Positions 1-64,000 of a stretch of 64,000 bases of DNA are shown here, piece after piece (position 1 is the stretch's first letter; every line of letters starts with the position of its first letter). The position numbers and the translations under genes are program-made. The DNA lies in NCBI GenBank assembly GCA_000158135.1, contig DS999531.1:2460051-2524050 (forward strand), in the 5' to 3' direction. The DNA is from Rhodobacteraceae bacterium KLH11 (lineage in GTDB: Bacteria; Pseudomonadota; Alphaproteobacteria; Rhodobacterales; Rhodobacteraceae). The notes beneath the pieces are model-generated. The model ran no database searches. It was not told the DNA's origin and was given only the letters and a program-made list of their open reading frames with translations.

Positions 1-1285
1 TGACCATCGGGTTTTCCAGATTTTCAACGATGGCCTTGAGCAGCTCTGCGCCAAGGGCACCATCGATGACGCGGTGATCGACCGACATTGTCACGGACAT
101 GACCGTGGCAACTGTCAGCTCTCCGTCATCGCCAACGACCGGCTTCTTGACGCCGGTGCCGACGGCCAGAATACCCGCGTGGGGGGGATTCACGATCGCG
201 TCGAAATTGTCGATCCCGAACATGCCCAGATTCGACACAGCGAAGGTGCCGCCCTGATACTCATGCGGGGCCAGTTTGCGCTCGCGCGCGCGGCCTGCGA
301 GGTCTTTCATCTCGGACGAAAGGGCTGAGAGCGACTTGGTGTCGGCATCCTGCAGCACCGGCGTGAACAGACCGCCTTCGATGGCGACAGCGACGGCCAC
401 GTCCGAGGGTTTGAGTTGCAGCACCCGATCACCGGCCCAGACGGCGTTGCATTCGGGAACCTGCTGCAGCGCATTGGCCACGGCTTTGATGATGAAGTCA
501 TTGACGCTGAGTTTGACGCCGCGGCCTTCGAGTTGCTTGTTCAACTGGCTGCGGAATTTCAGCAGGGCGTCCAGCTTGATATCCCGGCGCAGATAGAAAT
601 GCGGGATGGTCTGTTTGGCTTCGCCCAGACGCGCGGCAATGGTCTTGCGCATGCCATCAAGCTGGATTTCCTCGTACTCGCGACCCTCATACATACGGGC
701 CACCATGTCGGCGGAGGGGCCAGCAGGCGCAGCGGCGGGCGCTGGTGCAGCCGCAGGGGCGGGAGCTGCTGCCGGAGCCGCCGTGGCGCTTTCCACATCC
801 GCTTTGACGATCCGGCCATGCGGACCGGAACCGGCGATCTGCGCCAGATCCAGACCTTTCTGTGCGGCAATCCGACGGGCCAGTGGGGAGGCAAAGATAC
901 GGCCGCCATCCGCTTTGACCGGCGCTGCCGGAGCGGGGGCGGGCGCCTCGGGTGCCGCTGGCGCGGCAGCCTCGTTGCCCGCGGCGGCTGGCGCCGCCTC
1001 AGGGGCCTTGGCAGGCGTGGCCGCGATATCATCAGCGCTTTCGCCATCTTCCAGCAGAACCGCGATGGCGGTGTTGACCCTGACCCCTTCAGAGCCTTCG
1101 GGGATCAGGATCTTGCCAATGGTGCCTTCGTCAACAGCCTCGAATTCCATCGTGGCCTTGTCGGTTTCGATCTCGGCCAGCAGGTCACCGGAGGAGACGG
1201 TATCGCCTTCCTTGACCAGCCATTTGGCAAGTGTGCCTTCCTCCATCGTGGGTGAAAGGGCGGGCATCAGAATTTCGGTGGGCAT
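1..1285 (-). CDS. pdhC: Pyruvate dehydrogenase E2, dihydrolipoamide acetyltransferase (3' end cut by window edge)
   Basis: E2 core of the pyruvate dehydrogenase complex, moving the acetyl group from E1 to CoA. About 428 residues are visible: a lipoyl domain (about residues 2-78, lipoyl lysine in DKATMEFE at K43), an Ala/Pro linker, a peripheral-subunit-binding domain (about 127-165, starting [14 protein letters not shown]), a second Ala/Pro linker, and the acyltransferase domain with the catalytic DHRVIDG motif near the window edge. Only the last few residues are missing. The start ATG has an AAGGAG that overlaps the pdhB stop, 10 bases upstream. Third gene of pdhA-pdhB-pdhC. Identification is secure; the exact C-terminus is not visible. 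Confidence 0.97.
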
Positions 1286-1299
1286 CTGTCTGTCGCTCC

Positions 1300-2673
1300 T
1301 TACCGGTAGGTCACTTGTTTGACGGCTTCGATCACCTCATCCGTGGTGATCAGCGCCAGCTTTTCGAGGTTCGCCGCATAAGGCATCGGCACATCCTTGC
1401 CGGTGCAGTTGATGACCGGCGCGTCGAGATAATCGAACGCTTCCTGCATCACCACCGAACTGATGTAATTGCCGACCGAGCCTTGTGGCCAGCCTTCTTC
1501 GACGGTGACAAGGCGGTTGGTTTTCATCACCGAATTGAGGATCGCGCCGGTGTCCATCGGGCGGATGGTGCGCAGGTCGATCACTTCGGCGCTGATGCCG
1601 TCTTCGGCCAGTTTGTCAGCGGCTTCCAGCGCGTATTGCATGCCGATGCCGAAGCTGACGATGGTCACGTCCGAGCCTTCGCGCCAGATGCGGGCCTTGC
1701 CCAGCGGGATGGTCAGGTCATCAACCTGTGGCATGTCGAAAGAGCGACCGTAGAGGATTTCGTTTTCCAGAAACACCACCGGGTTGGGATCGCGGATCGC
1801 TGATTTCAGCAGGCCTTTGGCATCGGCGGCCGAATAGGGCATCACAACTTTCAGGCCGGGGATCTGCATGTACCATGCCGTGTAATCCTGACTGTGCTGC
1901 GCAGCCACGCGGGCGGCGGCACCGTTGGGGCCACGGAATACGATGGGGCAACCCATCTGACCGCCGGACATATAAAGCGTCTTGGCAGCGGAGTTGATGA
2001 TCTGGTCAATCGCCTGCATGGCGAAGTTGAAGGTCATGAACTCGACAATCGGTTTCAGCCCGCCGAAGGCCGAACCGACGGCGATCCCGGCAAAGCCGTG
2101 TTCGGTGATCGGGGTATCGATCACGCGTTTGGCGCCGAATTCGTCCAGCAAACCCTGAGAGATTTTGTAGGCCCCCTGATATTCGGCGACTTCTTCGCCC
2201 ATCAGGTAGACATCTTCATCGCCGCGCATTTCTTCGGCCATGGCGTCGCGCAGGGCTTCGCGTACAGTCTGTTGCGCCATCTCGGCATCAGCGGGCCAGT
2301 CGGGCGACAGGTCCACCACAGGGGCTGCGGGGGCGGTTGCGACGGGAGCGGCCTCCTCAACCGCCGCAGGGGCGGCCTCGGTTCCCGCTGCGGCTGCGGG
2401 GGCAGCCGCGGGCAGGGCAGAGGCGTCTTCGCCTTCCTCAACCAGGATCGCGATAGGAGTGTTTACCTTGACCCCTTCGGCGCCTTCCTCAATCAGGATC
2501 TTGCCGATGATACCTTCGTCGACAGCTTCGAACTCCATCGTCGCTTTGTCGGTCTCAATCTCGGCCATGATGTCGCCTGAAGATACGGTGTCGCCTTCCT
2601 TGACCAGCCATTTGGCCAGCGTGCCTTCTTCCATCGTGGGCGAAAGGGCGGGCATCAGAATTTCGGTTGCCAT
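1300..2673 (-). CDS. pdhB: Pyruvate dehydrogenase E1 component, beta subunit with N-terminal lipoyl domain
   Basis: Beta subunit of the thiamine-diphosphate E1 enzyme that decarboxylates pyruvate. Its 457 residues comprise a lipoyl domain (about 2-78, lysine K43 in DKATMEFE), an Ala/Pro-rich linker (about 85-125) and the transketolase-like E1-beta domain. The extra lipoyl domain on E1-beta is typical of alphaproteobacterial complexes, and its first 80 residues are nearly identical to those of the neighbouring pdhC, pointing to domain duplication or gene conversion. It lies 15 bases after pdhA and 14 bases before pdhC, so it is clearly in one operon with them. Confidence 0.97.
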
Positions 2674-2688
2674 GTCTTAATCGTCCTC

Positions 2689-3678
2689 TCAGGCGTAAAT
2701 GTCGGTCCAAAGCTCGTCCAGCGACGGCTCGGGGCTTTCTTTTGAGAATTCGGCGGCCTGGTTGACGATCTCTTTGATTTCCTTGTCGATCGCTTTCAGG
2801 TCGTCTTCACTGGCGTGTTTCCCGGTCAGCAGCAGCTCGCGCACATGTTCAATCGGGTCGCTTTGCTCGCGAACCTTCTGAACCTCTTCGCGGGTCCGGT
2901 ACTTGGCCGGGTCGGACATCGAGTGGCCACGATAGCGGTATGTCTTCACTTCCAGAATGTAAGGGCCTTTGCCCGCGCGGCAGTGGGCGACAGCTTTCTC
3001 ACCCGCTTCTTTGACCGCCAGAACATCCATACCGTTGACGATTTCGCCGGGAATGCCGAAAGCCTCGCCACGGTGATAGATATCTTTGGTCGAGGTCGAG
3101 CGTGTCTGAGCCGTGCCCATGGCGTATTGGTTGTTCTCAATCACGAAGATCACGGGAAGATCCCAAATGGCGGCCATGTTGAACGTCTCATAGACCTGAC
3201 CCTGGTTTGCAGCACCATCGCCGAAATAGGTGAAGGTGACACCGCCATTCTCTTTGTATTTGTCCGCGAAGGCGAGACCCGCGCCAAGCGGAACCTGCGC
3301 GCCGACGATACCGTGGCCACCATAGAAGTGTTTCTCTTTCGAGAACATGTGCATCGAGCCGCCTTTGCCCTTGGACAGGCCCCCTTCACGCCCGGTAAGT
3401 TCGGCCATCACACCGCCGGGTTCCATGCCGCAGGCCAGCATGTGACCATGATCGCGGTAAGAGGTAATCCGCTTGTCACCTTCTTTCGCGGCTGCTTCGA
3501 GGCCGACCACGACAGCTTCCTGTCCGATATAAAGGTGGCAGAACCCACCGATCAGACCCATGCCGTAAAGCTGACCTGCTTTTTCCTCGAATCGGCGGAT
3601 CAGCAGCATCTCTCGGTAGTAGGTTTTGAGTTCCTCCGCAGAAACATTTGGTTTCTTTGTGGTTTTTCGCGCAGCCAT
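2689..3678 (-). CDS. pdhA: Pyruvate dehydrogenase E1 component, alpha subunit
   Basis: Alpha subunit of pyruvate dehydrogenase E1, 329 residues. The thiamine-diphosphate motif runs from GDGAANQGQ to ENNQYAMGT, and the loop YRYRGHSMSDPAKYR matches the E1-alpha phosphorylation-loop region. The ATG start is preceded by a purine-rich GGGGGAG about 10 bases upstream. First gene of the operon with pdhB and pdhC. A strong palindrome, shared with the lpdA promoter region, lies 26-47 bases upstream of the start and is the likely control site. Confidence 0.97.
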   Translation of the reverse strand: MAARKTTKKPNVSAEELKTYYREMLLIRRFEEKAGQLYGMGLIGGFCHLYIGQEAVVVGLEAAAKEGDKRITSYRDHGHMLACGMEPGGVMAELTGREGGLSKGKGGSMHMFSKEKHFYGGHGIVGAQVPLGAGLAFADKYKENGGVTFTYFGDGAANQGQVYETFNMAAIWDLPVIFVIENNQYAMGTAQTRSTSTKDIYHRGEAFGIPGEIVNGMDVLAVKEAGEKAVAHCRAGKGPYILEVKTYRYRGHSMSDPAKYRTREEVQKVREQSDPIEHVRELLLTGKHASEDDLKAIDKEIKEIVNQAAEFSKESPEPSLDELWTDIYA

Positions 3679-3703
3679 GGTGGCGATCTCCCCCTCTCGG
3701 ACA

Positions 3704-3725
3704 GATAGTTTAGCGTTAAACTATC
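3704..3725. promoter_or_regulatory. Palindromic operator upstream of the pdhABC operon
   Basis: Perfect 9-base arms GATAGTTTA and TAAACTATC flank a GCGT centre, in the leader between pdhA and the divergent sulfotransferase-like gene. The core TAGTTTA-N-CG-N-TAAACTA recurs upstream of lpdA at 19511-19528. A repressor or activator dimer site for PDH genes is inferred; the protein that binds it is not identified. Confidence 0.75.
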
Positions 3726-3883
3726 TCATAGAACATTTCTCGGCATCTGGCGAGTGCAAATGTGACGCGGGGGAATTGGCGGTGTTGCATCACTGCCAAG
3801 CCGCTCTGATTGTGGAGATGAACTGGCTGTCATTTTCACACCACAAGAGTACAACATTCACAAATCAAGTTAGGTCCGTGCAA

Positions 3884-4570
3884 ATGATGATCCTGAAAGA
3901 ACAAAAGCTGGTGTTTATTAAAACCAAGAAAACTGCGGGGTCATCCATTGAAATAGCGCTTGGACAGTTGTTAAAGCCCGGCGATTTCGCTTCTCCTCTT
4001 ACGAATGATGAGGAACGCCTGCGTCGTGGTAAACGTAAGATTGTCCTGAATTCTGTAAAGCTACTGCGAGAGAGGGGCGGCGGTAAAGTTCGTGTGCGCG
4101 ATCCCCATGCCGGGTTTGAAGTTGTTAAGCGGTATTTGCCCGACATCGCAGAGGACTGCACGAGTTTTTGCGTCGAGCGAAACCCTTGGGACAAAGCGGT
4201 TTCAGCCTTCTACTTCTGGATGCACCAGCGAAAGCTGGAGATAACAAATCCGACTGACCAATTCGCAGGCTTTTGCCGAGCTCAGGTAAGATACTTTTCA
4301 AGTTTTGGGCAATATTCTGAAAATGGTGAAGTCGTTGTCGACAAGGTGCTTCAATATGACAACCTTCGAACGGAATTCGATGACTTCATGAAAGAAATGG
4401 GGGTAGAGGCCGTTTCATTGGATAGCGTCCGGGCGAAATCCGGAATTCGGAAATCAAAACGGTTTGAGCTATTCTACGGCGATGATTGGAGTTTCGAAAC
4501 CGTAGACCAGGTAGCAAAGGTGTTTCGTCGAGAAATAGACGTTTTTGGATACGACATCCCTCGAGCGTAG
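3884..4570 (+). CDS. Sulfotransferase family protein
   Basis: Putative PAPS-dependent sulfotransferase of 228 residues. Near the N-terminus FIKTKKTAGSSIE (residues 11-23) matches the 5'-phosphosulfate loop, and ERNPWDKAVSAF (about residue 97) matches the 3'-phosphate motif of the family. The acceptor cannot be told; roseobacter homologues are often linked to surface polysaccharide, which is only a guess here. Two adjacent ATGs (3884, 3887) are possible starts, with no strong ribosome site. Base composition is clearly more AT-rich than the neighbours, and the gene is opposed to the pdh and ftsB-pgk genes, suggesting insertion by transfer. Confidence 0.75.
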   Translation: MMILKEQKLVFIKTKKTAGSSIEIALGQLLKPGDFASPLTNDEERLRRGKRKIVLNSVKLLRERGGGKVRVRDPHAGFEVVKRYLPDIAEDCTSFCVERNPWDKAVSAFYFWMHQRKLEITNPTDQFAGFCRAQVRYFSSFGQYSENGEVVVDKVLQYDNLRTEFDDFMKEMGVEAVSLDSVRAKSGIRKSKRFELFYGDDWSFETVDQVAKVFRREIDVFGYDIPRA

Positions 4571-4612
4571 CTGTGTGAACAGTCAATAACCCGCTTGTCT
4601 ATCTACCTGCGG

Positions 4613-4921
4613 TCAGCGAATAACGATCTCGTCAGAGCGGATCATGCCCAGAACCGAGCGTGCCTGTTGGTCCAGCAGATCAAGGTCAAGATAGGTATCT
4701 GACAGGCGGTGGGTCAGGTTTTCCATCCTCACAATCTCGTCCTTGAGCTGGTTCAGATCCTGTGAGAGCGCATCGCGTTCAGCAGCGATTTCGACCCGGC
4801 GAAACAGGCCATAATCGCCCTGCACTGCGGCAAATGTGAAATAGACGCCCAGCATGAAAGCGACCGAGAAGAATATGAATGCACCCAAACCGGGCCGATG
4901 GGAACGGGTCACTGTGTTCAC
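4613..4921 (-). CDS. ftsB: FtsB/DivIC-type septum formation initiator
   Basis: Small cell-division protein of 102 residues: a short basic cytoplasmic N-terminus, one membrane helix (about 13-32) and a periplasmic coiled coil (about 40-75), the usual FtsB architecture. FtsB acts with FtsL and FtsQ at the divisome. Its place between pgk and the pdh operon is common in Rhodobacterales. The membership rests on layout and context more than on a catalytic motif. Confidence 0.85.
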   Translation of the reverse strand: MNTVTRSHRPGLGAFIFFSVAFMLGVYFTFAAVQGDYGLFRRVEIAAERDALSQDLNQLKDEIVRMENLTHRLSDTYLDLDLLDQQARSVLGMIRSDEIVIR

Positions 4922-5050
4922 TGCCGAATTACAAACTGCCTCAGAAACGTACCCTTGGCGGGTATCTCAACGCAGTATGTCACAGGTGATTCGGCTTGTG
5001 AATCCCTTTTGAAACAAAAAGCTGCTGTCTGATTATCCGGCAGCCGACAC

Positions 5051-6241
5051 TTACTGATCCAGTGCCGCGACGCCCGGCAGGGTTTTGCCCTCCATCCACT
5101 CCAGAAAGGCACCGCCCGCGGTCGAGATATAGGTGAAATCTTTCGCCGCGCCCGAGGCATTCAGCGCGGCGACGGTGTCGCCTCCGCCTGCGACCGAAGT
5201 CAGCTTGCCCGCGCGGGTCAATGTTGCGGCCTTTAGCGCGGCTGCGTTGGTGGCGGCGTCAAACGGGGTCAGTTCAAACGCGCCCAGCGGGCCGTTCCAG
5301 ATCAGGGTCTGACTTCGGTCCAGTACCTCGGATATTGCGGTCACACTTTCGGGGCCTGCGTCCAGAATCATCGCGTCTGAGGGGCATTGATCTGCTGGCA
5401 GAACCTGATGTGGCGCGTTGGCCTTGAATGCCCCGGCCACCACAATGTCGCTTGGCAGCACGATGGTGCAGCCTGCGGCTTCGGCCTTACGCATAATCCC
5501 GGCGGCGGTATCGGACATGGCGCGTTCGGCCAGAGATTTGCCGACGTCCAGCCCTTTGGCCACCAAAAAGGTATTCGCCATGCCGCCGCCGATCACAAGA
5601 TAGTCGACTTTCTCGATCAGGTTGCCCAGCAGGTCCAGCTTGGTTGATACTTTTGCGCCACCAACAACGGCAGTGACGGGCCGCTTGGGCGTGCCCAAAG
5701 CGGCCTCAAGCGCGCTCAATTCCTGCTGCATCAGGCGCCCGGCGCAAGCGGGCAGCAGACGGGCCAGCGCCTCGGTCGAGCTATGGGCGCGGTGTGCTGC
5801 CGAGAAGGCGTCGTTGCAATAGATGTCACCCAGCTTTGCCATACCTTCGGCAAGGGGTACGCTGTTCTTGGTTTCTTCGGCATGAAACCGGGTGTTTTCC
5901 AGCAAGAGAACCTCGCCCCCCGCAAGCGCAGCGGCTGCGGTCTCGGCCTCATGGCCCACGCAATCGTCGGCAAAGCGCACGGGAACGCCAAATGCGGCCT
6001 CCAGCGTGGGCACCAGCTGTTTCAGTGACATCTCGGGCACGTGCCGCCCGCCGGGGCGTCCGAAATGTGCCAGCAGGATCGGCCGGCCGCCTGCGCCAAG
6101 AATGTCGCGCACAGTTGGCACGATACGCCGGATACGGGTATCATCCGTGACGACACCATCCGCGACGGGGACGTTGATATCCACACGCACCAGAACCCGT
6201 TTGCCGCCCAGTTCCATATCGTCCAGAGATTTCCAGCCCAT
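5051..6241 (-). CDS. pgk: Phosphoglycerate kinase
   Basis: Glycolytic/Calvin-cycle kinase converting 1,3-bisphosphoglycerate and ADP to 3-phosphoglycerate and ATP; 396 residues, normal for the family. Visible signatures: [11 protein letters not shown] near the N-terminus (substrate binding), the GPLGAFE nucleotide motif and [10 protein letters not shown] near the C-terminus. The ATG has AAGGA about 8 bases upstream. Followed on the same strand by ftsB after about 130 bases. Confidence 0.98.
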
Positions 6242-6377
6242 CGCGCTTATCCTTGCCCATTGAATCCTGTTTCAGGCGGTTCTTTTCCTGCATTTTGCCC
6301 TCAGGTCAATGCGTCACTTGGCATTCGCGCGCCTGCGTCATAGGTATTTGCGCAAGTTTCAAAGACAGGAGGGCCAG

Positions 6378-6884
6378 ATGGCCGAGATCAAAGACCCCGA
6401 AAACACGATCATCATCGAGTTGAAAGACGGCAATGTCGTGATTGAACTGCTGCCCGATGTGGCCCCGCAGCACAGCGCGCGGATGAAGGAACTGGCCCGT
6501 GGCGGCGAATATGACAACGTGGCCTTTCACCGTGTGATTGACGGGTTCATGGCGCAAACCGGCGACGTGCAGCACGGTGACATGGAAGACGGGTTCAACC
6601 TGAGCCGCGCGGGCACAGGCGGCTCGTCGCTGCCGAACGTTCCCGCCGAATTCTCGAAACTGCCCCATGATCGCGGCACGCTGGGCGCGGCGCGCTCGGC
6701 CAGCCCGGATTCGGCCAATTCCCAGTTCTTCATCAACTTCAAAGACAACCACTTCCTGAACGGTCAGTACACCGTTTACGGTCGTGTCATCGACGGGATG
6801 GAGCATGTGGACGCCATCGTCCGGGGCGAACCGCCAGCAAGCCCTGACCGGATGATCAGCGTCAAGGTGGCCGCCGATGCATAA
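6378..6884 (+). CDS. Cytoplasmic cyclophilin-type peptidyl-prolyl isomerase
   Basis: Proline isomerase of 168 residues without a signal peptide, so probably cytoplasmic. Cyclophilin motifs FHRVIDGFMAQTGD and ANSQFFI are intact. The start is set by an excellent AGGAGGG (6367-6373) four bases before the ATG; an upstream in-frame start is less likely. It overlaps the next cyclophilin by eight bases, so the two are cotranscribed and coupled. Confidence 0.96.
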   Translation: MAEIKDPENTIIIELKDGNVVIELLPDVAPQHSARMKELARGGEYDNVAFHRVIDGFMAQTGDVQHGDMEDGFNLSRAGTGGSSLPNVPAEFSKLPHDRGTLGAARSASPDSANSQFFINFKDNHFLNGQYTVYGRVIDGMEHVDAIVRGEPPASPDRMISVKVAADA

Positions 6885-7425
6885 GTTTGCTGCCGTATTC
6901 GCCCTGTTGGCCAGCCCTGCGCTGGCAACCGGCCTTGAGATCGAAATCGAAGGTGAGGGGGCTAATGGCACCGTCACCGTCGACCTGTTCGAAGACCTTG
7001 CGCCCAAACATGTCGAACAGATCACCGCTCTGGCGGCTGGCGGCCAATATGATGGCGTGGTGTTCCACCGCGTCATCGATGGCTTCATGGCACAGACCGG
7101 AGATGTTGAACATGGCCGTCTGGGCGCCGACCTGCGGCGCGCGGGTACCGGCGGGTCTGACCGGCCCGACCTGCCTGCCGAGTTCTCGGATTACAATTAT
7201 GACCGGGGTGTTGTGGGCATGGCCCGGGCGCAGGACCCTGACAGTGCGAACTCGCAGTTCTTCATCATGTTTGAACCGGGTCCGTTCCTGAATGGCCAAT
7301 ACACTGTTGTTGGTCAGGTTACGGGTGGCATGGATGTGGTTGATGCGATCAAGCGGGGCGATGGCCCGAATGGCGCAGTGATCGGTCAGCCGGATTCGAT
7401 GAAAAAGGTCACTGTGACCGAATAA
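6877..7425 (+). CDS. Exported cyclophilin-type peptidyl-prolyl isomerase
   Basis: Second cyclophilin, 182 residues, with a short Sec-type signal (MHKFAAVFALLASPALA) that places it in the periplasm. FHRVIDGFMAQTGD and ANSQFFIMF are conserved. It begins inside the end of the cytoplasmic paralogue, giving a tandem cytoplasmic/periplasmic pair from an old duplication. A strong hairpin follows its stop. Confidence 0.95.
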   Translation: MHKFAAVFALLASPALATGLEIEIEGEGANGTVTVDLFEDLAPKHVEQITALAAGGQYDGVVFHRVIDGFMAQTGDVEHGRLGADLRRAGTGGSDRPDLPAEFSDYNYDRGVVGMARAQDPDSANSQFFIMFEPGPFLNGQYTVVGQVTGGMDVVDAIKRGDGPNGAVIGQPDSMKKVTVTE

Positions 7426-7434
7426 ATGAATGAA

Positions 7435-7472
7435 CCCCGGCGCGTGTTTGCGGGCCGGGGCTTCGTTTTGTC
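7435..7472 (+). terminator. Rho-independent terminator after the cyclophilin pair
   Basis: Stem CCCCGGC (7435-7441) with GCCGGGG (7454-7460), followed by a T-rich tail CTTCGTTTTGTC. It lies between convergent genes (cyclophilin and aquaporin). Confidence 0.7.
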
Positions 7473-7478
7473 GCTCGA

Positions 7479-8168
7479 TCAATCGTCCGACGACATCGCC
7501 CGCCAGATCAATGCGCCGATCGCACCGCCGATCAGAGGGGCGACCCAGAACAGCCAGAGCTGCGCCAGCGCCGGACCATCGGCAAACAGCGCCACGCCGG
7601 TTGACCGTGCCGGGTTCACCGAGGTGTTCGTCACCGGGATCGAGATCAGGTGGATCAGCGTCAGCCCCAGCCCGATCGCAATCGGGGCGAATCCCGCAGG
7701 CGCGCCGCTGGAGGTCGCGCCCAGAATGATCACGATGAAAAACGCGGTCAGGACGATTTCGATCACCAGCGCCGATATCAGGGAATAGCCTTCGGGCGAC
7801 GCCTCGCCATATCCGTTCGAGGCAAACCCTCCGACACCCTCAAAACCCGGCGCGCCGCTGACGATCAGATACAAGACGATGGCCGCAGCGATCGCGCCGA
7901 TCACCTGAGCGATCCAATAGGGGATCAGGTCCTTGGCCTCGAACCGGCCGCCAATCATCAGCCCAAGGCTGACTGCGGGGTTGAAATGCCCGCCCGAAAT
8001 ATGACCCACCGCATAAGCCATGGTCAGAACCGTCAGGCCGAAAGCAAAAGAGACGCCCAGCCAGCCGATGCCGACATCCGCGACACCTGCCGCCAGTACC
8101 GCACTGCCGCAGCCGCCCAGCACCAGCCAGAACGTGCCGAAGAATTCGGCCATGAGTTTTGATGACAT
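7479..8168 (-). CDS. aqpZ: Aquaporin Z-type water channel
   Basis: Six-helix aquaporin of 229 residues with both NPA boxes ([11 protein letters not shown] at about 63-65, SVNPARS at 185-187). The selectivity-filter histidine (about 173) and arginine after the second NPA (188) indicate a water channel rather than a glycerol facilitator. The start is fixed by GGAGGG seven bases before the ATG at 8168; a longer frame upstream has no ribosome site and unrelated sequence. Confidence 0.95.
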
Positions 8169-8408
8169 GAAAAGCCCTCCTGAAATCAATGGCTTTAAGG
8201 TTAATTCAAAAAACGTTTTTTGTGAAACTGTAGATTGTGGGGAATTTTCCTTCAAGACACGCCAGATAGTGAGTGCTGTTAGGGAATATGCTTATTCCGG
8301 TGTGCTGGCGATTGAGAACGACTACGCTCGACCCAACTTGCGTTTTTCTCCTTTGCGCCCCAATGTCCGGTATCGGTTGTGGGCTTGCGATGTGGTGGGG
8401 GTATCAAA

Positions 8409-8774
8409 GTGAAGTTCAAAAAGCTGTATTCGGATGCTCAAGGCGAAAGCCATTGGAAAGACATCGAAGTCGAACTTGAAGAGCAAAGCTTTGCACCACC
8501 TGCGAAAGCAATCGAGATTTCAAAGCCAGAAGCCGTCAAGCAAACCATGTTCTTGAGACTCAAGAAGGGTTGGGATGAGCCAATTCATCCCACGCCTGTC
8601 GCTCAAAAGCTCATTTGTCTTTCTGGCTCAGTGCGCGTGACCGCGAGCGACGGGGAATTCAGGGATATTGGTCCGGGTGACGTCTGGCATATGGAAGACA
8701 AGCACGGCAAAGGCCACCACACAGTTGTAACAAGCGATGATGATTTTCTTTCGATGATCGTGCAGTACGAGTAG
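8409..8774 (+). CDS. Small cupin-domain protein
   Basis: Protein of 121 residues with a cupin core (GSVRVTASDGEFRDIGPGDVW, then KGHHTVV), a beta-barrel fold used by many metal enzymes and binding proteins. No substrate can be assigned. A GTG start at 8409 follows a G-rich stretch (8394-8400); another GTG at 8379 is possible. The gene and the 240 bases before it are more AT-rich than the flanks and it stands alone, so it may be acquired. Confidence 0.7.
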   Translation: MKFKKLYSDAQGESHWKDIEVELEEQSFAPPAKAIEISKPEAVKQTMFLRLKKGWDEPIHPTPVAQKLICLSGSVRVTASDGEFRDIGPGDVWHMEDKHGKGHHTVVTSDDDFLSMIVQYE

Positions 8775-8890
8775 CGGCGGCAGCGCAGACCAAGCCCTCC
8801 TGATCAACCAAGCGGATTGCGGCACTTGCGCGGTGTAATGCCGTTTCGTGCCGCATTGAGGTCATTGTCGGATTTAGACGAACACCCCTA

Positions 8891-8925
8891 AAACAAAAAA
8901 ACGCCGCAGGGAATCCTGCGGCGTT
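8891..8925 (-). terminator. Rho-independent terminator of the M23-bactofilin operon
   Basis: Perfect 11-base stem AACGCCGCAGG (8900-8910) and CCTGCGGCGTT (8915-8925) with a four-base loop, followed on the minus strand by TTTTTTGTTT. It lies 26 bases after the bactofilin stop. Confidence 0.92.
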
Positions 8926-8950
8926 GCTGATTGGTCTTGCCGACAGGTGT

Positions 8951-9451
8951 TTACTGCTTTACTTCCGCCGCCGGGTTGGCACCCGACTTGCCACCGCGAC
9001 CGGGATTCAGGGGGTCGTCCTGACGCTGCACGGAACCTTCGAAATGCGCACCGCTTTCGATGGCGATGGTCTTGTGGATGATGTCGCCTTCGACACGCGC
9101 GGTCGAGGTCAGGCGGACCTTCAGGCCACGCACGCGGCCCACGATGCGACCGTTGACCACAACGTCATCCGCAGTGACTTCGCCCTTGATGGTGGCGGTT
9201 TCGCCGATGGTCAGCAGATGGGCGCGGATATCGCCTTCGATCGTGCCTTCGACCTGAATATCGCCTGAGGTCTTGATGTTGCCGGTGATGTGCAGATCAG
9301 AGGACAAAACAGACGCGGGCGGCTTGGGCTTGGGCGGGGTGCTGGCTTTGGCTTCAGCCGGTGCAGGTGCCGCCGGGGTGGCCGGTGCGGCCGGTTTTGC
9401 TGCCTCAGTCTTTTCCGATCCGGGTTCGTTGATTTTGCTCTTAGAAAACAT
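8951..9451 (-). CDS. Bactofilin (DUF583) cytoskeletal polymer protein
   Basis: Bactofilins polymerise without nucleotide and act as scaffolds for cell-wall enzymes. The 166 residues hold an Ala/Pro/Lys-rich flexible N-terminal tail (about 1-48), the right-handed beta-helical core (about 50-140, repeats such as GNIKTSGDIQVEGTIEGDI) and a polar C-tail. The start overlaps the end of the upstream M23 peptidase by 11 bases. Coupling of a bactofilin to an M23 endopeptidase is a known arrangement in bacteria that shape their wall locally. Confidence 0.95.
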   Translation of the reverse strand: MFSKSKINEPGSEKTEAAKPAAPATPAAPAPAEAKASTPPKPKPPASVLSSDLHITGNIKTSGDIQVEGTIEGDIRAHLLTIGETATIKGEVTADDVVVNGRIVGRVRGLKVRLTSTARVEGDIIHKTIAIESGAHFEGSVQRQDDPLNPGRGGKSGANPAAEVKQ

Positions 9452-10790
9452 TTCTCGCAGCCTTGATGTAAGTCATTGGGTTTACGGGTTTTCCGTTCAC
9501 GCGCACCTCATAGTGCAGGTGGGTGCCGGTCGACCGTCCAGTGCTACCCATATCAGCAATATGATCCCCGCGCGAGACCCTTTGGCCCTTCTTGACAAGG
9601 ATCTTGGTGTTATGAGCGTAAAGTGTCTCAATCCCGAAAGCGTGCTTGATCTTGACCAAACGTCCGAAACCCGATTGCCAGCCTGCATGAGTGACCACAC
9701 CATCCGCCGTGGCAAAGATATCAGTACCCTTCGGCCCTGCGAAATCTGCGCCGTTATGCATCCGGCGCCCTCCGGTTTTGGGGTCGCGACGGGTGCCGTA
9801 GCCGCTGGTAAAACGGACGGCGGTACGCACCGGGCTGGCGAAGGGGGCCTTTTCGGCAGCAATGCGATAGAGGTTCAGCTGGTCCATCTGTTCCAGCAGG
9901 ATGTTGGCGCGGATCTGGTCGGGGGTCAGTTCCTCACCGCGCGTGCTGAAGGATAAAGGGGTCAGCGGACCGCCCATACCGCTATATCCGCGCCGGACCT
10001 CGTCGAGGATACGATCTGTGGGCATGCCCGCGCTGCGGAACATCTTGTCGAGGGGTTCGACCGAGATCACCATTGCCTCTTCCAGCTGGCGGAAAATCTC
10101 GTCGCTGCGTTCCTGCATCAGGCGGATTTCAAGTTCCATCTCATCGCGCTGATCCAGTGCGTCTTGCGCATCCGCTGCGATCTGGTCACGTTGTTCTGCC
10201 GTGCGGGCCAGCGCGTCGGTCATGAACGCCATCTGGGCCGGATTGGCCGAAGCCATCATATAAGCGGCGTCACCGTCTGTACTTTGTTGAAGCTCGGCCA
10301 GTTCGGTCCGTGCTTCTTCGCGTTGCTTCATCGTCGCGCGCAGGGTGGTCTGGATCACGTCGATGCCGGTTTCCAGCTCGCGGCGGCGATTTTCTGATTC
10401 CAACAGTTCCGATTGCATCATCGAGACCTGCTCAAGCGCTGCATTGAACCGGTCATGAGACGCCAGAGCCTCGGCAGCATGCGCGTCCCGTTCGGCTGAC
10501 AGGATATTCAGACGCTCCTGATAAGTGGCCTGATCGCGCTTGGCCTGTTCCCGGAAATTGCCTGATCCGATGCTGTCCATCAGCAGGATTGAAGTGGCGA
10601 TCGCAGTCCATGCGACCATCACGGCAACCCCTGTCACAGCAATGATCTGGGTTTCCGAACTCAGCCGGATGAACCGTGTGTCATTGTCAGATTTCAGAAA
10701 AACCCGGCGTTCCGGAAAGTGCTGTTCGAGCAGCGAGTGTAGCTTGATTGCCAGACGTGTCCGCACGCGTCCTACCTCAATTGTCCCCAT
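9441..10790 (-). CDS. M23 family murein endopeptidase with coiled coil
   Basis: Membrane-anchored peptidoglycan hydrolase, 449 residues: basic cytoplasmic N-terminus, one membrane helix (about 52-73), a long periplasmic coiled coil (about 80-260) and a C-terminal LytM/M23 domain with zinc ligands in HNGADFAG and HLHYEV. All catalytic positions look intact. It precedes and overlaps the bactofilin gene, suggesting the bactofilin polymer positions this enzyme. Confidence 0.93.
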   Translation of the reverse strand: MGTIEVGRVRTRLAIKLHSLLEQHFPERRVFLKSDNDTRFIRLSSETQIIAVTGVAVMVAWTAIATSILLMDSIGSGNFREQAKRDQATYQERLNILSAERDAHAAEALASHDRFNAALEQVSMMQSELLESENRRRELETGIDVIQTTLRATMKQREEARTELAELQQSTDGDAAYMMASANPAQMAFMTDALARTAEQRDQIAADAQDALDQRDEMELEIRLMQERSDEIFRQLEEAMVISVEPLDKMFRSAGMPTDRILDEVRRGYSGMGGPLTPLSFSTRGEELTPDQIRANILLEQMDQLNLYRIAAEKAPFASPVRTAVRFTSGYGTRRDPKTGGRRMHNGADFAGPKGTDIFATADGVVTHAGWQSGFGRLVKIKHAFGIETLYAHNTKILVKKGQRVSRGDHIADMGSTGRSTGTHLHYEVRVNGKPVNPMTYIKAARNVF

Positions 10791-10944
10791 TCATCGGAGC
10801 CGGTCGTGGGTGAGTAGCCGCTCCTTGAGGCGATTGCATAAAGAGGTCAGGCGCAGTGGGCAAGTTTGTTAACCAATCACGAGCGGTGAACGGAGTTTTA
10901 CCGCACGTGATCGGCGGGAATCTGCCGAAAACCGGCGTTTTCAC

Positions 10945-11784
10945 TTAGTCCGCAGCAGCGCCCGGGGGTGGCAGATCTTCGGTCAGAGGCCAGTAGAAAT
11001 CGGGGGGCAGCCCGGCCTCGGCGCGTTTCTCTTCGTTGAAGGGTGGTTTCAGGACGCCATGGAAATAGCGGCGCACGAGGTGATGGAACACATCCTTGGG
11101 GTCCACATTCTCGCGCCCGCACAGAAAGTGGAACCATTTTGAGCCATAAGCGACATGGCCGACTTCTTCGGCATAGATCACCTCAAGCGCGGCGACAGCA
11201 TCGCTGGCGCTGGCCTTGCGGAAGATGTCGATCATACCGGGTGTGACGTCCAGCCCGCGCGCCTCAAGCACCATTGGAACCACCGCCAGACGGCCCATCA
11301 GATCCCCGGCGGTGTCTTCGGCTGCACGCCACATCCCGGCATGGGCGGGCAGGGCCCCGTAATGACTGCCCATCTGTTCCAGACAGTCGCAGACCATTTC
11401 GAAATGGCGCGATTCCTCCTCGGCGCATTTGACCCAGTCGTCGTAGAAACCGATGGGCATGGGCACATGGCCAAAGCGCGCGATGATGTCCCAATGCAGA
11501 TCGACTGCGTTCAACTCTATATGGGCCACCGCGTGCAGCAGCGCGATGCGCCCGGCCTCTGACCCCGGGCGGCGGCGGGGAACATCGCGGGGCGACAGCA
11601 GTTCCGGTTTATCAGGACGCGCAGGGTAGAGCGGAGGCTCTGCAGTGCCGATCTCAATCTCGGGCGCATCCCCTTTGCGGGCAGCACCCCACGCGGCAGC
11701 GTAGCGTTTCGACAGGGCCGTTTTCTCGCGGCCCACCGCTGTGGTCAAAACCTCGGTCGCCATTTCGGTCAGTGTCTTGGCCAC
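10945..11784 (-). CDS. DUF455 family ferritin-like protein
   Basis: A 279-residue member of the DUF455 ferritin-like family, thought to be a di-iron helical bundle. Possible iron ligands lie in HIELNAVDLHWD and AEEESRHFEMV, with another E-x-x-H-like group in YAEEVGHVAYG. Function in the cell is unknown. A GTG start at 11784 with AGGAAA upstream is preferred; an ATG at 11823 and one at 11763 are alternatives. It shares the strand with bcp, which ends 68 bases upstream of this start, so they may be cotranscribed. Confidence 0.85.
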   Translation of the reverse strand: MAKTLTEMATEVLTTAVGREKTALSKRYAAAWGAARKGDAPEIEIGTAEPPLYPARPDKPELLSPRDVPRRRPGSEAGRIALLHAVAHIELNAVDLHWDIIARFGHVPMPIGFYDDWVKCAEEESRHFEMVCDCLEQMGSHYGALPAHAGMWRAAEDTAGDLMGRLAVVPMVLEARGLDVTPGMIDIFRKASASDAVAALEVIYAEEVGHVAYGSKWFHFLCGRENVDPKDVFHHLVRRYFHGVLKPPFNEEKRAEAGLPPDFYWPLTEDLPPPGAAAD

Positions 11785-11852
11785 GTCTTTTCCTGCCTTG
11801 TTTCGTCGTTCCGCGCGGGTCATACCGCCTATGCCCGCGCGGGTCGAGAGGG

Positions 11853-12314
11853 TCAGAGCGCGCGCACCGCCTCAAGCACCTCTTCCACATGACCGGGGAC
11901 TTTGACCTTGCGCCAGACGCGGGCAATTTTGCCCTCAGCGTCGATCAGAAATGTCGATCGTTCGATGCCCATCGATTTGCGCCCATACATGTTCTTTTCC
12001 ACCCAGACGCCATAATCTTCGCACACGGTCTGCCCGTCATCTGACAGCAGCGGTGTGGTCAGCCCGTGTTTGGCGACAAATTTGTCATGCTTGGCGACCG
12101 TATCGCGCGAGATGCCGAAAACGTTAGCACCTGCGGCGGCAAACGCCTCAAGCTGTTCCGAGAAACCGATGGATTCCTTGGTGCAGCCCGGGGTATCATC
12201 GCGGGGATAGAAAAACAGAACGACGGCACGGCCACGCTGTTCCGAAAGGGACACCTCGCCGCCACCGTCGCGGGGCAGAGTAAAGTCGGGTGCGATGTCT
12301 GAGACTTCGGGCAT
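11853..12314 (-). CDS. bcp: Thioredoxin-dependent peroxiredoxin, Bcp/PrxQ type
   Basis: Peroxide-reducing enzyme of 153 residues with the peroxidatic cysteine in DDTPGCTKES (about C44). The common Bcp resolving cysteine five residues later is replaced (CTKESIGF), so a resolving role would fall to the later cysteine in QTVCEDYG or to a partner. The ATG at 12314 has GGAG seven bases upstream. Divergent from the AsmA-like gene. Confidence 0.95.
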   Translation of the reverse strand: MPEVSDIAPDFTLPRDGGGEVSLSEQRGRAVVLFFYPRDDTPGCTKESIGFSEQLEAFAAAGANVFGISRDTVAKHDKFVAKHGLTTPLLSDDGQTVCEDYGVWVEKNMYGRKSMGIERSTFLIDAEGKIARVWRKVKVPGHVEEVLEAVRAL

Positions 12315-12383
12315 ATTCAAACTCCGGCTGAGATAATTAACGGTTGCCCCATATCATAGGGTGCCGTTGGCAGGTTGAAAGGC

Positions 12384-15300
12384 GTGGAACGCAAATTGGC
12401 CCAGCAAGAACAGCAGGATGAGGCCGAGGCAGGCAAAAAGCCCCGCCGCCGGTCGCGTCGACGCGCGGCGGGATTGTGGGCGCTGCGCGGTGTTTTTGTG
12501 CTGGTATTTCTGGCGCTGATCACAGGGTTCATGGTGATCGGTCAACATGTGCACGTGCCTGCTTGGGTGCGGGATCGGGTCGAGACCCGTCTTGATCAGG
12601 CGCTGGGTGGGGTGCAAATCCGGTTCGGTGATGTCAGTTTCATTATCCACGAAGGCTGGCGGCCACGGCTGCAACTGACCGATGTGCGCATCAGTGATGC
12701 GGCGGGTCAGCAGATTGCCGAAGTGGCCGACCTGCGGGCCAGCCTGGCGATGCGCCCGTTGTTGCGGGGGCATGTGCGGCCCAAGCGGATCATTCTGCAG
12801 GGCGCGCAAATCGCGCTGACCCGGGGGGTTGACGGCGCGCTTTCACTGACAGTGGGCGCGGGCAGCGCGCCTGTCGGGCAGGCCCGAAATCTTGCGCAAC
12901 TGATCGAAGCCTCGGACGCGGTGTTCCAGTCGCCCGCGCTTTCGGCGCTTAGCTCGGTTGAACTGGATGCGATAACACTGGATTACCGCGATTTGCGACT
13001 GGGCCGTTCGTGGGTCCTGGATGGCGGGCATATTCTGGCCACCCGCAACGCACGCGAGGTTCGGCTGGCCACGGGCTTCTCGGTTCTTGCCGGGCGGGAT
13101 TATGTCAGCACGATTGAGGCGAATTATACTAGCGCACTTGGCAGTCCGGCGGCGCAGTTTGGTATCTCGATCACCGATCTGCCGGCCGAAGACATTGGCG
13201 GGCACAGCCCCGCGCTGGCCTGGATGCAGGTGCTGCGCACGCCGATCTCGGGTGCGCTGCGCGGGCGTGTGGACGCTCAGGGCGCGTTGGGGCCGGTTTT
13301 TGCAACGCTGAACCTTGGCGCAGGCGCGGTGCAGCCGACGCCGGAAACGCGACCGATCAAATTCGATGGCGCGCGCACCTATTTTACCTACGATCCGAAG
13401 CACGAAGTGCTGGATTTCAATGAGGTGTCGATCAATTCCGCCTGGGGCAAGGTTCAGGCGGAAGGCAAGGCATTTCTTCAGGGCGTCAGTGCGGGCGGGC
13501 TTGAGAGTATGTCGGGCCAGTTCCGCCTGAGCGGGATTGAGGTCAACCCGGCCAACCTGTTCCCCGAGGCGATGAACCTGACGCGCGCCGATGTGGATTT
13601 CCAGATGAAACTGGCGCCATTCCGGATGCAACTGGGGCAGATGACGGTTCAGGACGGTGCCCATCACATGCGGCTCAGCGGGTCTCTGGCCGGGCTCTCG
13701 GAGGGGTGGCAGGCCGAGATCGATGCGCAGATTGACCAGATGAACTCTGATCAGCTGTTGAAATACTGGCCCGGGCGTCTGGCCCCAAAACCGCGCCTTT
13801 GGGTCACCGAGAACCTGCGGGATGGCGAGATGTCGGATCTGGATTTCGCCCTGCGCCTACGGCCCGGTGAAAAACCCGATATCTATGCAGATTTCGCGTT
13901 CGACAAAGCCGAAATCCGGTTTGTGAAGACGCTGCCGCCGATACGGGGCGCGCAAGGGCAGGCCAGCCTGCTCAACCGCCGTTTCACGGTGACGGCACAA
14001 AAGGGGATTGTGATCGCGGATGAAGGTGGGGTGGTTGATGTGTCAGGCACCTCATTCATCATCCCCGATACCGGGATCAAGAAAGTAACCCCGGCAATCA
14101 CACGCGTCAGTGCCCGCGGCAGCGTGACGGCCGCGTTGTCCCTGCTGGATCGGCCGCCCTTGCAGTTGTTGACCAAGGCCAACCTGCCGGTCGATCTGGC
14201 GGACGGTCAGGTGCGTCTCGACGGAACGTTGTCGCTGCCACTGATCAAGGGGCTCAAATTTGAAGAGACCCGGTTCCATTTCGCGGGTGCGCTGTCTGAT
14301 CTGGACAGTGACGCATTGGTTCCGGGGTTCAACGTCAGCGCAGATCGGCTGCGTCTGAGCGGTGACCAGACCGGGGTGGCGATCGAGGGGGATGGGCTGT
14401 TCGGAACCGTGCCGGTAAACGCCCGGTGGCGTCAGCCGATCGGCGGCGATACCCCACAGCGCAGTGAGTTGGTCGGACAGATCGAGCTGTCGTCGCGATT
14501 GATGACCCAGATCAATGCCGGGTTGCCCAATGGCATGCTGACGGGGCAGGGCCTTGCGGATTTCACGCTGGGCATCGGAGCAGGTGCACCGCCGCAATTG
14601 TCGGCGCAATCCGATCTGGTGGGGGCTGTTCTGGCGATCCCGGAATTGGGCTGGCAAAAAGCGGCCAACAGCAGCGGCACCCTGACGGCTGAGGCCACGC
14701 TGGGCAGCCAACTCAGCGTTGATGCGCTGCGGATTGATGCGGCGGGGCTGCGAACCGTGGCCAGCATATCCTTTCGCGAGGGGGCGTTCGACCGGGTCCG
14801 CTTCAGCTCTTTTGAGCTGGGCGACTGGCTGGCCGTTCCGGCAGAGCTGATCGGGCGGGGTGCCGCGCTGCCCGATATTCGTGTTTTGGGCGGCGTGCTT
14901 GATCTGGGCAAATCCACCATCGGCGAAGGAGGGGGCGAAGGCGGCGGCGCAGGGCCGGGCCCCAAGCTGGATGTCACGCTCGACCGGTTGCAGGTAACCG
15001 AAACGGTTGCGCTGACCGGGCTGACCGGGGCGTTCCAGACCACAGGCGGTCTGACCGGCAGCTTTGCCGCGCGGGTCAATGGTGGCGCAGCGATCCGGGG
15101 GCAGGTCACCCCGCGTGCGGGCCGGTCGGCTGTTGGCCTGACCTCCGAGGACGCGGGCGCGGTGTTACGCTCTGCCGGGGTTCTGACGCAGGCCCGGGGC
15201 GGGTCGCTGCAGTTGCAACTCGATCCCATTGCAGAACCGGGTAACTATGACGTGGATCTGCAGATCAAGGATACAAGGATCACCGATGCCCCGGCGATGG

Positions 15301-15767
15301 CGGCGCTGCTGAACGCGATCAGCCTGGTGGGGTTACTGGATGAAATGGCGGGGCAGGGGATTTTCTTCGGCGCTATCGACAGCAAGATGCGCATCACCCC
15401 GACCGAGGTGATGGTGCTGAGCGGCAGCGCCGTGGGCCCGTCGATGGGTTTGTCATTTGACGGCACGGTCGATACGGTCGCGGGCATGTTGAACCTGCAG
15501 GGCGCGATTTCGCCGATCTATCTGCTGAACGCAATTGGCAGCGTGCTGACCAAAAAAGGCGAAGGCGTTTTCTCCTTCAATTACACATTGACCGGCCCGC
15601 TGGCCGAGCCACAGGTTTCGGTGAACCCGCTCTCTGGTCTGGCCCCCCTGTTTTTGCGCAATCTGATGCGTGCCCCTGCGCCGACGGTATCGGACGGGCC
15701 GAATGCGACGCCGGACCGGCCGGATGAACCGAACCCCGCCCTGCTGACCCGGGGTGAGGACCGCTGA
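12384..15767 (+). CDS. Large AsmA-like / DUF3971 (YhdP-type) envelope protein
   Basis: A protein of about 1127 residues with a very basic cytoplasmic N-terminus ([10 protein letters not shown]), one membrane helix (about 32-54) and a long periplasmic part with repeated beta-rich segments, ending in a domain like the AsmA C-terminus (about 950-1080). YhdP, TamB and AsmA relatives are thought to bridge the envelope and move phospholipid to the outer membrane. A GTG at 12384 is chosen; TTG at 12375 is the only earlier in-frame start. Its last gap to queA is 44 bases. Confidence 0.85.
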
Positions 15768-15811
15768 GCGGAAAGGTGGCCGAATCTGTCACGCCGATGT
15801 ATGGCGCGGCC

Positions 15812-16858
15812 ATGAAGCTCAGCGATTTTGATTTCCACCTGCCCGAACACCTGATTGCCACGCGGCCCGCCAGCCCACGATCCTCGGCGCGGCTGCTGGT
15901 GGCACAGGAAGACGCCATTCAGGACCGGAACGTGTTCCACCTGCCCGACCTGTTGCAGCCCGGCGATCGTCTGGTGTTGAACGACACCCGGGTGATCCCC
16001 GCCAGACTGAGCGGTCGCCGTCACCGTGACAGCGCGCAGGGGCCCGTCTCGGCTGCGATCGAAGCGACGCTGCTGGAGCCTCAGCCGGATGGGTGTTGGG
16101 CGGCGCTGATCAAGCCGCTGAAAAAGGTCAAACCCGGTGAAGAGATCGTCTTTTCGGATGACCTGAGCGCCACTCTGGATCGAGTCTCTGATGGTCAGGC
16201 CTATCTGCGTTTCAACCTGACCGGAGAGGATTTTGATCATGCGCTGGAACAGGCCGGAGCGATGCCTCTGCCGCCCTATATCGCAGCGAAACGGGCGGCG
16301 GATGAGCAGGACAAAACCGATTATCAAACCGTCTGGGCGCGGAATGCCGGTGCGGTTGCGGCACCAACAGCCTCGCTGCATTTCGATGATACCCTGCTGC
16401 GGGCACTTGCCGCGCGCGGTGTCGCTTTTACCCATGTCACGCTGCATGTCGGCGCAGGCACGTTCCTGCCGGTCAAGGTCGAGGACGTGACGACCCACAA
16501 GATGCATGCGGAATGGGGCCGGGTCAGCGCGCAGGCAGCTGCCGAGATCGCGGCGACCAAAGCCGCAGGCGGACGGGTCATCCCGGTGGGGACCACAGCC
16601 CTGCGCCTGATCGAAAGCGCCGCGCGCGGCGGGCAGATCGCGCCCTGGGAAGGCGAAACCGATATCTTCATCTATCCCGGGTTCCGGTTCCATGTCACCG
16701 ATGCGTTGATGACCAATTTCCATCTGCCGAAATCGACATTGCTGATGTTGGTTTCAGCGCTGATGGGGCAGGATCGGGTCAGAACGATTTATGATCACGC
16801 CATCGCCGAAGAATACCGGTTTTTTTCATATGGCGACGCCTCTCTTTTGATCCCTTAG
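15812..16858 (+). CDS. queA: S-adenosylmethionine:tRNA ribosyltransferase-isomerase
   Basis: Queuosine pathway enzyme that builds epoxyqueuosine on tRNA from preQ1 and SAM. 348 residues, the normal length. Recognisable family segments are [21 protein letters not shown] at the N-terminus, [24 protein letters not shown] and the C-terminal [18 protein letters not shown]. The ATG at 15812 begins the conserved N-terminus; twelve codons upstream have no homology-like features. Confidence 0.97.
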
Positions 16859-16964
16859 TCGCATCCGGTCTATCCGCGTCTTAACAATGTCGTATACAGG
16901 CGCGACTCGGGCAGCAATTGATCGCAAAGCGGACGAAACAGATCGGTAAATTTGGATCGTCGGA

Positions 16965-18236
16965 ATGCTTCAGGTTCTTTCCAGCGCTTGGGCGCTTCTT
17001 CTGGGAATGGGATTGTTGATGGTCGGCAACGGCCTGCAGGGCACGTTGTTGGGCGTGCGGGGCGAGATCGAGGGGTTCTCGACCCTTGAGATGTCTTTTG
17101 TCATGTCAGCCTATTTCGTCGGTTTTCTGGGCGGCTCGCGCCTTGCGCCCGAAATGATAAGACGGGTTGGCCATGTCCGTGTCTTTGCGGCGCTGGCCTC
17201 GTTCATCTCGGCCGTCATGATCATGTATCCGATGCTGACCGATCCGATTGCATGGTCGCTGGGGCGTGTGCTCATCGGGTTTTGCTTTTCCGGCGTGTAT
17301 GTCACGGCAGAGAGCTGGCTGAACAACGCCGCCAACAACGAAAACCGCGGTCAGGCGCTTTCGCTTTACATGATGGTACAGATGACGGGCGTGGTCAGCG
17401 CGCAGGCTCTGCTGCTGGTCGGTGATCCCGCGGGGTACGAAACCTTTGTAATCGCTTCGATCCTGGTTTCGGTTTCCTTTGCGCCCATCTTGCTGTCGAT
17501 TTCGCCTACGCCGGCCTTTGACACCACCAAGCCTATGACCCTGCGCAAGTTGTTTGACACTTCGCCGCTGGGCTGCGTTGGCATGTTCCTTCTGGGCGGG
17601 ATATTCTCGGCCCAATTCGGGATGAGCGCCGTCTACGGCGCACAGGTCGGGTTGAGCCTGGTCGAGATATCGATCTTCGTGGCCGTCTTCTATATCGGTG
17701 CGGTGGTGCTGCAATACCCCTTGGGCTGGATGTCGGATAAAATGGACCGCCGCCTGCTGATCATGTCAGTGGCCGCCATAGGCGGGGTGGGGGCTTTGAT
17801 TGGCGTGATACTGGGTGTCACATTCACCATGCTCCTCGTTTCGGCCTTTATTATCGGGGGCATGACAAGCCCGCTTTATTCCCTGCTGATCGCCTATACC
17901 AACGACTATCTTGAATATGATGACATGTCGGCCGCCTCGGGCGGGCTGGTGTTTATCAACGGTCTTGGCGCGGTCACGGGGCCGATCATCACGGGTTGGC
18001 TGATGGGGGCGGGCGTGATTGGCCCGTCGGGCTTTTTCATGTTCATCGCGGCGCTGATGTTTGTCATGGCCGCATATGCAGCATACCGGATGACCCAGCG
18101 TGTCTATGCACCTGTTGATGAGACAGGCACCATCGCGCCGATCTACCCAACCTCATCCCCTGTTGCGCTTGAAGTCGCGCAAGAGGTTGTCATCGAGGCG
18201 GCGCAGGATGAGCAGGATGCGCAAGAACCCGCCTGA
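16965..18236 (+). CDS. MFS transporter
   Basis: Twelve-helix major facilitator carrier of 423 residues. The loop between helices 2 and 3 (PEMIRRVGHVRVF) and the central loop GWMSDKMDRR show the usual MFS signature. The acidic C-tail (about 385-423) is cytoplasmic. The sequence resembles the YcaD-like branch; the substrate is unknown. It stands alone, 106 bases after queA. Confidence 0.88.
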   Translation: MLQVLSSAWALLLGMGLLMVGNGLQGTLLGVRGEIEGFSTLEMSFVMSAYFVGFLGGSRLAPEMIRRVGHVRVFAALASFISAVMIMYPMLTDPIAWSLGRVLIGFCFSGVYVTAESWLNNAANNENRGQALSLYMMVQMTGVVSAQALLLVGDPAGYETFVIASILVSVSFAPILLSISPTPAFDTTKPMTLRKLFDTSPLGCVGMFLLGGIFSAQFGMSAVYGAQVGLSLVEISIFVAVFYIGAVVLQYPLGWMSDKMDRRLLIMSVAAIGGVGALIGVILGVTFTMLLVSAFIIGGMTSPLYSLLIAYTNDYLEYDDMSAASGGLVFINGLGAVTGPIITGWLMGAGVIGPSGFFMFIAALMFVMAAYAAYRMTQRVYAPVDETGTIAPIYPTSSPVALEVAQEVVIEAAQDEQDAQEPA

Positions 18237-18343
18237 CGCCGGAATTGTGACTTTTGTGTTGCAATATGTTACTGTCACAAAACTGTAAAAGAGATTTTAA
18301 TGACGTTACGTCCCTGGGGAGGGCAATTACGGAGTCTAGGGCA

Positions 18344-18922
18344 ATGGCAGGTCCTGAAGAAGTATTGAGTTTCTGGTTAGACGAGGTTGGCCCCAAGGGG
18401 TGGTACCTACAGGATGATGCGCTGGATGCGCAAATCCGCGACAGGTTTCTAACGACATGGCAAGCCGCGTGCGAGGGGAGGTTCTCGCTCTGGCTGACCT
18501 ATCCCAGCGGGGTGCTGGCCTATATTATCCTTATGGATCAACTCCCTCGTAATATGTTCCGGGGCAGTAAACAGGCGTTTGCATCGGACCGGGCGGCGCT
18601 TGCTGCTGCGAAATGTGCGGTCGACAAGGGTTGGGATCTGAAGATCGATGAACCGGCCCGGCAGTTCTTTTATCTGCCGATGATGCATTCGGAAAACCTG
18701 TGCGATCAGGAGCGCTGTGTGCGTCTGATGTTCGAGCGCATGACCGAGAGCGGCGACAGCAATCTGCTGCATGCCCGGGCGCATCGCGAGGTGATCCGCA
18801 AGTTCGGTCGTTTCCCATATCGCAACGATGCACTGGAACGCGCGACAACTGAACACGAAGCCGCATATGTCAGCAGTGGCGGCTACGGATCGACCGTGCG
18901 AGAGTTGCAGGCCGCGACTTAG
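18344..18922 (+). CDS. DUF924 family protein
   Basis: A 192-residue member of DUF924, an alpha-helical family of unknown function. Diagnostic segments are VLSFWLDEVGPKGWY, ILMDQLPRNMFRG and FYLPMMHSENLCDQE. The ATG follows GGAG nine bases upstream. The leader carries an inverted repeat TTTTGTG...CACAAAA around 18252-18284, possibly regulatory. Its stop overlaps that of the convergent gene by four bases. Confidence 0.9.
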   Translation: MAGPEEVLSFWLDEVGPKGWYLQDDALDAQIRDRFLTTWQAACEGRFSLWLTYPSGVLAYIILMDQLPRNMFRGSKQAFASDRAALAAAKCAVDKGWDLKIDEPARQFFYLPMMHSENLCDQERCVRLMFERMTESGDSNLLHARAHREVIRKFGRFPYRNDALERATTEHEAAYVSSGGYGSTVRELQAAT

Positions 18923-19353
18923 CTTGTCGGCGCACATCCCCGGATGACAAGAATACGGTCGGCTATGCTGTCTGCGGATGTTGTGATGGCATAATCGATC
19001 AGGTCTTCGGGGGTTTCGGCCAGGTTCGCCAGACGGGCCTGGGTGTTTTCCAGTTTATCTTCCAGCGCATTCAGCCGCTTCAATGCCGAAGTCAGCTGCT
19101 GGCGCGCGACACCGTCAAGCTGCACATTCTGACCGCGGAGTGTATCAAGATCGCTGCGCAGCGCCGCCAACTCGCCGCGAATGCCCTGTGCCTGATCACG
19201 GAGTGGGGCGATCAACTGCATGTTCTCGGTAAATCCGGCTCGGAGCGTGTCGACCGATTGCGCCAGTTTCCAGCCGAGAAACAGGCATATGGCCAACAGA
19301 ATCAGGGTGGCGTTCAAAAGCGCGAGAAACAAATCCTTTAGCGTTTTGGCCAT
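18919..19353 (-). CDS. Hypothetical membrane-anchored coiled-coil protein
   Basis: I do not recognise a named family. The 144 residues start with one membrane helix (about 8-30) and continue as a heptad-rich coiled coil (about 45-115, e.g. LRDQAQGIRGELAALRSDLD), ending in a short Cys-containing tail. The layout suggests a periplasmic structural protein. It is divergent from lpdA, 206 bases away, and converges on the DUF924 gene. Confidence 0.75.
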   Translation of the reverse strand: MAKTLKDLFLALLNATLILLAICLFLGWKLAQSVDTLRAGFTENMQLIAPLRDQAQGIRGELAALRSDLDTLRGQNVQLDGVARQQLTSALKRLNALEDKLENTQARLANLAETPEDLIDYAITTSADSIADRILVIRGCAPTS

Positions 19354-19510
19354 GATGTGCCTTTCTTGAAATCCAGAGCTATCAAAACAGGTAGGGCTCC
19401 TGTTCTAGCCTTTGAAAAGGCACCGGTATAGGCTGAATTAGGGGCCAGATGCGTGATCTGACTTTGCGTCACATATGTCGCGGGCAGTGATGTTGATGTG
19501 CTGAGATAAA

Positions 19511-19528
19511 TAGTTTAACGGTAAACTA
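19511..19528. promoter_or_regulatory. Palindromic operator upstream of lpdA, same core as the pdhA site
   Basis: Seven-base arms TAGTTTA and TAAACTA flank ACGG, 33 bases before the lpdA start. The core agrees with the pdhA operator at 3704-3725 in both arms and in the central CG, so a single regulator probably controls both loci. Confidence 0.72.
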
Positions 19529-19559
19529 GTTTTTCATCGACCCGCGCCGAGAGGTTAAC

Positions 19560-20954
19560 ATGGCTGCACAATCCTTTGATCTGATCGTAATCGGGGCCGG
19601 CCCCGGCGGCTATGTCGCGGCAATCCGCGCGGCCCAGCTGGGCTTGAAAACAGCCGTGGTTGAACGTGAACATCTGGGCGGCATCTGCCTGAACTGGGGC
19701 TGTATCCCAACCAAGGCATTGCTGCGTTCATCCGAAGTGTTCCATCTGATGGAACGCGCCAAGGATTTTGGCCTCAAAGCTGACAAGGTTGGGTATGATC
19801 TGGACGCGGTCGTCAAACGCTCGCGCGGTGTTGCGGCACAGCTGTCCGGTGGCATCGGTCACCTGCTGAAAAAGAACAAGGTCACCGTCGTGATGGGGGC
19901 CGCAACCCTGCCGTCCAAAGGCAAGGTCAGCGTCAAGACCGACAAGGGAACCGAAGAGCTGACGGCGAAGAATATCGTGCTGGCCACCGGCGCCCGCGCG
20001 CGTGAGCTGCCGGGGCTTGAGGCTGATGGCGATCTGGTCTGGACCTATAAGCACGCGCTGCAGCCCCCGCGGATGCCCAAGAAATTGCTGGTCATCGGTT
20101 CGGGCGCGATCGGGATCGAATTTGCCAGCTTCTACAATACATTGGGCGCGGATACGACCGTGGTCGAGGTTATGGATCGCGTGCTGCCGGTTGAAGATGC
20201 AGAGATAAGCGCGTTTGCCAAGAAGGCCTTTACCAAGCAGGGCATGACCATCATGGAAAAAGCGATGGTCAAGCAGCTGGATCGTGCCAAGGGCAAGGTG
20301 ACCGCGCATATTGAGGTCAAAGGCAAGATCGAAAAGCACGACTTTGACACCGTGATTTCCGCCGTCGGGATTGTGGGTAATGTCGAAAACCTCGGGCTCG
20401 AAGCGCTGGGTGTCAAGATCGACCGGACACATGTGGTGACAGATGAGTTCTGCCGCACCGGTGTCGAAGGGCTCTATGCTATCGGCGATATCGCCGGTGC
20501 GCCATGGCTGGCCCATAAGGCGAGCCATGAAGGTGTCATGGTTGCCGAACTGATCGCAGGCAAACATGCGCACCCCGTCAAACCTGAAAGCATCGCGGGC
20601 TGCACCTATTGTCAGCCGCAAGTTGCTTCGGTCGGGTATAGCGAAGCCAAGGCCAAAGAGCTGGGCTATGACATCAAAGTCGGTCGCTTCCCGTTCATCG
20701 GCAACGGCAAAGCTATCGCTCTGGGAGAACCCGAGGGGCTGATCAAAACGGTATTTGATGCAAAAACCGGCGAACTGCTTGGCGCGCATATGATCGGTGC
20801 TGAAGTGACAGAACTGATTCAGGGCTATGTGGTTGGCCGCCAGCTGGAAACCACCGAAGAAGACCTGATGAACACCGTCTTCCCGCACCCGACACTTTCA
20901 GAAATGATGCATGAAAGTGTTCTGGATGCTTATGGGCGCGTGATCCACATGTAA
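19560..20954 (+). CDS. lpdA: Dihydrolipoyl dehydrogenase (E3)
   Basis: Flavoprotein that reoxidises the lipoyl group of 2-oxoacid dehydrogenase complexes; 464 residues. FAD site IGAGPGGYVA (11-20), redox disulfide GGICLNWGCIPTK (C43 and C48), NAD site VIGSGAIGIE, and the C-terminal active-site HPTLSEMMHE are all intact. It is not in the pdhABC operon but has the same palindrome in its leader, implying it serves pyruvate dehydrogenase. Confidence 0.97.
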   Translation: MAAQSFDLIVIGAGPGGYVAAIRAAQLGLKTAVVEREHLGGICLNWGCIPTKALLRSSEVFHLMERAKDFGLKADKVGYDLDAVVKRSRGVAAQLSGGIGHLLKKNKVTVVMGAATLPSKGKVSVKTDKGTEELTAKNIVLATGARARELPGLEADGDLVWTYKHALQPPRMPKKLLVIGSGAIGIEFASFYNTLGADTTVVEVMDRVLPVEDAEISAFAKKAFTKQGMTIMEKAMVKQLDRAKGKVTAHIEVKGKIEKHDFDTVISAVGIVGNVENLGLEALGVKIDRTHVVTDEFCRTGVEGLYAIGDIAGAPWLAHKASHEGVMVAELIAGKHAHPVKPESIAGCTYCQPQVASVGYSEAKAKELGYDIKVGRFPFIGNGKAIALGEPEGLIKTVFDAKTGELLGAHMIGAEVTELIQGYVVGRQLETTEEDLMNTVFPHPTLSEMMHESVLDAYGRVIHM

Positions 20955-20956
20955 GG

Positions 20957-21076
20957 GGGGGCTCTGCCCCCGCCGCGGCAAGCCGCGACTCCCCCGGGAT
21001 ATTTACAGCCAGATGAAGCAGGGGATCCGTTCTTCATCTGGCCAAAAATATCCCGGAGCGCGAGGCAGAGCCTCGC
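20957..21076. repeat. Composite intergenic repeat with nested inverted repeats
   Basis: Between convergent lpdA and the M20 gene. It contains a GGGGGC-TCT-GCCCCC hairpin (20957-20971), an imperfect 25-base inverted repeat beginning CCGGGATATTT (20994-21018 with 21032-21056, about three mismatches) and a GCGAGGC-AGA-GCCTCGC hairpin (21060-21076). The CCGGGATATTT...CCAGATGAAG core recurs at 51527 and, degenerate, near 59147. It probably terminates transcription from both sides. Confidence 0.8.
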
Positions 21077-21087
21077 AGATTCCAAGC

Positions 21088-22476
21088 TTATTTCTGGGTC
21101 AGGGCTTCAAGGATTCGCGCCCATGAGCGAATGCCTTTGTGGAAACTTTTGACATCGTATTTTTCGTTCGGGGAGTGAATGGCATCATCGTCATTGGCGT
21201 AGCCGACCAGCATTGAATCCATTTCGAGGATCGTATCGAAATACCCCACCACGGGAATTGAGCCGCCCATTCCGGTAAATACGGCCTCGCGATTCCATTC
21301 ATCGGACAGCGCGCCACGCGCCGCTTCGAACTCGGGGCGGTCGAGATTCATCACCGAGGCGGGTGAGCCTTCGAGATCGTTGTCCCATTCTACCTTGGCA
21401 TCCGGAGAAAGGCGTTCCTCTACATGCTTGCGGATCTTGTCGCGCAGCGCATCGGGATCCATGTCACCGACCAGGCGGCAAGTGATCTTGCAATGTGCCT
21501 GAGAGGGGATCACGGTTTTGGAACCCGCGCCATTATAGCCACCCCAAAGGCCGTTGACCTCAAGTGTGGGGCGCGCCCATTGCTGTTCCAGCGTGGAATA
21601 ATCTTTTTCGCCGTGGGGCACGGAATAGCCGACCGAGTTCAGGTACTCTGCCTCGTCAAACCCGCAGTTTTGCCATTGACGTAACTGGTCGGCAGGAACG
21701 TCGTGTACGCCTTCGTAGAACCCATCGACCGCAACACGCCCGGTTGCTTCGTCGTAGAACGAGGCGACAATGCGCGACAACTCCCTTAGCGGGTTCAGGC
21801 CCGGCCCGCCGTAGTGGCCGGAATGCAGGTCAATGCGGGGGCCGATAATGGTGAACTCATCCTTCAGCATGCCGCGCAGTTGCGATGCGATCGATGGCAC
21901 CCCGCGCGAGACCATCGAGGTATCGCAGACAAGGGCGAGATCAGCCTGAAGCTCGGTTTTGTTTTCTTCCAGAAACGGTACCAGCGATGGCGAGCCCGAT
22001 TCCTCTTCACCTTCAAAGAAGAACGTGATCCGGCAGGGCAGGGTGCCGTGGACGGCTTTCCAGGCGCGGCAGGCCTCGACAAAGGTCATCAACTGGCCCT
22101 TGTCATCTGATGCGCCGCGGCCGCGGATTACCTGACCGTGTTCGGTATCTTCCAGCGCCGGGTCAAACGGATCGCGGTTCCACAGTTCCAGCGGGTCGAC
22201 CGGTTGCACATCATAGTGACCGTAGAACAGCACATGCGGGCCATCGCCGTCTTCGCCGATATGCCCCACAACCATGGGGTGGCCCGTGGTTTCGCGCTTT
22301 TCCGCCGCGATCCCGATGGATTTCAGATCGGCAACCAGCCAGTCGGCGGCGGTGTCGACCTGCGCTTTAAAGGCCGGATCGGTTGAGATCGAGGGGATGC
22401 GCAAAAATGCCATCAGGCGGTCGATGGAGGTGGTCAGATCGGTGTCGATCCGGCTCAATACGGCGTCAAGCGACAT
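21088..22476 (-). CDS. M20 family metallopeptidase (dipeptidase)
   Basis: Zinc-dependent exopeptidase of the M20/M25/M40 family, 462 residues, probably cytoplasmic and acting on dipeptides. Metal and catalytic motifs GHYDVQPVDP, GASDDKGQL and EGEEESGSPS are present, followed by a dimerisation domain. The ATG at 22476 follows AGGAGAG by five bases; the ATG 15 bases upstream lacks such spacing. Divergent from hemA. Confidence 0.93.
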   Translation of the reverse strand: MSLDAVLSRIDTDLTTSIDRLMAFLRIPSISTDPAFKAQVDTAADWLVADLKSIGIAAEKRETTGHPMVVGHIGEDGDGPHVLFYGHYDVQPVDPLELWNRDPFDPALEDTEHGQVIRGRGASDDKGQLMTFVEACRAWKAVHGTLPCRITFFFEGEEESGSPSLVPFLEENKTELQADLALVCDTSMVSRGVPSIASQLRGMLKDEFTIIGPRIDLHSGHYGGPGLNPLRELSRIVASFYDEATGRVAVDGFYEGVHDVPADQLRQWQNCGFDEAEYLNSVGYSVPHGEKDYSTLEQQWARPTLEVNGLWGGYNGAGSKTVIPSQAHCKITCRLVGDMDPDALRDKIRKHVEERLSPDAKVEWDNDLEGSPASVMNLDRPEFEAARGALSDEWNREAVFTGMGGSIPVVGYFDTILEMDSMLVGYANDDDAIHSPNEKYDVKSFHKGIRSWARILEALTQK

Positions 22477-22633
22477 GGGGCTCTCCTGCATGGTGTGGAT
22501 TTGGCGCAGAGCCTAGCAGCGCAGGCCGGGCCGTCCAGCCCGTTTTGCCAAAGGAATGCGGGAAAATGCCTGCGTCGTTTCCTCGCGTCTGATAGCTGTA
22601 ACTTTACTTGTCGCGCCGTGCCTTAACGGCTAT

Positions 22634-22647
22634 TTGATGCAAATCAA
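22634..22647. promoter_or_regulatory. FNR/FnrL-type box upstream of hemA
   Basis: Perfect TTGAT-N4-ATCAA palindrome (TTGATGCAAATCAA). FnrL regulation of hemA by oxygen is established in Rhodobacter sphaeroides; the same wiring is inferred here. Confidence 0.85.
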
Positions 22648-22765
22648 AGTTGGGTTCACCGGTTCCGCTGTAGGCAGTCGGGGCAGGGGAACGCAAGGCC
22701 ATGTCAGCAGGTCTGTTGCGCGGTGGCAAAATAAGTCGTCCGGGGGTACCATCGTCCGGGCATCC

Positions 22766-22772
22766 AAGGAGG
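22766..22772 (+). promoter_or_regulatory. Strong ribosome binding site fixing the TTG start of hemA
   Basis: AAGGAGG five bases before TTG at 22778. It selects a non-ATG start that gives a 407-residue product, the usual ALAS length. Confidence 0.88.
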
Positions 22773-22777
22773 GTCCG

Positions 22778-24001
22778 TTGGACTATACTGCTCAGCTCGA
22801 TACAGCGATTGCCAGGCTGCATGACGAGGGTCGTTACCGGACCTTCATCGACATTGAACGTCGCAAGGGGAATTTCCCGCATGCGGTGCGGACCTGCCCG
22901 GATGGATCGCAGCAGAATATTACTGTCTGGTGTGGCAATGATTATCTGGGCATGGGGCAGCACCCGGTTGTGCTTGAGGCGATGCACGAGGCGGTGGATT
23001 CTGCCGGTGCAGGCTCGGGCGGAACGCGCAACATCTCGGGGACGACGGTATATCACAAGCGGCTAGAGGTCGAACTGGCGGATTTGCATGGCAAAGAGGC
23101 CGCGCTGCTGTTCACCAGCGCCTATATCGCCAATGACGCCACGCTCAGCACGTTACCCAAGCTGTTTCCGGGGCTGATCATCTATTCTGATGAGCTGAAC
23201 CACGCATCAATGATCGAAGGTGTGCGCCGCAATGGCGGGGCCAAGCGTATCTTCCGCCACAACGATGTCGCCCATCTGCGCGAATTGCTTGCGGCGGATG
23301 ACCCCGCAGCCCCCAAGCTGATCGCGTTCGAATCGATCTACTCGATGGATGGCGATTTTGGCCGGATTGAAGAGATTTGCGATCTGGCCGATGAATTCGG
23401 CGCGCTGACCTATATTGATGAGGTCCACGCGGTTGGCATGTATGGCCCCCGTGGCGGCGGCGTGACCGAGCGTGATCGTCTGGCGCATCGCATCGACATC
23501 ATCAACGGAACGCTGGCCAAAGCCTATGGCGTCATGGGCGGCTATATCGCGGCCAGCGCCAAGATGTGTGATGCCATTCGTTCTTACGCGCCGGGGTTCA
23601 TCTTTACCACCTCGCTGCCGCCGTCGGTTGCCGCAGGGGCGGCGGCGTCGGTTGCCTATCTCAAGCGCGCGCCTGAACTGCGTGAGCAGCACCAGACACA
23701 GGCGAGTATCCTGAAGCTGCGGCTTAAAGGGATGGGGCTGCCGTTGATTGATCATGGCAGCCATATCGTGCCGGTGATCGTGGGCAATCCGGTTCATACC
23801 AAAATCCTGAGCGACCGGTTGCTGGATGATTATGGTATCTATGTTCAACCGATCAATTTCCCAACCGTTCCGCGCGGGACCGAGCGTTTGCGCTTTACCC
23901 CGTCGCCAGTGCACGGGCCCGGTGAAATGAACCGTCTGGTGCAGGCGATGGACGAACTTTGGTCACATTGTGCGCTAAATCGCGCCGAACTTGCTGGATA
24001 A
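22778..24001 (+). CDS. hemA: 5-aminolevulinate synthase
   Basis: PLP enzyme condensing glycine and succinyl-CoA to 5-aminolevulinate, the first step of haem and tetrapyrrole synthesis in alphaproteobacteria. 407 residues with [13 protein letters not shown] at the N-terminus, [14 protein letters not shown], the PLP-aspartate region [12 protein letters not shown] and the PLP lysine in [14 protein letters not shown]. It starts with TTG, supported by AAGGAGG at ideal spacing and by the alignment of the N-terminus with known ALAS. An FNR-type box lies 131 bases upstream of the start. Confidence 0.97.
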
Positions 24002-24130
24002 TCTCACGCTAAAGTGTGCAACAAGTTTGCCGCGTGTTAGTCTTAACCTAACAAAAGTAGCGCACGAATCACTTTAAGGCGATTCGCTGTTGGCGCGTAA
24101 CACGCGACAGGCAAAGATGGGGCAGCAGGA

Positions 24131-25345
24131 ATGATTGGGCGCAGATCACAGCGCGATTCCGAAGAAGGCACGGAAGTCAGACCCAAAGGGTTTGACGACT
24201 ATGAGGTACGGCTTGGCGATGTCATGCGTGGTGAGCGTGCGACAATGGGCAAGTCGCTTCTGGATGTGCAGCGCGAATTGCGGATCAAGGCCAACTATAT
24301 CGCTGCCATAGAAAACGCCGATCCCGAAGCCTTTGACACCCCCGGTTTTATTGCCGGATATGTGCGGTCTTATGCCCGTTATCTGGGTATGAACCCGGAT
24401 GAGACATTCTCGACCTTCTGCGAAGAAAGCGGTTTCGAAGTTGCGCATGGCATGTCGGCCGAGGCGTCGGTGGTCAAGAAAGCCCAGGGCGGTCTGCCCG
24501 CGCGCGGACCAATGGGGCGTGACCCGTTCATCTCGCCCAACACGCCATATATTCCGGGGCGCGAATCCGTTGTCAGCCAGATTGAACCACGGGCAATCGG
24601 GTCGACGCTGGTCTTGCTGGCCGTTATCGGCGGCATTGGCTATGGCGGTTGGTCCGTCCTGAACCGCATTCAGCAGGTGCAGGTCAGCCCGGTTGAACAG
24701 GCCCCTGTCGTTCTGACCGATCTTGATCCGCTGGATGCCGCGCAAAGCCGCCCCGAAGGCGAAGAACTGGCCAGTGTTGAGGCACCAAGCGCAGAGGCAT
24801 TGGATCGTCTCTATCGCCCGCAAGCTTTGGATGTACCGGTTCTGGTGGCGCGTGATGCACCGATCTCAACCCTTGATCCGCGCAATGTTGGCACCTTCCG
24901 CGCGCCAGAGCCGCCGCAGATTGAGGTGGCCGAGGTTCATACGGTTGTCCGCCCTGATCTGCCGCAAGTGGTCGAGAAACTGGATACGACGCTGAAGATC
25001 GTCGCCGTGAACCCTTCGTGGATGCGTGTCACCGCAGCTGACGGCAGCGTGATTTTCGAAGGGACGCTGGGCACGGTTGAACAGGGTAACACGTTCGAAG
25101 TGCCCTTGACCGAAGAACCGCCGCAATTGCGCGCGGGTGCCTCTGGATCGGTCTATTTCTCGATGAATGGCGAACATTTCGGCCCGGTGGGTGCGCCCGG
25201 CACGGTGACGAAAGGTGTCGTCCTGTCGAAAGATGCCGTGGCCGAACAGTTCGAGGTGGCCGATCTTGAGGCGGACCAGAACAGTGCCCTGAAACAACTG
25301 GTCGCTGAATTGCAGACCGAAGCGGCAGAAGCGCCCGCCGAGTAA
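24131..25345 (+). CDS. RodZ-like helix-turn-helix membrane protein (DUF4115)
   Basis: A 404-residue protein with a cytoplasmic HTH domain (about 28-90, [20 protein letters not shown] onward), one membrane helix (about 158-177), a Pro/Glu-rich periplasmic linker and a C-terminal DUF4115 beta domain (about 290-360). RodZ links MreB to the elongasome. The following gene is ispG, an order common in Rhodobacterales. Confidence 0.88.
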
Positions 25346-25415
25346 TCGGGGCATTGCGACCTGCCGGTTGCCGGACTATCTAAAGCACAACTCAGGCTGT
25401 TCCGGACCCGCCCTC

Positions 25416-26537
25416 ATGTCCCTCAATCACGTGCGCCCATGGCGCGACATCTATCGCCGCAAATCCCGCCAGATCATGGTCGGCAATGTGCCGGTTGGCG
25501 GCGACGCACCCATCGCCGTTCAGACCATGACCAATACGCTGACCACCGATGTGGCCGCGACCGTGGCGCAAGTGCAGGCCGCGGCAGAGGCTGGTGCGGA
25601 TATCGTGCGCGTGTCGGTTCCGGATGAGGCATCAGCGAAAGCCCTGAAAGAGATCGTGCGCGAAAGCCCGGTGCCCATCGTCGCCGACATTCATTTCCAC
25701 TATCGCCGGGGGATCGAGGCCGCCGAGGCCGGTGCTGCCTGTCTGCGGATCAATCCCGGCAATATCGGTGATGAGAAACGGGTGAAAGAGGTGATCAAAG
25801 CGGCGCGCGACCATGATTGCTCGATCCGTATTGGCGTGAATGCGGGCAGTCTGGAAAAGCATCTGTTGGATAAATACGCCGAACCATGCCCCGAGGCGAT
25901 GGTGGAAAGCGGGCTGGAACATATCCGCATTCTGGAAGACAACGACTTTCACAACTTCAAGATCAGCGTGAAGGCCAGCGATGTGTTCCTGTCGGCTGCT
26001 GCCTATCAGGGCATTGCTGAGGCCACGGATGCGCCGATCCATCTGGGCATTACCGAGGCCGGAGGGCTGGTCAGCGGCACCATCAAATCGGCCATCGGTC
26101 TGGGCAATCTGTTGTGGATGGGCATCGGTGACACCATCCGCGTCAGCCTGTCTGCCGACCCGGTGGAAGAGGTCAAGGTTGGCTTTGAAATCCTCAAATC
26201 CCTGGGCCTGCGTCATCGCGGAGTGAACATTATATCATGCCCCTCCTGCGCGCGGCAGGGTTTTGATGTGATCAAAACCGTTGAAGAACTGGAACACCGG
26301 CTGGAGCACATCAAAACGCCGATGTCTCTGTCGATCATCGGCTGCGTCGTGAACGGCCCCGGCGAGGCCCTGATGACCGATGTGGGCTTCACCGGCGGCG
26401 GCGCCGGGTCTGGGATGGTCTATCTGGCGGGCAAGGCCAGCCACAAGATGTCAAATGACCAGATGATCGACCATATCGTTGAAGAGGTCGAGAAGAAGGC
26501 GGCCGAGCTGGATGCAGCAGTTGAGGCCGCAGAATAG
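25416..26537 (+). CDS. ispG: 4-hydroxy-3-methylbut-2-enyl diphosphate synthase
   Basis: Penultimate enzyme of the MEP isoprenoid pathway, a [4Fe-4S] protein of 373 residues. The TIM-barrel N-terminus has [20 protein letters not shown] and the C-terminal cluster domain has [12 protein letters not shown] and [11 protein letters not shown], giving the three cysteine ligands. The ATG at 25416 starts the conserved N-terminus. It ends four bases from the convergent Rieske-like gene. Confidence 0.97.
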
Positions 26538-26541
26538 GGGT

Positions 26542-27117
26542 TTATCTCGGCACTGACAGTCTTGAAATCTCAAGAACCAGCGACTGCCGGTCTTCAGTAA
26601 AGCTAATCGGGTGCGTCGTTAGATTTTCCCGCGCTGGCCCTCGTTGCGGGCGGCCCCATGTATCAAAATGCGTACCCCGGCATGGATCGAAGAACCCGTC
26701 GAAATCGCCAGCTTTTGTAAGAACGATACATCCAAAGCCCGCCGTGCTTATGGGGCTGACCACGAACCATTCCATGCGTGCATAAGCCTCAGGGCCAAGT
26801 TCGCGCGCAAGCGATCCGTTGTTCAGAAACTCAGTCCAATCTTCCAAGGGGATATCTGGTTCAGCCTGCGCCATCGCTGTTGCTATTTCTTCAAGGTCGC
26901 TTCGCCAAATGACCACTGGCCTTCCCGCGATGCGCAGGTTTCTGACTTCGCCCGGCTCCCAGCTTTCTATTGGTACAGAGTATACTCTGGGTTGATATTG
27001 TGCCTTGACGTCCGCTGTCGGTTTCATGCTGGAAAACAGAAACATCAGGCCAATTGCAGCCATCAACAGCACCCACCCGGCTGTCAAATAGTACAGAAAA
27101 ACGCCTTTTTTCAACAT
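26542..27117 (-). CDS. Rieske-like membrane protein lacking the iron-sulfur ligands
   Basis: A 191-residue protein with one N-terminal membrane helix (about 6-28) and a periplasmic domain that follows the cytochrome bc1 Rieske subunit: LRIAGRPVVIWRSDLEEIA matches its membrane-proximal strand, FGCIVLTKAGDFDGFF and DPCRGTHFDTWGRPQRGPA match both cluster loops. The usual C-T-H-x-G-C is T-A-G-F-G-C and C-P-C-H is D-P-C-R, so both ligand cysteines and both histidines are gone while the two disulfide cysteines (C130, C146) remain. It cannot hold a Rieske cluster; role unknown. A TTG start at 27147 (201 residues) is the alternative. Confidence 0.75.
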   Translation of the reverse strand: MLKKGVFLYYLTAGWVLLMAAIGLMFLFSSMKPTADVKAQYQPRVYSVPIESWEPGEVRNLRIAGRPVVIWRSDLEEIATAMAQAEPDIPLEDWTEFLNNGSLARELGPEAYARMEWFVVSPISTAGFGCIVLTKAGDFDGFFDPCRGTHFDTWGRPQRGPARENLTTHPISFTEDRQSLVLEISRLSVPR

Positions 27118-27239
27118 GATGGATTTGCTCGGAACGGGTGCATTCAATCACGCTTTGGTTGAATGCTTATAGACACGCCTTTCCATTTGGAAGCGCGTTT
27201 TAACTGATCTGTTTGTTTTGGAAAGGCAGAAAAATTGGG

Positions 27240-27800
27240 TTACTCGCTAACCTTCGGATAGATAAACCCGTTCACTGGATAGTGGCTGCCATACCGCCCC
27301 GGCTGGCTTTCGACCCGAACCAGCGTCCAATCGTTGTTTTTCGAGACATCCTTGACACCCATTTTCAACGATACCTTGTTGCGGTGCCAGTTGGCGTGGT
27401 TAATGATAACCTCCCGCTCGCTGACAACATTGGATACCACAGCCACGTGGCCCAAGGGCATACCTCTGGTTGCCCGAAACGACATCACCGCACCGACAAC
27501 CGGTTCGTTGCCCCGCTCAAACATATTGCGCGCCTTACCCCACCAGTCCTTGGCATTGCCGCGAATTTCAATTCCGCTGAGGTTTCGTGCATAGGGCACG
27601 CACCACACCCTATGTCCGCGGGCGTGCTTTTTGGAAACTTCTTGCAGCGCCATGAATTGACGCTCTGGATTGAGGGCTGCGTCATTTGTGCTCTGGCTGC
27701 AGGCAGAGACAAGACCGAAAAGCCCCAACGCGATCACAATTCGGACTGCACCGGGCAGGCGCAGCCCAATCGAAATTGCTTTGCGGTCGCTGTTTTTCAA
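27240..27800 (-). CDS. CHAP-domain lipoprotein (putative peptidoglycan amidase)
   Basis: A 186-residue lipoprotein: basic n-region, hydrophobic segment and lipobox LVSAC (C34), then a CHAP-like domain with the nucleophile candidate in HRVWCVPYAR (about C67) and the histidine in LGHVAVVSNV. CHAP enzymes cut amide bonds in peptidoglycan or glutathionyl-spermidine. The TTG at 27800 is chosen because it yields a clean signal peptide; a GTG at 27902 would add 34 unlikely residues. It lies directly upstream of the Rieske-like gene on the same strand. Confidence 0.72.
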   Translation of the reverse strand: MKNSDRKAISIGLRLPGAVRIVIALGLFGLVSACSQSTNDAALNPERQFMALQEVSKKHARGHRVWCVPYARNLSGIEIRGNAKDWWGKARNMFERGNEPVVGAVMSFRATRGMPLGHVAVVSNVVSEREVIINHANWHRNKVSLKMGVKDVSKNNDWTLVRVESQPGRYGSHYPVNGFIYPKVSE

Positions 27801-28069
27801 GGAGCTTTGTTGCCTGTTTGAGTGGTGATGGTTTTTTACGGTTTTTTCATGGGGTATGAAAAGACCACCACCGGTTTCCCGGCAAAATTCCGCCAATTCC
27901 ACACGTCGCAGCCAGCCGTGTGGCTGAATTCGTCAGCCCGTCTGTGTCTCTGGAAGAATACCGCGCTGGGATAAACAGCTTGCGATGGGGTGAGAACGGG
28001 CCACGGTAACACGTTTGTGGCCCGGCTCTCGGATCGATGCGAGCGGGGCGACTGTGCCGCCCCCTGTCT

Positions 28070-28828
28070 TTAGCTTTGTTCAGCCCGCACACCGTCTGCG
28101 ATCTGCTGCATTTGCGGTGCAGGCAGGAAGCCGCGCAGCATTTCGGTGCCCAGTACGAAAGAGGGCGTGCCGGATATCTGCAATCTCTGGGCCAGCAGGC
28201 GGGTTTGGGTGATTTCCTCGGTTACGGCATCGCTGTTCATGGCCGCCAGAATGGCGTCAGTATCCAGCCCCAGCCCGTCCGAGAGACGGCGCAGGGTGAC
28301 CTCGGTGGGCTCGCCACTGAATTCCAGCAGGGCATCGTGGACCTGTTTATATGCATCATCGCCCGCAACATGCTTGGTCGCCACGGCAAAACGCGATGAG
28401 ACGACAGAGGCGTCGCCCAGAATCGGAAGCTCTTTGATGACCAGACGGATATTGCCATCAGCGGCCAGCAGGCTGGCGATTTCTGATACCGCACGGCGGC
28501 AATAGCCGCAGCGGTAATCCATGAACTCGACCAGAGTGATATCGCCATCGGGGTTGCCGCCCACCCAGCTATAGCCATCGTTGAACAGCGCGTCCGCGTT
28601 GGCGGCGACCAGTTCCTTGTCGGCTGCGGCTTCGGCTGCGGCGTTGCGTTCTTCAAGGATATTGATGGCTTCGATGATCACCTGAGGGTTCTGCAGAAGG
28701 TAATCGCGCACCTGTGCGCCAAACTCGACCTTCTCGGCCTCGCTCATTGCGTTCAGGTCCAGCGCCTGTGCCGGGCCTGTGATCATCGAAAGGCCCAACA
28801 GGGCCGGTGCTGCATGTTTAAGGATCAT
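28070..28828 (-). CDS. DsbA family periplasmic thiol oxidoreductase
   Basis: Exported thioredoxin-fold protein of 252 residues with a signal peptide ending around PAQALD, the redox site RCGYCRRAV and the cis-proline SGTPSFVLG. An N-terminal helical extension (about 25-85) is typical of the Com1/BdbD-like branch. The ATG overlaps the stop of the upstream M48 gene by four bases (ATGA), so the two are translationally coupled. Its AAGGAAACGGAA leader is inside the M48 gene. Confidence 0.93.
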   Translation of the reverse strand: MILKHAAPALLGLSMITGPAQALDLNAMSEAEKVEFGAQVRDYLLQNPQVIIEAINILEERNAAAEAAADKELVAANADALFNDGYSWVGGNPDGDITLVEFMDYRCGYCRRAVSEIASLLAADGNIRLVIKELPILGDASVVSSRFAVATKHVAGDDAYKQVHDALLEFSGEPTEVTLRRLSDGLGLDTDAILAAMNSDAVTEEITQTRLLAQRLQISGTPSFVLGTEMLRGFLPAPQMQQIADGVRAEQS

Positions 28829-30186
28829 TTCCGTTTCCTTTTCTTTTTCTTGTCTGCGCGCTCCGAGGCGATCAGCACATCCTGTGCCCTTTGCCACCCC
28901 GGAGAGCCTTCGGGCAGTCGTGCGACAGCCCGTCTTGCGTGGATGCCAGCATCGGCCAAACGGCCCTGCAGCGCATATCGTTCAGCGGTCACAGCCGCCG
29001 CCATTCCGTCATTGCCCACTTGTGAATAGGCCAGGCCCAGATCACGCATGAGCCGGACATTCCGGTCATCTCTTGCACGCGCCTTTTCAAGCACTTGCAG
29101 GGCTTTCTTCGTCTGGCCATCAACCAGCAGCGCACGCCCGTAACCCGCCAGAATAAGCGCGTCGTTGGGCGACATTTCAACCGCCGCGCCATAGGCTGCA
29201 ACAGCGTCTTTCAGATACCGGCTTTCCAGAAGAATCTGGCCCTTCAGGTCGTAGAAATATGGGTCATCGGGGCGCAGTTCCAAGGCACCATCTATTGCGG
29301 CACGAGCGCGCACCAAATCACGATTTTGATGGTGGGCCGAGGCTTCGCGCATCAGGCGGATGTCGCGATTGCTTTCTTCATGGGCCCGGCGCAGCGTCCA
29401 GTTGGGCGAGCGCAAAAAGGCCGATAGCTTGCCCTTGATCCGGGCGAACCAGTAATCGGCATTGGCGTTCTGTTTGGCCTGATCGCCGAATTCGACCAGA
29501 AACGCCTCGGCTGCGCGCAACCGTTCGCGGCTGCTGGGGTGCGAGCGCATATATGGATCCTGGTTGGCCTCACTCAGCAGTTCCTGACCGGCGAATTTGC
29601 GATGCAGATTGACCATCCCGCGCGGCGAGATTCCGGCCCACCGCAAATAGCTGGCGGCGCTGCGATCGGCCGAGGCTTCTTCGGCCCGGGTATGACCCAG
29701 AAAACTGCGCAAAGCCGAGGCCTGCGTGCCTGCAGCGATGCCCGCCGCAGCGCGCCCGCCACCGGCGGCGGCCGTTGCCAGCGCCAGCAAGGTGCCAAGC
29801 TGTGCATTGCGTTGCGCCGCCCGCAGGTTTTCGCTGCGCCGGGCCAGATGACCGTTGGCGATATGCGCCGCCTCATGGGCGATCACGGCCTGCAGCATCT
29901 CGGGGGTTTCGACCGACAGGATCAGGCCATAGTTGATATAAATGGTGTTATAATCGATGACGAAGGCGTTGAACGTGCTGTCATTGACCACCAGCACCCG
30001 CACGCGATTGGTGTTCAGGCCAGCGGCGCGCAGTATTGGAAAGGCCAGCTCACGCAGGCCATGCTCGATATCGGGGTCGCGGATCAGGCTTTGCGCACTG
30101 GCCTGTGCTGCGCTGATCACCCATGCCATCACAACCAGCACCAAGGCCGGGATTGACGCCAGCCGGGATACGCGTTCAAAAGCCAT
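28825..30186 (-). CDS. M48 family metalloprotease with TPR repeats (BepA-like)
   Basis: Periplasmic zinc protease of 453 residues: signal peptide (about 1-33), M48 domain with HEAAHIANGH and the downstream glutamate in EEASADRSAAS, then TPR-like helices (about 290-440) and a lysine-rich tail. The layout matches BepA/YfgC, an outer-membrane assembly quality-control protease. The ATG at 30186 starts a proper signal sequence. It is coupled to a DsbA-like gene, linking proteolysis and disulfide formation of envelope proteins. Confidence 0.9.
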   Translation of the reverse strand: MAFERVSRLASIPALVLVVMAWVISAAQASAQSLIRDPDIEHGLRELAFPILRAAGLNTNRVRVLVVNDSTFNAFVIDYNTIYINYGLILSVETPEMLQAVIAHEAAHIANGHLARRSENLRAAQRNAQLGTLLALATAAAGGGRAAAGIAAGTQASALRSFLGHTRAEEASADRSAASYLRWAGISPRGMVNLHRKFAGQELLSEANQDPYMRSHPSSRERLRAAEAFLVEFGDQAKQNANADYWFARIKGKLSAFLRSPNWTLRRAHEESNRDIRLMREASAHHQNRDLVRARAAIDGALELRPDDPYFYDLKGQILLESRYLKDAVAAYGAAVEMSPNDALILAGYGRALLVDGQTKKALQVLEKARARDDRNVRLMRDLGLAYSQVGNDGMAAAVTAERYALQGRLADAGIHARRAVARLPEGSPGWQRAQDVLIASERADKKKKRKRK

Positions 30187-30208
30187 GGCTGCACCATGGG
30201 AGATGGTC

Positions 30209-31372
30209 ATGAGAAACTCAACCCGTTCCGGGGTCGATCCCTTCATCGTGATGGACGTGATGGAGGCTGCGCGCAAAGCCGAAGAGGCAGGGCGCCACAT
30301 CATTCATATGGAGGTTGGCCAACCCGGTACCGGCGCACCTGCGGGCGCGAGTGCGGCTTTGGCGAAAGCGATGAAGCAGGGGCCGCTGGGCTATACGGTG
30401 GCACTGGGCCTGCCCGCACTCAGACAGCGGATCGCGCAGCTATATGGCGCGTGGTACGATGTCGATCTGAATCCCGAGCGGGTGGTGATCACGCCGGGTT
30501 CATCCGGTGGGTTTCTGCTGGCCTTCACGGCGCTTTTCGACAGCGGCGACCGGGTTGGCATTGGCGCGCCGGGCTATCCATCCTACCGGCAGATTCTGAA
30601 GGCGCTGGGGCTGGTACCTGTCGACCTGCCAACCGCACCCGAGAACAGGTTGCAGCCGGTGCCTGCCGATCTTGAGGGGCTTGATCTGCAGGGGCTGATG
30701 GTGGCCTCACCGGCCAATCCCACCGGGACGATGCTGGATCATGCGGCGATGCAGGCGCTGATCGAGGCGGCGCAGGGGCAGGGCGCATCCTTCATCAGTG
30801 ACGAGATTTATCATGGTCTGGAATATGAGGCTAAAGCCGTCACCGCGCTGGAACTGACGGATGAGTGCTATGTGATCAACTCCTTCTCCAAGTATTTCTC
30901 GATGACCGGCTGGCGGGTTGGCTGGATGGTGGTGCCCGAAGATCAGGTGCGGGTTGTTGAGCGGATCGCGCAGAACATGTTCATCTGTGCGCCCCATGCC
31001 AGTCAGGTGGCCGCAATTGCCGCGATGGATTGCGAAGACGAGTTGCAGGCCAATCTGGATGTCTATCGCCGCAACCGGCTGCTGATGCTGGACGGGTTGC
31101 CCAAGGCTGGTTTCACCAACATCGCACCGCCGGACGGGGCGTTTTATGTTTATGCCGATGTCTCGGACCTGACCGACGACAGCCGCGCTTTCGCCGCCGA
31201 GATTCTGGACAAGGCCGGCGTGGCCGTGACCCCGGGGCTGGATTTCGATCCTGCGCGCGGGCACACCACCTTGCGGTTTTCCTATGCGCGCTCTACCGCG
31301 GATATTCGTGAGGGGCTGGACCGTCTGCATCGGTTCATGGCTGAGCGGGGCGCGATACCGCAGCCCGCCTAG
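30209..31372 (+). CDS. PLP-dependent class I/II aminotransferase
   Basis: Fold-type I aminotransferase, 387 residues, of the aspartate-aminotransferase superfamily. PLP-binding segments SPANPTG, SDEIYHGL and the Schiff-base lysine in NSFSKYFSMTGWRVGW are clear, as is the substrate arginine region LRFSYA. Substrate cannot be set from sequence. The ATG at 30209 has GGGAG six bases upstream; it is divergent from the M48 gene with only 22 bases between start codons. Confidence 0.92.
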   Translation: MRNSTRSGVDPFIVMDVMEAARKAEEAGRHIIHMEVGQPGTGAPAGASAALAKAMKQGPLGYTVALGLPALRQRIAQLYGAWYDVDLNPERVVITPGSSGGFLLAFTALFDSGDRVGIGAPGYPSYRQILKALGLVPVDLPTAPENRLQPVPADLEGLDLQGLMVASPANPTGTMLDHAAMQALIEAAQGQGASFISDEIYHGLEYEAKAVTALELTDECYVINSFSKYFSMTGWRVGWMVVPEDQVRVVERIAQNMFICAPHASQVAAIAAMDCEDELQANLDVYRRNRLLMLDGLPKAGFTNIAPPDGAFYVYADVSDLTDDSRAFAAEILDKAGVAVTPGLDFDPARGHTTLRFSYARSTADIREGLDRLHRFMAERGAIPQPA

Positions 31373-31438
31373 GCCGTTCACAAAAGCAAAGCGATGCGAT
31401 AGGCTCTGCTTCGAACGATCTCGGGAAAACTTGAGGCT

Positions 31439-32659
31439 ATGAGCAGGATATTCTTCGCATTCGCCCTGATCTGGGCGCTGGCTGGTGCTGCGCTTGCGCA
31501 TGATTTCAGTGCGCTCGCCCGTGTGCTCCCGGATCAAAGCCGTATCGTTGATGAAGGCCGTTCCGGGGTCCGGGTCGAACTTGGGTTGAGCCAGGGTGTA
31601 CCTTACCGGGTGTTCACGCTGCGCGATCCCTATCGGATGGTGCTGGATTTTCAAGAGGTTGACTGGACCGGGCTGGATCGTGTGGCCTTTCTTCAATCCA
31701 ATCGGATCAGCGGTGTGCAATACGGGGCCTATGTACCCGGATGGTCGCGTCTGGTGCTGGAGCTTGGCGCGCCGCTGGCGGTGGAAACCGCCGATCTGCG
31801 CGTGGATGAGGCGACGGGCGCGGCGCGGCTGTCACTCTACCTGACGGGCACTGATTTTGACAGTTTTGTCGCCAATGCAGGTGCACCGCGACAGCCGGGA
31901 TGGGATTTGCCAGAGCCCGCCGAGACACCGCAGCCACCGCGCCGCGACAACGCCCATGTCCTGCGCGTCATGCTGGACCCCGGGCATGGCGGTATTGATC
32001 CGGGTGCTGAAACTGCGGACACCAATGAAAAAACGCTGATGTTGACCTTCGCGCGCGAGTTGCGTGAACAATTGCTGCGCGCGGGCGGGTTCGAAGTGGT
32101 CATGACGCGGGTGGATGATCAGTTCGTTTCACTTGAGCGTCGCATTGCGCTGGCCCATCGGGCAGGGGCTGATGTGTTCGTCTCGCTCCATGCGGATTGG
32201 CTGTCCGAAGGGCGGGCGCATGGGGCGGCGGTTTATACTCTGGCGGATGAAGCATCGGATGTGGCCAGCCAGAAACTGGCGGAACGGCATGATCGGGGCG
32301 ATCTGATCGCAGGTATCGATCTGGGTGGGTCTGATGATCAGGTGGCCGATGTGCTGCTGGATATGGCACGGCAGGAAACCCGCCCGCGCACCGATGCGCT
32401 GGCACGGGCGCTGGCCGAGGGGTTGGCCCAACAGGGCGGACCGATGAACAGCCGCCCGATCAGAACCGGCTCATTCTCGGTGCTCAAGGCGGCGGATATC
32501 CCGTCGGTTCTGGTTGAGCTGGGCTTTCTGTCCAGTCCCAGAGATCTGCAGAACATCCAGAACCCCGAATGGCGCGCGTCAATGGCGCAGGGGCTGATGC
32601 AGGGGCTGGAGCAGTGGCGGCAGGCCGATCTGGTGAACCGGTCCCTGATCGGCCAATAA
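31439..32659 (+). CDS. N-acetylmuramoyl-L-alanine amidase (AmiC-like)
   Basis: Periplasmic zinc amidase that cuts stem peptides from glycan strands in cell separation. 406 residues: signal peptide (about 1-21), AMIN domain (about 30-135), linker and Amidase_3 domain (about 175-395) with LDPGHGGIDPGAE, VSLHADW and the catalytic glutamate in VLVELGFLSS. It sits before PBP1A, a wall-synthesis pairing common in the group. Confidence 0.95.
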   Translation: MSRIFFAFALIWALAGAALAHDFSALARVLPDQSRIVDEGRSGVRVELGLSQGVPYRVFTLRDPYRMVLDFQEVDWTGLDRVAFLQSNRISGVQYGAYVPGWSRLVLELGAPLAVETADLRVDEATGAARLSLYLTGTDFDSFVANAGAPRQPGWDLPEPAETPQPPRRDNAHVLRVMLDPGHGGIDPGAETADTNEKTLMLTFARELREQLLRAGGFEVVMTRVDDQFVSLERRIALAHRAGADVFVSLHADWLSEGRAHGAAVYTLADEASDVASQKLAERHDRGDLIAGIDLGGSDDQVADVLLDMARQETRPRTDALARALAEGLAQQGGPMNSRPIRTGSFSVLKAADIPSVLVELGFLSSPRDLQNIQNPEWRASMAQGLMQGLEQWRQADLVNRSLIGQ

Positions 32660-32754
32660 CGTAGCGGCGCAAAACGGCCATTGTAGCCTTTCGTGTTTTG
32701 ACCCTGCGCGGGCGCGACATTATATAGACGGCACCGCGAGAAAAAGGCAGTAAC

Positions 32755-35244
32755 GTGATCCGGTTTGTTCTTTCGTTTTTCGGGGCGATTTTCAGCCTCG
32801 TGACTTTGGGTATCTTCATGACCGCGCTGGTGATTGGCGCGGTGTTCTGGATGTATGGCCGCGACCTGCCCAGCCACGAGTCGCTAGCGCAATACAAACC
32901 GCCCACGATCAGCCGGATCTATTCCGGCGAGGGTCAGCTGATCGACGAATTCGCGCAGGAACGCCGCCTGTTCACCCCGTCCGAGGAAATTCCGGATCTG
33001 GTGAAACAGGCCTTCATCTCGGCCGAAGACAAGAATTTCTATACGCATCAGGGTTATGACCCGCGCGGTATTGTTGCCGCAGGCGTCGAGGCGGTGAAAT
33101 CCAAAGGCGCAAATGTGCGCGGTGCGTCCACCATCACGCAGCAGGTGATGAAAAACTTTCTGCTGTCCGGCGACCGTCGCGCCGAGCGCAAGATCAAAGA
33201 GATCATCCTTGCCACACGGCTTGAGGATACTTTGGACAAGGAACAGATCCTCGAACTTTATATGAACGAGATCTTTTTGGGTCAGAACTCTTATGGTGTG
33301 ACCGCTGCGGCGCAGACCTATTTCAACAAAACCCTGCAGGAACTGGCCCCGCATGAGGCCGCGATGCTGGCCGCGATGCCCAAAGCGCCCTCTGATTATC
33401 ACCCTGTGCGCGAAAAGGAACGCCTGCTGGCGCGCCGCAACTACGTGCTGCGCGAGATGAACCAGAACGGTTATATCGATCAGGCGACCTATGAGATCGA
33501 GGTCGAGATGCCGCTGCGCTCGGTCCAGAATGGCGATTTTGAAAGCTTCCGCACCGCATTGCCACCGCGCGACTACTTCACCGACGAAATCCGCCGCCAG
33601 CTGAGCGAGGATTTTGGTGAGGGTGAGTTCTTTACCGGCGGTTTCACCGTCCGTGCATCTGTGGATGAAGAGATGCAGGTCGAAGCGGCCGCAGCCCTGC
33701 GCACGGCATTGCAGAAATACGACCGCTCGCGCGGGCGCTGGCGCGGCACGGGCGAGGTGATCCCAGAAGAGAAACTGGCGGATGAGGCGCAATGGCGCGA
33801 GGCGCTGGCGATCATGGAAATCCCCCGCGATGTGGTTCTGCCGACGCAATGGTACCCGGCGGTGGTGCTGAACGTGGCCGATCAATCGCTGACCGTCGGT
33901 ATCGAGGACGGGCCTGCGGACGGGATCATCCCACGCTCTGACATCAAGTGGATGCAGGGCGATTTCGCGGCTAATTTCAAACGTGGTGACGTGATTCTGG
34001 TGATGGCCGGGGAAGAGGGCCAATGGTCTGCCCGTCAGGTGCCCGAGGTTCAGGGCGGGTTCGTCGCGATGGACGTGAATTCAGGCCGTGTTCTGGCCAT
34101 GCAAGGCGGGTTCTCGTATCAGGATACTGTGTTCAATCGTGCGACGCAGGCACAACGCCAGCCGGGATCCAGCTTCAAACCCTTCGTCTATGCCGCCGCG
34201 CTGGACAGCGGCTACAGCCCCGCCACCATCGTTGTGGACGCCCCGATCGAGGTGAATACGCCGCAAGGCCTGTGGCGCCCGAAGAACTCATCAAACAAGT
34301 TCTACGGGCCCACGCCTTTGCGCACTGGGATCGAGCAATCGCGGAACCTGATGACCATCCGTCTGGCGCAGGAAATCACCATGCCCGTTGTCGCGGGCTA
34401 TGCGGAACGCTTTGGCGTCTATGATCGGATGGGGGCGTTTCTTGCGAACTCACTGGGATCGGAAGAGACGACACTTTACAAGATGGTCGCGGCTTATGCG
34501 ATGTTTGCCAATGGCGGTGAACGGGTTGAACCGACGCTGGTCGACCGTATTCAGGACCGGTTCGGCAAGACGATCTATCGCCACGATGATCGTCAGTGTC
34601 TTGATTGCAACTCAAGCTGGCTGGAGCCGGACGAGTCACCGCAGATCGTGACCGACCGTGAACAAGTAATGGATGCGATCACCGCCTATCAGCTGACGTC
34701 AATGATGAAGGGCGTGGTGGATCGCGGGACCGCCTCGGCGCATATCAACCTGCCGGTGCCCACGGCGGGTAAGACCGGCACGACCAACGAATCCAAGGAT
34801 GCGTGGTTCATTGGCTTCACCTCGAACATCGTGGCGGGCTGCTATATCGGCTATGACCGCCCACGCCCGATGGGCCGGGGGGCATATGGCGGCACCTTGT
34901 GCGGCCCGGTGTTCCAGAGTTTCATGGAAAACGCGGTCGAGAAATACGGTGGCGGCCCGTTCGAGGTGCCCGAGGGTGGCCATTTCATCAAGATCGACCG
35001 CTTCAGCGGCGCACGCCTGCCCGATGACGCGTCGGGCGACTATGTGGTTGCCGAGTATTTCCGCGATGGTGTCGATGGATTCATTGACCGCGTCTATGAT
35101 GGCGGCTTCGCGATGGGATCGGACCTGCCTTTGTTCGAGGAAGTCAGCAACACAGGCCGTCAGGTCACCACCTCGACCGGAGATACCATCACAGTTGGCC
35201 CCAATGCCAGCCAGGGCGACCTGCAGGGCGGCGGGCTTTACTGA
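32755..35244 (+). CDS. mrcA: Penicillin-binding protein 1A (bifunctional transglycosylase/transpeptidase)
   Basis: Class A PBP of 829 residues: N-terminal membrane helix, GT51 transglycosylase with SAEDKNFYTHQGYD and GASTITQQVMKNF, an OB-like linker, and the transpeptidase with the active serine in PGSSFKPF (about residue 469) and KTGTTN (about 672). It starts with GTG at 32755; no in-frame ATG matches the conserved N-terminus. TATATA-like promoter sequence lies about 30 bases upstream. Confidence 0.97.
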   Translation: MIRFVLSFFGAIFSLVTLGIFMTALVIGAVFWMYGRDLPSHESLAQYKPPTISRIYSGEGQLIDEFAQERRLFTPSEEIPDLVKQAFISAEDKNFYTHQGYDPRGIVAAGVEAVKSKGANVRGASTITQQVMKNFLLSGDRRAERKIKEIILATRLEDTLDKEQILELYMNEIFLGQNSYGVTAAAQTYFNKTLQELAPHEAAMLAAMPKAPSDYHPVREKERLLARRNYVLREMNQNGYIDQATYEIEVEMPLRSVQNGDFESFRTALPPRDYFTDEIRRQLSEDFGEGEFFTGGFTVRASVDEEMQVEAAAALRTALQKYDRSRGRWRGTGEVIPEEKLADEAQWREALAIMEIPRDVVLPTQWYPAVVLNVADQSLTVGIEDGPADGIIPRSDIKWMQGDFAANFKRGDVILVMAGEEGQWSARQVPEVQGGFVAMDVNSGRVLAMQGGFSYQDTVFNRATQAQRQPGSSFKPFVYAAALDSGYSPATIVVDAPIEVNTPQGLWRPKNSSNKFYGPTPLRTGIEQSRNLMTIRLAQEITMPVVAGYAERFGVYDRMGAFLANSLGSEETTLYKMVAAYAMFANGGERVEPTLVDRIQDRFGKTIYRHDDRQCLDCNSSWLEPDESPQIVTDREQVMDAITAYQLTSMMKGVVDRGTASAHINLPVPTAGKTGTTNESKDAWFIGFTSNIVAGCYIGYDRPRPMGRGAYGGTLCGPVFQSFMENAVEKYGGGPFEVPEGGHFIKIDRFSGARLPDDASGDYVVAEYFRDGVDGFIDRVYDGGFAMGSDLPLFEEVSNTGRQVTTSTGDTITVGPNASQGDLQGGGLY

Positions 35245-35332
35245 CGGCACAAGTTTCGCGCTTTACTCGTCTTGTGGTGTTCACGGCCACTTGCTATCAC
35301 GCAAGCCTGATTGAGCAAGTTGGGACAAGACC

Positions 35333-36460
35333 ATGCGCGCCGAAACCCAGAATATCGTGGCGGAAATCGAAAAGTCGCTGGAGCTGCTGGCGCAGCGCAT
35401 GGACTATGAGACCGCGCTGCACCGGTTGGAGGAATTCAACGCGCGTGTCGAAGACCCGAACCTGTGGGACAACCCCGAGAACGCCCAGAAACTGATGCGC
35501 GAGCGGCAGATGCTGGTCGACGCGATTGAGACTTACGAATCCATCAAGACCGATCTCAGCGACAATATCGAGCTGATCGAGCTTGGCGAGATGGAAGAGG
35601 ATGGCGAGGTCGTGCAGGACGCCGAAGATGCGATCCAGAAACTGCGCGCCAAATCCGCCAAGAAGGAACTTGAGGCCCTGCTGGATGGTGAGGCCGACAG
35701 CAACGATACGTTCCTTGAGATCAACTCGGGCGCGGGTGGTACGGAAAGCTGTGACTGGGCCTCGATGCTGGCACGGATGTATGTGCGCTGGGCCGAGAAA
35801 AAGGGTTATACGGTCGAGCTGCAATCCGAGACGGCGGGCGAAGAGGCCGGGATCAAATCGGCCGCGTACAAGATCACCGGGCATAATGCTTATGGCTGGC
35901 TGAAATCCGAAAGCGGCGTGCATCGTCTGGTGCGCATCTCGCCATTTGATTCCGCGGCCAAGCGCCATACCTCGTTCTGTTCGGTCTGGGTCTATCCCGT
36001 GGTCGACGACAATATCGAGATCGAGGTGAACCCCTCGGACATCCGGATCGATACCTATCGGTCGTCCGGGGCAGGCGGGCAGCACGTGAACACCACCGAC
36101 TCGGCGGTGCGGATTACGCACCTTCCTACGGGAATTGTGGTGACGAGTTCCGAGAAATCGCAGCACCAGAACCGCGATATTGCCATGAAAGCCCTGAAAT
36201 CGCGCCTGTACCAGCAAGAGCTGGACCGCCGGAATGCCGATATCAATGCGGCGCATGAGGCCAAGGGCGATGCAGGCTGGGGCAACCAGATCCGGTCTTA
36301 CGTGTTGCAGCCCTATCAGATGGTCAAGGACCTGAGGACCAATCACGAAACCTCTGATACCAAAGGTGTATTGGATGGAGATCTGGATGGTTTCATGGCG
36401 GCAACGCTGGCCCTGAACGTGTCGGGCAAAAGCCGGTCCGAGGCGCAGGGCGAAGGCTGA
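35333..36460 (+). CDS. prfB: Peptide chain release factor 2
   Basis: RF2 recognises UGA and UAA and triggers peptide release. 375 residues with the GGQ loop [16 protein letters not shown] and the upstream codon-recognition domain. The frame is continuous from the N-terminal [19 protein letters not shown], with no sign of the programmed frameshift found in many other bacteria. The next gene starts immediately after its stop. Confidence 0.97.
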
Positions 36461-37168
36461 TTGCGGCAGCATCTGACCTCGGCGGTGCGGCTGATCAAAG
36501 GCCATTGGCAATTGATCGCTATCATCGTGCTGGTGTTTGCGTTCTGGAACACGCCCTTTGTTATACCGCTGAAAATTCTGATCGTTTTCCTGCATGAGCT
36601 TTCGCATGCCGTAGCCATTATTCTGACCGGAGGCTCAGTCGAAAGCCTGTCGGTTTCTCCGCAACAGGGTGGTCTGGTGATCGGACGGGGTGGCAATCGG
36701 TTCATCAGCCTGTCTGCCGGGTATCTGGGATCGCTGATGCTGGGCATGCTGTTGCTGTTCGTTGCCTTGCGTACCAGGGCGGATCGGGCCGTGCTGGGCA
36801 TGTTCGGCGGCGTCATGATCCTGATTACGCTGCTTTATGTCCGTGATCCGTTTGCCATGGCATTTTGCGCAGGAACCGGTGCGCTGATGCTGGCTGTGGC
36901 ATGGTATCTTGGCCGCAACCCCTGCGATCTGTTGCTGCGGATCATCGGGTTGACCAGCATGATCTACGTGCCCTTTGATATCTTCGATGACACAATCCGG
37001 CGCGCAGGGATGCGTTCTGATGCCCGCATGCTGGCCGAGGAATTTGGCGGCACAACTTTGATGTGGGGAGGGCTCTGGCTGGTGCTGAGCCTGATCATGA
37101 TCTTCTTTTGCCTGCGCAACCTGCTGGACGGCGATAGCAACGTTCGTGTCGGCCTGAGTGTCAGATAG
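36461..37168 (+). CDS. M50 family membrane metallopeptidase
   Basis: A 235-residue polytopic membrane protein with a zinc-protease HELSHA motif (about residues 46-51) at the start of a membrane region, and an aspartate-containing segment later (YVPFDIFDD) that could supply the third ligand. Intramembrane proteolysis is likely, target unknown. It begins with TTG directly after the prfB stop, with AAGG in the end of prfB as ribosome site, so expression is tied to prfB. Confidence 0.83.
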   Translation: MRQHLTSAVRLIKGHWQLIAIIVLVFAFWNTPFVIPLKILIVFLHELSHAVAIILTGGSVESLSVSPQQGGLVIGRGGNRFISLSAGYLGSLMLGMLLLFVALRTRADRAVLGMFGGVMILITLLYVRDPFAMAFCAGTGALMLAVAWYLGRNPCDLLLRIIGLTSMIYVPFDIFDDTIRRAGMRSDARMLAEEFGGTTLMWGGLWLVLSLIMIFFCLRNLLDGDSNVRVGLSVR

Positions 37169-37274
37169 GCCAGCGCAGTGCCCTGCGGCACCGGAAAGAT
37201 ACATCCAAACCGCAGCTTTAACTGAGCGCATGGCGTCGTTAGGCTGAAGATATGCAGCCAAAGGACCCGACCAT

Positions 37275-38681
37275 ATGGATTTGACCAGAGCCTCTGCCGT
37301 TGATCTTCTGGATGATCTGTCCAGCCGCCGGATTTCAGCAGCCGAGCTTATGGGGGCAACGCTGGACAGGATCGGGGCAGTGAACGGCAGTGTGAACGCC
37401 ATTGTCGCGCTGCGCGATGAGGCCACGTTGATGGCTGAGGCCCGCGCTGCAGATACAGCAGCCCCCCGGGGCCATCTGCATGGCTTACCGATTGCGGTCA
37501 AGGATCTGGTGAACGTGGCAGGGATCACTTCGACTCAGGGGTCTTTGATTTTCAAGGATCATGTGCCGCGTTCGGATGACCTGATCGCGGCCCGCCTGCG
37601 CGCCGCCGGGGCGATCCTGATCGGCAAAACCAACACACCGGAATTCGGGCTGGGTTCACACACGTTTAACCCGGTCTATGGCGCGACCCGGAACCCCTAT
37701 GATCCCTCGCGGTCTTGCGGCGGGTCATCCGGGGGTGCTGCGGTCGCGCTGGCCACGGGTATGCTGGCGCTGGCGGATGGGTCGGACATGATGGGCAGCC
37801 TGCGCAACCCGGCCGCGTGGAACAACGTTTACGGGTTCAGGCCAAGCTGGGGGCGGGTGCCTTCCGAACCGGCTGGCGACAGTTATTTGCACCAGCTTTC
37901 TACCCTGGGCCCGATGGCGCGCAGCCCTCAGGATATCGGGCTCCTGCTGGATGTCATATCCGGCCCCGATCCACGATTGCCGCTGAGCTGCGAAAGCGCT
38001 GATGTGTCGCCGGTGCCGGTGGCCGGCCTGACGGGGCTCCGGATTGGCTGGCTGGGCGACTGGGGCGGGGCATTTCCCTGTGAGGCGGGGATCGTGGATC
38101 TCTGCCGCAGTGCACTGGATGTCTTTGCCACCCGTGGCGCAAGTGTCGAGGATGTTGCACCGCCGTTTGAGGCTGAACAGATCTGGGACAGCTGGATCAC
38201 CCTGCGATCATGGAGTGTCGCGGCGGGGCTGGAGCCTCTGTCGCAGCATAAAGCATCCCTCAAAGACAGCGCTCGGTGGGAGCTGGCCCGTGGATTGGGG
38301 CTGAGCGCGATGGATGTACACCGCGCCAGTGTCACCCGGTCAGACTGGCATCGCCGGGCGGTGACACTGTTTGAAGACTATGATGCGCTGGTGCTGCCAG
38401 CGGCGCAGGTCTGGCCGTTTGAGGTGGAAAAACCCTACCCAACTGAAATCTTCGGGCAAGAGATGGACACCTATCACCGCTGGATGCAGGTTGTGACGCC
38501 GGTCAGCCTGCTGGGCCTTCCGTGTCTGGGCGCACCTGCCGGATTTGGCGCCAATGGGCTTCCGATGGGGATGCAGCTGTTTGGTCCACGCGGGTCAGAT
38601 GCGCGGTTGCTGGCGATCGCGGCGGCCTATCATCAGGAAACCCGCTGGCCTCAGCAAAGACCCGCCATGCCGTGCAACTGA
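37275..38681 (+). CDS. Amidase-signature family enzyme
   Basis: Ser-Ser-Lys amidase of 468 residues. The catalytic lysine lies in LPIAVKDL, the cis-serine in [12 protein letters not shown] and the nucleophile region in [13 protein letters not shown]. Family members hydrolyse diverse amides; GatA-like duty is unlikely because no gatB/gatC is nearby. No substrate can be set. Confidence 0.9.
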
Positions 38682-38700
38682 ACGGAAGGAAAGAGCGAGA

Positions 38701-39489
38701 ATGGACAAACCTTTTGGCGTTCCGACACTGAAGCCCGCTGATACGGCAATGTTGCAACAGGCGCTGGCCAGAGCCTGGCAGGATTTCCGCCGCGCCCCGG
38801 TTTATGGGCTTGTATTTGCGGGGTTTTATGTGGTGGCCGGATGGCTGCTGGTCTGGGTCACGCTGAAAACGGGAACTTCGTTCTGGCTGGTTCTGGCCGC
38901 GATCGGATTTCCCCTGATCGGCCCGTTTGCCGCAGTTGGGCTGTATGAGGTGTCTCATCGACTGGAGCAGAAAGAACGGTTGAGCCCTGCTGCCATATTC
39001 GGGGTGGTGATCCAGCAAAGCCGCCGACAATTGCCGTCAATCTGCGCCATTATCGTGGTGATATTTCTGTTCTGGTTCTTTCTGGGCCATATGATCTTTG
39101 CCCTGTTCATGGGGTTGTCGACCATGACCAATATTTCTTCGTCATTTGACGTATTTCTTACGCCCAACGGATTGACCATGCTGGCACTGGGGACGTTGGT
39201 GGGGGCTGTCTTTGCCATCTTGCTTTACATGATCACCGTGTTGTCGATCCCGATGTTGCTGGATCGTGAACTGGATTTCGTCACAGCGATGATCTCAAGC
39301 TTTGCTTACGTCAAAGCCAATATACGTGTGATGCTGGGGTGGGGGGCATTCATCGCCATCATCACTTTTCTGGCCATGATTCCCTGGTTTCTGGGGCTGT
39401 TTGTCGTGCTGCCCCTGCTGGGGCATGCAAGCTGGCATCTCTATCGTCTGATTACTGTGGCGAACCCGTCAGAGGTTGCGCCTGCCTAG
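38701..39489 (+). CDS. DUF2189 family membrane protein
   Basis: Polytopic membrane protein of 262 residues with about six helices; the pattern of an N-terminal helical stretch ([21 protein letters not shown]) and paired helices matches DUF2189, a proteobacterial family of unknown function. Good GGAAGGAAAG ribosome region before the ATG. It follows the amidase by 19 bases, so it may be cotranscribed. Confidence 0.88.
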
Positions 39490-39504
39490 CGGGAAGAACG
39501 CACC

Positions 39505-40215
39505 TCAGCACGCGTTGGCTTTGCGCCCCAACTGCAAAACCGCCGGCAGGTCATACCCAAGGTAATGCAGTTCGAGCCGCTGGGCACCGGAACCGGCTGC
39601 TGCCCCTTCCGACATGCGATACACGTGACCTGTCCACCGCTGACCCACCGCGCCCGGGTGCTCTGACAGGACCATCATCTGACAATCCTGTGCACCCCGA
39701 CGGGACATCAGGGTGTAAATTTGCCCTCCGACACGGGATGCAATCCCCTGAACTTCGCGCGCAGAGGCAGGTGTTTCGGGCATCAGGCAGCGTGGCTCGT
39801 AGCTGCGCAGCAAGGTGCAATGGCGAATCTGGCGCACAAAAACCAACCGGTGTCGCGCCGCTTGCCGTGGGCCAGAGGCCGCCTCGGCCGCGTGATAGAA
39901 CCCGGGTGCAAAAGGGGGCTGCACCCTGTCGGAAAGAAAGCGGTCAAAGATTTCAGAGGCCGGATGGCCGGAGGGCTCAATCTCGTCCAGCGGCTTCAGC
40001 AGAATGCGGGCATCCACATCGAAAAACCGGCAGATACGATCCAGCACATCCGGTCTGGGAAAGCTTTCGCCTGCCAGATAACGATTGAACTGTGTTCGGT
40101 TAATACCCAGTTGGCGGCACAGTTCTGAAACCGAAGGGTATTGACACGCCAGCTGTTTGAGGTTGGCACCGAACATGCGGCGTAAATTTGCAGGGCTGCG
40201 ATTGGTCTCGGTCAC
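39505..40215 (-). CDS. XRE-family helix-turn-helix regulator
   Basis: A 236-residue DNA-binding protein with an N-terminal XRE domain (about 10-65, SVSELCRQLGINRTQFNRYL) and a C-terminal part of about 170 residues that may sense a ligand. I do not recognise the sensor domain. The start is taken as GTG at 40215; upstream in-frame codons have no ribosome site. It lies on the same strand downstream of ilvN but about 300 bases away, so it is probably a separate unit. Confidence 0.8.
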   Translation of the reverse strand: MTETNRSPANLRRMFGANLKQLACQYPSVSELCRQLGINRTQFNRYLAGESFPRPDVLDRICRFFDVDARILLKPLDEIEPSGHPASEIFDRFLSDRVQPPFAPGFYHAAEAASGPRQAARHRLVFVRQIRHCTLLRSYEPRCLMPETPASAREVQGIASRVGGQIYTLMSRRGAQDCQMMVLSEHPGAVGQRWTGHVYRMSEGAAAGSGAQRLELHYLGYDLPAVLQLGRKANAC

Positions 40216-40517
40216 GTCTTTTCCGGTTGCTGCCTTTAACTTCGAATAAACCCGATTGCGGCAGCACTGCGGCCGCGCGTCAGTCAGAAATCGTAAAGAT
40301 GACCCCAACGGGGCACCAACGGGTGCTCCGCTACGTCGCTTACGCTAGCGACACCAGAGGCAAAATCAATAGGTTTTTGGCTAATTTGCATGATCTTTTT
40401 CATGCAGTTGTTCAGATATAGCTTGAACAGAGGTCCAATATGCAGCCCGACCCGATGGCGAGGCAACTCAGCGCCGCCCCGAGTGCCATGTTGGTACCGG
40501 GGCGGTGCTTTTGGTCT
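40216..40517. other. 302-base region between ilvN and the XRE gene
   Basis: Holds a long hairpin near the ilvN end (40471-40508) and an imperfect palindrome GCATGA-N6-TCATGC (40388-40405) that could be an operator of the XRE gene. It is more AT-rich in its middle. No gene is supported. Confidence 0.5.
40471..40508. terminator. Strong hairpin after ilvN
   Basis: Stem GCGCCGCCCCG (40471-40481) with CGGGGCGGTGC (40498-40508), extended inward by near-complementary GTGCCA and TGGTAC. The T run (TTTT) follows on the plus strand, while ilvN ends on the minus strand at 40518, so this is either a bidirectional or a U-poor terminator. Confidence 0.5.
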
Positions 40518-41078
40518 TCAGTCGCCGCGCAGCAATGCGGCAACGCCGGTGCGGGCGATCTCGACAAGTCCCAGTGGGCGCATCAGATCAGCGAAGGCAT
40601 CGATCTTGTCCGGCGCGCCGGTGATTTCGAAGATAAATGAGTTCAAGGTGCTATCAACCACATTGGCGCGGAAGATATCAGCCAGACGCAGGGCCTCGAC
40701 CCGCTTGTCGCCTTCACCCACAACTTTGATGATCGCCAGCTCGCGCTCGACCGAAGAGCCCTCAACCGTCAGGTCATGCACATCCCGAACCGAGACAATA
40801 CGGCCCAGCTGTGCCTTGATCTGCTCGATCACCTGCGGGGTACCGGTGGTGACGATGGTGATGCGGCTGAGGTGGCCGGTATGGTCAACCTCGGCCACGG
40901 TGAGGCTTTCGATGTTGTAACCACGCCCCGAGAACAACCCGATAACGCGGGCCAGAACGCCGGGTTCGTTTTCAACCAGAACCGCGATCGTATGGCGCTC
41001 CTGCACGTCCGAGAAGGTTGGGCGCAGGTTGTAGGCAGAATGGCGGGTGGAGCCTTTTTTGATATGTAGGGCAGACAT
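40518..41078 (-). CDS. ilvN: Acetolactate synthase small (regulatory) subunit
   Basis: Regulatory subunit of acetohydroxyacid synthase in valine, leucine and isoleucine synthesis; 186 residues with an N-terminal ACT domain (HTIAVLVENEPGVLARVIGL) for feedback by valine and a C-terminal ACT-like domain. AAGGGA precedes the ATG. Downstream of ilvB with an intervening pair of hairpins; under the same attenuator. Confidence 0.96.
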   Translation of the reverse strand: MSALHIKKGSTRHSAYNLRPTFSDVQERHTIAVLVENEPGVLARVIGLFSGRGYNIESLTVAEVDHTGHLSRITIVTTGTPQVIEQIKAQLGRIVSVRDVHDLTVEGSSVERELAIIKVVGEGDKRVEALRLADIFRANVVDSTLNSFIFEITGAPDKIDAFADLMRPLGLVEIARTGVAALLRGD

Positions 41079-41104
41079 TTACGTCCCTTTCATCATCCAA
41101 TAAG

Positions 41105-41148
41105 TGTCCGGCGTGTGCGGCGCCGGACAAAATTCGTCGAATTTTGTC
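41105..41148. repeat. Two overlapping intercistronic hairpins in ilvBN
   Basis: Arms GACAAAATTCG/CGAATTTTGTC (41126-41136 and 41138-41148, one-base loop) overlap the ilvB stop codon; arms TGTCCGGCG/CGCCGGACA (41105-41113 and 41121-41129) come next. They share 41126-41129 and cannot both form completely. Confidence 0.8.
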
Positions 41149-42898
41149 AGACCAGAACCGAGCCTTTGGAATCGATCACGCCCTGCGTCTCGGCTTCACC
41201 CAACAGCATTTCATTATGCGCCTTGCCCGATGGGATCATGGGGAAGCAGTTTTCGTGCTTTTCAACCAGACAGTCAAAAATCACCGGGCCGTCATAGGTG
41301 ATCATCTCCATGATCGCGTCATCCAGATCAGCCGGGTCAGAGCACAGGATGCCCTTGGCTCCGAAAGCGTCAGCGAGTTTCACGAAATCGGGCAGGGCTT
41401 CGGACCAGCTGTGCGAATAGCGTTCGCCATGCAGCAGCTCTTGCCATTGGCGCACCATGCCGAGGCGTTCGTTGTTCAGGATGAACTGCTTCACCGGCAG
41501 GCGGTACTGCGCGGCGGTGCCCATTTCCTGCATGTTCATCAGCCACGAGGCCTCACCGGCCACGTTGATCACCAGCGCATCGGGATGCGCCATCTGGACG
41601 CCGATCGAGGCAGGGAAGCCATAGCCCATGGTGCCCAATCCGCCTGAGGTCATCCAGCGGTTGGGATCCTCGAATCCCAGATACTGCGCGGCCCACATCT
41701 GGTGCTGCCCCACTTCGGTGGTGATATAGCGATCATAGCCCTTGGTCAGTTCCTCAAGCCGCTGAACCGCATATTGCGGCTTGATGGTTTTTTCGCTGTT
41801 GGTGAAGGCGAGGCAGTTGATCTTGCGCCAGTCATTGATCTGATCCTGCCATTGCTGGACCGACGCGGCATCGGTCTTGCTGCCACGTGATTTCCAGACC
41901 TTCAGGATATCTTCCAGCACATGGGCAACATCGCCGATTATCGGAATATCCACGCGGATCACCTTGTTGATCGAGGACGGATCGATATCCACATGCGCCT
42001 TGATCGAGTTGGGTGAGAACGCATCAATCCGCCCGGTAATCCGGTCGTCAAAACGAGCGCCGATATTGATCATCAGATCACAGTCATGCATGGCCATATT
42101 GGCCTCATAAAGCCCATGCATCCCGAGCATGCCGATCCAGTTCTTGCCCGATGCCGGGTAGGCGCCAAGCCCCATCAGGGTCGAGGTGATGGGAAAGTCG
42201 GTGGCCTCGACAAGTTCACGCAGCAACTGGCTGGCCGCAGGGCCCGAGTTGATGACGCCGCCGCCGGTATAGAAAACCGGTTTCTTTGCGGTTTCCATGG
42301 CCGCAACCAGTTCGGTGATCTCTTCAAGATCGCCTTTCATCACAGGTTGATAATGCGAGGTCGACGGTTCGGGTTCGTTATAGGTTCCGGTTGCAAACTG
42401 CACATCCTTGGGAACGTCAACCAGCACCGGCCCGGGACGGCCCGAGGTTGCGACATGGAAGGCTTCGTGCAGTACACCTGAAAGAGAGTCAGTGTCTTTC
42501 ACCAGCCAGTTATGCTTGGTGCAGGGGCGGGTGATGCCGACGGTGTCGGCCTCCTGAAAGGCGTCTGAGCCGATCATGAAAGTGGGGACCTGACCGGTCA
42601 GCACAACAATCGGGATCGAGTCGAGCAGCGCGTCGGTCAGACCCGTAACCGCGTTGGTCGCACCCGGCCCCGAGGTGACAAGTGCCACGCCCGGCTTGCC
42701 GGTTGAGCGCGCATAGCCTTCGGCGGCGTGGATCGCGCCCTGTTCGTGCCGCACCAGAATGTGGCGAATATCATTTTGCAGAAAGATTTCATCATAGATC
42801 GGTAGCACGGCGCCGCCGGGGTATCCGAATACCGTGTCCACGCCCTGATCCTTGAGGGCCTGAACCACCATCTTTGCGCCGGTCATCTCACGTGTCAT
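41147..42898 (-). CDS. ilvB: Acetolactate synthase large (catalytic) subunit
   Basis: Thiamine-diphosphate enzyme forming acetolactate or acetohydroxybutyrate, first common step of branched-chain amino acid synthesis. 583 residues: N-terminal TPP-binding half (VFGYPGGAVLPIYDE with the catalytic glutamate in LVRHEQGAIHAAEGYAR), FAD domain, and C-terminal TPP/Mg half (NVAGEASWLMNMQEM). GGAGC lies about 8 bases before the ATG. Its leader contains a full attenuator and leader peptide. Confidence 0.97.
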   Translation of the reverse strand: MTREMTGAKMVVQALKDQGVDTVFGYPGGAVLPIYDEIFLQNDIRHILVRHEQGAIHAAEGYARSTGKPGVALVTSGPGATNAVTGLTDALLDSIPIVVLTGQVPTFMIGSDAFQEADTVGITRPCTKHNWLVKDTDSLSGVLHEAFHVATSGRPGPVLVDVPKDVQFATGTYNEPEPSTSHYQPVMKGDLEEITELVAAMETAKKPVFYTGGGVINSGPAASQLLRELVEATDFPITSTLMGLGAYPASGKNWIGMLGMHGLYEANMAMHDCDLMINIGARFDDRITGRIDAFSPNSIKAHVDIDPSSINKVIRVDIPIIGDVAHVLEDILKVWKSRGSKTDAASVQQWQDQINDWRKINCLAFTNSEKTIKPQYAVQRLEELTKGYDRYITTEVGQHQMWAAQYLGFEDPNRWMTSGGLGTMGYGFPASIGVQMAHPDALVINVAGEASWLMNMQEMGTAAQYRLPVKQFILNNERLGMVRQWQELLHGERYSHSWSEALPDFVKLADAFGAKGILCSDPADLDDAIMEMITYDGPVIFDCLVEKHENCFPMIPSGKAHNEMLLGEAETQGVIDSKGSVLV

Positions 42899-42939
42899 CT
42901 GCTTTGCTCCGTTCGCGACATGTGTCTTGCGTTTTTGCC

Positions 42940-42969
42940 AAAAAAAAGCCCCCGAGGTTTTTCGGAGGC
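42940..42969 (-). terminator. Attenuator terminator upstream of ilvB
   Basis: On the minus strand GCCTCCGA (42962-42969) pairs with TCGGGGGC (42948-42955) with one G-U pair, followed by eight T (42940-42947), 42 bases before the ilvB ATG. Premature termination here would be the off state. Confidence 0.88.
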
Positions 42970-43010
42970 GCATGGGTTCGAATATGGTTTACCGTTACCG
43001 GCCCATGCGC
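42968..43010 (-). promoter_or_regulatory. Antiterminator hairpin of the ilvBN attenuator
   Basis: Perfect nine-base arms GCGCATGGG (43002-43010, inside the leader peptide gene) and CCCATGCGC (42968-42976). The second arm shares 42968-42969 with the terminator stem, so the two structures compete. Ribosome stalling on the Leu/Val/Ile codons just upstream would affect the choice. Confidence 0.75.
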
Positions 43011-43042
43011 TGGGTTCCCACGATTACGACTAGCGTTCTCAT
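42995..43042 (-). CDS. ilvBN leader peptide
   Basis: A 15-codon frame reading MRTLVVIVGTQRMGR then TAA. Codons 4-8 (Leu, Val, Val, Ile, Val) are all branched-chain amino acids. AAGGAG (43052-43057) sits nine bases before the ATG, so it is likely translated. Such peptides report aminoacyl-tRNA supply to an attenuator, which is visible directly downstream. Confidence 0.85.
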   Translation of the reverse strand: MRTLVVIVGTQRMGR

Positions 43043-43322
43043 CGCCAGAGGCTCCTTCTTTGCGTGCAGGGACATTATGGGGGGCGCAAAGGGGCGTCAA
43101 CAGGCAATTGCACCAATTTTCTATCTTGCGGGCGGTATTTTGCGACATTTTATTGCGCATTTTGCCGCATCGAGGGAATTTCTGCGAAAATGCCTGCGAT
43201 TTGGCCCGAACTCGGCCCGCGCATCGGTCTGAAAGCGGCAACCGAGTGTCTGTAACGGGCATGACCACGTGGCAACTCTGCGGCAGGCTGGTCTGCAAGA
43301 GCATGAATTGCACAGGTGCGCG

Positions 43323-44147
43323 ATGCTGCATGATCTTGTGGATCTGGGACGATATCCGATCGATTGCCGGGGCTCCCGGGGGTATGACCGGATGATTGAG
43401 GATCTGAGGCGCGAGCTGGCCCGGGATGGGTGCGCAGTGATGCCCGGATTTGTTCACGAAGCCGGGCTGAGGCAGCTTTTGCAAGAGGCCGAGGCGGTTG
43501 CGCCGCGGGCGCACCGCTCGTTCAGCCGGACCAATGCCTATCTCACCAGCGATGACCCGCGGTTCGAGGTGGGGCACCCGTTACGCCGGTTCTATGACCG
43601 TTCGACTGCTTTGGTGCCTGCAGACAATTTTCCGAAGGATGGGCCGTTGCGGCGGATCTATGAATGCGACGGTTTCCTGCCGTTTATCCGGGCCGCGCTG
43701 AATGAGCCGGAGGACCGCTTCTTTCACGATAACGATCCGCTGGCTGATGTGGTCATCCACATCCTGGAACCGGGGCAGGGCCTGCCATGGCAGTTCGACA
43801 TCAACAGCTACACTGTGATGTTGCTTATTCAGACGGCGGAAGAGGGTGGTGCTTTTGAATATGTTCCCAATCTGCGCAGCCCCGGGGATGAGAATTATGC
43901 CGGGGTGGCGGCGGTTCTGGACGGCAGCAGGGCGCGGGTTCGGGTGCTGATGCCGCAACCCGGCGATCTGCAGATTTTCCGGGGCCGTCATGCGCTGCAC
44001 CGGGTGGCACCGGTGGCGGGCGCGCGTCAACGTTATGTCGGGATGTTCTCTTTCGTGGAGGCTGAGGGCAGGAGTGGCGCGGTAGAACGCGCACGGCAGT
44101 TATACCGGCGGGTGCTGTCGCGCCCGCATGCTTGCTCTGGCCGGTGA
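43323..44147 (+). CDS. HalD/BesD-like Fe(II)/2-oxoglutarate oxygenase-family protein with altered metal site
   Basis: About 274 residues resembling the HalD/BesD-ArpA branch of Fe(II)/2-oxoglutarate enzymes, which hydroxylate or halogenate free amino acids. Family segments FSRTNAYL, LLIQTAEEGGAFEYVPNLRS and FRGRHALHRVAPV are present, the last giving the distal histidine (about H226) and 2-oxoglutarate arginine. The expected H-x-D of the facial triad reads Q-F-D (Q157, D159), so one iron ligand appears replaced. The ATG at 43323 follows AGG by six bases; other starts upstream and at 43392 are possible. Substrate unknown. Confidence 0.7.
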   Translation: MLHDLVDLGRYPIDCRGSRGYDRMIEDLRRELARDGCAVMPGFVHEAGLRQLLQEAEAVAPRAHRSFSRTNAYLTSDDPRFEVGHPLRRFYDRSTALVPADNFPKDGPLRRIYECDGFLPFIRAALNEPEDRFFHDNDPLADVVIHILEPGQGLPWQFDINSYTVMLLIQTAEEGGAFEYVPNLRSPGDENYAGVAAVLDGSRARVRVLMPQPGDLQIFRGRHALHRVAPVAGARQRYVGMFSFVEAEGRSGAVERARQLYRRVLSRPHACSGR

Positions 44148-44200
44148 CGGGATCATCTGATTGACTGATCCGTGTCAGGGTCAGAGGTTTGGAGACAGAG

Positions 44201-44590
44201 ATGGCACGGATATTAGAACTGACACCTTTTGTGCTGTGTTCTTCGCTGGAAAGGCAAATCGCGTTCTATTGTGACCGGCTGGGATTCACCTGCACCTTTC
44301 AGCAGGACAATTACGCCTTTCTGCGGCGGGACCCGGTTGCGATCCGATTGCTGGAATGCCCCGCGCGCGCTGATGGGCGGCTCTTGGGGGATGATCAGTC
44401 TTTCTATATTGATGTCGAAGGGATCGACGCGCTTTACGAAAAGCTACGCCCGCGATTGCAGGGCCTGCCGGAAGGCAAGGTGCGACCACCGTTCGATCAG
44501 CCCTATCAGCAGCGCGAATTCCATGTTCTCGACGAAGATGGGACGCTGGTGTTCTTTGGCGAAGATATCAGTGAGCGCGGCAGCAGGTAG
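44201..44590 (+). CDS. VOC / glyoxalase-bleomycin resistance superfamily protein
   Basis: Single-domain VOC protein of 129 residues with the typical beta-alpha-beta-beta-beta start (LTPFVLCSSLERQIAFYCDRLG) and C-terminal REFHVLDEDGTLVFFGEDI with the metal-site glutamate. Members bind antibiotics or act as dioxygenases or isomerases; function here is not predictable. GGAG six bases before the ATG. Confidence 0.85.
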   Translation: MARILELTPFVLCSSLERQIAFYCDRLGFTCTFQQDNYAFLRRDPVAIRLLECPARADGRLLGDDQSFYIDVEGIDALYEKLRPRLQGLPEGKVRPPFDQPYQQREFHVLDEDGTLVFFGEDISERGSR

Positions 44591-44610
44591 CGCTCCCGCC
44601 CGTCGTCAAC

Positions 44611-44663
44611 GCGCCTTGCGGCGCGCCTCCTCCGGTTGGGCCGGGCAGCGCGTTCCGCGCTGC
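44611..44663. repeat. Paired GC-rich hairpins between convergent genes
   Basis: A GCGCC-TTGC-GGCGC stem is followed by a perfect GCAGCGCG-TTC-CGCGCTGC hairpin (44645-44663), between the VOC gene and the response regulator. Possible bidirectional termination, though there is no T run. Confidence 0.5.
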
Positions 44664-44665
44664 GG

Positions 44666-45313
44666 TCAGAAACCGGGGCTGGTGCCCTGCAGAACACCAT
44701 GTTCCAGCGCATAGCGGGTGAGGCCGGCGGTGGACGAGATGCCCAGCTTGCGTTTGATGTTCTTGCGGTGGGTTTCGACGGTGCGCACCGAGATATCCAG
44801 CGCCAGCGCCACCTCTTTGTTGGATTTGCCCTGTGCCAGTTCCAGCAGGATGGTCTGTTCCCGGCCGGTCAATGCTTCGCGCGCGTTGCCGTCTTTGGGT
44901 TCCAGTGATCCGCTGGCCCCGGTGCACAGATATTGCTCGCCCCGCATCACGGCATCAATGGCCTGTTTGATCGCTTCGGTCGGCACGTCCTTCAGGACAT
45001 AGCCCCGCGCCCCGTGGCTGAGCGCGGTCGAGATATATTCAGGGCTGTCATGCATCGACAGGATCAGGATGCGGGTATCGGGCAGGCGTTCGAGGATGAT
45101 CTCGGTGGCGCTGAGCCCGCTGAGGCCCGGCATGTTGAGGTCCATCAAAATCACATCCGGCTGCAGCCGGGTTGCCTGATCCACTGCCTCCTGACCGTTG
45201 GACAGGGTGCCGACCACTTCGATGTCGTCAAAGCTTTCAAGCAGAGACTGAATACCTTCGGCGACCATGGGATGATCGTCGACAATAAGAACCCGGATGA
45301 TCGTATCAGACAT
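44666..45313 (-). CDS. LuxR/NarL-type response regulator
   Basis: Two-component regulator of 215 residues: receiver domain with VDDHP and phosphoacceptor aspartate in ILMDLNMPG (D58), then a LuxR HTH (about 147-205, LTGREQTILLELAQGKSNKE). The ATG overlaps the stop of the upstream kinase gene by one base (TGATG), so they are coupled. Its partner is the cache kinase; the divergent TRAP operon is the probable target. Confidence 0.94.
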   Translation of the reverse strand: MSDTIIRVLIVDDHPMVAEGIQSLLESFDDIEVVGTLSNGQEAVDQATRLQPDVILMDLNMPGLSGLSATEIILERLPDTRILILSMHDSPEYISTALSHGARGYVLKDVPTEAIKQAIDAVMRGEQYLCTGASGSLEPKDGNAREALTGREQTILLELAQGKSNKEVALALDISVRTVETHRKNIKRKLGISSTAGLTRYALEHGVLQGTSPGF

Positions 45314-46746
45314 CACGAACCCGCCTTTCGTTTTGGCGTTGCATCTTCCTGCGGTGGCAGCATGTGGCTAAGCGGCAGGCTGACTTCGATCACGGTGCCA
45401 TTTTGCCCGCCGCGAGAGGACAGGATACGCAGGGTGCCGTCAAGCTGTTCGATCCGTTCCTGCATGTTGCGCAGGCCGATCCCGGTACTGACATGGCCGG
45501 GTTCGTCCTGCAGGCCGCGGCCGTTATCGGTGATCCGCATGGTGGCCCCTTTCTTGTGGCCGCGCAGGTCAATCGTTACGCGGGTTGCTCCGGCATGGCG
45601 TTCGATATTGGTCAGCGCTTCCTGTGCGATGCGGTAGAGGGCAATCTTGCTGTCCTGATCCAGCCGGTTGCGGAACACCACTGTCGAGAACTGGGTCTCG
45701 ATCCCGGTGCGTTCGCAGAAATCACCGGTCAGGGCTTTCAGGGCGGGGCCGAGCCCCAGATCATCCAGCACGCCGGGGCGCAGGTCGCGGCTGATGCGGC
45801 GGACCTCGGTGATGGCGGTGCCCAGATTGTCGATCCCTTTCTGCAACGGCTCCTGCGCGGCGGCATCGTCGCCACGCCCCAGCCGTCGGCGCGCATTGTC
45901 CAGCGCATAGCGGACCCCGACAAGGATCTGGCTGATACCGTCATGCAATTCGCGGGCCACGCGCCCACGCTCTTCTTCCTGCGCGTCCAGAACCCGCTGG
46001 GTGAGTTCCTTGAGCTTTGCATCGGCCAGACGGCGTTCGCGGAAATTCAGCAGCATGCCCGAGGCAAACACGATCAGCACCGCAGCCAGAACGATACCGC
46101 CGATATAAAGGAACGTGCGCTGCACCCGCGCTTCGACCTCGGCGCGGGCATTGGCGACGGTGGCGACAATATCGTCGATGAAAACGCCCGTGCCCACCAC
46201 CCAGCGCCAATCCTGCAGCCCCACCACATAAGCGATCATCTGCGCCTCTTCCCCGGTTGAGGGCTTTTGCCACATAAAGCTGTGCCACCCGGCCCCCTGA
46301 CGGGCCAGGCGGATAAATTCGTTCACGATCGGGGTGCCATCGCTGTCGGTCAGGCCTTCCCAGTTGCGGTTGATGAACTCGGTCTGGCGCGGGCTGACCA
46401 GATTGTTGCCATCATAGTCATAGACGAAGAAGAACCCGTCCTTGCCATAGATCATCGCCGACAGGATCTGCGTGACAAGGTTTTGGGCAACCTCATCATC
46501 CGGCGAAGCGCGCCCGTAGATATAGGCAAACCCGTTGCGTGCCTGTGTCACGTAGTTGCGCAGCTCATCTTTCTTGGCCTCGATCAGGCGGCGTTCGAGG
46601 GCTTGTATCTCGCTCTCGGCGGTGGCGCGGGATTCGTAGGCGACCACAAGCGCAATCGCCGCAACCGCCACGATCAGCGGAACCGCCGCCACAAGCGACA
46701 GCTTTTGCGCATAGGTCAGCGAAACCAGCTTTTTCAATCCCCTCAT
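45313..46746 (-). CDS. Cache-domain sensor histidine kinase (HisKA_3)
   Basis: Membrane kinase of 477 residues: helix (about 18-38), periplasmic single-cache sensor (about 45-190, YGKDGFFFVYDYDGNN and GWHSFMWQKPS), helix (about 213-233), then HisKA_3 with the phospho-histidine in RVARELHDGISQIL (H268) and an HATPase with NGRGL. Cache sensors bind small acids and amines. The ATG at 46746 is chosen over an upstream TTG. It is divergent from a TRAP transporter. Confidence 0.92.
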   Translation of the reverse strand: MRGLKKLVSLTYAQKLSLVAAVPLIVAVAAIALVVAYESRATAESEIQALERRLIEAKKDELRNYVTQARNGFAYIYGRASPDDEVAQNLVTQILSAMIYGKDGFFFVYDYDGNNLVSPRQTEFINRNWEGLTDSDGTPIVNEFIRLARQGAGWHSFMWQKPSTGEEAQMIAYVVGLQDWRWVVGTGVFIDDIVATVANARAEVEARVQRTFLYIGGIVLAAVLIVFASGMLLNFRERRLADAKLKELTQRVLDAQEEERGRVARELHDGISQILVGVRYALDNARRRLGRGDDAAAQEPLQKGIDNLGTAITEVRRISRDLRPGVLDDLGLGPALKALTGDFCERTGIETQFSTVVFRNRLDQDSKIALYRIAQEALTNIERHAGATRVTIDLRGHKKGATMRITDNGRGLQDEPGHVSTGIGLRNMQERIEQLDGTLRILSSRGGQNGTVIEVSLPLSHMLPPQEDATPKRKAGS

Positions 46747-46992
46747 GGGCGAATCGATACGCAAGCTGAGCGAGAATTGCAAAAAGATTGGGTGGCTGAG
46801 AGGGGCAGGGCAGCGTTTGCACGGCCTGATATCTCAAATCGATACTTTTTGCGGCGGGAAACCGGAAAAAATCCGCCCCTCTACGCAGTACTAGGTATTC
46901 ACATTCAGATGCCCGGGATTAGGCTGTCGCGCACTGGAAACGATCGGCCCGGAAATATCCGGGTAATGAATATGTAGGGGAGGATCACTCAT

Positions 46993-48075
46993 ATGGATCG
47001 TCGTAAGTTTCTCAAGACGTCAGCACTGGGCGGCTCGGCTGCAGCAACAACCGCATTGGCAGCACCGGCCTATGCGCAGGGCAAGCGCACGCTGACCATG
47101 GTAACATCCTGGGGCCGTGGCCTGGCAGGTGTGTTTGACGCAGCGCAAAAGACGGCTGACAACATCAACGCAATCAGCGACGGCTCTTTGACCATCGATG
47201 TCAAGGCAGCGGGCGAACTGGTTGGCGCGTTCGAGGTTTTTGATGCGGTCACGTCGGGCCAGGCGGATATGTATCACGCGGCCGATTACTATTTTGTCAA
47301 CCAGCATCCCGGTTTCGCGTTCTTCACCGGCGTGCCGTTTGGCATGACCGCGATCGAGCTGAACAACTGGTACTACCACGGCAACGGGATCGAGCTGTAT
47401 GATCAGCTGGGTCAGATTTTCGGCCTGAAATCCTTCTTGGCCGGGAACACCGGTACCCAGGCGGGCGGTTGGTTCAAGAAAGAAATCAACAGCCCCGATG
47501 ACTTTAACGGCCTGAAAATCCGGATGCCCGGTCTGGGCGGCAAAGCGCTGGGCTATATGGGCGCTTCGGTTCAGAACATCCCCGGTGCAGAAGTGTATCA
47601 GGCGCTGGCTTCGGGTGCGATTGACGCGACCGAATGGATTGGCCCCTGGGCGGATGAAAAAGCGGGCTTCCAGGAGATCACCAAGACCTACTATGCCGCT
47701 GGCTTCCACGAGCCGTCCGCCGGCCTGACCCTGGCCATGAACCGCGACGTGTTTGACAGCCTGACCCCGACGCAGCAGAAAGCTGTGGAAATCTCGGCCG
47801 GTGATGCGAATGTCTGGAACCTGTCGCAGTACCTGATGAACAACGGCGCGGCGCTTGAGCGTCTGAAAGCCGGTGGTGTCAAGGTTCTGGAATTCCCCGA
47901 TTCCGTCTGGGACGGCTTTGGTGCCGCGTCGCAGCAAGTGTTCGACGAATTCATGGGCGACGAGCTGTTCGCCGAAATCTTCAATGATTACATGAGCTCC
48001 ATGCGCGCCTCGTCGGGCTGGATTTCAGATTCGATCACAGCCTACCGTTCGCAGCGCGACCGCGTATTCGGCTAA
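46993..48075 (+). CDS. TRAP transporter solute-binding protein (TakP-like)
   Basis: Periplasmic DctP-family receptor of 360 residues with a twin-arginine type signal (MDRRKFLKTSALGGSAAA, cleavage after AYA). Sequence layout with YYFVNQHPGFAFF, NWYYHGNGIELYDQ, GGWFKKEIN and GAIDATEWIGPW is like TakP, the 2-oxoacid binder of Rhodobacter. Ligand is probably a monocarboxylate or 2-oxoacid, but this is inferred. AGGGGAGG precedes the ATG. First gene of the operon. Confidence 0.93.
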   Translation: MDRRKFLKTSALGGSAAATTALAAPAYAQGKRTLTMVTSWGRGLAGVFDAAQKTADNINAISDGSLTIDVKAAGELVGAFEVFDAVTSGQADMYHAADYYFVNQHPGFAFFTGVPFGMTAIELNNWYYHGNGIELYDQLGQIFGLKSFLAGNTGTQAGGWFKKEINSPDDFNGLKIRMPGLGGKALGYMGASVQNIPGAEVYQALASGAIDATEWIGPWADEKAGFQEITKTYYAAGFHEPSAGLTLAMNRDVFDSLTPTQQKAVEISAGDANVWNLSQYLMNNGAALERLKAGGVKVLEFPDSVWDGFGAASQQVFDEFMGDELFAEIFNDYMSSMRASSGWISDSITAYRSQRDRVFG

Positions 48076-48090
48076 GGTTCAGTCGTACAT

Positions 48091-48125
48091 CCGGGCTCCG
48101 CATGTCGGGGCCCGGTATCTTTTTG
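48091..48125 (+). terminator. Intercistronic hairpin after the TRAP binding-protein gene
   Basis: Stem CCGGGCTCC (48091-48099) with GGGGCCCGG (48107-48115, one G-U pair) followed by TATCTTTTTGG. It probably lowers expression of the permeases relative to the binding protein or protects the upstream mRNA. Confidence 0.72.
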
Positions 48126-48168
48126 GCGGGCCACCAAAACCCCGGTGGTCTGAGAGAACGAGGAAACC

Positions 48169-49059
48169 ATGCTGGACGCACTCGTCTGGTTTTTCCAGAA
48201 TATCGCTCAGGCGTTTTATAATTTCGGATACGCTGTCACTCATCCCAACCTCTGGCTGGACTGGTCCGACAAACAGGCAATCATGCGGTTTGTCTATTAT
48301 GGTGGCTCGGTTGAATTCTTCTTTGTCATCTTCACGCTGTTTCTGGTCGTCACGGCTGTGGGGATCTGGAAGAACCAGTTCATGTGGGGATGTGTTCGCG
48401 GGCTCGAAGCCTTCGCCAACACGTTCGGGCGTTTCTTCGCATGGGCCGGTCTGCTCATGGTGCTGCAACAGATTGTCATTGTCTTCATGCAGCGGGTTTT
48501 CACCCGGCCGGATATCTCGTTCGGTTTTGGTATTCCGCTGCAGATGGATGTCAGCTGGTGGGCGGAAGAGCTGAAGCTTTATAACGCCATGGTCGTTTGC
48601 CTGTGCTGTACCTACACCTTCGTGCAGGGGGGGCACGTGCGGGTTGACCTGATCTATGCAGGCATCAGCCACCGTGCCAAGCGCGTTGTTGATATGTGCG
48701 GATCGGTTCTGTTCATGATGCCGATGGCCGTACTGACCTGGATGTATGGCTGGTACTTCATGTGGCGGCACCTGATCGTGCCGAAACCCTCGGCCAGTGA
48801 CACGCTGGACCGGCTGCTGGCCAAATCCCGCGCCTTGCGCTGGAATGTGGAAACCATCGGGTTCAGCCCCAACGGGTTCAACGCATATTTCCTGTTTAAA
48901 ATCCTGCTGGTGGCCTTTGCCGCCATGGTGTTCCTGCACGCAATTGCCTTTCTCTACCGGTCGTATCTGGAATTTGTGGAAGGTGAGGAAAGCGTTGGAA
49001 AATACCTCGACAAGGACAGTCTTGGCGAGGGCGAAGAAGCCTACGAAGGCACGCATTAA
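48169..49059 (+). CDS. TRAP transporter small permease (DctQ, long form)
   Basis: Membrane subunit of 296 residues, longer than the usual ~170. The DctQ core (about 40-220) has four helices; the C-terminal extension adds another helix (about 240-265) and an acidic tail. It works with the large permease and the binding protein in Na+-driven uptake. Starts after GAGGAAACC, 17 bases before the large subunit gene. Confidence 0.88.
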   Translation: MLDALVWFFQNIAQAFYNFGYAVTHPNLWLDWSDKQAIMRFVYYGGSVEFFFVIFTLFLVVTAVGIWKNQFMWGCVRGLEAFANTFGRFFAWAGLLMVLQQIVIVFMQRVFTRPDISFGFGIPLQMDVSWWAEELKLYNAMVVCLCCTYTFVQGGHVRVDLIYAGISHRAKRVVDMCGSVLFMMPMAVLTWMYGWYFMWRHLIVPKPSASDTLDRLLAKSRALRWNVETIGFSPNGFNAYFLFKILLVAFAAMVFLHAIAFLYRSYLEFVEGEESVGKYLDKDSLGEGEEAYEGTH

Positions 49060-49076
49060 GGACGGAGACCCAGACA

Positions 49077-51431
49077 ATGCTATTCGGACTTGATGGCGTC
49101 GAGATAGGCCTCATTATCGTATTCTTCTGCCTTTTCGGAGGCATCCTTTCCGGCTTTCCCGTGGCCTTCGCCATTGGCGGGGCCGGGGTGATTTCCTTTG
49201 GGATCATCGCCGCGCTGGACAGTGCGGGGTTGCTGATCCATCAGGCGATTGACACCGGCTCACAAGCCTATCGGGATCTGGTGAATTCCGGGGTCAAGGC
49301 GGATGTCATATCGGTGTTCCGATATCCCGAACTGCCCAGAATCGCTGAACCGGTCTTTGTTCAGGGCTGGGAAACCGCGCTGGACCGTAACGTCTCATTC
49401 ATCGTGAACCGGATAAACGAGCGGGTTCTGGCCGGACAATCCATTGAAACCCTGCTGGCGGTGCTGATGTTTGTTCTGATGGGCATCACGCTGGAGCGTT
49501 CGAAGATCGCAAATGATCTGCTGACTACGATGGCGCGGGTCTTTGGGCCACTGCCGGGTGGTCTGGCCGTATCAATTGTGGTTGTGGGCGCGTTTTTGGC
49601 CGCGTCGACCGGTATCGTGGGTGCGACCGTGGTGACCATGGGCCTGCTGGCCCTGCCGACCATGCTGCGCAACAATTATTCGCCGGAACTGGCGACCGGG
49701 GTGATTGCGGCCTCGGGCACGTTGGGGCAGATCATTCCGCCCTCGATCGTGATCGTTCTGTTGGGTACACTGGCCGGTGATCTGTACTCTACCGCGCAAG
49801 AGACCCGTGCTGTTGAAGCGGGATGTAGCGATGCGCTGACCTATCTGGGTGAGCCGGCGGTTGTATCGGTGGGAACGCTGTTCCAGGCCGCCCTGTTGCC
49901 GGGGATCATGCTGGCGCTGCTATACGCGCTTTATGCCTTTGGCTATGCGCTGCTGAACCCGGACAAGGCACCAGCGGTCGCGATGTCGGGCGGTTCCGGC
50001 GAGACCATCACGCGGTCGGAAGGGCTGACATGGCTGCTGGGGGCACCGGTTGCTATTATTGCAGGCGCAATGCTGCTGAGCAGCGCAGGTGTGATCGGCA
50101 GCCAGAATATCACGGTTTCGGCTTTCTCGGATGTCGGGCAGAGCGCGTCTCTGCGCACGAATGTGTCCGAGGAATGCAAGGTGTCGATGATCGAACTGCA
50201 TGGTCAGTCGGCCTGGGATCAGGCGGTGGCCGAGCAGGACGAGATTGATGCCGCCGGTGGTGCCTCGACCTCTCAACGGCTGAGCGAAGAGGAACTGGCC
50301 GCTGCCAAAGAGGCCAAGATCGCCGCGACCGCGCCGATCGGAACCGGGGTTGCCGTGATTGTGGTGCTGCTGGGTCTGACGCTGGTGATGGGACGGGGCA
50401 TCGCGCCATCGCGGTCGCCGCAGCCATTGATCCTGGGGGCGATCGGCCTGTTGCTGATGCTGCTGGTCGATGTGCTGCTGATCGCGCCGACCACCTCATC
50501 CGGCGCGGCCTTCCTGCTGCTGGCCCTGCCTTTTGCGCTGGCCATCTATGGCAGCAAAGAGGCCGCGGCACGATGTGCCACCAATGATCTGATCCGCGTG
50601 GTCTTCCCGCCGCTGGTTCTGATCATTGCGGTGCTGGGCTCGATCCTTGGCGGCGTGACCAACCCGACGCCCGCAGCGGCGCTGGGAGCGGGCGGGGCCA
50701 TCATGCTGGCGGCTTATCGCAAGCTTCAGGATCAGGGCCGGTCGGGCAAGGTGATCATCTGGTCGACCCTTGCGGTGATCATCGCGCTGCTGATGGGGGT
50801 GAACTTTGATCTGCGTATCAATCAGGGCGGCGTTACGGTCGAAACCTGGATCGCGTTCATCATCGCCTACGCTGCCTATCTTTACGCATTGTTTGGCCTG
50901 CTGTTCGGGTGCTGGGTGTTGTATTCCAGCGGAGTGCTGACACCGGTGGTGCGCGAGACGGCGAAGGTGACCTCGATGGTCTTTACCATCCTGATCGGGT
51001 CGCAATTGCTGAACCTGGTGGTGATCTCGTTCGGAGGTGAGCATTATATCCAGCAATTCCTCAAGAGCTTTGACAACGAGTTCACGGTGTTTCTGATCGT
51101 GATGCTGGTGCTGTTCTTCCTGGGCTTTGTGCTGGATTTCCTTGAGATCATCTACATCGTGATCCCCATCGTGGGCCCGGTGATTTATGGCGGATCATTT
51201 GATCCGAAATGGGTCACGATCATGGTGGCGGTGAACCTGCAGACCTCATTCCTGACGCCACCGTTCGGCTTTGCACTGTTCTATCTGCGCGGGGTCGCAC
51301 CAAAAGAGGTGACGACGGGCCACATCTATCGCGGCATCATACCGTTCGTGCTTATTCAGGTGGTCGGGATCGCCATCCTTTGGTTCTTCCCGTCGATTGT
51401 GACCATCGTACCGGATCTGATCCCGAATTGA
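49077..51431 (+). CDS. TRAP transporter large permease (DctM) with central insertion
   Basis: 784 residues, against about 430 for a common DctM. The N-terminal part (about 1-290, ASTGIVGATVVTMGLLALPTML and ASGTLGQIIPPSI) and C-terminal part (about 535-784, SFLTPPFGFALFYLRG) are DctM-like. Between them lie about 240 extra residues with added helices and a soluble loop (about 350-420) that is Glu/Ala-rich. Such long forms accompany TakP-like receptors. A terminator follows the stop. Confidence 0.92.
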   Translation: MLFGLDGVEIGLIIVFFCLFGGILSGFPVAFAIGGAGVISFGIIAALDSAGLLIHQAIDTGSQAYRDLVNSGVKADVISVFRYPELPRIAEPVFVQGWETALDRNVSFIVNRINERVLAGQSIETLLAVLMFVLMGITLERSKIANDLLTTMARVFGPLPGGLAVSIVVVGAFLAASTGIVGATVVTMGLLALPTMLRNNYSPELATGVIAASGTLGQIIPPSIVIVLLGTLAGDLYSTAQETRAVEAGCSDALTYLGEPAVVSVGTLFQAALLPGIMLALLYALYAFGYALLNPDKAPAVAMSGGSGETITRSEGLTWLLGAPVAIIAGAMLLSSAGVIGSQNITVSAFSDVGQSASLRTNVSEECKVSMIELHGQSAWDQAVAEQDEIDAAGGASTSQRLSEEELAAAKEAKIAATAPIGTGVAVIVVLLGLTLVMGRGIAPSRSPQPLILGAIGLLLMLLVDVLLIAPTTSSGAAFLLLALPFALAIYGSKEAAARCATNDLIRVVFPPLVLIIAVLGSILGGVTNPTPAAALGAGGAIMLAAYRKLQDQGRSGKVIIWSTLAVIIALLMGVNFDLRINQGGVTVETWIAFIIAYAAYLYALFGLLFGCWVLYSSGVLTPVVRETAKVTSMVFTILIGSQLLNLVVISFGGEHYIQQFLKSFDNEFTVFLIVMLVLFFLGFVLDFLEIIYIVIPIVGPVIYGGSFDPKWVTIMVAVNLQTSFLTPPFGFALFYLRGVAPKEVTTGHIYRGIIPFVLIQVVGIAILWFFPSIVTIVPDLIPN

Positions 51432-51456
51432 TCCGGCGGATTGCTAAGAAGAAAAG

Positions 51457-51483
51457 AAGGGGGCCGGTGGCCCTCTTTTTTTG
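51457..51483 (+). terminator. Terminator after the TRAP operon
   Basis: Stem AAGGGGGCC with GGCCCTCTT around a three-base loop, followed by a run of T (51474-51482 region). Confidence 0.88.
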
Positions 51484-51526
51484 TGAAGGAAGGGGCCAGC
51501 CCCTTCTTGGCCTGCGGCCAATTCAA

Positions 51527-51556
51527 CCCCGGGATATTTTTGGCCAGATGAAGGGG
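51527..51556. repeat. Copy of the CCGGGATATTT...CCAGATGAAG intergenic repeat
   Basis: Core CCCCGGGATATTTTTGGCC followed by AGATGAAGGGG, same element as at 20994-21056. It lies between the TRAP terminator and a convergent VOC gene, after an AAGGGGC-CA-GCCCCTT hairpin near 51490. Confidence 0.8.
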
Positions 51557-51560
51557 CGGA

Positions 51561-51950
51561 TCAGGAGAATTGAATCAGATCCCAGCGATTTCCGAACGGA
51601 TCGCGCCAGACGGCGACGATGCCATAGGGTTCATGGCGTGGGGTCTCTTCAAAGCGGATGCCAGCCTTTTGCATGGTTGCGTGATCGCGGTAGAAATCAT
51701 CTGTTTCCAGAAAGAACCCCACGCGCCCTCCGGTCTGGTTGCCGATGGATGCGTGTTGCGCGGGGTCGATGGCTTTGGCCAGCAGCAACGAGGCCTCCTG
51801 AGAGCCGGGTGGCGACACGCGCACCCAACGTTTCCCGCCGCCCAGATCGATATCCTGATCCAGCGTGAAATTCAGCAGGTTGGTGTAGAACGCAATCGCG
51901 TCGTCATAATCCGGGACCACCAGAGTGACCGCATGAAGGCTTTGCCGCAT
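51561..51950 (-). CDS. VOC / glyoxalase superfamily protein
   Basis: 129 residues with the VOC N-terminal strand and helix (SLHAVTLVVPDYDDAIAFYTNLL) and C-terminal GIVAVWRDPFGNRWDLIQF. Family of dioxygenases, isomerases and binding proteins; no substrate visible. It lies six bases downstream of bpt and is probably cotranscribed with it. Confidence 0.88.
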   Translation of the reverse strand: MRQSLHAVTLVVPDYDDAIAFYTNLLNFTLDQDIDLGGGKRWVRVSPPGSQEASLLLAKAIDPAQHASIGNQTGGRVGFFLETDDFYRDHATMQKAGIRFEETPRHEPYGIVAVWRDPFGNRWDLIQFS

Positions 51951-51956
51951 CGCGGG

Positions 51957-52781
51957 TCAGCCTTTGGTCGGGTGACGGTCGGGCAGCTGGATATTGGCCA
52001 CCTGCTCGGCGATCGGGGCCGACGAGAGGGGGTGGTGGGCGGTTTGGTTATATTGTTCGGGGTCTTTGATCTGCCGCCATTCGCCCTGAATAAAGGCCTG
52101 CAGGCCTGAGAATTTTGCCTTGTAGCCCATTTTCGGACTGTCGGGGACCCAATAGCCCAGATAGATGTAAGGCAGCCCGGCTTCGCGTGCGATCTCGATA
52201 TGATCGAGGATCATATATGTGCCCAGCGAGTTCTGCTGAAATCTGGGATCGTAGAATGAGTAGACCATGCTCAGCCCGTCATCCAGAACGTCGGTCAGGC
52301 TGACCGCGATCAACTCATCGGTTTCGGGGTCGGCATATTCCACGACGCGGCTGCGGATCGGGGTTTCCTCGATCATTGCGGCGAATTCAAAGACATCCAT
52401 ATCGGCCATGCCGCCATCGGCGTGGCGGGCATCCAGATAGCGGCGGAACAGGTCGAACTGTTCATCCGTGGCCCAGGGCGAGGTCGCGCGTCGTTTCAGG
52501 AAGGAATTGCGTTTGGCCGTGCGCTTTTGGCTTTTGCTCGGGCGGAAGGCCGACACATCGATGCGGGCTGACAGGCAGGCTGCGCAATCGGTGCAGGACG
52601 GACGGTAGAGCACATTCTGCGAACGGCGAAACCCTTGTTGGGAAAGGCAATTGTTCAACTGATCCGCACCGTCCCCCTGAAGGGCCGTGAACAGTTTCCG
52701 CTCCATCCTGCCCTCAAGATAAGGGCAGGGTTGGGGTGCCGTCACATAGAATTGTGGCGCAATTGGCAGCGTGTGTCGCAT
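51957..52781 (-). CDS. bpt: Aspartate/glutamate leucyltransferase (arginyltransferase family)
   Basis: 274-residue N-end-rule enzyme transferring leucine (bacterial Bpt) from tRNA to acidic N-termini to mark proteins for ClpS-ClpAP. The N-terminal Cys motif ([19 protein letters not shown]) and C-terminal GNAT-like part ([19 protein letters not shown]) are clear. The ATG at 52781 starts the conserved N-terminus. Confidence 0.94.
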
Positions 52782-52857
52782 GAAGGTCCCGCATTTCCTC
52801 GACGGGGATGATAGCAACGGTTTCCGGTGCCGCCAAGTGTTTCACTCAGGTGTTTTT

Positions 52858-53289
52858 TCAGGCGCGCTGGTTGATCATCACGGTGCCGAGGAAAGTATCG
52901 GTCAGACCCTGATTGCGGGCATTGGTCATCATCATGATGACCGAGATGATCTGCAGCACCGGGATCGCCATGCTGACGAAATACCCGGCCGTGTGCGCGA
53001 TGGCTTTACCGGTATCCATACGTGCGCCAAAAGCATCGCGCAGCTCGATCCCCATGAACCGCATGCCCAGCGTGGCCGAGCCATTTGCGATGGTCACGAC
53101 GCGATAGACAAAACTGATCACCGCGTAGATCAGGGCCAGTATGAAGAAGCCCAGCCCAAAGGTCAGCAGAATCGCGACCGTGCAAAGCAACGAGATGAAG
53201 GCAATATCGAACAACCATGCGAAGAAGCGCTTGGTGGCTACGGATTGATAAAACTCCGGCTGGCTGTCGGGATCGGGCAGGTGGGTCAT
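52858..53289 (-). CDS. RDD family membrane protein
   Basis: Small 143-residue membrane protein with RDD-like helices (about 28-50, 55-75 and 110-130) and the Arg/Asp signature in KRFFAWLFDIAFISLL and RDAFGARMDTGK. Function unknown; some RDD proteins are Na+/H+ antiporters. Same strand as bpt. Confidence 0.85.
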   Translation of the reverse strand: MTHLPDPDSQPEFYQSVATKRFFAWLFDIAFISLLCTVAILLTFGLGFFILALIYAVISFVYRVVTIANGSATLGMRFMGIELRDAFGARMDTGKAIAHTAGYFVSMAIPVLQIISVIMMMTNARNQGLTDTFLGTVMINQRA

Positions 53290-53352
53290 GTGTTGGTCCG
53301 GTTGTTGGGCAAAAGCACCCTGTCCCGATTGGTGGGGCAGGGCAAGGTTGGA

Positions 53353-53778
53353 TCAGGCGGGTTGTTCGCCAGAATCCGTGTCATGGCGATTATCGCGGGC
53401 ACGGTCGTCCATGAACTGGTCGAACTCGGCCTTGTCTTTTGCTTCGCGCAGGCGGTGCAGGAAGGCCTCAAAGTCTTTCTGTTCCCGTTCCAGCCGCGCC
53501 AGAGTGTCGGCCTTGTAGGCGTCAAAGGCGCTGTTGCCCGAAGGTTTCATGGCGTTCATGTGGCTGTTCCACGTTGATCGACGGCTGCAGGATTTGCTGA
53601 ACATGCGTTTGCTCCAGATCATATAGGCCAGAAAGGCGAGGCCGATGGGCCAGAAGAAGATAAAGCCAAGGACCATGGCAGCGATCCAGGCCCCTTTGCC
53701 CTTGCTGTCAAGCCAGGCTTCGGTTCGGTGCAGCCATCCCGGGTTCTGTGGGACGGTGTGGTCGGACAATGCGGTCAT
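53353..53778 (-). CDS. DUF2852 family protein
   Basis: A 141-residue protein with one or two membrane helices (about 32-52, AWIAAMVLGFIFFWPIGLAF), a Ser/Asn-rich middle and a charged coiled coil (ADTLARLEREQKDFEAFLHR). DUF2852 is known only as an alphaproteobacterial family. A TGTAAA-N5-TTTACA palindrome lies 19 bases upstream of its start. Confidence 0.88.
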   Translation of the reverse strand: MTALSDHTVPQNPGWLHRTEAWLDSKGKGAWIAAMVLGFIFFWPIGLAFLAYMIWSKRMFSKSCSRRSTWNSHMNAMKPSGNSAFDAYKADTLARLEREQKDFEAFLHRLREAKDKAEFDQFMDDRARDNRHDTDSGEQPA

Positions 53779-53796
53779 TGTGGCTCTCCTGGTTGA

Positions 53797-53813
53797 TGTA
53801 AATTGTGTTTACA
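53797..53813. promoter_or_regulatory. Inverted repeat TGTAAA-N5-TTTACA
   Basis: Perfect six-base arms (53797-53802 and 53808-53813) in front of DUF2852. A near-copy, TGTGAA-N5-TTTACA, lies at 53856-53872 in front of the divergent NTF2-like gene. Candidate operators of one regulator; identity unknown. Confidence 0.6.
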
Positions 53814-53855
53814 TTTCCTAGATGGGAGGGTGCGCGTGCCAATGCAAGGGGAAGA

Positions 53856-53872
53856 TGTGAAAAAGATTTACA
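53856..53872. promoter_or_regulatory. Second inverted repeat TGTGAA-N5-TTTACA
   Basis: Differs by one base from the site at 53797-53813, has the same five-base spacing, and lies 12 bases before the NTF2-like gene. Confidence 0.55.
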
Positions 53873-53884
53873 TTCAGGCTTTCG

Positions 53885-54313
53885 ATGGTTGACGCCATCC
53901 CGGATCGGGCGCAATTTCGACTCATGCAAGATATTGATAATAAACCCGCCCCGACGCTTGATCACATCCTTTCGCTGGAAAAACAGGTCTGGGCTGCGCT
54001 GGTCGAAGGCAATGCCGAGGCGGATCGCGCTTTGCTGAGCCCTGATTTTCTGGGGGTCTACCCAACCGGGTTTGCCAATCGGGACGATCATGTCGGGCAG
54101 TTTGCCGATGCACCGACGATGGCGCGGTATGAGCTCAGCGATACCAGATTGCGCGTATTGTCGACGGATGCGGTACTGCTTTCCTATCGTGCCGACTATC
54201 AGCGCCCGAATGCAACCGAGCGGGAGGCGATGCTGATTTCGTCCCTTTGGGAGCGGCGTCATGATGTCTGGATCAACAGTTTCAGTCAGGATACCCCGTT
54301 GGAGCGTGCATGA
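53885..54313 (+). CDS. NTF2-like / DUF4440 family protein
   Basis: 142-residue cone-barrel protein; SLEKQVWAALVEGNAEADRALLSPDF starts the family helix and strand pattern. Members are steroid-isomerase-like or binding proteins; no function can be set. The ATG has AGG about seven bases upstream; another ATG lies at 53924. Its stop overlaps the glnE start (ATGA), coupling translation. Confidence 0.8.
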   Translation: MVDAIPDRAQFRLMQDIDNKPAPTLDHILSLEKQVWAALVEGNAEADRALLSPDFLGVYPTGFANRDDHVGQFADAPTMARYELSDTRLRVLSTDAVLLSYRADYQRPNATEREAMLISSLWERRHDVWINSFSQDTPLERA

Positions 54314-57102
54314 GCCCGGCCCTTGCCATTCACCGTGTACCGCGCGCGTTTCATCCCGAACTGGGCGCGGAAACCCGCGCCGCGCTGTCGGACCTGACCG
54401 CTGAACAGGGAGAGCTGATCGCAGGGGCGGCGGGTTCCAGCCCCTACCTCAAAGGCTTGATTGATCAGGAGCACGCGTGGTTGCCGCAGGCTTTGCAGCA
54501 ACCGGATCACGCGCTGGCCGAGGTGATGGAGGCGGCGCGTGCGCTGCCTGCGGATCAGCTGAAACCGGGCTTGCGCGAGGCCAAGCGGCGTATTGCATTG
54601 CTGACGGCGCTGGCCGATCTGGCCGGGGCGTGGCCGTTGGAGCAGGTCACCTCGGCGCTGACCGATTTCGGCGCATTGGCAGCGGATGTGGCGGCAAAAG
54701 CTGAAATTGCGGCATTGATCCGGCGCGGGAAACTGCCGGGCATGGCCGAAGACGACGTTGAAACCGCCGCCGGGATGGTTATTCTGGCGATGGGCAAGAT
54801 GGGCGCGCACGAGCTGAACTACAGCTCGGATATCGATCTGATCGTGCTGTTTGACGAAACCCGCTTTGATCCCGATGACTTTTACGAGGCCCGTCAGGGC
54901 ATGGTGCGGGCCACCCGGAATTTCTGCGCCACGCTGAGTGACAAAACCGCTGACGGCTATGTGTTCCGCACCGATCTGCGCCTGCGCCCCGACCCGGCCG
55001 TCACCCCCGTCTGTCTGGCGATGGAAGCGGCCGAGCGGTACTATGAAAGCCTTGGCCGCACATGGGAGCGGGCGGCCTATATCAAAGCGCGCCCCTGCGC
55101 CGGGGATATCGCCGCCGGGCAACGCTTTCTGGACGCGTTGCGCCCGTTCGTCTGGCGGCGGCATCTGGACTTTGCCGCCATTCAGGACGCCCATGACATG
55201 CGCCTGCGCATTCGTGAGAATAAAGGAACCGGTGGCAGCCTTACGATTCCCGGGCATGACATGAAGCTGGGGCAGGGCGGCATTCGCGAGATCGAGTTCT
55301 TCACCCAGACCCGTCAGTTGATCGCCGGGGGCCGCGACCCCGATCTGCGGATACGGGGAACGGTCCCGGGGCTGGAGGCGCTGGCCGCCAAAGGATGGGT
55401 GCCTAAGGATGTGGCCGGGAAGCTCTCGGATCACTACCGCGCCCATCGCGAGGTCGAACATCGCATCCAGATGGTACATGACGCGCAAACCCACAAGGTG
55501 CCACAAGCCGAAGACGGGATCGAACGGATCGCTTGCCTGATGGGTCTCAGCAGTGCCGACCTGACCGCCGACCTGACCCGCCGCCTGACCGAGGTGCATG
55601 AGCTGACCGAAGGCTTCTTTGCCCCCGGACCGGGATCATCCCCTGCACCGGCGCAGGAGGTCGCGTTTGACAAGGGCATACTGGCCCGCTGGCCCACCTA
55701 TCCGGCGCTGCGGTCGCAACGGGGCGCGCGGATCTTCGAACGGCTGCGGCCCGAACTGCTGTCGCGTCTGGCAAAAACCGCCAAACCCGAAGAGGCGCTG
55801 GTGGCGCTGGATGGCTTTCTGGCCGGGCTGCCCGCCGGGGTGCAGCTGTTTTCCCTGTTTGACGCGAACCCGCAGCTGATTGATCTGTTGGTCGACATTG
55901 TTGGCACGTCACACGCCCTGGCCTCGCATCTGTCGCATAATGCATCCGTGTTCGATGCGGTGATTGGCGGCAGCTTTTTCAGTGACTGGCCGGGGCAGGT
56001 GGCATTGCAGGCTGATCTGGTGCAGGCACTCTCGGGTGAGAGCGACTATGAGACCCAACTCGACCTGACGCGCCGCTGGTGCAAGGAATGGCACTTTCGC
56101 ATCGGAGTTCATCACCTGCGCGGCCTGATCGACGGGGGGCAGGCCGGGCAGCAATATTCCGAGCTGGCGCAGGCTGTCATCGCGGCCCTTCTGCCCTGTG
56201 TTGCGGCGCAGTTTGCAAAGAAACACGGGGCCGCACCGGGGCGCGGCGCTGCGGTTCTGGGGATGGGGTCGCTGGGGGCCGGGCGGATCAACTCGCAATC
56301 CGATCTGGATATGATCGTGATCTACGATCCGCAGGATCAGGACATGTCTGATGGTCCGCGCCCGCTGGCCACCCGGACCTACTATGCCCGTTTCACGCAG
56401 GCTTTGATCACCGCGCTGACCGCGCCGATGTCACAGGGGCGGTTGTATGAGGTCGACATGCGCTTGCGGCCTTCGGGCAATCAGGGGCCGGTTGCGACCA
56501 GTTGGGCCAGCTTTACCAATTATCAGCAGAACGAAGCCTGGGTGTGGGAACATCTCGCCCTGACCCGCGCCCATGTGGTGGCCGGGGATGCCGGGCTGGC
56601 CGAGGATATTGAAAGCTTCCGTGCTGACCTTCTGTTGCGCCCGCGCGATCAGGGCAAGGTCTTGCAGGAGGTCGCCGAGATGCGCGCGCGCCTGGCTGCG
56701 GCCAAAACCCCTGCGGGGGTGTGGGACGCCAAGAACGGGCCGGGCCGGATGATGGATATCGAACTGCTGGCCGAGACCGGTGCATTGCTGGCCGGGATGC
56801 CGCAGCGCGATGTTCCTTCGGGGCTGGACGGCGCGGTCGCTACCGGTTTGCTGGATGTCGCGCAGGCGCAAACCCTCAAAGGCTGTTACGAGCTATGCTG
56901 GTCTGTGCAATGCGCAGCGCGATTGCTGTCGGGAAGGGTGATCGAGGCCGACAAGATCGGTGAGGGTGGCGCGGCCTTCCTGTGCCGGGCCACGGGGTTC
57001 GATCAGGTCGACCAACTGCAAACCGCGTTGCAGGATTGTTATGCCAAAGCCGCCACATTGATCGGTGGCGTCGTCGGAGGGAGAGAGAATGGGGCGCAGT
57101 GA
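54310..57102 (+). CDS. glnE: Glutamine synthetase adenylyltransferase / adenylyl-removing enzyme
   Basis: Bifunctional 930-residue enzyme that adenylylates and deadenylylates glutamine synthetase in response to PII. Two nucleotidyltransferase domains are visible, GKMGAHELNYSSDIDLIVLF (N-terminal, adenylyl-removing) and GMGSLGAGRINSQSDLDMIV (C-terminal, adenylylating), separated by a long helical linker. It overlaps the NTF2-like gene by four bases. Confidence 0.97.
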   Translation: MSPALAIHRVPRAFHPELGAETRAALSDLTAEQGELIAGAAGSSPYLKGLIDQEHAWLPQALQQPDHALAEVMEAARALPADQLKPGLREAKRRIALLTALADLAGAWPLEQVTSALTDFGALAADVAAKAEIAALIRRGKLPGMAEDDVETAAGMVILAMGKMGAHELNYSSDIDLIVLFDETRFDPDDFYEARQGMVRATRNFCATLSDKTADGYVFRTDLRLRPDPAVTPVCLAMEAAERYYESLGRTWERAAYIKARPCAGDIAAGQRFLDALRPFVWRRHLDFAAIQDAHDMRLRIRENKGTGGSLTIPGHDMKLGQGGIREIEFFTQTRQLIAGGRDPDLRIRGTVPGLEALAAKGWVPKDVAGKLSDHYRAHREVEHRIQMVHDAQTHKVPQAEDGIERIACLMGLSSADLTADLTRRLTEVHELTEGFFAPGPGSSPAPAQEVAFDKGILARWPTYPALRSQRGARIFERLRPELLSRLAKTAKPEEALVALDGFLAGLPAGVQLFSLFDANPQLIDLLVDIVGTSHALASHLSHNASVFDAVIGGSFFSDWPGQVALQADLVQALSGESDYETQLDLTRRWCKEWHFRIGVHHLRGLIDGGQAGQQYSELAQAVIAALLPCVAAQFAKKHGAAPGRGAAVLGMGSLGAGRINSQSDLDMIVIYDPQDQDMSDGPRPLATRTYYARFTQALITALTAPMSQGRLYEVDMRLRPSGNQGPVATSWASFTNYQQNEAWVWEHLALTRAHVVAGDAGLAEDIESFRADLLLRPRDQGKVLQEVAEMRARLAAAKTPAGVWDAKNGPGRMMDIELLAETGALLAGMPQRDVPSGLDGAVATGLLDVAQAQTLKGCYELCWSVQCAARLLSGRVIEADKIGEGGAAFLCRATGFDQVDQLQTALQDCYAKAATLIGGVVGGRENGAQ

Positions 57103-57361
57103 TGATCCGAACGACCACAAGGGCTTGATTCGCGAGGCCTATCGCATCGACGGCATTACCTTGCCCGAATGCCGCAGCATTTTTCTGGATTGGGCACTCA
57201 GCCTGCCCGAGACCCGAAACCAGAAACAGGCGCTGACGGATTTGCATGGCGCGTATGTCGAACAAGCCCCTGATCACCCGATGACGCAGGTTCTGGCCGA
57301 AGGATTGCAGGCCACCCACACGCCGAAGCGGCGCGGCGGCTGGCGCAGCCGCAACCGCTGA
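57089..57361 (+). CDS. Hypothetical small protein downstream of glnE
   Basis: 90 residues, no family recognised. Acidic helical middle (LPECRSIFLDWALSLPETRN) and a basic C-tail (TPKRRGGWRSRNR). The ATG at 57089 follows GGAGGGAGAGA and lies inside the last codons of glnE, so it is in the same operon. Confidence 0.75.
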   Translation: MGRSDDPNDHKGLIREAYRIDGITLPECRSIFLDWALSLPETRNQKQALTDLHGAYVEQAPDHPMTQVLAEGLQATHTPKRRGGWRSRNR

Positions 57362-57403
57362 CGGGGCTTTCACCCCGACCGGTTCATGAGTATGAGGGCG
57401 TCC

Positions 57404-58606
57404 ATGACCATCTCATCTGACCGCCCTCGTATCCGTCTGAAACCCAAAGCCAATGCGCGGGGTCTGCGCCACGGGTTCCCGTGGGTCTATGCCAACGACA
57501 TCGTGACGGACCGCCGCACCCGCAAGATCGCAGCAGGTGCCTTGGCGGTGCTCGAAGATGACAAGCGCGCGCCCATCGCTCTGGTCGCGGTCAATCCCGC
57601 TTCGAAAATCATGTGTCGGGTGCTGGATCGCGATATCGGGGCACAGCTGGGCCCTGATTGGTTCGAAACCCGCCTGCGCCACGCGCTGGCGCTGCGCGAA
57701 CGGTTGTTTGACGCCCCGTATTACCGCTTGATCCACGCTGAAGCAGACGGCTTTCCCGGCGTGATCATCGACCGTTTCGGCGATGCCTGCGTGATCCAGC
57801 CAAACGCAGCCTGGGCCGAGGCGCATCTTGACGCTCTGACAGACGCGCTGATCAGGGTGACCGGGGTCGGCACGGTTCTGAAAAACGCATCCGGCCGCAC
57901 CCGTGGTCTCGAAGGGCTGGACGACCTCAACCAAACTCTGCACGGCACGGCGCCTGACGCGCCCTTGCCCGTGCCGATGAATGGCGCAACCTATATGGCA
58001 GACCTGACCGGCGGGCAGAAAACCGGCCTGTTTTACGATCAGCGCCCCAATCATGCGTTTGCAGCGGGGCTGGTCCATCCACAGGCAAGGGTTCTGGATG
58101 TCTTCAGCCATGTCGGCGGGTTCGGTCTGGCCATGCTCGCAGGTGGTGCGGCGCAGGCGCTTGCCGTAGATGGTTCTGCTGCGGCGCTGGAGCTTGCGAC
58201 GAAAGGGGCCGCCGCCTCGGGCTATGCAGACCGTTTTCAAACCCGACAGGGCGACGCGTTCGATATGCTCACCCAACTGGGTCAGGAGGCTGCAACATTT
58301 GATGTAGTGATCTGCGACCCGCCTGCTTTTGCGCCCTCCAAACAGGCGCTGGACGCAGGTTTGCGTGCCTATGAACGCATCGCGCGTCTGGCAGCACCAC
58401 TGGTGAAACCGGGCGGTTATCTGGGGCTGTGTTCCTGCTCGCACGCCGCTGATCTCGGCCGGTTCCGCGATGCATCATCGCGCGGTATCGGGCGGGCTGG
58501 CCGACAGGCGCAACTGATCCATACCGGCTTTGCCGGCCCGGACCACCCACAACTGCCGCAACTGGCGGAAAGCGGCTATCTCAAAGCCGTGTTCTATCGC
58601 CTGTGA
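57404..58606 (+). CDS. Class I SAM-dependent rRNA methyltransferase (RlmI-like)
   Basis: 400-residue RlmI/RlmK-type enzyme: N-terminal PUA-like domain (RIRLKPKANARGLRHGFPWVYAND), then a Rossmann methyltransferase with VLDVFSHVGGFG (SAM) and VVICDPPAFAPSK (catalytic NPP-like). Probably methylates cytosine in 23S rRNA. The ATG at 57404 follows GAGGG by six bases; two earlier ATGs are possible. Confidence 0.9.
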   Translation: MTISSDRPRIRLKPKANARGLRHGFPWVYANDIVTDRRTRKIAAGALAVLEDDKRAPIALVAVNPASKIMCRVLDRDIGAQLGPDWFETRLRHALALRERLFDAPYYRLIHAEADGFPGVIIDRFGDACVIQPNAAWAEAHLDALTDALIRVTGVGTVLKNASGRTRGLEGLDDLNQTLHGTAPDAPLPVPMNGATYMADLTGGQKTGLFYDQRPNHAFAAGLVHPQARVLDVFSHVGGFGLAMLAGGAAQALAVDGSAAALELATKGAAASGYADRFQTRQGDAFDMLTQLGQEAATFDVVICDPPAFAPSKQALDAGLRAYERIARLAAPLVKPGGYLGLCSCSHAADLGRFRDASSRGIGRAGRQAQLIHTGFAGPDHPQLPQLAESGYLKAVFYRL

Positions 58607-59145
58607 AAGCGGTTCTGGATACCTGCGTCATCTACCCCACCGTGATGCGAGAGATGTTGCTGGGGGCCGCCCGCCTTGGCCACTTTACCCCTGTCTGGTC
58701 GGCCCGGATCCTCGAAGAATGGGCCCGCGCCGCCCGCAAACTGGGCCCGGAAGGAGAGGCGCAGGCCCGTGCCGAAATAGCATTGATCCAATCGCGCTGG
58801 CCGAATGCAGAACATCCCGCCAAGCTGGGCGTCGAACAACGCCTCTGGCTGCCTGACGCCGCTGATATTCATGTTCTGGCTACAGCGATCACAAGCTCGG
58901 CGGATGTGATTGTTACCGTCAATGCCCGGGATTTCCCAAGGAATCTCCTTGCCGAAGAAGGGCTCGATCGCCGCGATCCCGATGGGCTGTTGCACAGTAT
59001 CTGGCTGTCTGATCCCGACGGTATGACACAGGTCGCATCATCCACTCTGGCCGAAGCCAACCGCCTGTCCGGCGATCAATGGACGATACGCGCCCTGATG
59101 AAAAAAGCCCGCCTCCCGCGCCTGGGAAAAGCCCTCGCCACATAA
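58603..59145 (+). CDS. PIN domain protein
   Basis: 180-residue PIN nuclease-like protein: MKAVLDTCVIYPTVMREML supplies the first acidic residue, and LPDAADIHVLATAITSSADVIVTVNARDFPR the C-terminal acidic group. GTG start overlaps the stop of the upstream methylase by four bases. No antitoxin-like gene is adjacent and it is tied to an RNA methylase, so an RNA-processing role is as likely as a toxin. Confidence 0.85.
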   Translation: MKAVLDTCVIYPTVMREMLLGAARLGHFTPVWSARILEEWARAARKLGPEGEAQARAEIALIQSRWPNAEHPAKLGVEQRLWLPDAADIHVLATAITSSADVIVTVNARDFPRNLLAEEGLDRRDPDGLLHSIWLSDPDGMTQVASSTLAEANRLSGDQWTIRALMKKARLPRLGKALAT

Positions 59146-59146
59146 T

Positions 59147-59194
59147 CCGGGATCCTTCATCTGGCCCGGGGAGCGCGAGGGGCTGGCCCCTCGC
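59147..59194. repeat. Degenerate copy of the intergenic repeat
   Basis: CCGGGATCC-TTCATCTGGCC followed by a perfect GCGAGGGG-N4-CCCCTCGC hairpin (59175-59182 and 59187-59194) between convergent genes. It resembles the elements at 20957 and 51527 with the ATATTTTT centre lost. Confidence 0.65.
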
Positions 59195-59203
59195 TGCCCG
59201 AAC

Positions 59204-59893
59204 CTATCCACCAGCGCCCCACCGCTGTTCCAACGCCTCCAGCGCCGCGATCCGCTCATCGGTTTTGGGATGGCTCATCAACCACGCCGGGACCATCCCC
59301 GCACGCTGTTGCGTCAGGTCCTCCAGCTTGTGAAACAGCGATTTCTGCGGCTCTATCCCAATCCCGGCCTTGGTCAGCAAGGCGGCTGCATATTCATCCG
59401 CCTCATACTCATCCCCCCGCGACAGGCGCGAGGCCAGAAGATGCGTCAGCATATTTGCGATCCAGACCCCGATCAGGGGGATGAACCGGCCCATAAGCAT
59501 CACCAGCGCGGCCCGCAGCGCGTTCTGGCCCGAGAAATCAATCATCCGCCGTCGGGCATGACCAAGCGCGACATGACCCAGTTCATGCGCGATCACGCTG
59601 GTCATTTCTTCAGCAGACACGTCGCCATTGCGATATTTGCGATAGAACCCGCGGGTGATGAATATCCGCCCGTCCGGGGCAGCCAACCCGTTCACGGGAT
59701 CAATCTCGTAGATATAGACCGGGACCCGATCAATCTCTAACGCCGCCGCCAGCCGGTCGGTCATGCGTTTCAGCGTAGGATCAGCCAGTTCGATGGATTT
59801 CGCATCCAGATCACGATGCGTGCGCCAGACGGAAATCCGGTACATCACGACAGCATAGGCAATGGCCAGCAGGATCGGAGTTAGGCGCAGCAT
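59204..59893 (-). CDS. M48 family membrane metalloprotease
   Basis: 229-residue zinc protease with an N-terminal membrane helix, the HELGHVALGH zinc motif and downstream glutamate in RGDEYEADEYAA. Shorter than HtpX (about 290). It is the last core gene before the mobile region. Confidence 0.92.
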   Translation of the reverse strand: MLRLTPILLAIAYAVVMYRISVWRTHRDLDAKSIELADPTLKRMTDRLAAALEIDRVPVYIYEIDPVNGLAAPDGRIFITRGFYRKYRNGDVSAEEMTSVIAHELGHVALGHARRRMIDFSGQNALRAALVMLMGRFIPLIGVWIANMLTHLLASRLSRGDEYEADEYAAALLTKAGIGIEPQKSLFHKLEDLTQQRAGMVPAWLMSHPKTDERIAALEALEQRWGAGG

Positions 59894-60335
59894 GAGTTAG
59901 ATATGGGTTCTCATTGCTGCAAGAGCAAATGGAAAGTAGGGGGCATCCTGTAAACCCACTGCAATTCGATGTGAGGCAGTTCAGTCAATTCCAGTTCACT
60001 GAGCGCGGAGAAGGTTCGGCAGCTCAAGGCCGATATCATGGCAACGCTTTAAAAGGGCCTGCCGCCGCTCTGCCGAACCGGTTGAACCGTGGAGCAATTC
60101 GATTTTCCGGGGGGAGAACCCGAAATAGCCGAAGGTCCCCTCGGTCCAGATCGTCTCAAGCGCAGCTGTGTATCCGGCAGCCTCCATTTCATCGGAACGC
60201 GCGCTCGGAAAGAGCGACTTCGAACTGTTCCGATGGCGTAAACACCCCTGATCTGGATGAAATATTCAACGAGCTAGAGCGTTGGCATGACCTCCTGAAA
60301 GATCACGACAAATCGTTTCTGCGGGGGCCGCGCCC
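59894..60335. other. Junction region with gene remnants
   Basis: About 440 bases between the M48 gene and mobC. The minus strand has an unrecognised 63-codon frame (59996-60187, GTFGYFGFSPRKIELLHGS). The plus strand has an open tail (LDEIFNELERWHDLLKDHD, stop at 60339) without a start, overlapping mobC by four bases. Both look like truncated genes at an element edge. Confidence 0.5.
59996..60187 (-). pseudogene. Possible gene remnant, unrecognised
   Basis: 63 codons starting ATG; reading stays open upstream to about 60268 (SSKSLFPSARSDEMEAAGY). The sequence reads like the C-terminal end of a folded protein but I do not recognise the family. No ribosome site was found. It may be cut by the insertion event. 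Confidence 0.35.
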
Positions 60336-60692
60336 ATGACACGCCCTGCACCTTTTTCTCTCAGATTGACCGACGTTGAGCGTAAGCGACTGGAATCCCA
60401 AGCTGGGTCCATGCCGTTGGCGTCATACATCAAGTCCGTGGTTTTTGCCGACGAGGCCCCCAAATACCGTAGGCGGAAAAAACCACCTGTTGCGGTGCAA
60501 CAGCTCTTGGCTGAGGTGCTGGCGCGCCTTGGCCAAACTCGCGCATCAAGCAATCTCAACCAGATCGCTAAACATCAGAACCAAGGAACTCTGATTCTTG
60601 ATGACGAATTGGAAGCTGATCTTAAGCGCGCCGTCGCAGAGGTCGCGTGGATGCGGGCCAAGTTGATTGAAGCATTGGGGATCAAATCTTGA
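60336..60692 (+). CDS. mobC: MobC-type plasmid mobilization relaxosome protein
   Basis: 118-residue ribbon-helix-helix-type relaxosome accessory protein; SLRLTDVERKRLESQAGSM and ASYIKSVVF mark the DNA-binding part, and the C-terminal helix (LNQIAKHQNQGTL) matches MobC. It helps the relaxase at oriT. It overlaps the relaxase start by four bases (ATGA-type coupling). Confidence 0.88.
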   Translation: MTRPAPFSLRLTDVERKRLESQAGSMPLASYIKSVVFADEAPKYRRRKKPPVAVQQLLAEVLARLGQTRASSNLNQIAKHQNQGTLILDDELEADLKRAVAEVAWMRAKLIEALGIKS

Positions 60693-61888
60693 TCCTCAAG
60701 GGCTCACAACGTGGCGGTGCAAAGGCTTTGGCGGACCACCTTATGAATGAGCGTGACAACGATCATGTCTCATGCTTAGAGTTGCGTGGTTTTTTATCTG
60801 ATCAACTTCACAGTGCCTTGTCAGAGGCACACGCCATTTCCAAAGCAACCCGTTGCAAGCGATTTATGTTTTCACTGAGTTTGAACCCACCTGCCGGGCA
60901 TGATGTCACTGAGGATGCGTTTATTGAGGCGGTGGATCGGGCCGAAGAAAAGCTCGGTCTAATCAATCAACCCCGCGCAATCATTCTCCATGAAAAAGAA
61001 GGCCGTCGCCATGCCCATGTAGTTTGGTCACGCATCGACGCGGATGAGATGAAGGCAATTAACCTGCCCCATTTCAAAAACAAGCTGCGGGATGTGTCCC
61101 GTGATCTGTTTCTGGATCATGGATGGAACTTACCCGATGGTTTGGCAGTCTATCAGAACAAGTCCCCCCTGAACTTCACATTGGAAGAATGGCAACAGGC
61201 CAAGCGCCAAAACCTTGACCCACGTGAGATCAAACAAGCGTTCCAGCAAGCATGGGAGCGAAGTGATAGTCAGGTTGGTTTCAAGAATGCCCTCGAAGAT
61301 CGGGGGTATTTCTTGGCCAAGGGGGATCGGCGCGGCTTCGTCGCTTTAGATGTCGATGGGAATATCTACGCCATTCCCAAATGGACCAGCTTAAAAGCCA
61401 AGGATGTAAGAGTCAAACTGGGTTCACCAGAAAATCTGCCGTCAGTAGCAGACACGCAGTCTGACATTCTCGGCAAAGTCACCGGCCAAATGCGGGGCTT
61501 CATTTCTCCAACCAAGGATCGTCAGACCTGCGAGTTTGACCCGCTACGTGATGAACATCGCAACCTCAAACATGCCCATCAGAAAGAGCGGCAGAAGCTA
61601 AGAGACGGTCAAGAGAAACGCTGGATCGAAGAAACCAAAGCCCGATTCGGTAGGCTCAACAAGGGGCTGCGCGGTTTGTTTGACCGCCTCACCGGCAAGG
61701 CCAAACCCATTCGGTTTCAGAATGAAAAAGAAGCGCGCGCCTGTGACCGCCGCGATCAGAGGCAACGAGATTTCATGGTTTGGGAACAGATGAAGGAACG
61801 TCGCGCCCTGCAAAAATGCGTTGCGGCTCTGAAAAAACGGCATCAGGGCGAACGTCAGCTTTTGGCACGCTCCATCAGCCAAGCCTAG
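60689..61888 (+). CDS. Relaxase / mobilization nuclease, MobA/VirD2 family
   Basis: 399-residue conjugative nickase: N-terminal relaxase domain (about 1-150) with the metal-histidine group in HEKEGRRHAHVVWSRID, then a helical part rich in Arg, Lys and Gln (about 250-399). It nicks oriT and pilots the strand. The absence of a mating-pair system nearby suggests it is mobilized in trans. Start follows mobC with four-base overlap. Confidence 0.9.
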   Translation: MILKGSQRGGAKALADHLMNERDNDHVSCLELRGFLSDQLHSALSEAHAISKATRCKRFMFSLSLNPPAGHDVTEDAFIEAVDRAEEKLGLINQPRAIILHEKEGRRHAHVVWSRIDADEMKAINLPHFKNKLRDVSRDLFLDHGWNLPDGLAVYQNKSPLNFTLEEWQQAKRQNLDPREIKQAFQQAWERSDSQVGFKNALEDRGYFLAKGDRRGFVALDVDGNIYAIPKWTSLKAKDVRVKLGSPENLPSVADTQSDILGKVTGQMRGFISPTKDRQTCEFDPLRDEHRNLKHAHQKERQKLRDGQEKRWIEETKARFGRLNKGLRGLFDRLTGKAKPIRFQNEKEARACDRRDQRQRDFMVWEQMKERRALQKCVAALKKRHQGERQLLARSISQA

Positions 61889-61978
61889 AGAAAATCAAAC
61901 CAAACTCCACCTAAATCAATTTCACGCAAGCCCAATCTTGGCTTGTCCCTTTAATCCTTAAGAAAATTGGATGCTTGA

Positions 61979-62188
61979 ATGCTGAACCTCCCTCAAGAAC
62001 TGAGTTATACACCCATGTTCATTCGTATCGGCATCATTGTCGGTATGACTTTTATCGGGCTGGCCATTGGGTGGCTCCTCTCCGCAAACTCCGCGCAGTT
62101 TCGGCGATATGCTGTGCCTGTCATTGGCCTAGAACTGGCCACACTGGTCCTTACGCCTTGGGCCATTGTGCCGCGCTGGGGGCGGTAG
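61979..62188 (+). CDS. Possible small membrane protein
   Basis: 69 codons, or 57 from the internal ATG at 62015. Two predicted membrane helices (IGIIVGMTFIGLAIGWLL and VIGLELATLVLTPWAIV) separated by a short basic loop. No clear ribosome site and no family recognised. It could be a downstream gene of the relaxase operon or a chance ORF. Confidence 0.4.
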   Translation: MLNLPQELSYTPMFIRIGIIVGMTFIGLAIGWLLSANSAQFRRYAVPVIGLELATLVLTPWAIVPRWGR

Positions 62189-62504
62189 TCCCAAGACAGC
62201 AATCCAACGGGTTGAACCGTTTGATCTCCATGAGTGTGGTCTGGGGTCTTGAGGGCAGGAAAGCCTCCCAAGTCGATGGGTGCAGGGAGAGTGAAATCTC
62301 TCTGCTCGGGTTCAGCTTCGACAAGCTGGCGGCATTCAATCCGCGTAGGGTTGATCTATGGGGTGCTGGGGAGAGATGACTTCTTCCTGACGAGGGATCA
62401 AACACCGATATGTTTGCTGGCTGGATTAGGGTTCAATGCCCTGCTCCAGCCATAGCTTAGGGGGATGCAACGGGGGCGCGCAGCGGACCCCCTTGCCAAG
62501 ATGT

Positions 62505-62620
62505 GCGGTACTACCGCACACATCTTGCGGTATTCATCAATGCCGTATGGGGCGCGAATAGGGCGCAGCGGTATAGTGCCAAAACGACCCACATCTCGCG
62601 GTAGCTTTTAAAGCTACCGC
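62505..62620. repeat. Cluster of GCGGTA motifs and inverted repeats
   Basis: GCGGTA occurs at 62505, 62527, 62568 and 62598, and its complement TACCGC at 62512 and 62615. Two hairpins result: one near 62499-62526 (arms related to AAGATGTGCGGTA, with a two-base bulge) and a perfect 11-base one, GCGGTAGCTTT-T-AAAGCTACCGC (62598-62620). Suggests oriT, origin iterons or an operator array. Confidence 0.65.
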
Positions 62621-62708
62621 TACAGTCCAATAACACTGCATAGGCATTGCTCTTGGGGTCGTGTGACTGCATTTTGCAGACTGCTAAGACAAAGGGCAGC
62701 AGTGCGAA

Positions 62709-63857
62709 TTAAATCGGCTCTTGACGCGCAGCAATGGCATCCAGCCTTCTGCAAATGTGCATCTCCATTCTGACTGATATCCAAAAATTCGGAGAACTGC
62801 CCGAGGGTGATTTGCTTGCGGCTTCCTCCACTTTATCGAATCCCCACGAATCTCCTATCACGCTGAATTCCTTATCTTGAACTACGTTCTTCGCAGCAGC
62901 TTTGTACATGGCGCTGCGAGCAGACAGCAGAACTTTTCTTACTCGATCAATCCTTGGCGCAACCCGGTGGTAGTAAATCGTGCCCTTGTCGGTTGGGAAG
63001 TCAACGCGCGCCCGTAGGTGAATACCTACTGGCGGTGCGAAGTCATTTCGAATTGGGTTGATTGAACCATAGTCTCCGTACTCAACGGGTTCGTTATGTG
63101 TGCGATTTATTTCTCGGTACAGGTGAGCTTCTTCAAGTCTGAACTCGTCACGAGCTTCATCCCCAATCGCTGTTACCGACTTTGGGAACGATGTTCCCAA
63201 GCAGACAACTACCGCTTTAGGAATTTTTGCGCGAATGTCCCGAACAATTGGGGCGGCATAGGAAGCATGAAGAGGAGCGGTAGATGGTTGCAAGCACTCA
63301 AAGTCTAAAACGACCTCAAACACGCAATCGCCCTGACAAAACTCATTTATCCGATCAGACAATAAATCAATATCATCTAGGAAACCTTCGTCGTGCAATA
63401 CGGATGCTCGATACGAAATGCGGTCATACTTTTGAGAGAAACTGTCAAATTGAGCGAAAAGGTCGCTTTGAAACTGGTCAAAGCTATCACCCTCAGTCGG
63501 GTTCACAATTAGAGTGGGGCGAACTGTGGGGTTCTTTTCGTGAAGCTCTGCGACTTTGGAGACCCAACTATGATACCCGTTAGCACTACGACCAAGATCC
63601 TCTGTTTCGGTAGAGAAAAGTGTTGGCTCTCGCGTGATGTCAACAACACAAGTTTGGCAAATGTGAAACTCGTTTTCGATTAACCAATACTGTTTCCCTA
63701 TATTGTATTCAGCGGGTGCCAATTTATCCTTATTCGGTTTCTTTCGCCCGCGTGTAATTTCGCAATGAACGGAAATCTGACGCTTTCTGTCCGAACTCAA
63801 GTTTTTCCAAGCTCGAATTTCCGCATCACCCATTTTCAGCAAAAGGTGATAGTTCAT
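62709..63857 (-). CDS. Beta-family protein (PF14350-like), RosmerTA-type toxin candidate
   Basis: 382 residues resembling the beta protein family: the N-terminal HLLLKMGDAEIRAWKNLS with following EITRGRKK, and C-terminal SWGFDKVEEAASKSPSGSS then FWISVRMEMHICRRLD match the conserved frame of that family. Beta proteins coupled to ImmA/IrrE-type proteins form the reported RosmerTA toxin-antitoxin/anti-phage system as I recall it. The start overlaps the stop of the upstream ImmA/IrrE gene (ATGA). Low GC and location in the mobile element fit acquired defence cargo. Confidence 0.78.
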   Translation of the reverse strand: MNYHLLLKMGDAEIRAWKNLSSDRKRQISVHCEITRGRKKPNKDKLAPAEYNIGKQYWLIENEFHICQTCVVDITREPTLFSTETEDLGRSANGYHSWVSKVAELHEKNPTVRPTLIVNPTEGDSFDQFQSDLFAQFDSFSQKYDRISYRASVLHDEGFLDDIDLLSDRINEFCQGDCVFEVVLDFECLQPSTAPLHASYAAPIVRDIRAKIPKAVVVCLGTSFPKSVTAIGDEARDEFRLEEAHLYREINRTHNEPVEYGDYGSINPIRNDFAPPVGIHLRARVDFPTDKGTIYYHRVAPRIDRVRKVLLSARSAMYKAAAKNVVQDKEFSVIGDSWGFDKVEEAASKSPSGSSPNFWISVRMEMHICRRLDAIAARQEPI

Positions 63858-64000
63858 TGGACACGATACCCCAATGTTTCAAGGTGATACTTCAAGGCTT
63901 CCTTTGATACTCTTAAACTTTGCGCCATTTGAGACAAATTTCCATGCGAGGCTCGGAACGCTCTTCTAACAAGATCGTCTGGCATCAAAAGTTCAGACGC
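63854..64000 (-). CDS. ImmA/IrrE-family metallopeptidase, C-terminal end (cut by window edge)
   Basis: Only 48 codons are visible: ELLMPDDLVRRAFRASHGN, then SQMAQSLRVSKEALKYHL, then ETLGYRVQ and stop. This is the typical C-terminus of ImmA/IrrE (DUF955) proteins, where ELLMP follows the zinc motif and a small HTH-like segment comes last. The zinc HExxH and any N-terminal HTH lie outside the window. It overlaps the beta-family gene by four bases. Confidence 0.75.
   Translation of the reverse strand, partial: ASELLMPDDLVRRAFRASHGNLSQMAQSLRVSKEALKYHLETLGYRVQ

Follow-up and report, generated by a model that had tools for sequence, protein, structure and literature searches.

A mobile, ligand-free Rieske-fold protein family in Rhodobacteraceae with a candidate non-redox role at the cytochrome bc1 complex

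The iron-sulfur cluster is what defines a respiratory Rieske protein. A cluster-free member of the Rieske fold is NirD, a soluble cytoplasmic subunit of nitrite reductase. Within the bc1 branch, the reference protein is PetA (TIGR01416), while orphan second Rieske proteins (petA2-like, W-type) are encoded by extra genes besides the one of the bc1 complex and keep all cluster ligands. For Rhodospirillum and Rubrivivax, such extra copies are described as functionally redundant with the Rieske protein of the bc1 cluster in PMC6256036.

The protein family presented here, carried by some marine Rhodobacteraceae and encountered in a stretch of 64,000 nucleotides (hereafter the window), can be set against these systems. 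With PetA it shares the length, the single N-terminal helix, the bc1-type hinge, the predicted head fold, the disulfide cysteines and the G-P loop, and the window protein is 31-38% identical to 15 Rhodobacteraceae PetA-type rows of one alignment (A2). Unlike PetA, the family lacks the four [2Fe-2S] ligands as well as the twin-arginine motif, features a more hydrophobic helix and is encoded outside petABC by a mobile, accessory gene; moreover, the window protein falls below the TIGR01416 cut-off. NirD also has a Rieske fold devoid of cluster ligands, but the window protein is membrane-anchored and of bc1 type; NirD was not among the 50 rows listed in the structure comparison, an absence that excludes nothing. 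Like the orphan second Rieske genes, the window gene is an additional Rieske gene next to that of bc1, and the tryptophan that marks the W-type at the column of residue 71 occurs in 14 of 14 intact family members as well; the retention of all ligands sets the orphan proteins apart from the family. In the open-licence PMC literature, which mostly leaves subscription journals outside, nothing was recognised as a cluster-free bc1-type Rieske family, in agreement with the statement of a sequence-only reading of this DNA that such a protein had not been described.

The family is a natural example of a Rieske scaffold uncoupled from its redox role, in which a bc1-type branch dropped ligands, Tat motif and operon, yet retained the tip as its most constrained part. 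It makes testable whether the Rieske docking surface can serve a purpose by itself, such as the control of bc1, and would illustrate how evolution can move a protein from Tat to Sec following the loss of a cofactor.

The window protein and its cluster ligands

The sequence-only reading proposed a Rieske-fold protein that had kept the disulfide cysteines but lost all four ligands, and suggested comparing its predicted structure with bc1 Rieske subunits, placing it in a phylogeny with petA, surveying for orthologues with the same substitutions and measuring dN/dS. Its coordinates are right; the strand, which it did not give, is minus (ORF 27117..26542). The features of the gene are as follows:

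26542..27117, minus strand: coding sequence of the cluster-free Rieske protein (P0001), 191 aa, ATG at 27117, stop at 26544-26542
27106..27111, minus strand: Lys-Lys codons (residues 3-4) at the place of the twin-arginine Tat motif of PetA (motif count, alignment)
27028..27096, minus strand: transmembrane helix, residues 8-30 (model helix 4-30, hydrophobicity)
27007..27021, minus strand: bc1-type hinge P-T-A-D-V, residues 33-37 (family alignment)
26728..26748, minus strand: residues 124-130, S-T-A-G-F-G-C (former cluster box I), with neither ligand but with disulfide Cys130
26677..26688, minus strand: residues 144-147, D-P-C-R (former cluster box II), with neither ligand but with disulfide Cys146

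A search of 26400-27400 yielded no sigma-70-like promoter. The window protein matches bc1 Rieske chains at 1e-17 (phmmer vs PDB), and a profile of the 14 intact family members finds such chains in the PDB at 4e-29. The NCBIfam model TIGR01416 covers residues 7-180 of the window protein (1.5e-16), albeit with 60.9 bits and thus below the cut-off of 97.4 bits, and is matched by 14/14 intact members, while Pfam yielded zero matches for the window protein and no Rieske family for any of the 14. The normal petA of the same genome is found at G000:C5:66869-67390, beside the only cytochrome b match of this genome, and its product is 37% identical to the window protein.

The loss of the ligands with retention of the disulfide cysteines was borne out throughout the family: in 16/16 full-length homologues none of the four ligands and both cysteines are present. 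When the 14 intact members are aligned with 65 distinct Rieske proteins that bear the ligands (numbering of the PetA of the window genome), the ligand columns C137, H139, C156 and H159, invariant in the 65, are occupied in the family by S, N or D, by G (14/14), by D (14/14) and by R, Q, A or E, respectively. The disulfide columns C142 and C158 hold cysteine in 14/14, from which the presence of the bond itself is inferred. Exactly two cysteines occur in 14 of the 16 full-length homologues, and L082 and L083 possess an extra one in the membrane helix. The pairing of box I proposed in the sequence-only reading stood only in part: the ligands are indeed gone, but S-T-A-G-F-G-C is one residue longer than C-T-H-x-G-C and the pairing depends on the alignment, although neither pairing places a Cys or His of the window protein at any ligand position. 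As controls, 97 other Rieske proteins (69, which include the 65 distinct ones, plus 28), being the best search matches and no random sample, all kept the six residues, i.e. four ligands and two cysteines; box I of the second control set (n=28) reads C-T-H in 27 proteins and C-S-H in L151. The uniformity of the controls indicates that the ligand loss is not a matter of chance. Since no residue known to hold a Rieske [2Fe-2S] cluster is left, the family is not expected to transfer electrons as Rieske proteins do.

Distribution, mobility and origin

Eighteen loci were collected, comprising 16 full-length homologues (window, L078-L091 and L134) and two remnants (L069, L092); 14 of the full-length copies are intact, and L083 and L090 carry one in-frame TGA each. 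All 16 lack the ligands and no ligand-retaining orthologue was found; the losses noticed in the window protein recur family-wide. Homologues or remnants occur in Ruegeria, Shimia, Tateyamaria, Pseudophaeobacter, Silicimonas and Alg231_04. Scanning named genomes by exact peptide patterns only, which may miss more distant members, accounts for 15 loci, found in Ruegeria conchae, R. arenilitoris, R. denitrificans, R. halocynthiae, R. atlantica and other Ruegeria and, outside this genus, in a Shimia MAG, Tateyamaria, Pseudophaeobacter leonis, Alg231_04 and, as a remnant, Silicimonas. At the level of the genus, 11 of 54 genomes (including that of the window) encode a full-length homologue that clearly exceeds the petA background, and a fragment occurs in one. 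The family-wide survey of 295 genomes added one, G193, among the matches listed in order of E-value, and the order-wide survey of 390 genomes with a 10-sequence profile yielded seven matches of at least 238 bits, the next best scoring 110.5, of which only G370 was new; among 115 genomes of the class, none but the window's own exceeded the petA level. The gene is not essential, given that most genomes of the genus lack it and that 4/18 loci hold only a broken or reduced copy. It is no lone decaying copy, but a patchy accessory gene that sometimes decays (two interrupted copies and two remnants among 18 loci). The TGA codons of L083 and L090 are located at tryptophan columns, namely at residue 117 (Trp in 15 others) and residue 53, the latter being Trp in the other Ruegeria copies of the same branch and Phe, Leu or Met in the remainder.

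The neighbouring genes in the window are:

25368..26537, plus strand: ispG (GcpE), PF04551 5.9e-143, convergent, its stop 4 bases from that of the Rieske-like gene
27240..27902, minus strand: CHAP-domain protein, PF05257 1.8e-14, between the DsbA/ScsC-like and Rieske-like genes
28070..28897, minus strand: DsbA/ScsC-like thioredoxin-fold protein, PF01323 4.7e-20 and PF18312 5e-13, border of the variable site

Neighbours other than these three were named by eye. The ispG gene adjoins the Rieske-like gene in seven other Ruegeria loci too, and the resulting eight loci, seven of them full-length (two interrupted) plus the L069 remnant, sit between a DsbA/ScsC-like gene and ispG. The Shimia-type loci L085 and L134 have another site in common (171/191 residues of their proteins are identical), and the remaining loci have differing surroundings. 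Except within the ispG group and the Shimia-type pair, no neighbour genes common to different sites were seen. The host sites are variable within the genus. In a comparison confined to 33 ispG loci (the genus survey comprised 54 genomes), a trace of the gene was found only in genomes that carry it at the ispG site and in G326. The CHAP gene, another accessory gene of this variable site, also occurs next to ispG in R. conchae, G306, G324, G345 and G338 (cut by a contig end), most of which lack the Rieske-like gene at this site.

The loci L086, L087 and L088 have a common unit of ~770 bp with 86-87% DNA identity, encompassing the gene, ~150 bp upstream and ~50 bp downstream, and a search for DNA similarity in their flanks on both strands found none. 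Across these three genomes, dS amounts to 0.26-0.28 for the Rieske-like gene vs 1.31-1.59 for ispG. Hence, a unit of this size in unrelated surroundings with a low dS relative to ispG is the signature of a recent transfer of a single gene, and the comparison indicates that the window gene belongs to a patchy, horizontally moving accessory family, an aspect missed by the sequence-only reading. Mobility by way of a dispersed intergenic repeat found no support, as the pattern examined did not stand out from chance in the window (two found, 0.84 expected). In another set of Ruegeria loci (L190-L209), similarity to L087 stops with the gene of a J-domain protein in all 19 other loci; downstream of it, four loci inspected by eye contain different ORFs, marking a second variable spot.

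In the suggested phylogeny with petA, the homologues form one clade among Rieske proteins, supported by 100/100 in both trees and set on a very long stem. Both trees were built on subsampled rows. The first comprised 79 rows, with unsettled bootstrap and long branches; the second comprised 61 rows, from which the two interrupted copies and the long L091 had been dropped, and groups the family with W-type Rieske proteins (98/99). AU tests rejected none of the alternatives tried (p range 0.35-0.62; X+P1, p 0.469; P1+PW, p 0.354; X+P2, p 0.615), and placement X+P2 even had a likelihood 5.19 higher than the free tree. Over 48 columns diagnostic for the W-type, the summed match of the family is 7.4 for the W-type residue and, gap columns included, 15.1 for the petA1 state. 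For the sister group among Rhodobacteraceae Rieske proteins, the W-type orphan Rieske proteins are one candidate among several placements. Two kinds of ligand-bearing relatives were encountered along the way. A second Rieske protein of 182 aa is present at L049, L052, L053, L056, L057, L071-L073 and L075, in several Ruegeria and Alg231_04, and seems to be an orphan, with G334 and G193 having one cytochrome b match each. W-type proteins with intact ligands are encoded at L031 (1450-2049) and also at L035, L111, L113, L120, L125 and L128; at L031, the neighbours are genes that by eye encode a FabI-like dehydrogenase and a protein with a CBS domain, not petBC.

Export, fold and conserved tip

According to PMC7317946, bacterial Rieske proteins with a single helix carry a Tat signal that stays uncleaved; lysine in place of arginine is poorly tolerated by the Tat pathway, whereas in Sec signals lysine pairs far outnumber arginine pairs. 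An RRxF motif near the N-terminus is present in 92/96 ligand-bearing reference Rieske proteins, of which 27 rows had been pre-selected by the ligand motif with the C-S-H variant L151 dropped, vs no RR in any of the 16 family members, which mostly have lysines instead. Loss of the ligands goes together with loss of the Tat motif, which the sequence-only reading missed. As a second linked change absent from that reading, the helix is more hydrophobic in the family (Wimley-White octanol mean -0.37 vs -0.04, p 6.5e-9, the sequences being related and their relatedness ignored) and contains 9.0 Leu, Ile, Phe, Trp and Met residues vs 4.7 in reference Rieske proteins, likewise counted over non-independent sequences; W-P-L of the helix has mostly become Y-F-L in the alignment. 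Motif loss combined with a more hydrophobic helix is what is expected after a change from Tat to Sec, and such a switch following the loss of a cytoplasmically inserted cofactor is a likely explanation. With no cluster to be inserted in the cytoplasm, the protein would probably be exported unfolded by Sec and fold in the periplasm, where the two cysteines are likely to form the old Rieske disulfide.

The structure comparison agrees with the proposed fold, since both models predict a bc1 Rieske head plus one N-terminal helix. A model built from 10 family members alone reached pLDDT 74.8 and pTM 0.57, was lowest at the tip residues 124-129 and retrieved bc1 Rieske chains at the top rank of Foldseek (3.4e-8, probability 1.00). 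When the input was enlarged to 42 rows that included 28 true Rieske proteins, the values rose to pLDDT 90.5 and pTM 0.73, the best chains were again those of bc1 Rieske proteins (3.8e-11), and VIA-align against 1rie gave Z 15.1 over 117 aligned residues at an rmsd of 2.6 A; this second model is drawn toward the Rieske fold by its true Rieske rows, of which the family-only model is free.

The claim of an intact, membrane-anchored reading frame under selection likewise holds. Purifying selection is apparent from a dN/dS of 0.21-0.39 in the eight pairs with dS <1, three of which, including that with 0.39, involve an interrupted copy. The range over all pairs yielding a value is 0.14-0.39, but many pairs are saturated without a value and others have dS >2, so that weight is put only on the eight; all values stem from a home-made pairwise Nei-Gojobori calculation on 15 sequences (L134 left out) with the positions of stop codons omitted. 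Column entropy in the family is lowest in the former cluster loops (1.02 and 0.73 bits), vs 1.83 in the insert and 1.89 at the C-terminus. As ordinary PetA, too, varies little in these two loops compared with most of its length (0.33 and 0.26 bits), the low entropy may partly reflect the fold and not docking. Because the former cluster tip remains the most conserved part, a docking surface is probably in use. In the hinge, D36 is invariant in the 14 intact members, and P33, A35 and V37 occur in 13/14. The tip region has acquired the family-specific residues S121, G127, F142 and D144, each in at least 13/14. Two residues that we take to be cytochrome b contacts of the Rieske tip are not preserved: the position of Leu in C-T-H-L-G-C varies, and none of the 14 has the second Pro of G-P-A-P. 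As far as the sequences tell, selection kept the fold, the disulfide cysteines, the anchor, the hinge and a rebuilt tip, and the shape seems to have been maintained for a job other than electron carriage.

Candidate functions

Exactly one cytochrome b match was found in each of 28 genomes (16 with the gene and 12 without), which rules out a private cytochrome b partner; in the 16 gene-bearing genomes it lies on another contig or at least about 90 kb off. Hence, if the tip docks on a cytochrome b, it would be that of the normal bc1 complex. The remodelled but conserved tip, the bc1-type hinge and the helix may still dock on a partner, for which bc1, the sole cytochrome b complex of the cell, is the best candidate, with the window protein as a non-redox subunit that could act at the Rieske docking site as a brake, plug or decoy. 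We describe the protein as a mobile, membrane-anchored, disulfide-braced and ligand-free Rieske-fold accessory protein, whose best-candidate role as a non-redox bc1 subunit is tentative and has a little less than an even chance of being correct. The more specific proposal that a horizontally spreading pseudo-Rieske protein enters or plugs bc1 as a non-redox regulator or shield, having passed from Tat to Sec after cluster loss, is conceivable but rather unlikely. The roles put forward in the sequence-only reading, in bc1 assembly or as a structural factor of the envelope, are likewise conceivable.

The bc1-associated role is followed closely by an envelope function without any link to bc1, for which the Rieske fold would have been co-opted as a disulfide-stabilised periplasmic scaffold, for instance with a chaperone, stress- or surface-related function. 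We consider this a serious candidate, although the balance tips against it. A tip that was remodelled by the four family-specific residues, not merely stripped, speaks in its favour, and so does a mobile accessory gene without a link to petBC; the divergence of the helix and of the presumed cytochrome b contact residues supports it as well and weighs against bc1 docking. On the other hand, an adaptor of this kind accounts poorly for a bc1-type hinge (P-x-A-D-V) and a predicted fold that were kept through 14 diverged proteins, and for tip loops that stay the most conserved region, as expected for the same kind of docking surface.

Third in this ranking is a protective decoy or target mimic, a transferable shield of bc1 against an antibiotic, a bacteriocin or a phage factor at the Rieske docking site, which appears improbable. 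Horizontal spread as a single gene, patchy presence and repeated loss would fit a costly, conditionally useful protection gene, as would a divergence at the protein level far faster than that of ispG; yet no attacker is known, PADLOC gave no match, no phage or defence genes were seen by eye beside the Rieske-like gene and the viral contigs scanned contained no relative. The notion of a functionless, decaying petA duplicate finds its basis in the two TGA-interrupted copies and two remnants among the 18 loci, but it conflicts with 14 intact frames of which most pairs are <65% identical (down to 28%), with dN/dS well <1 and with the joint pattern of four lost ligands, two kept cysteines and strongest conservation in the tip. 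Selection data and the family-wide pattern thus oppose a lone decaying petA copy, and we deem it very improbable.

An origin as a phage or plasmid gene was examined separately and is opposed by the scan of viral contigs, which found no relative, and by a plasmid collection, in which all 84 records lie at <60% identity and the 20 of 84 among the matches listed are all annotated petA. The sole phage match, L135 (MT835550.1, 12776-19252; match at 3001-3477), is an intact, ligand-bearing petA on a scaffold from human faeces labelled 'UNVERIFIED: Bacteriophage sp.', and probably represents bacterial DNA in a phage collection.
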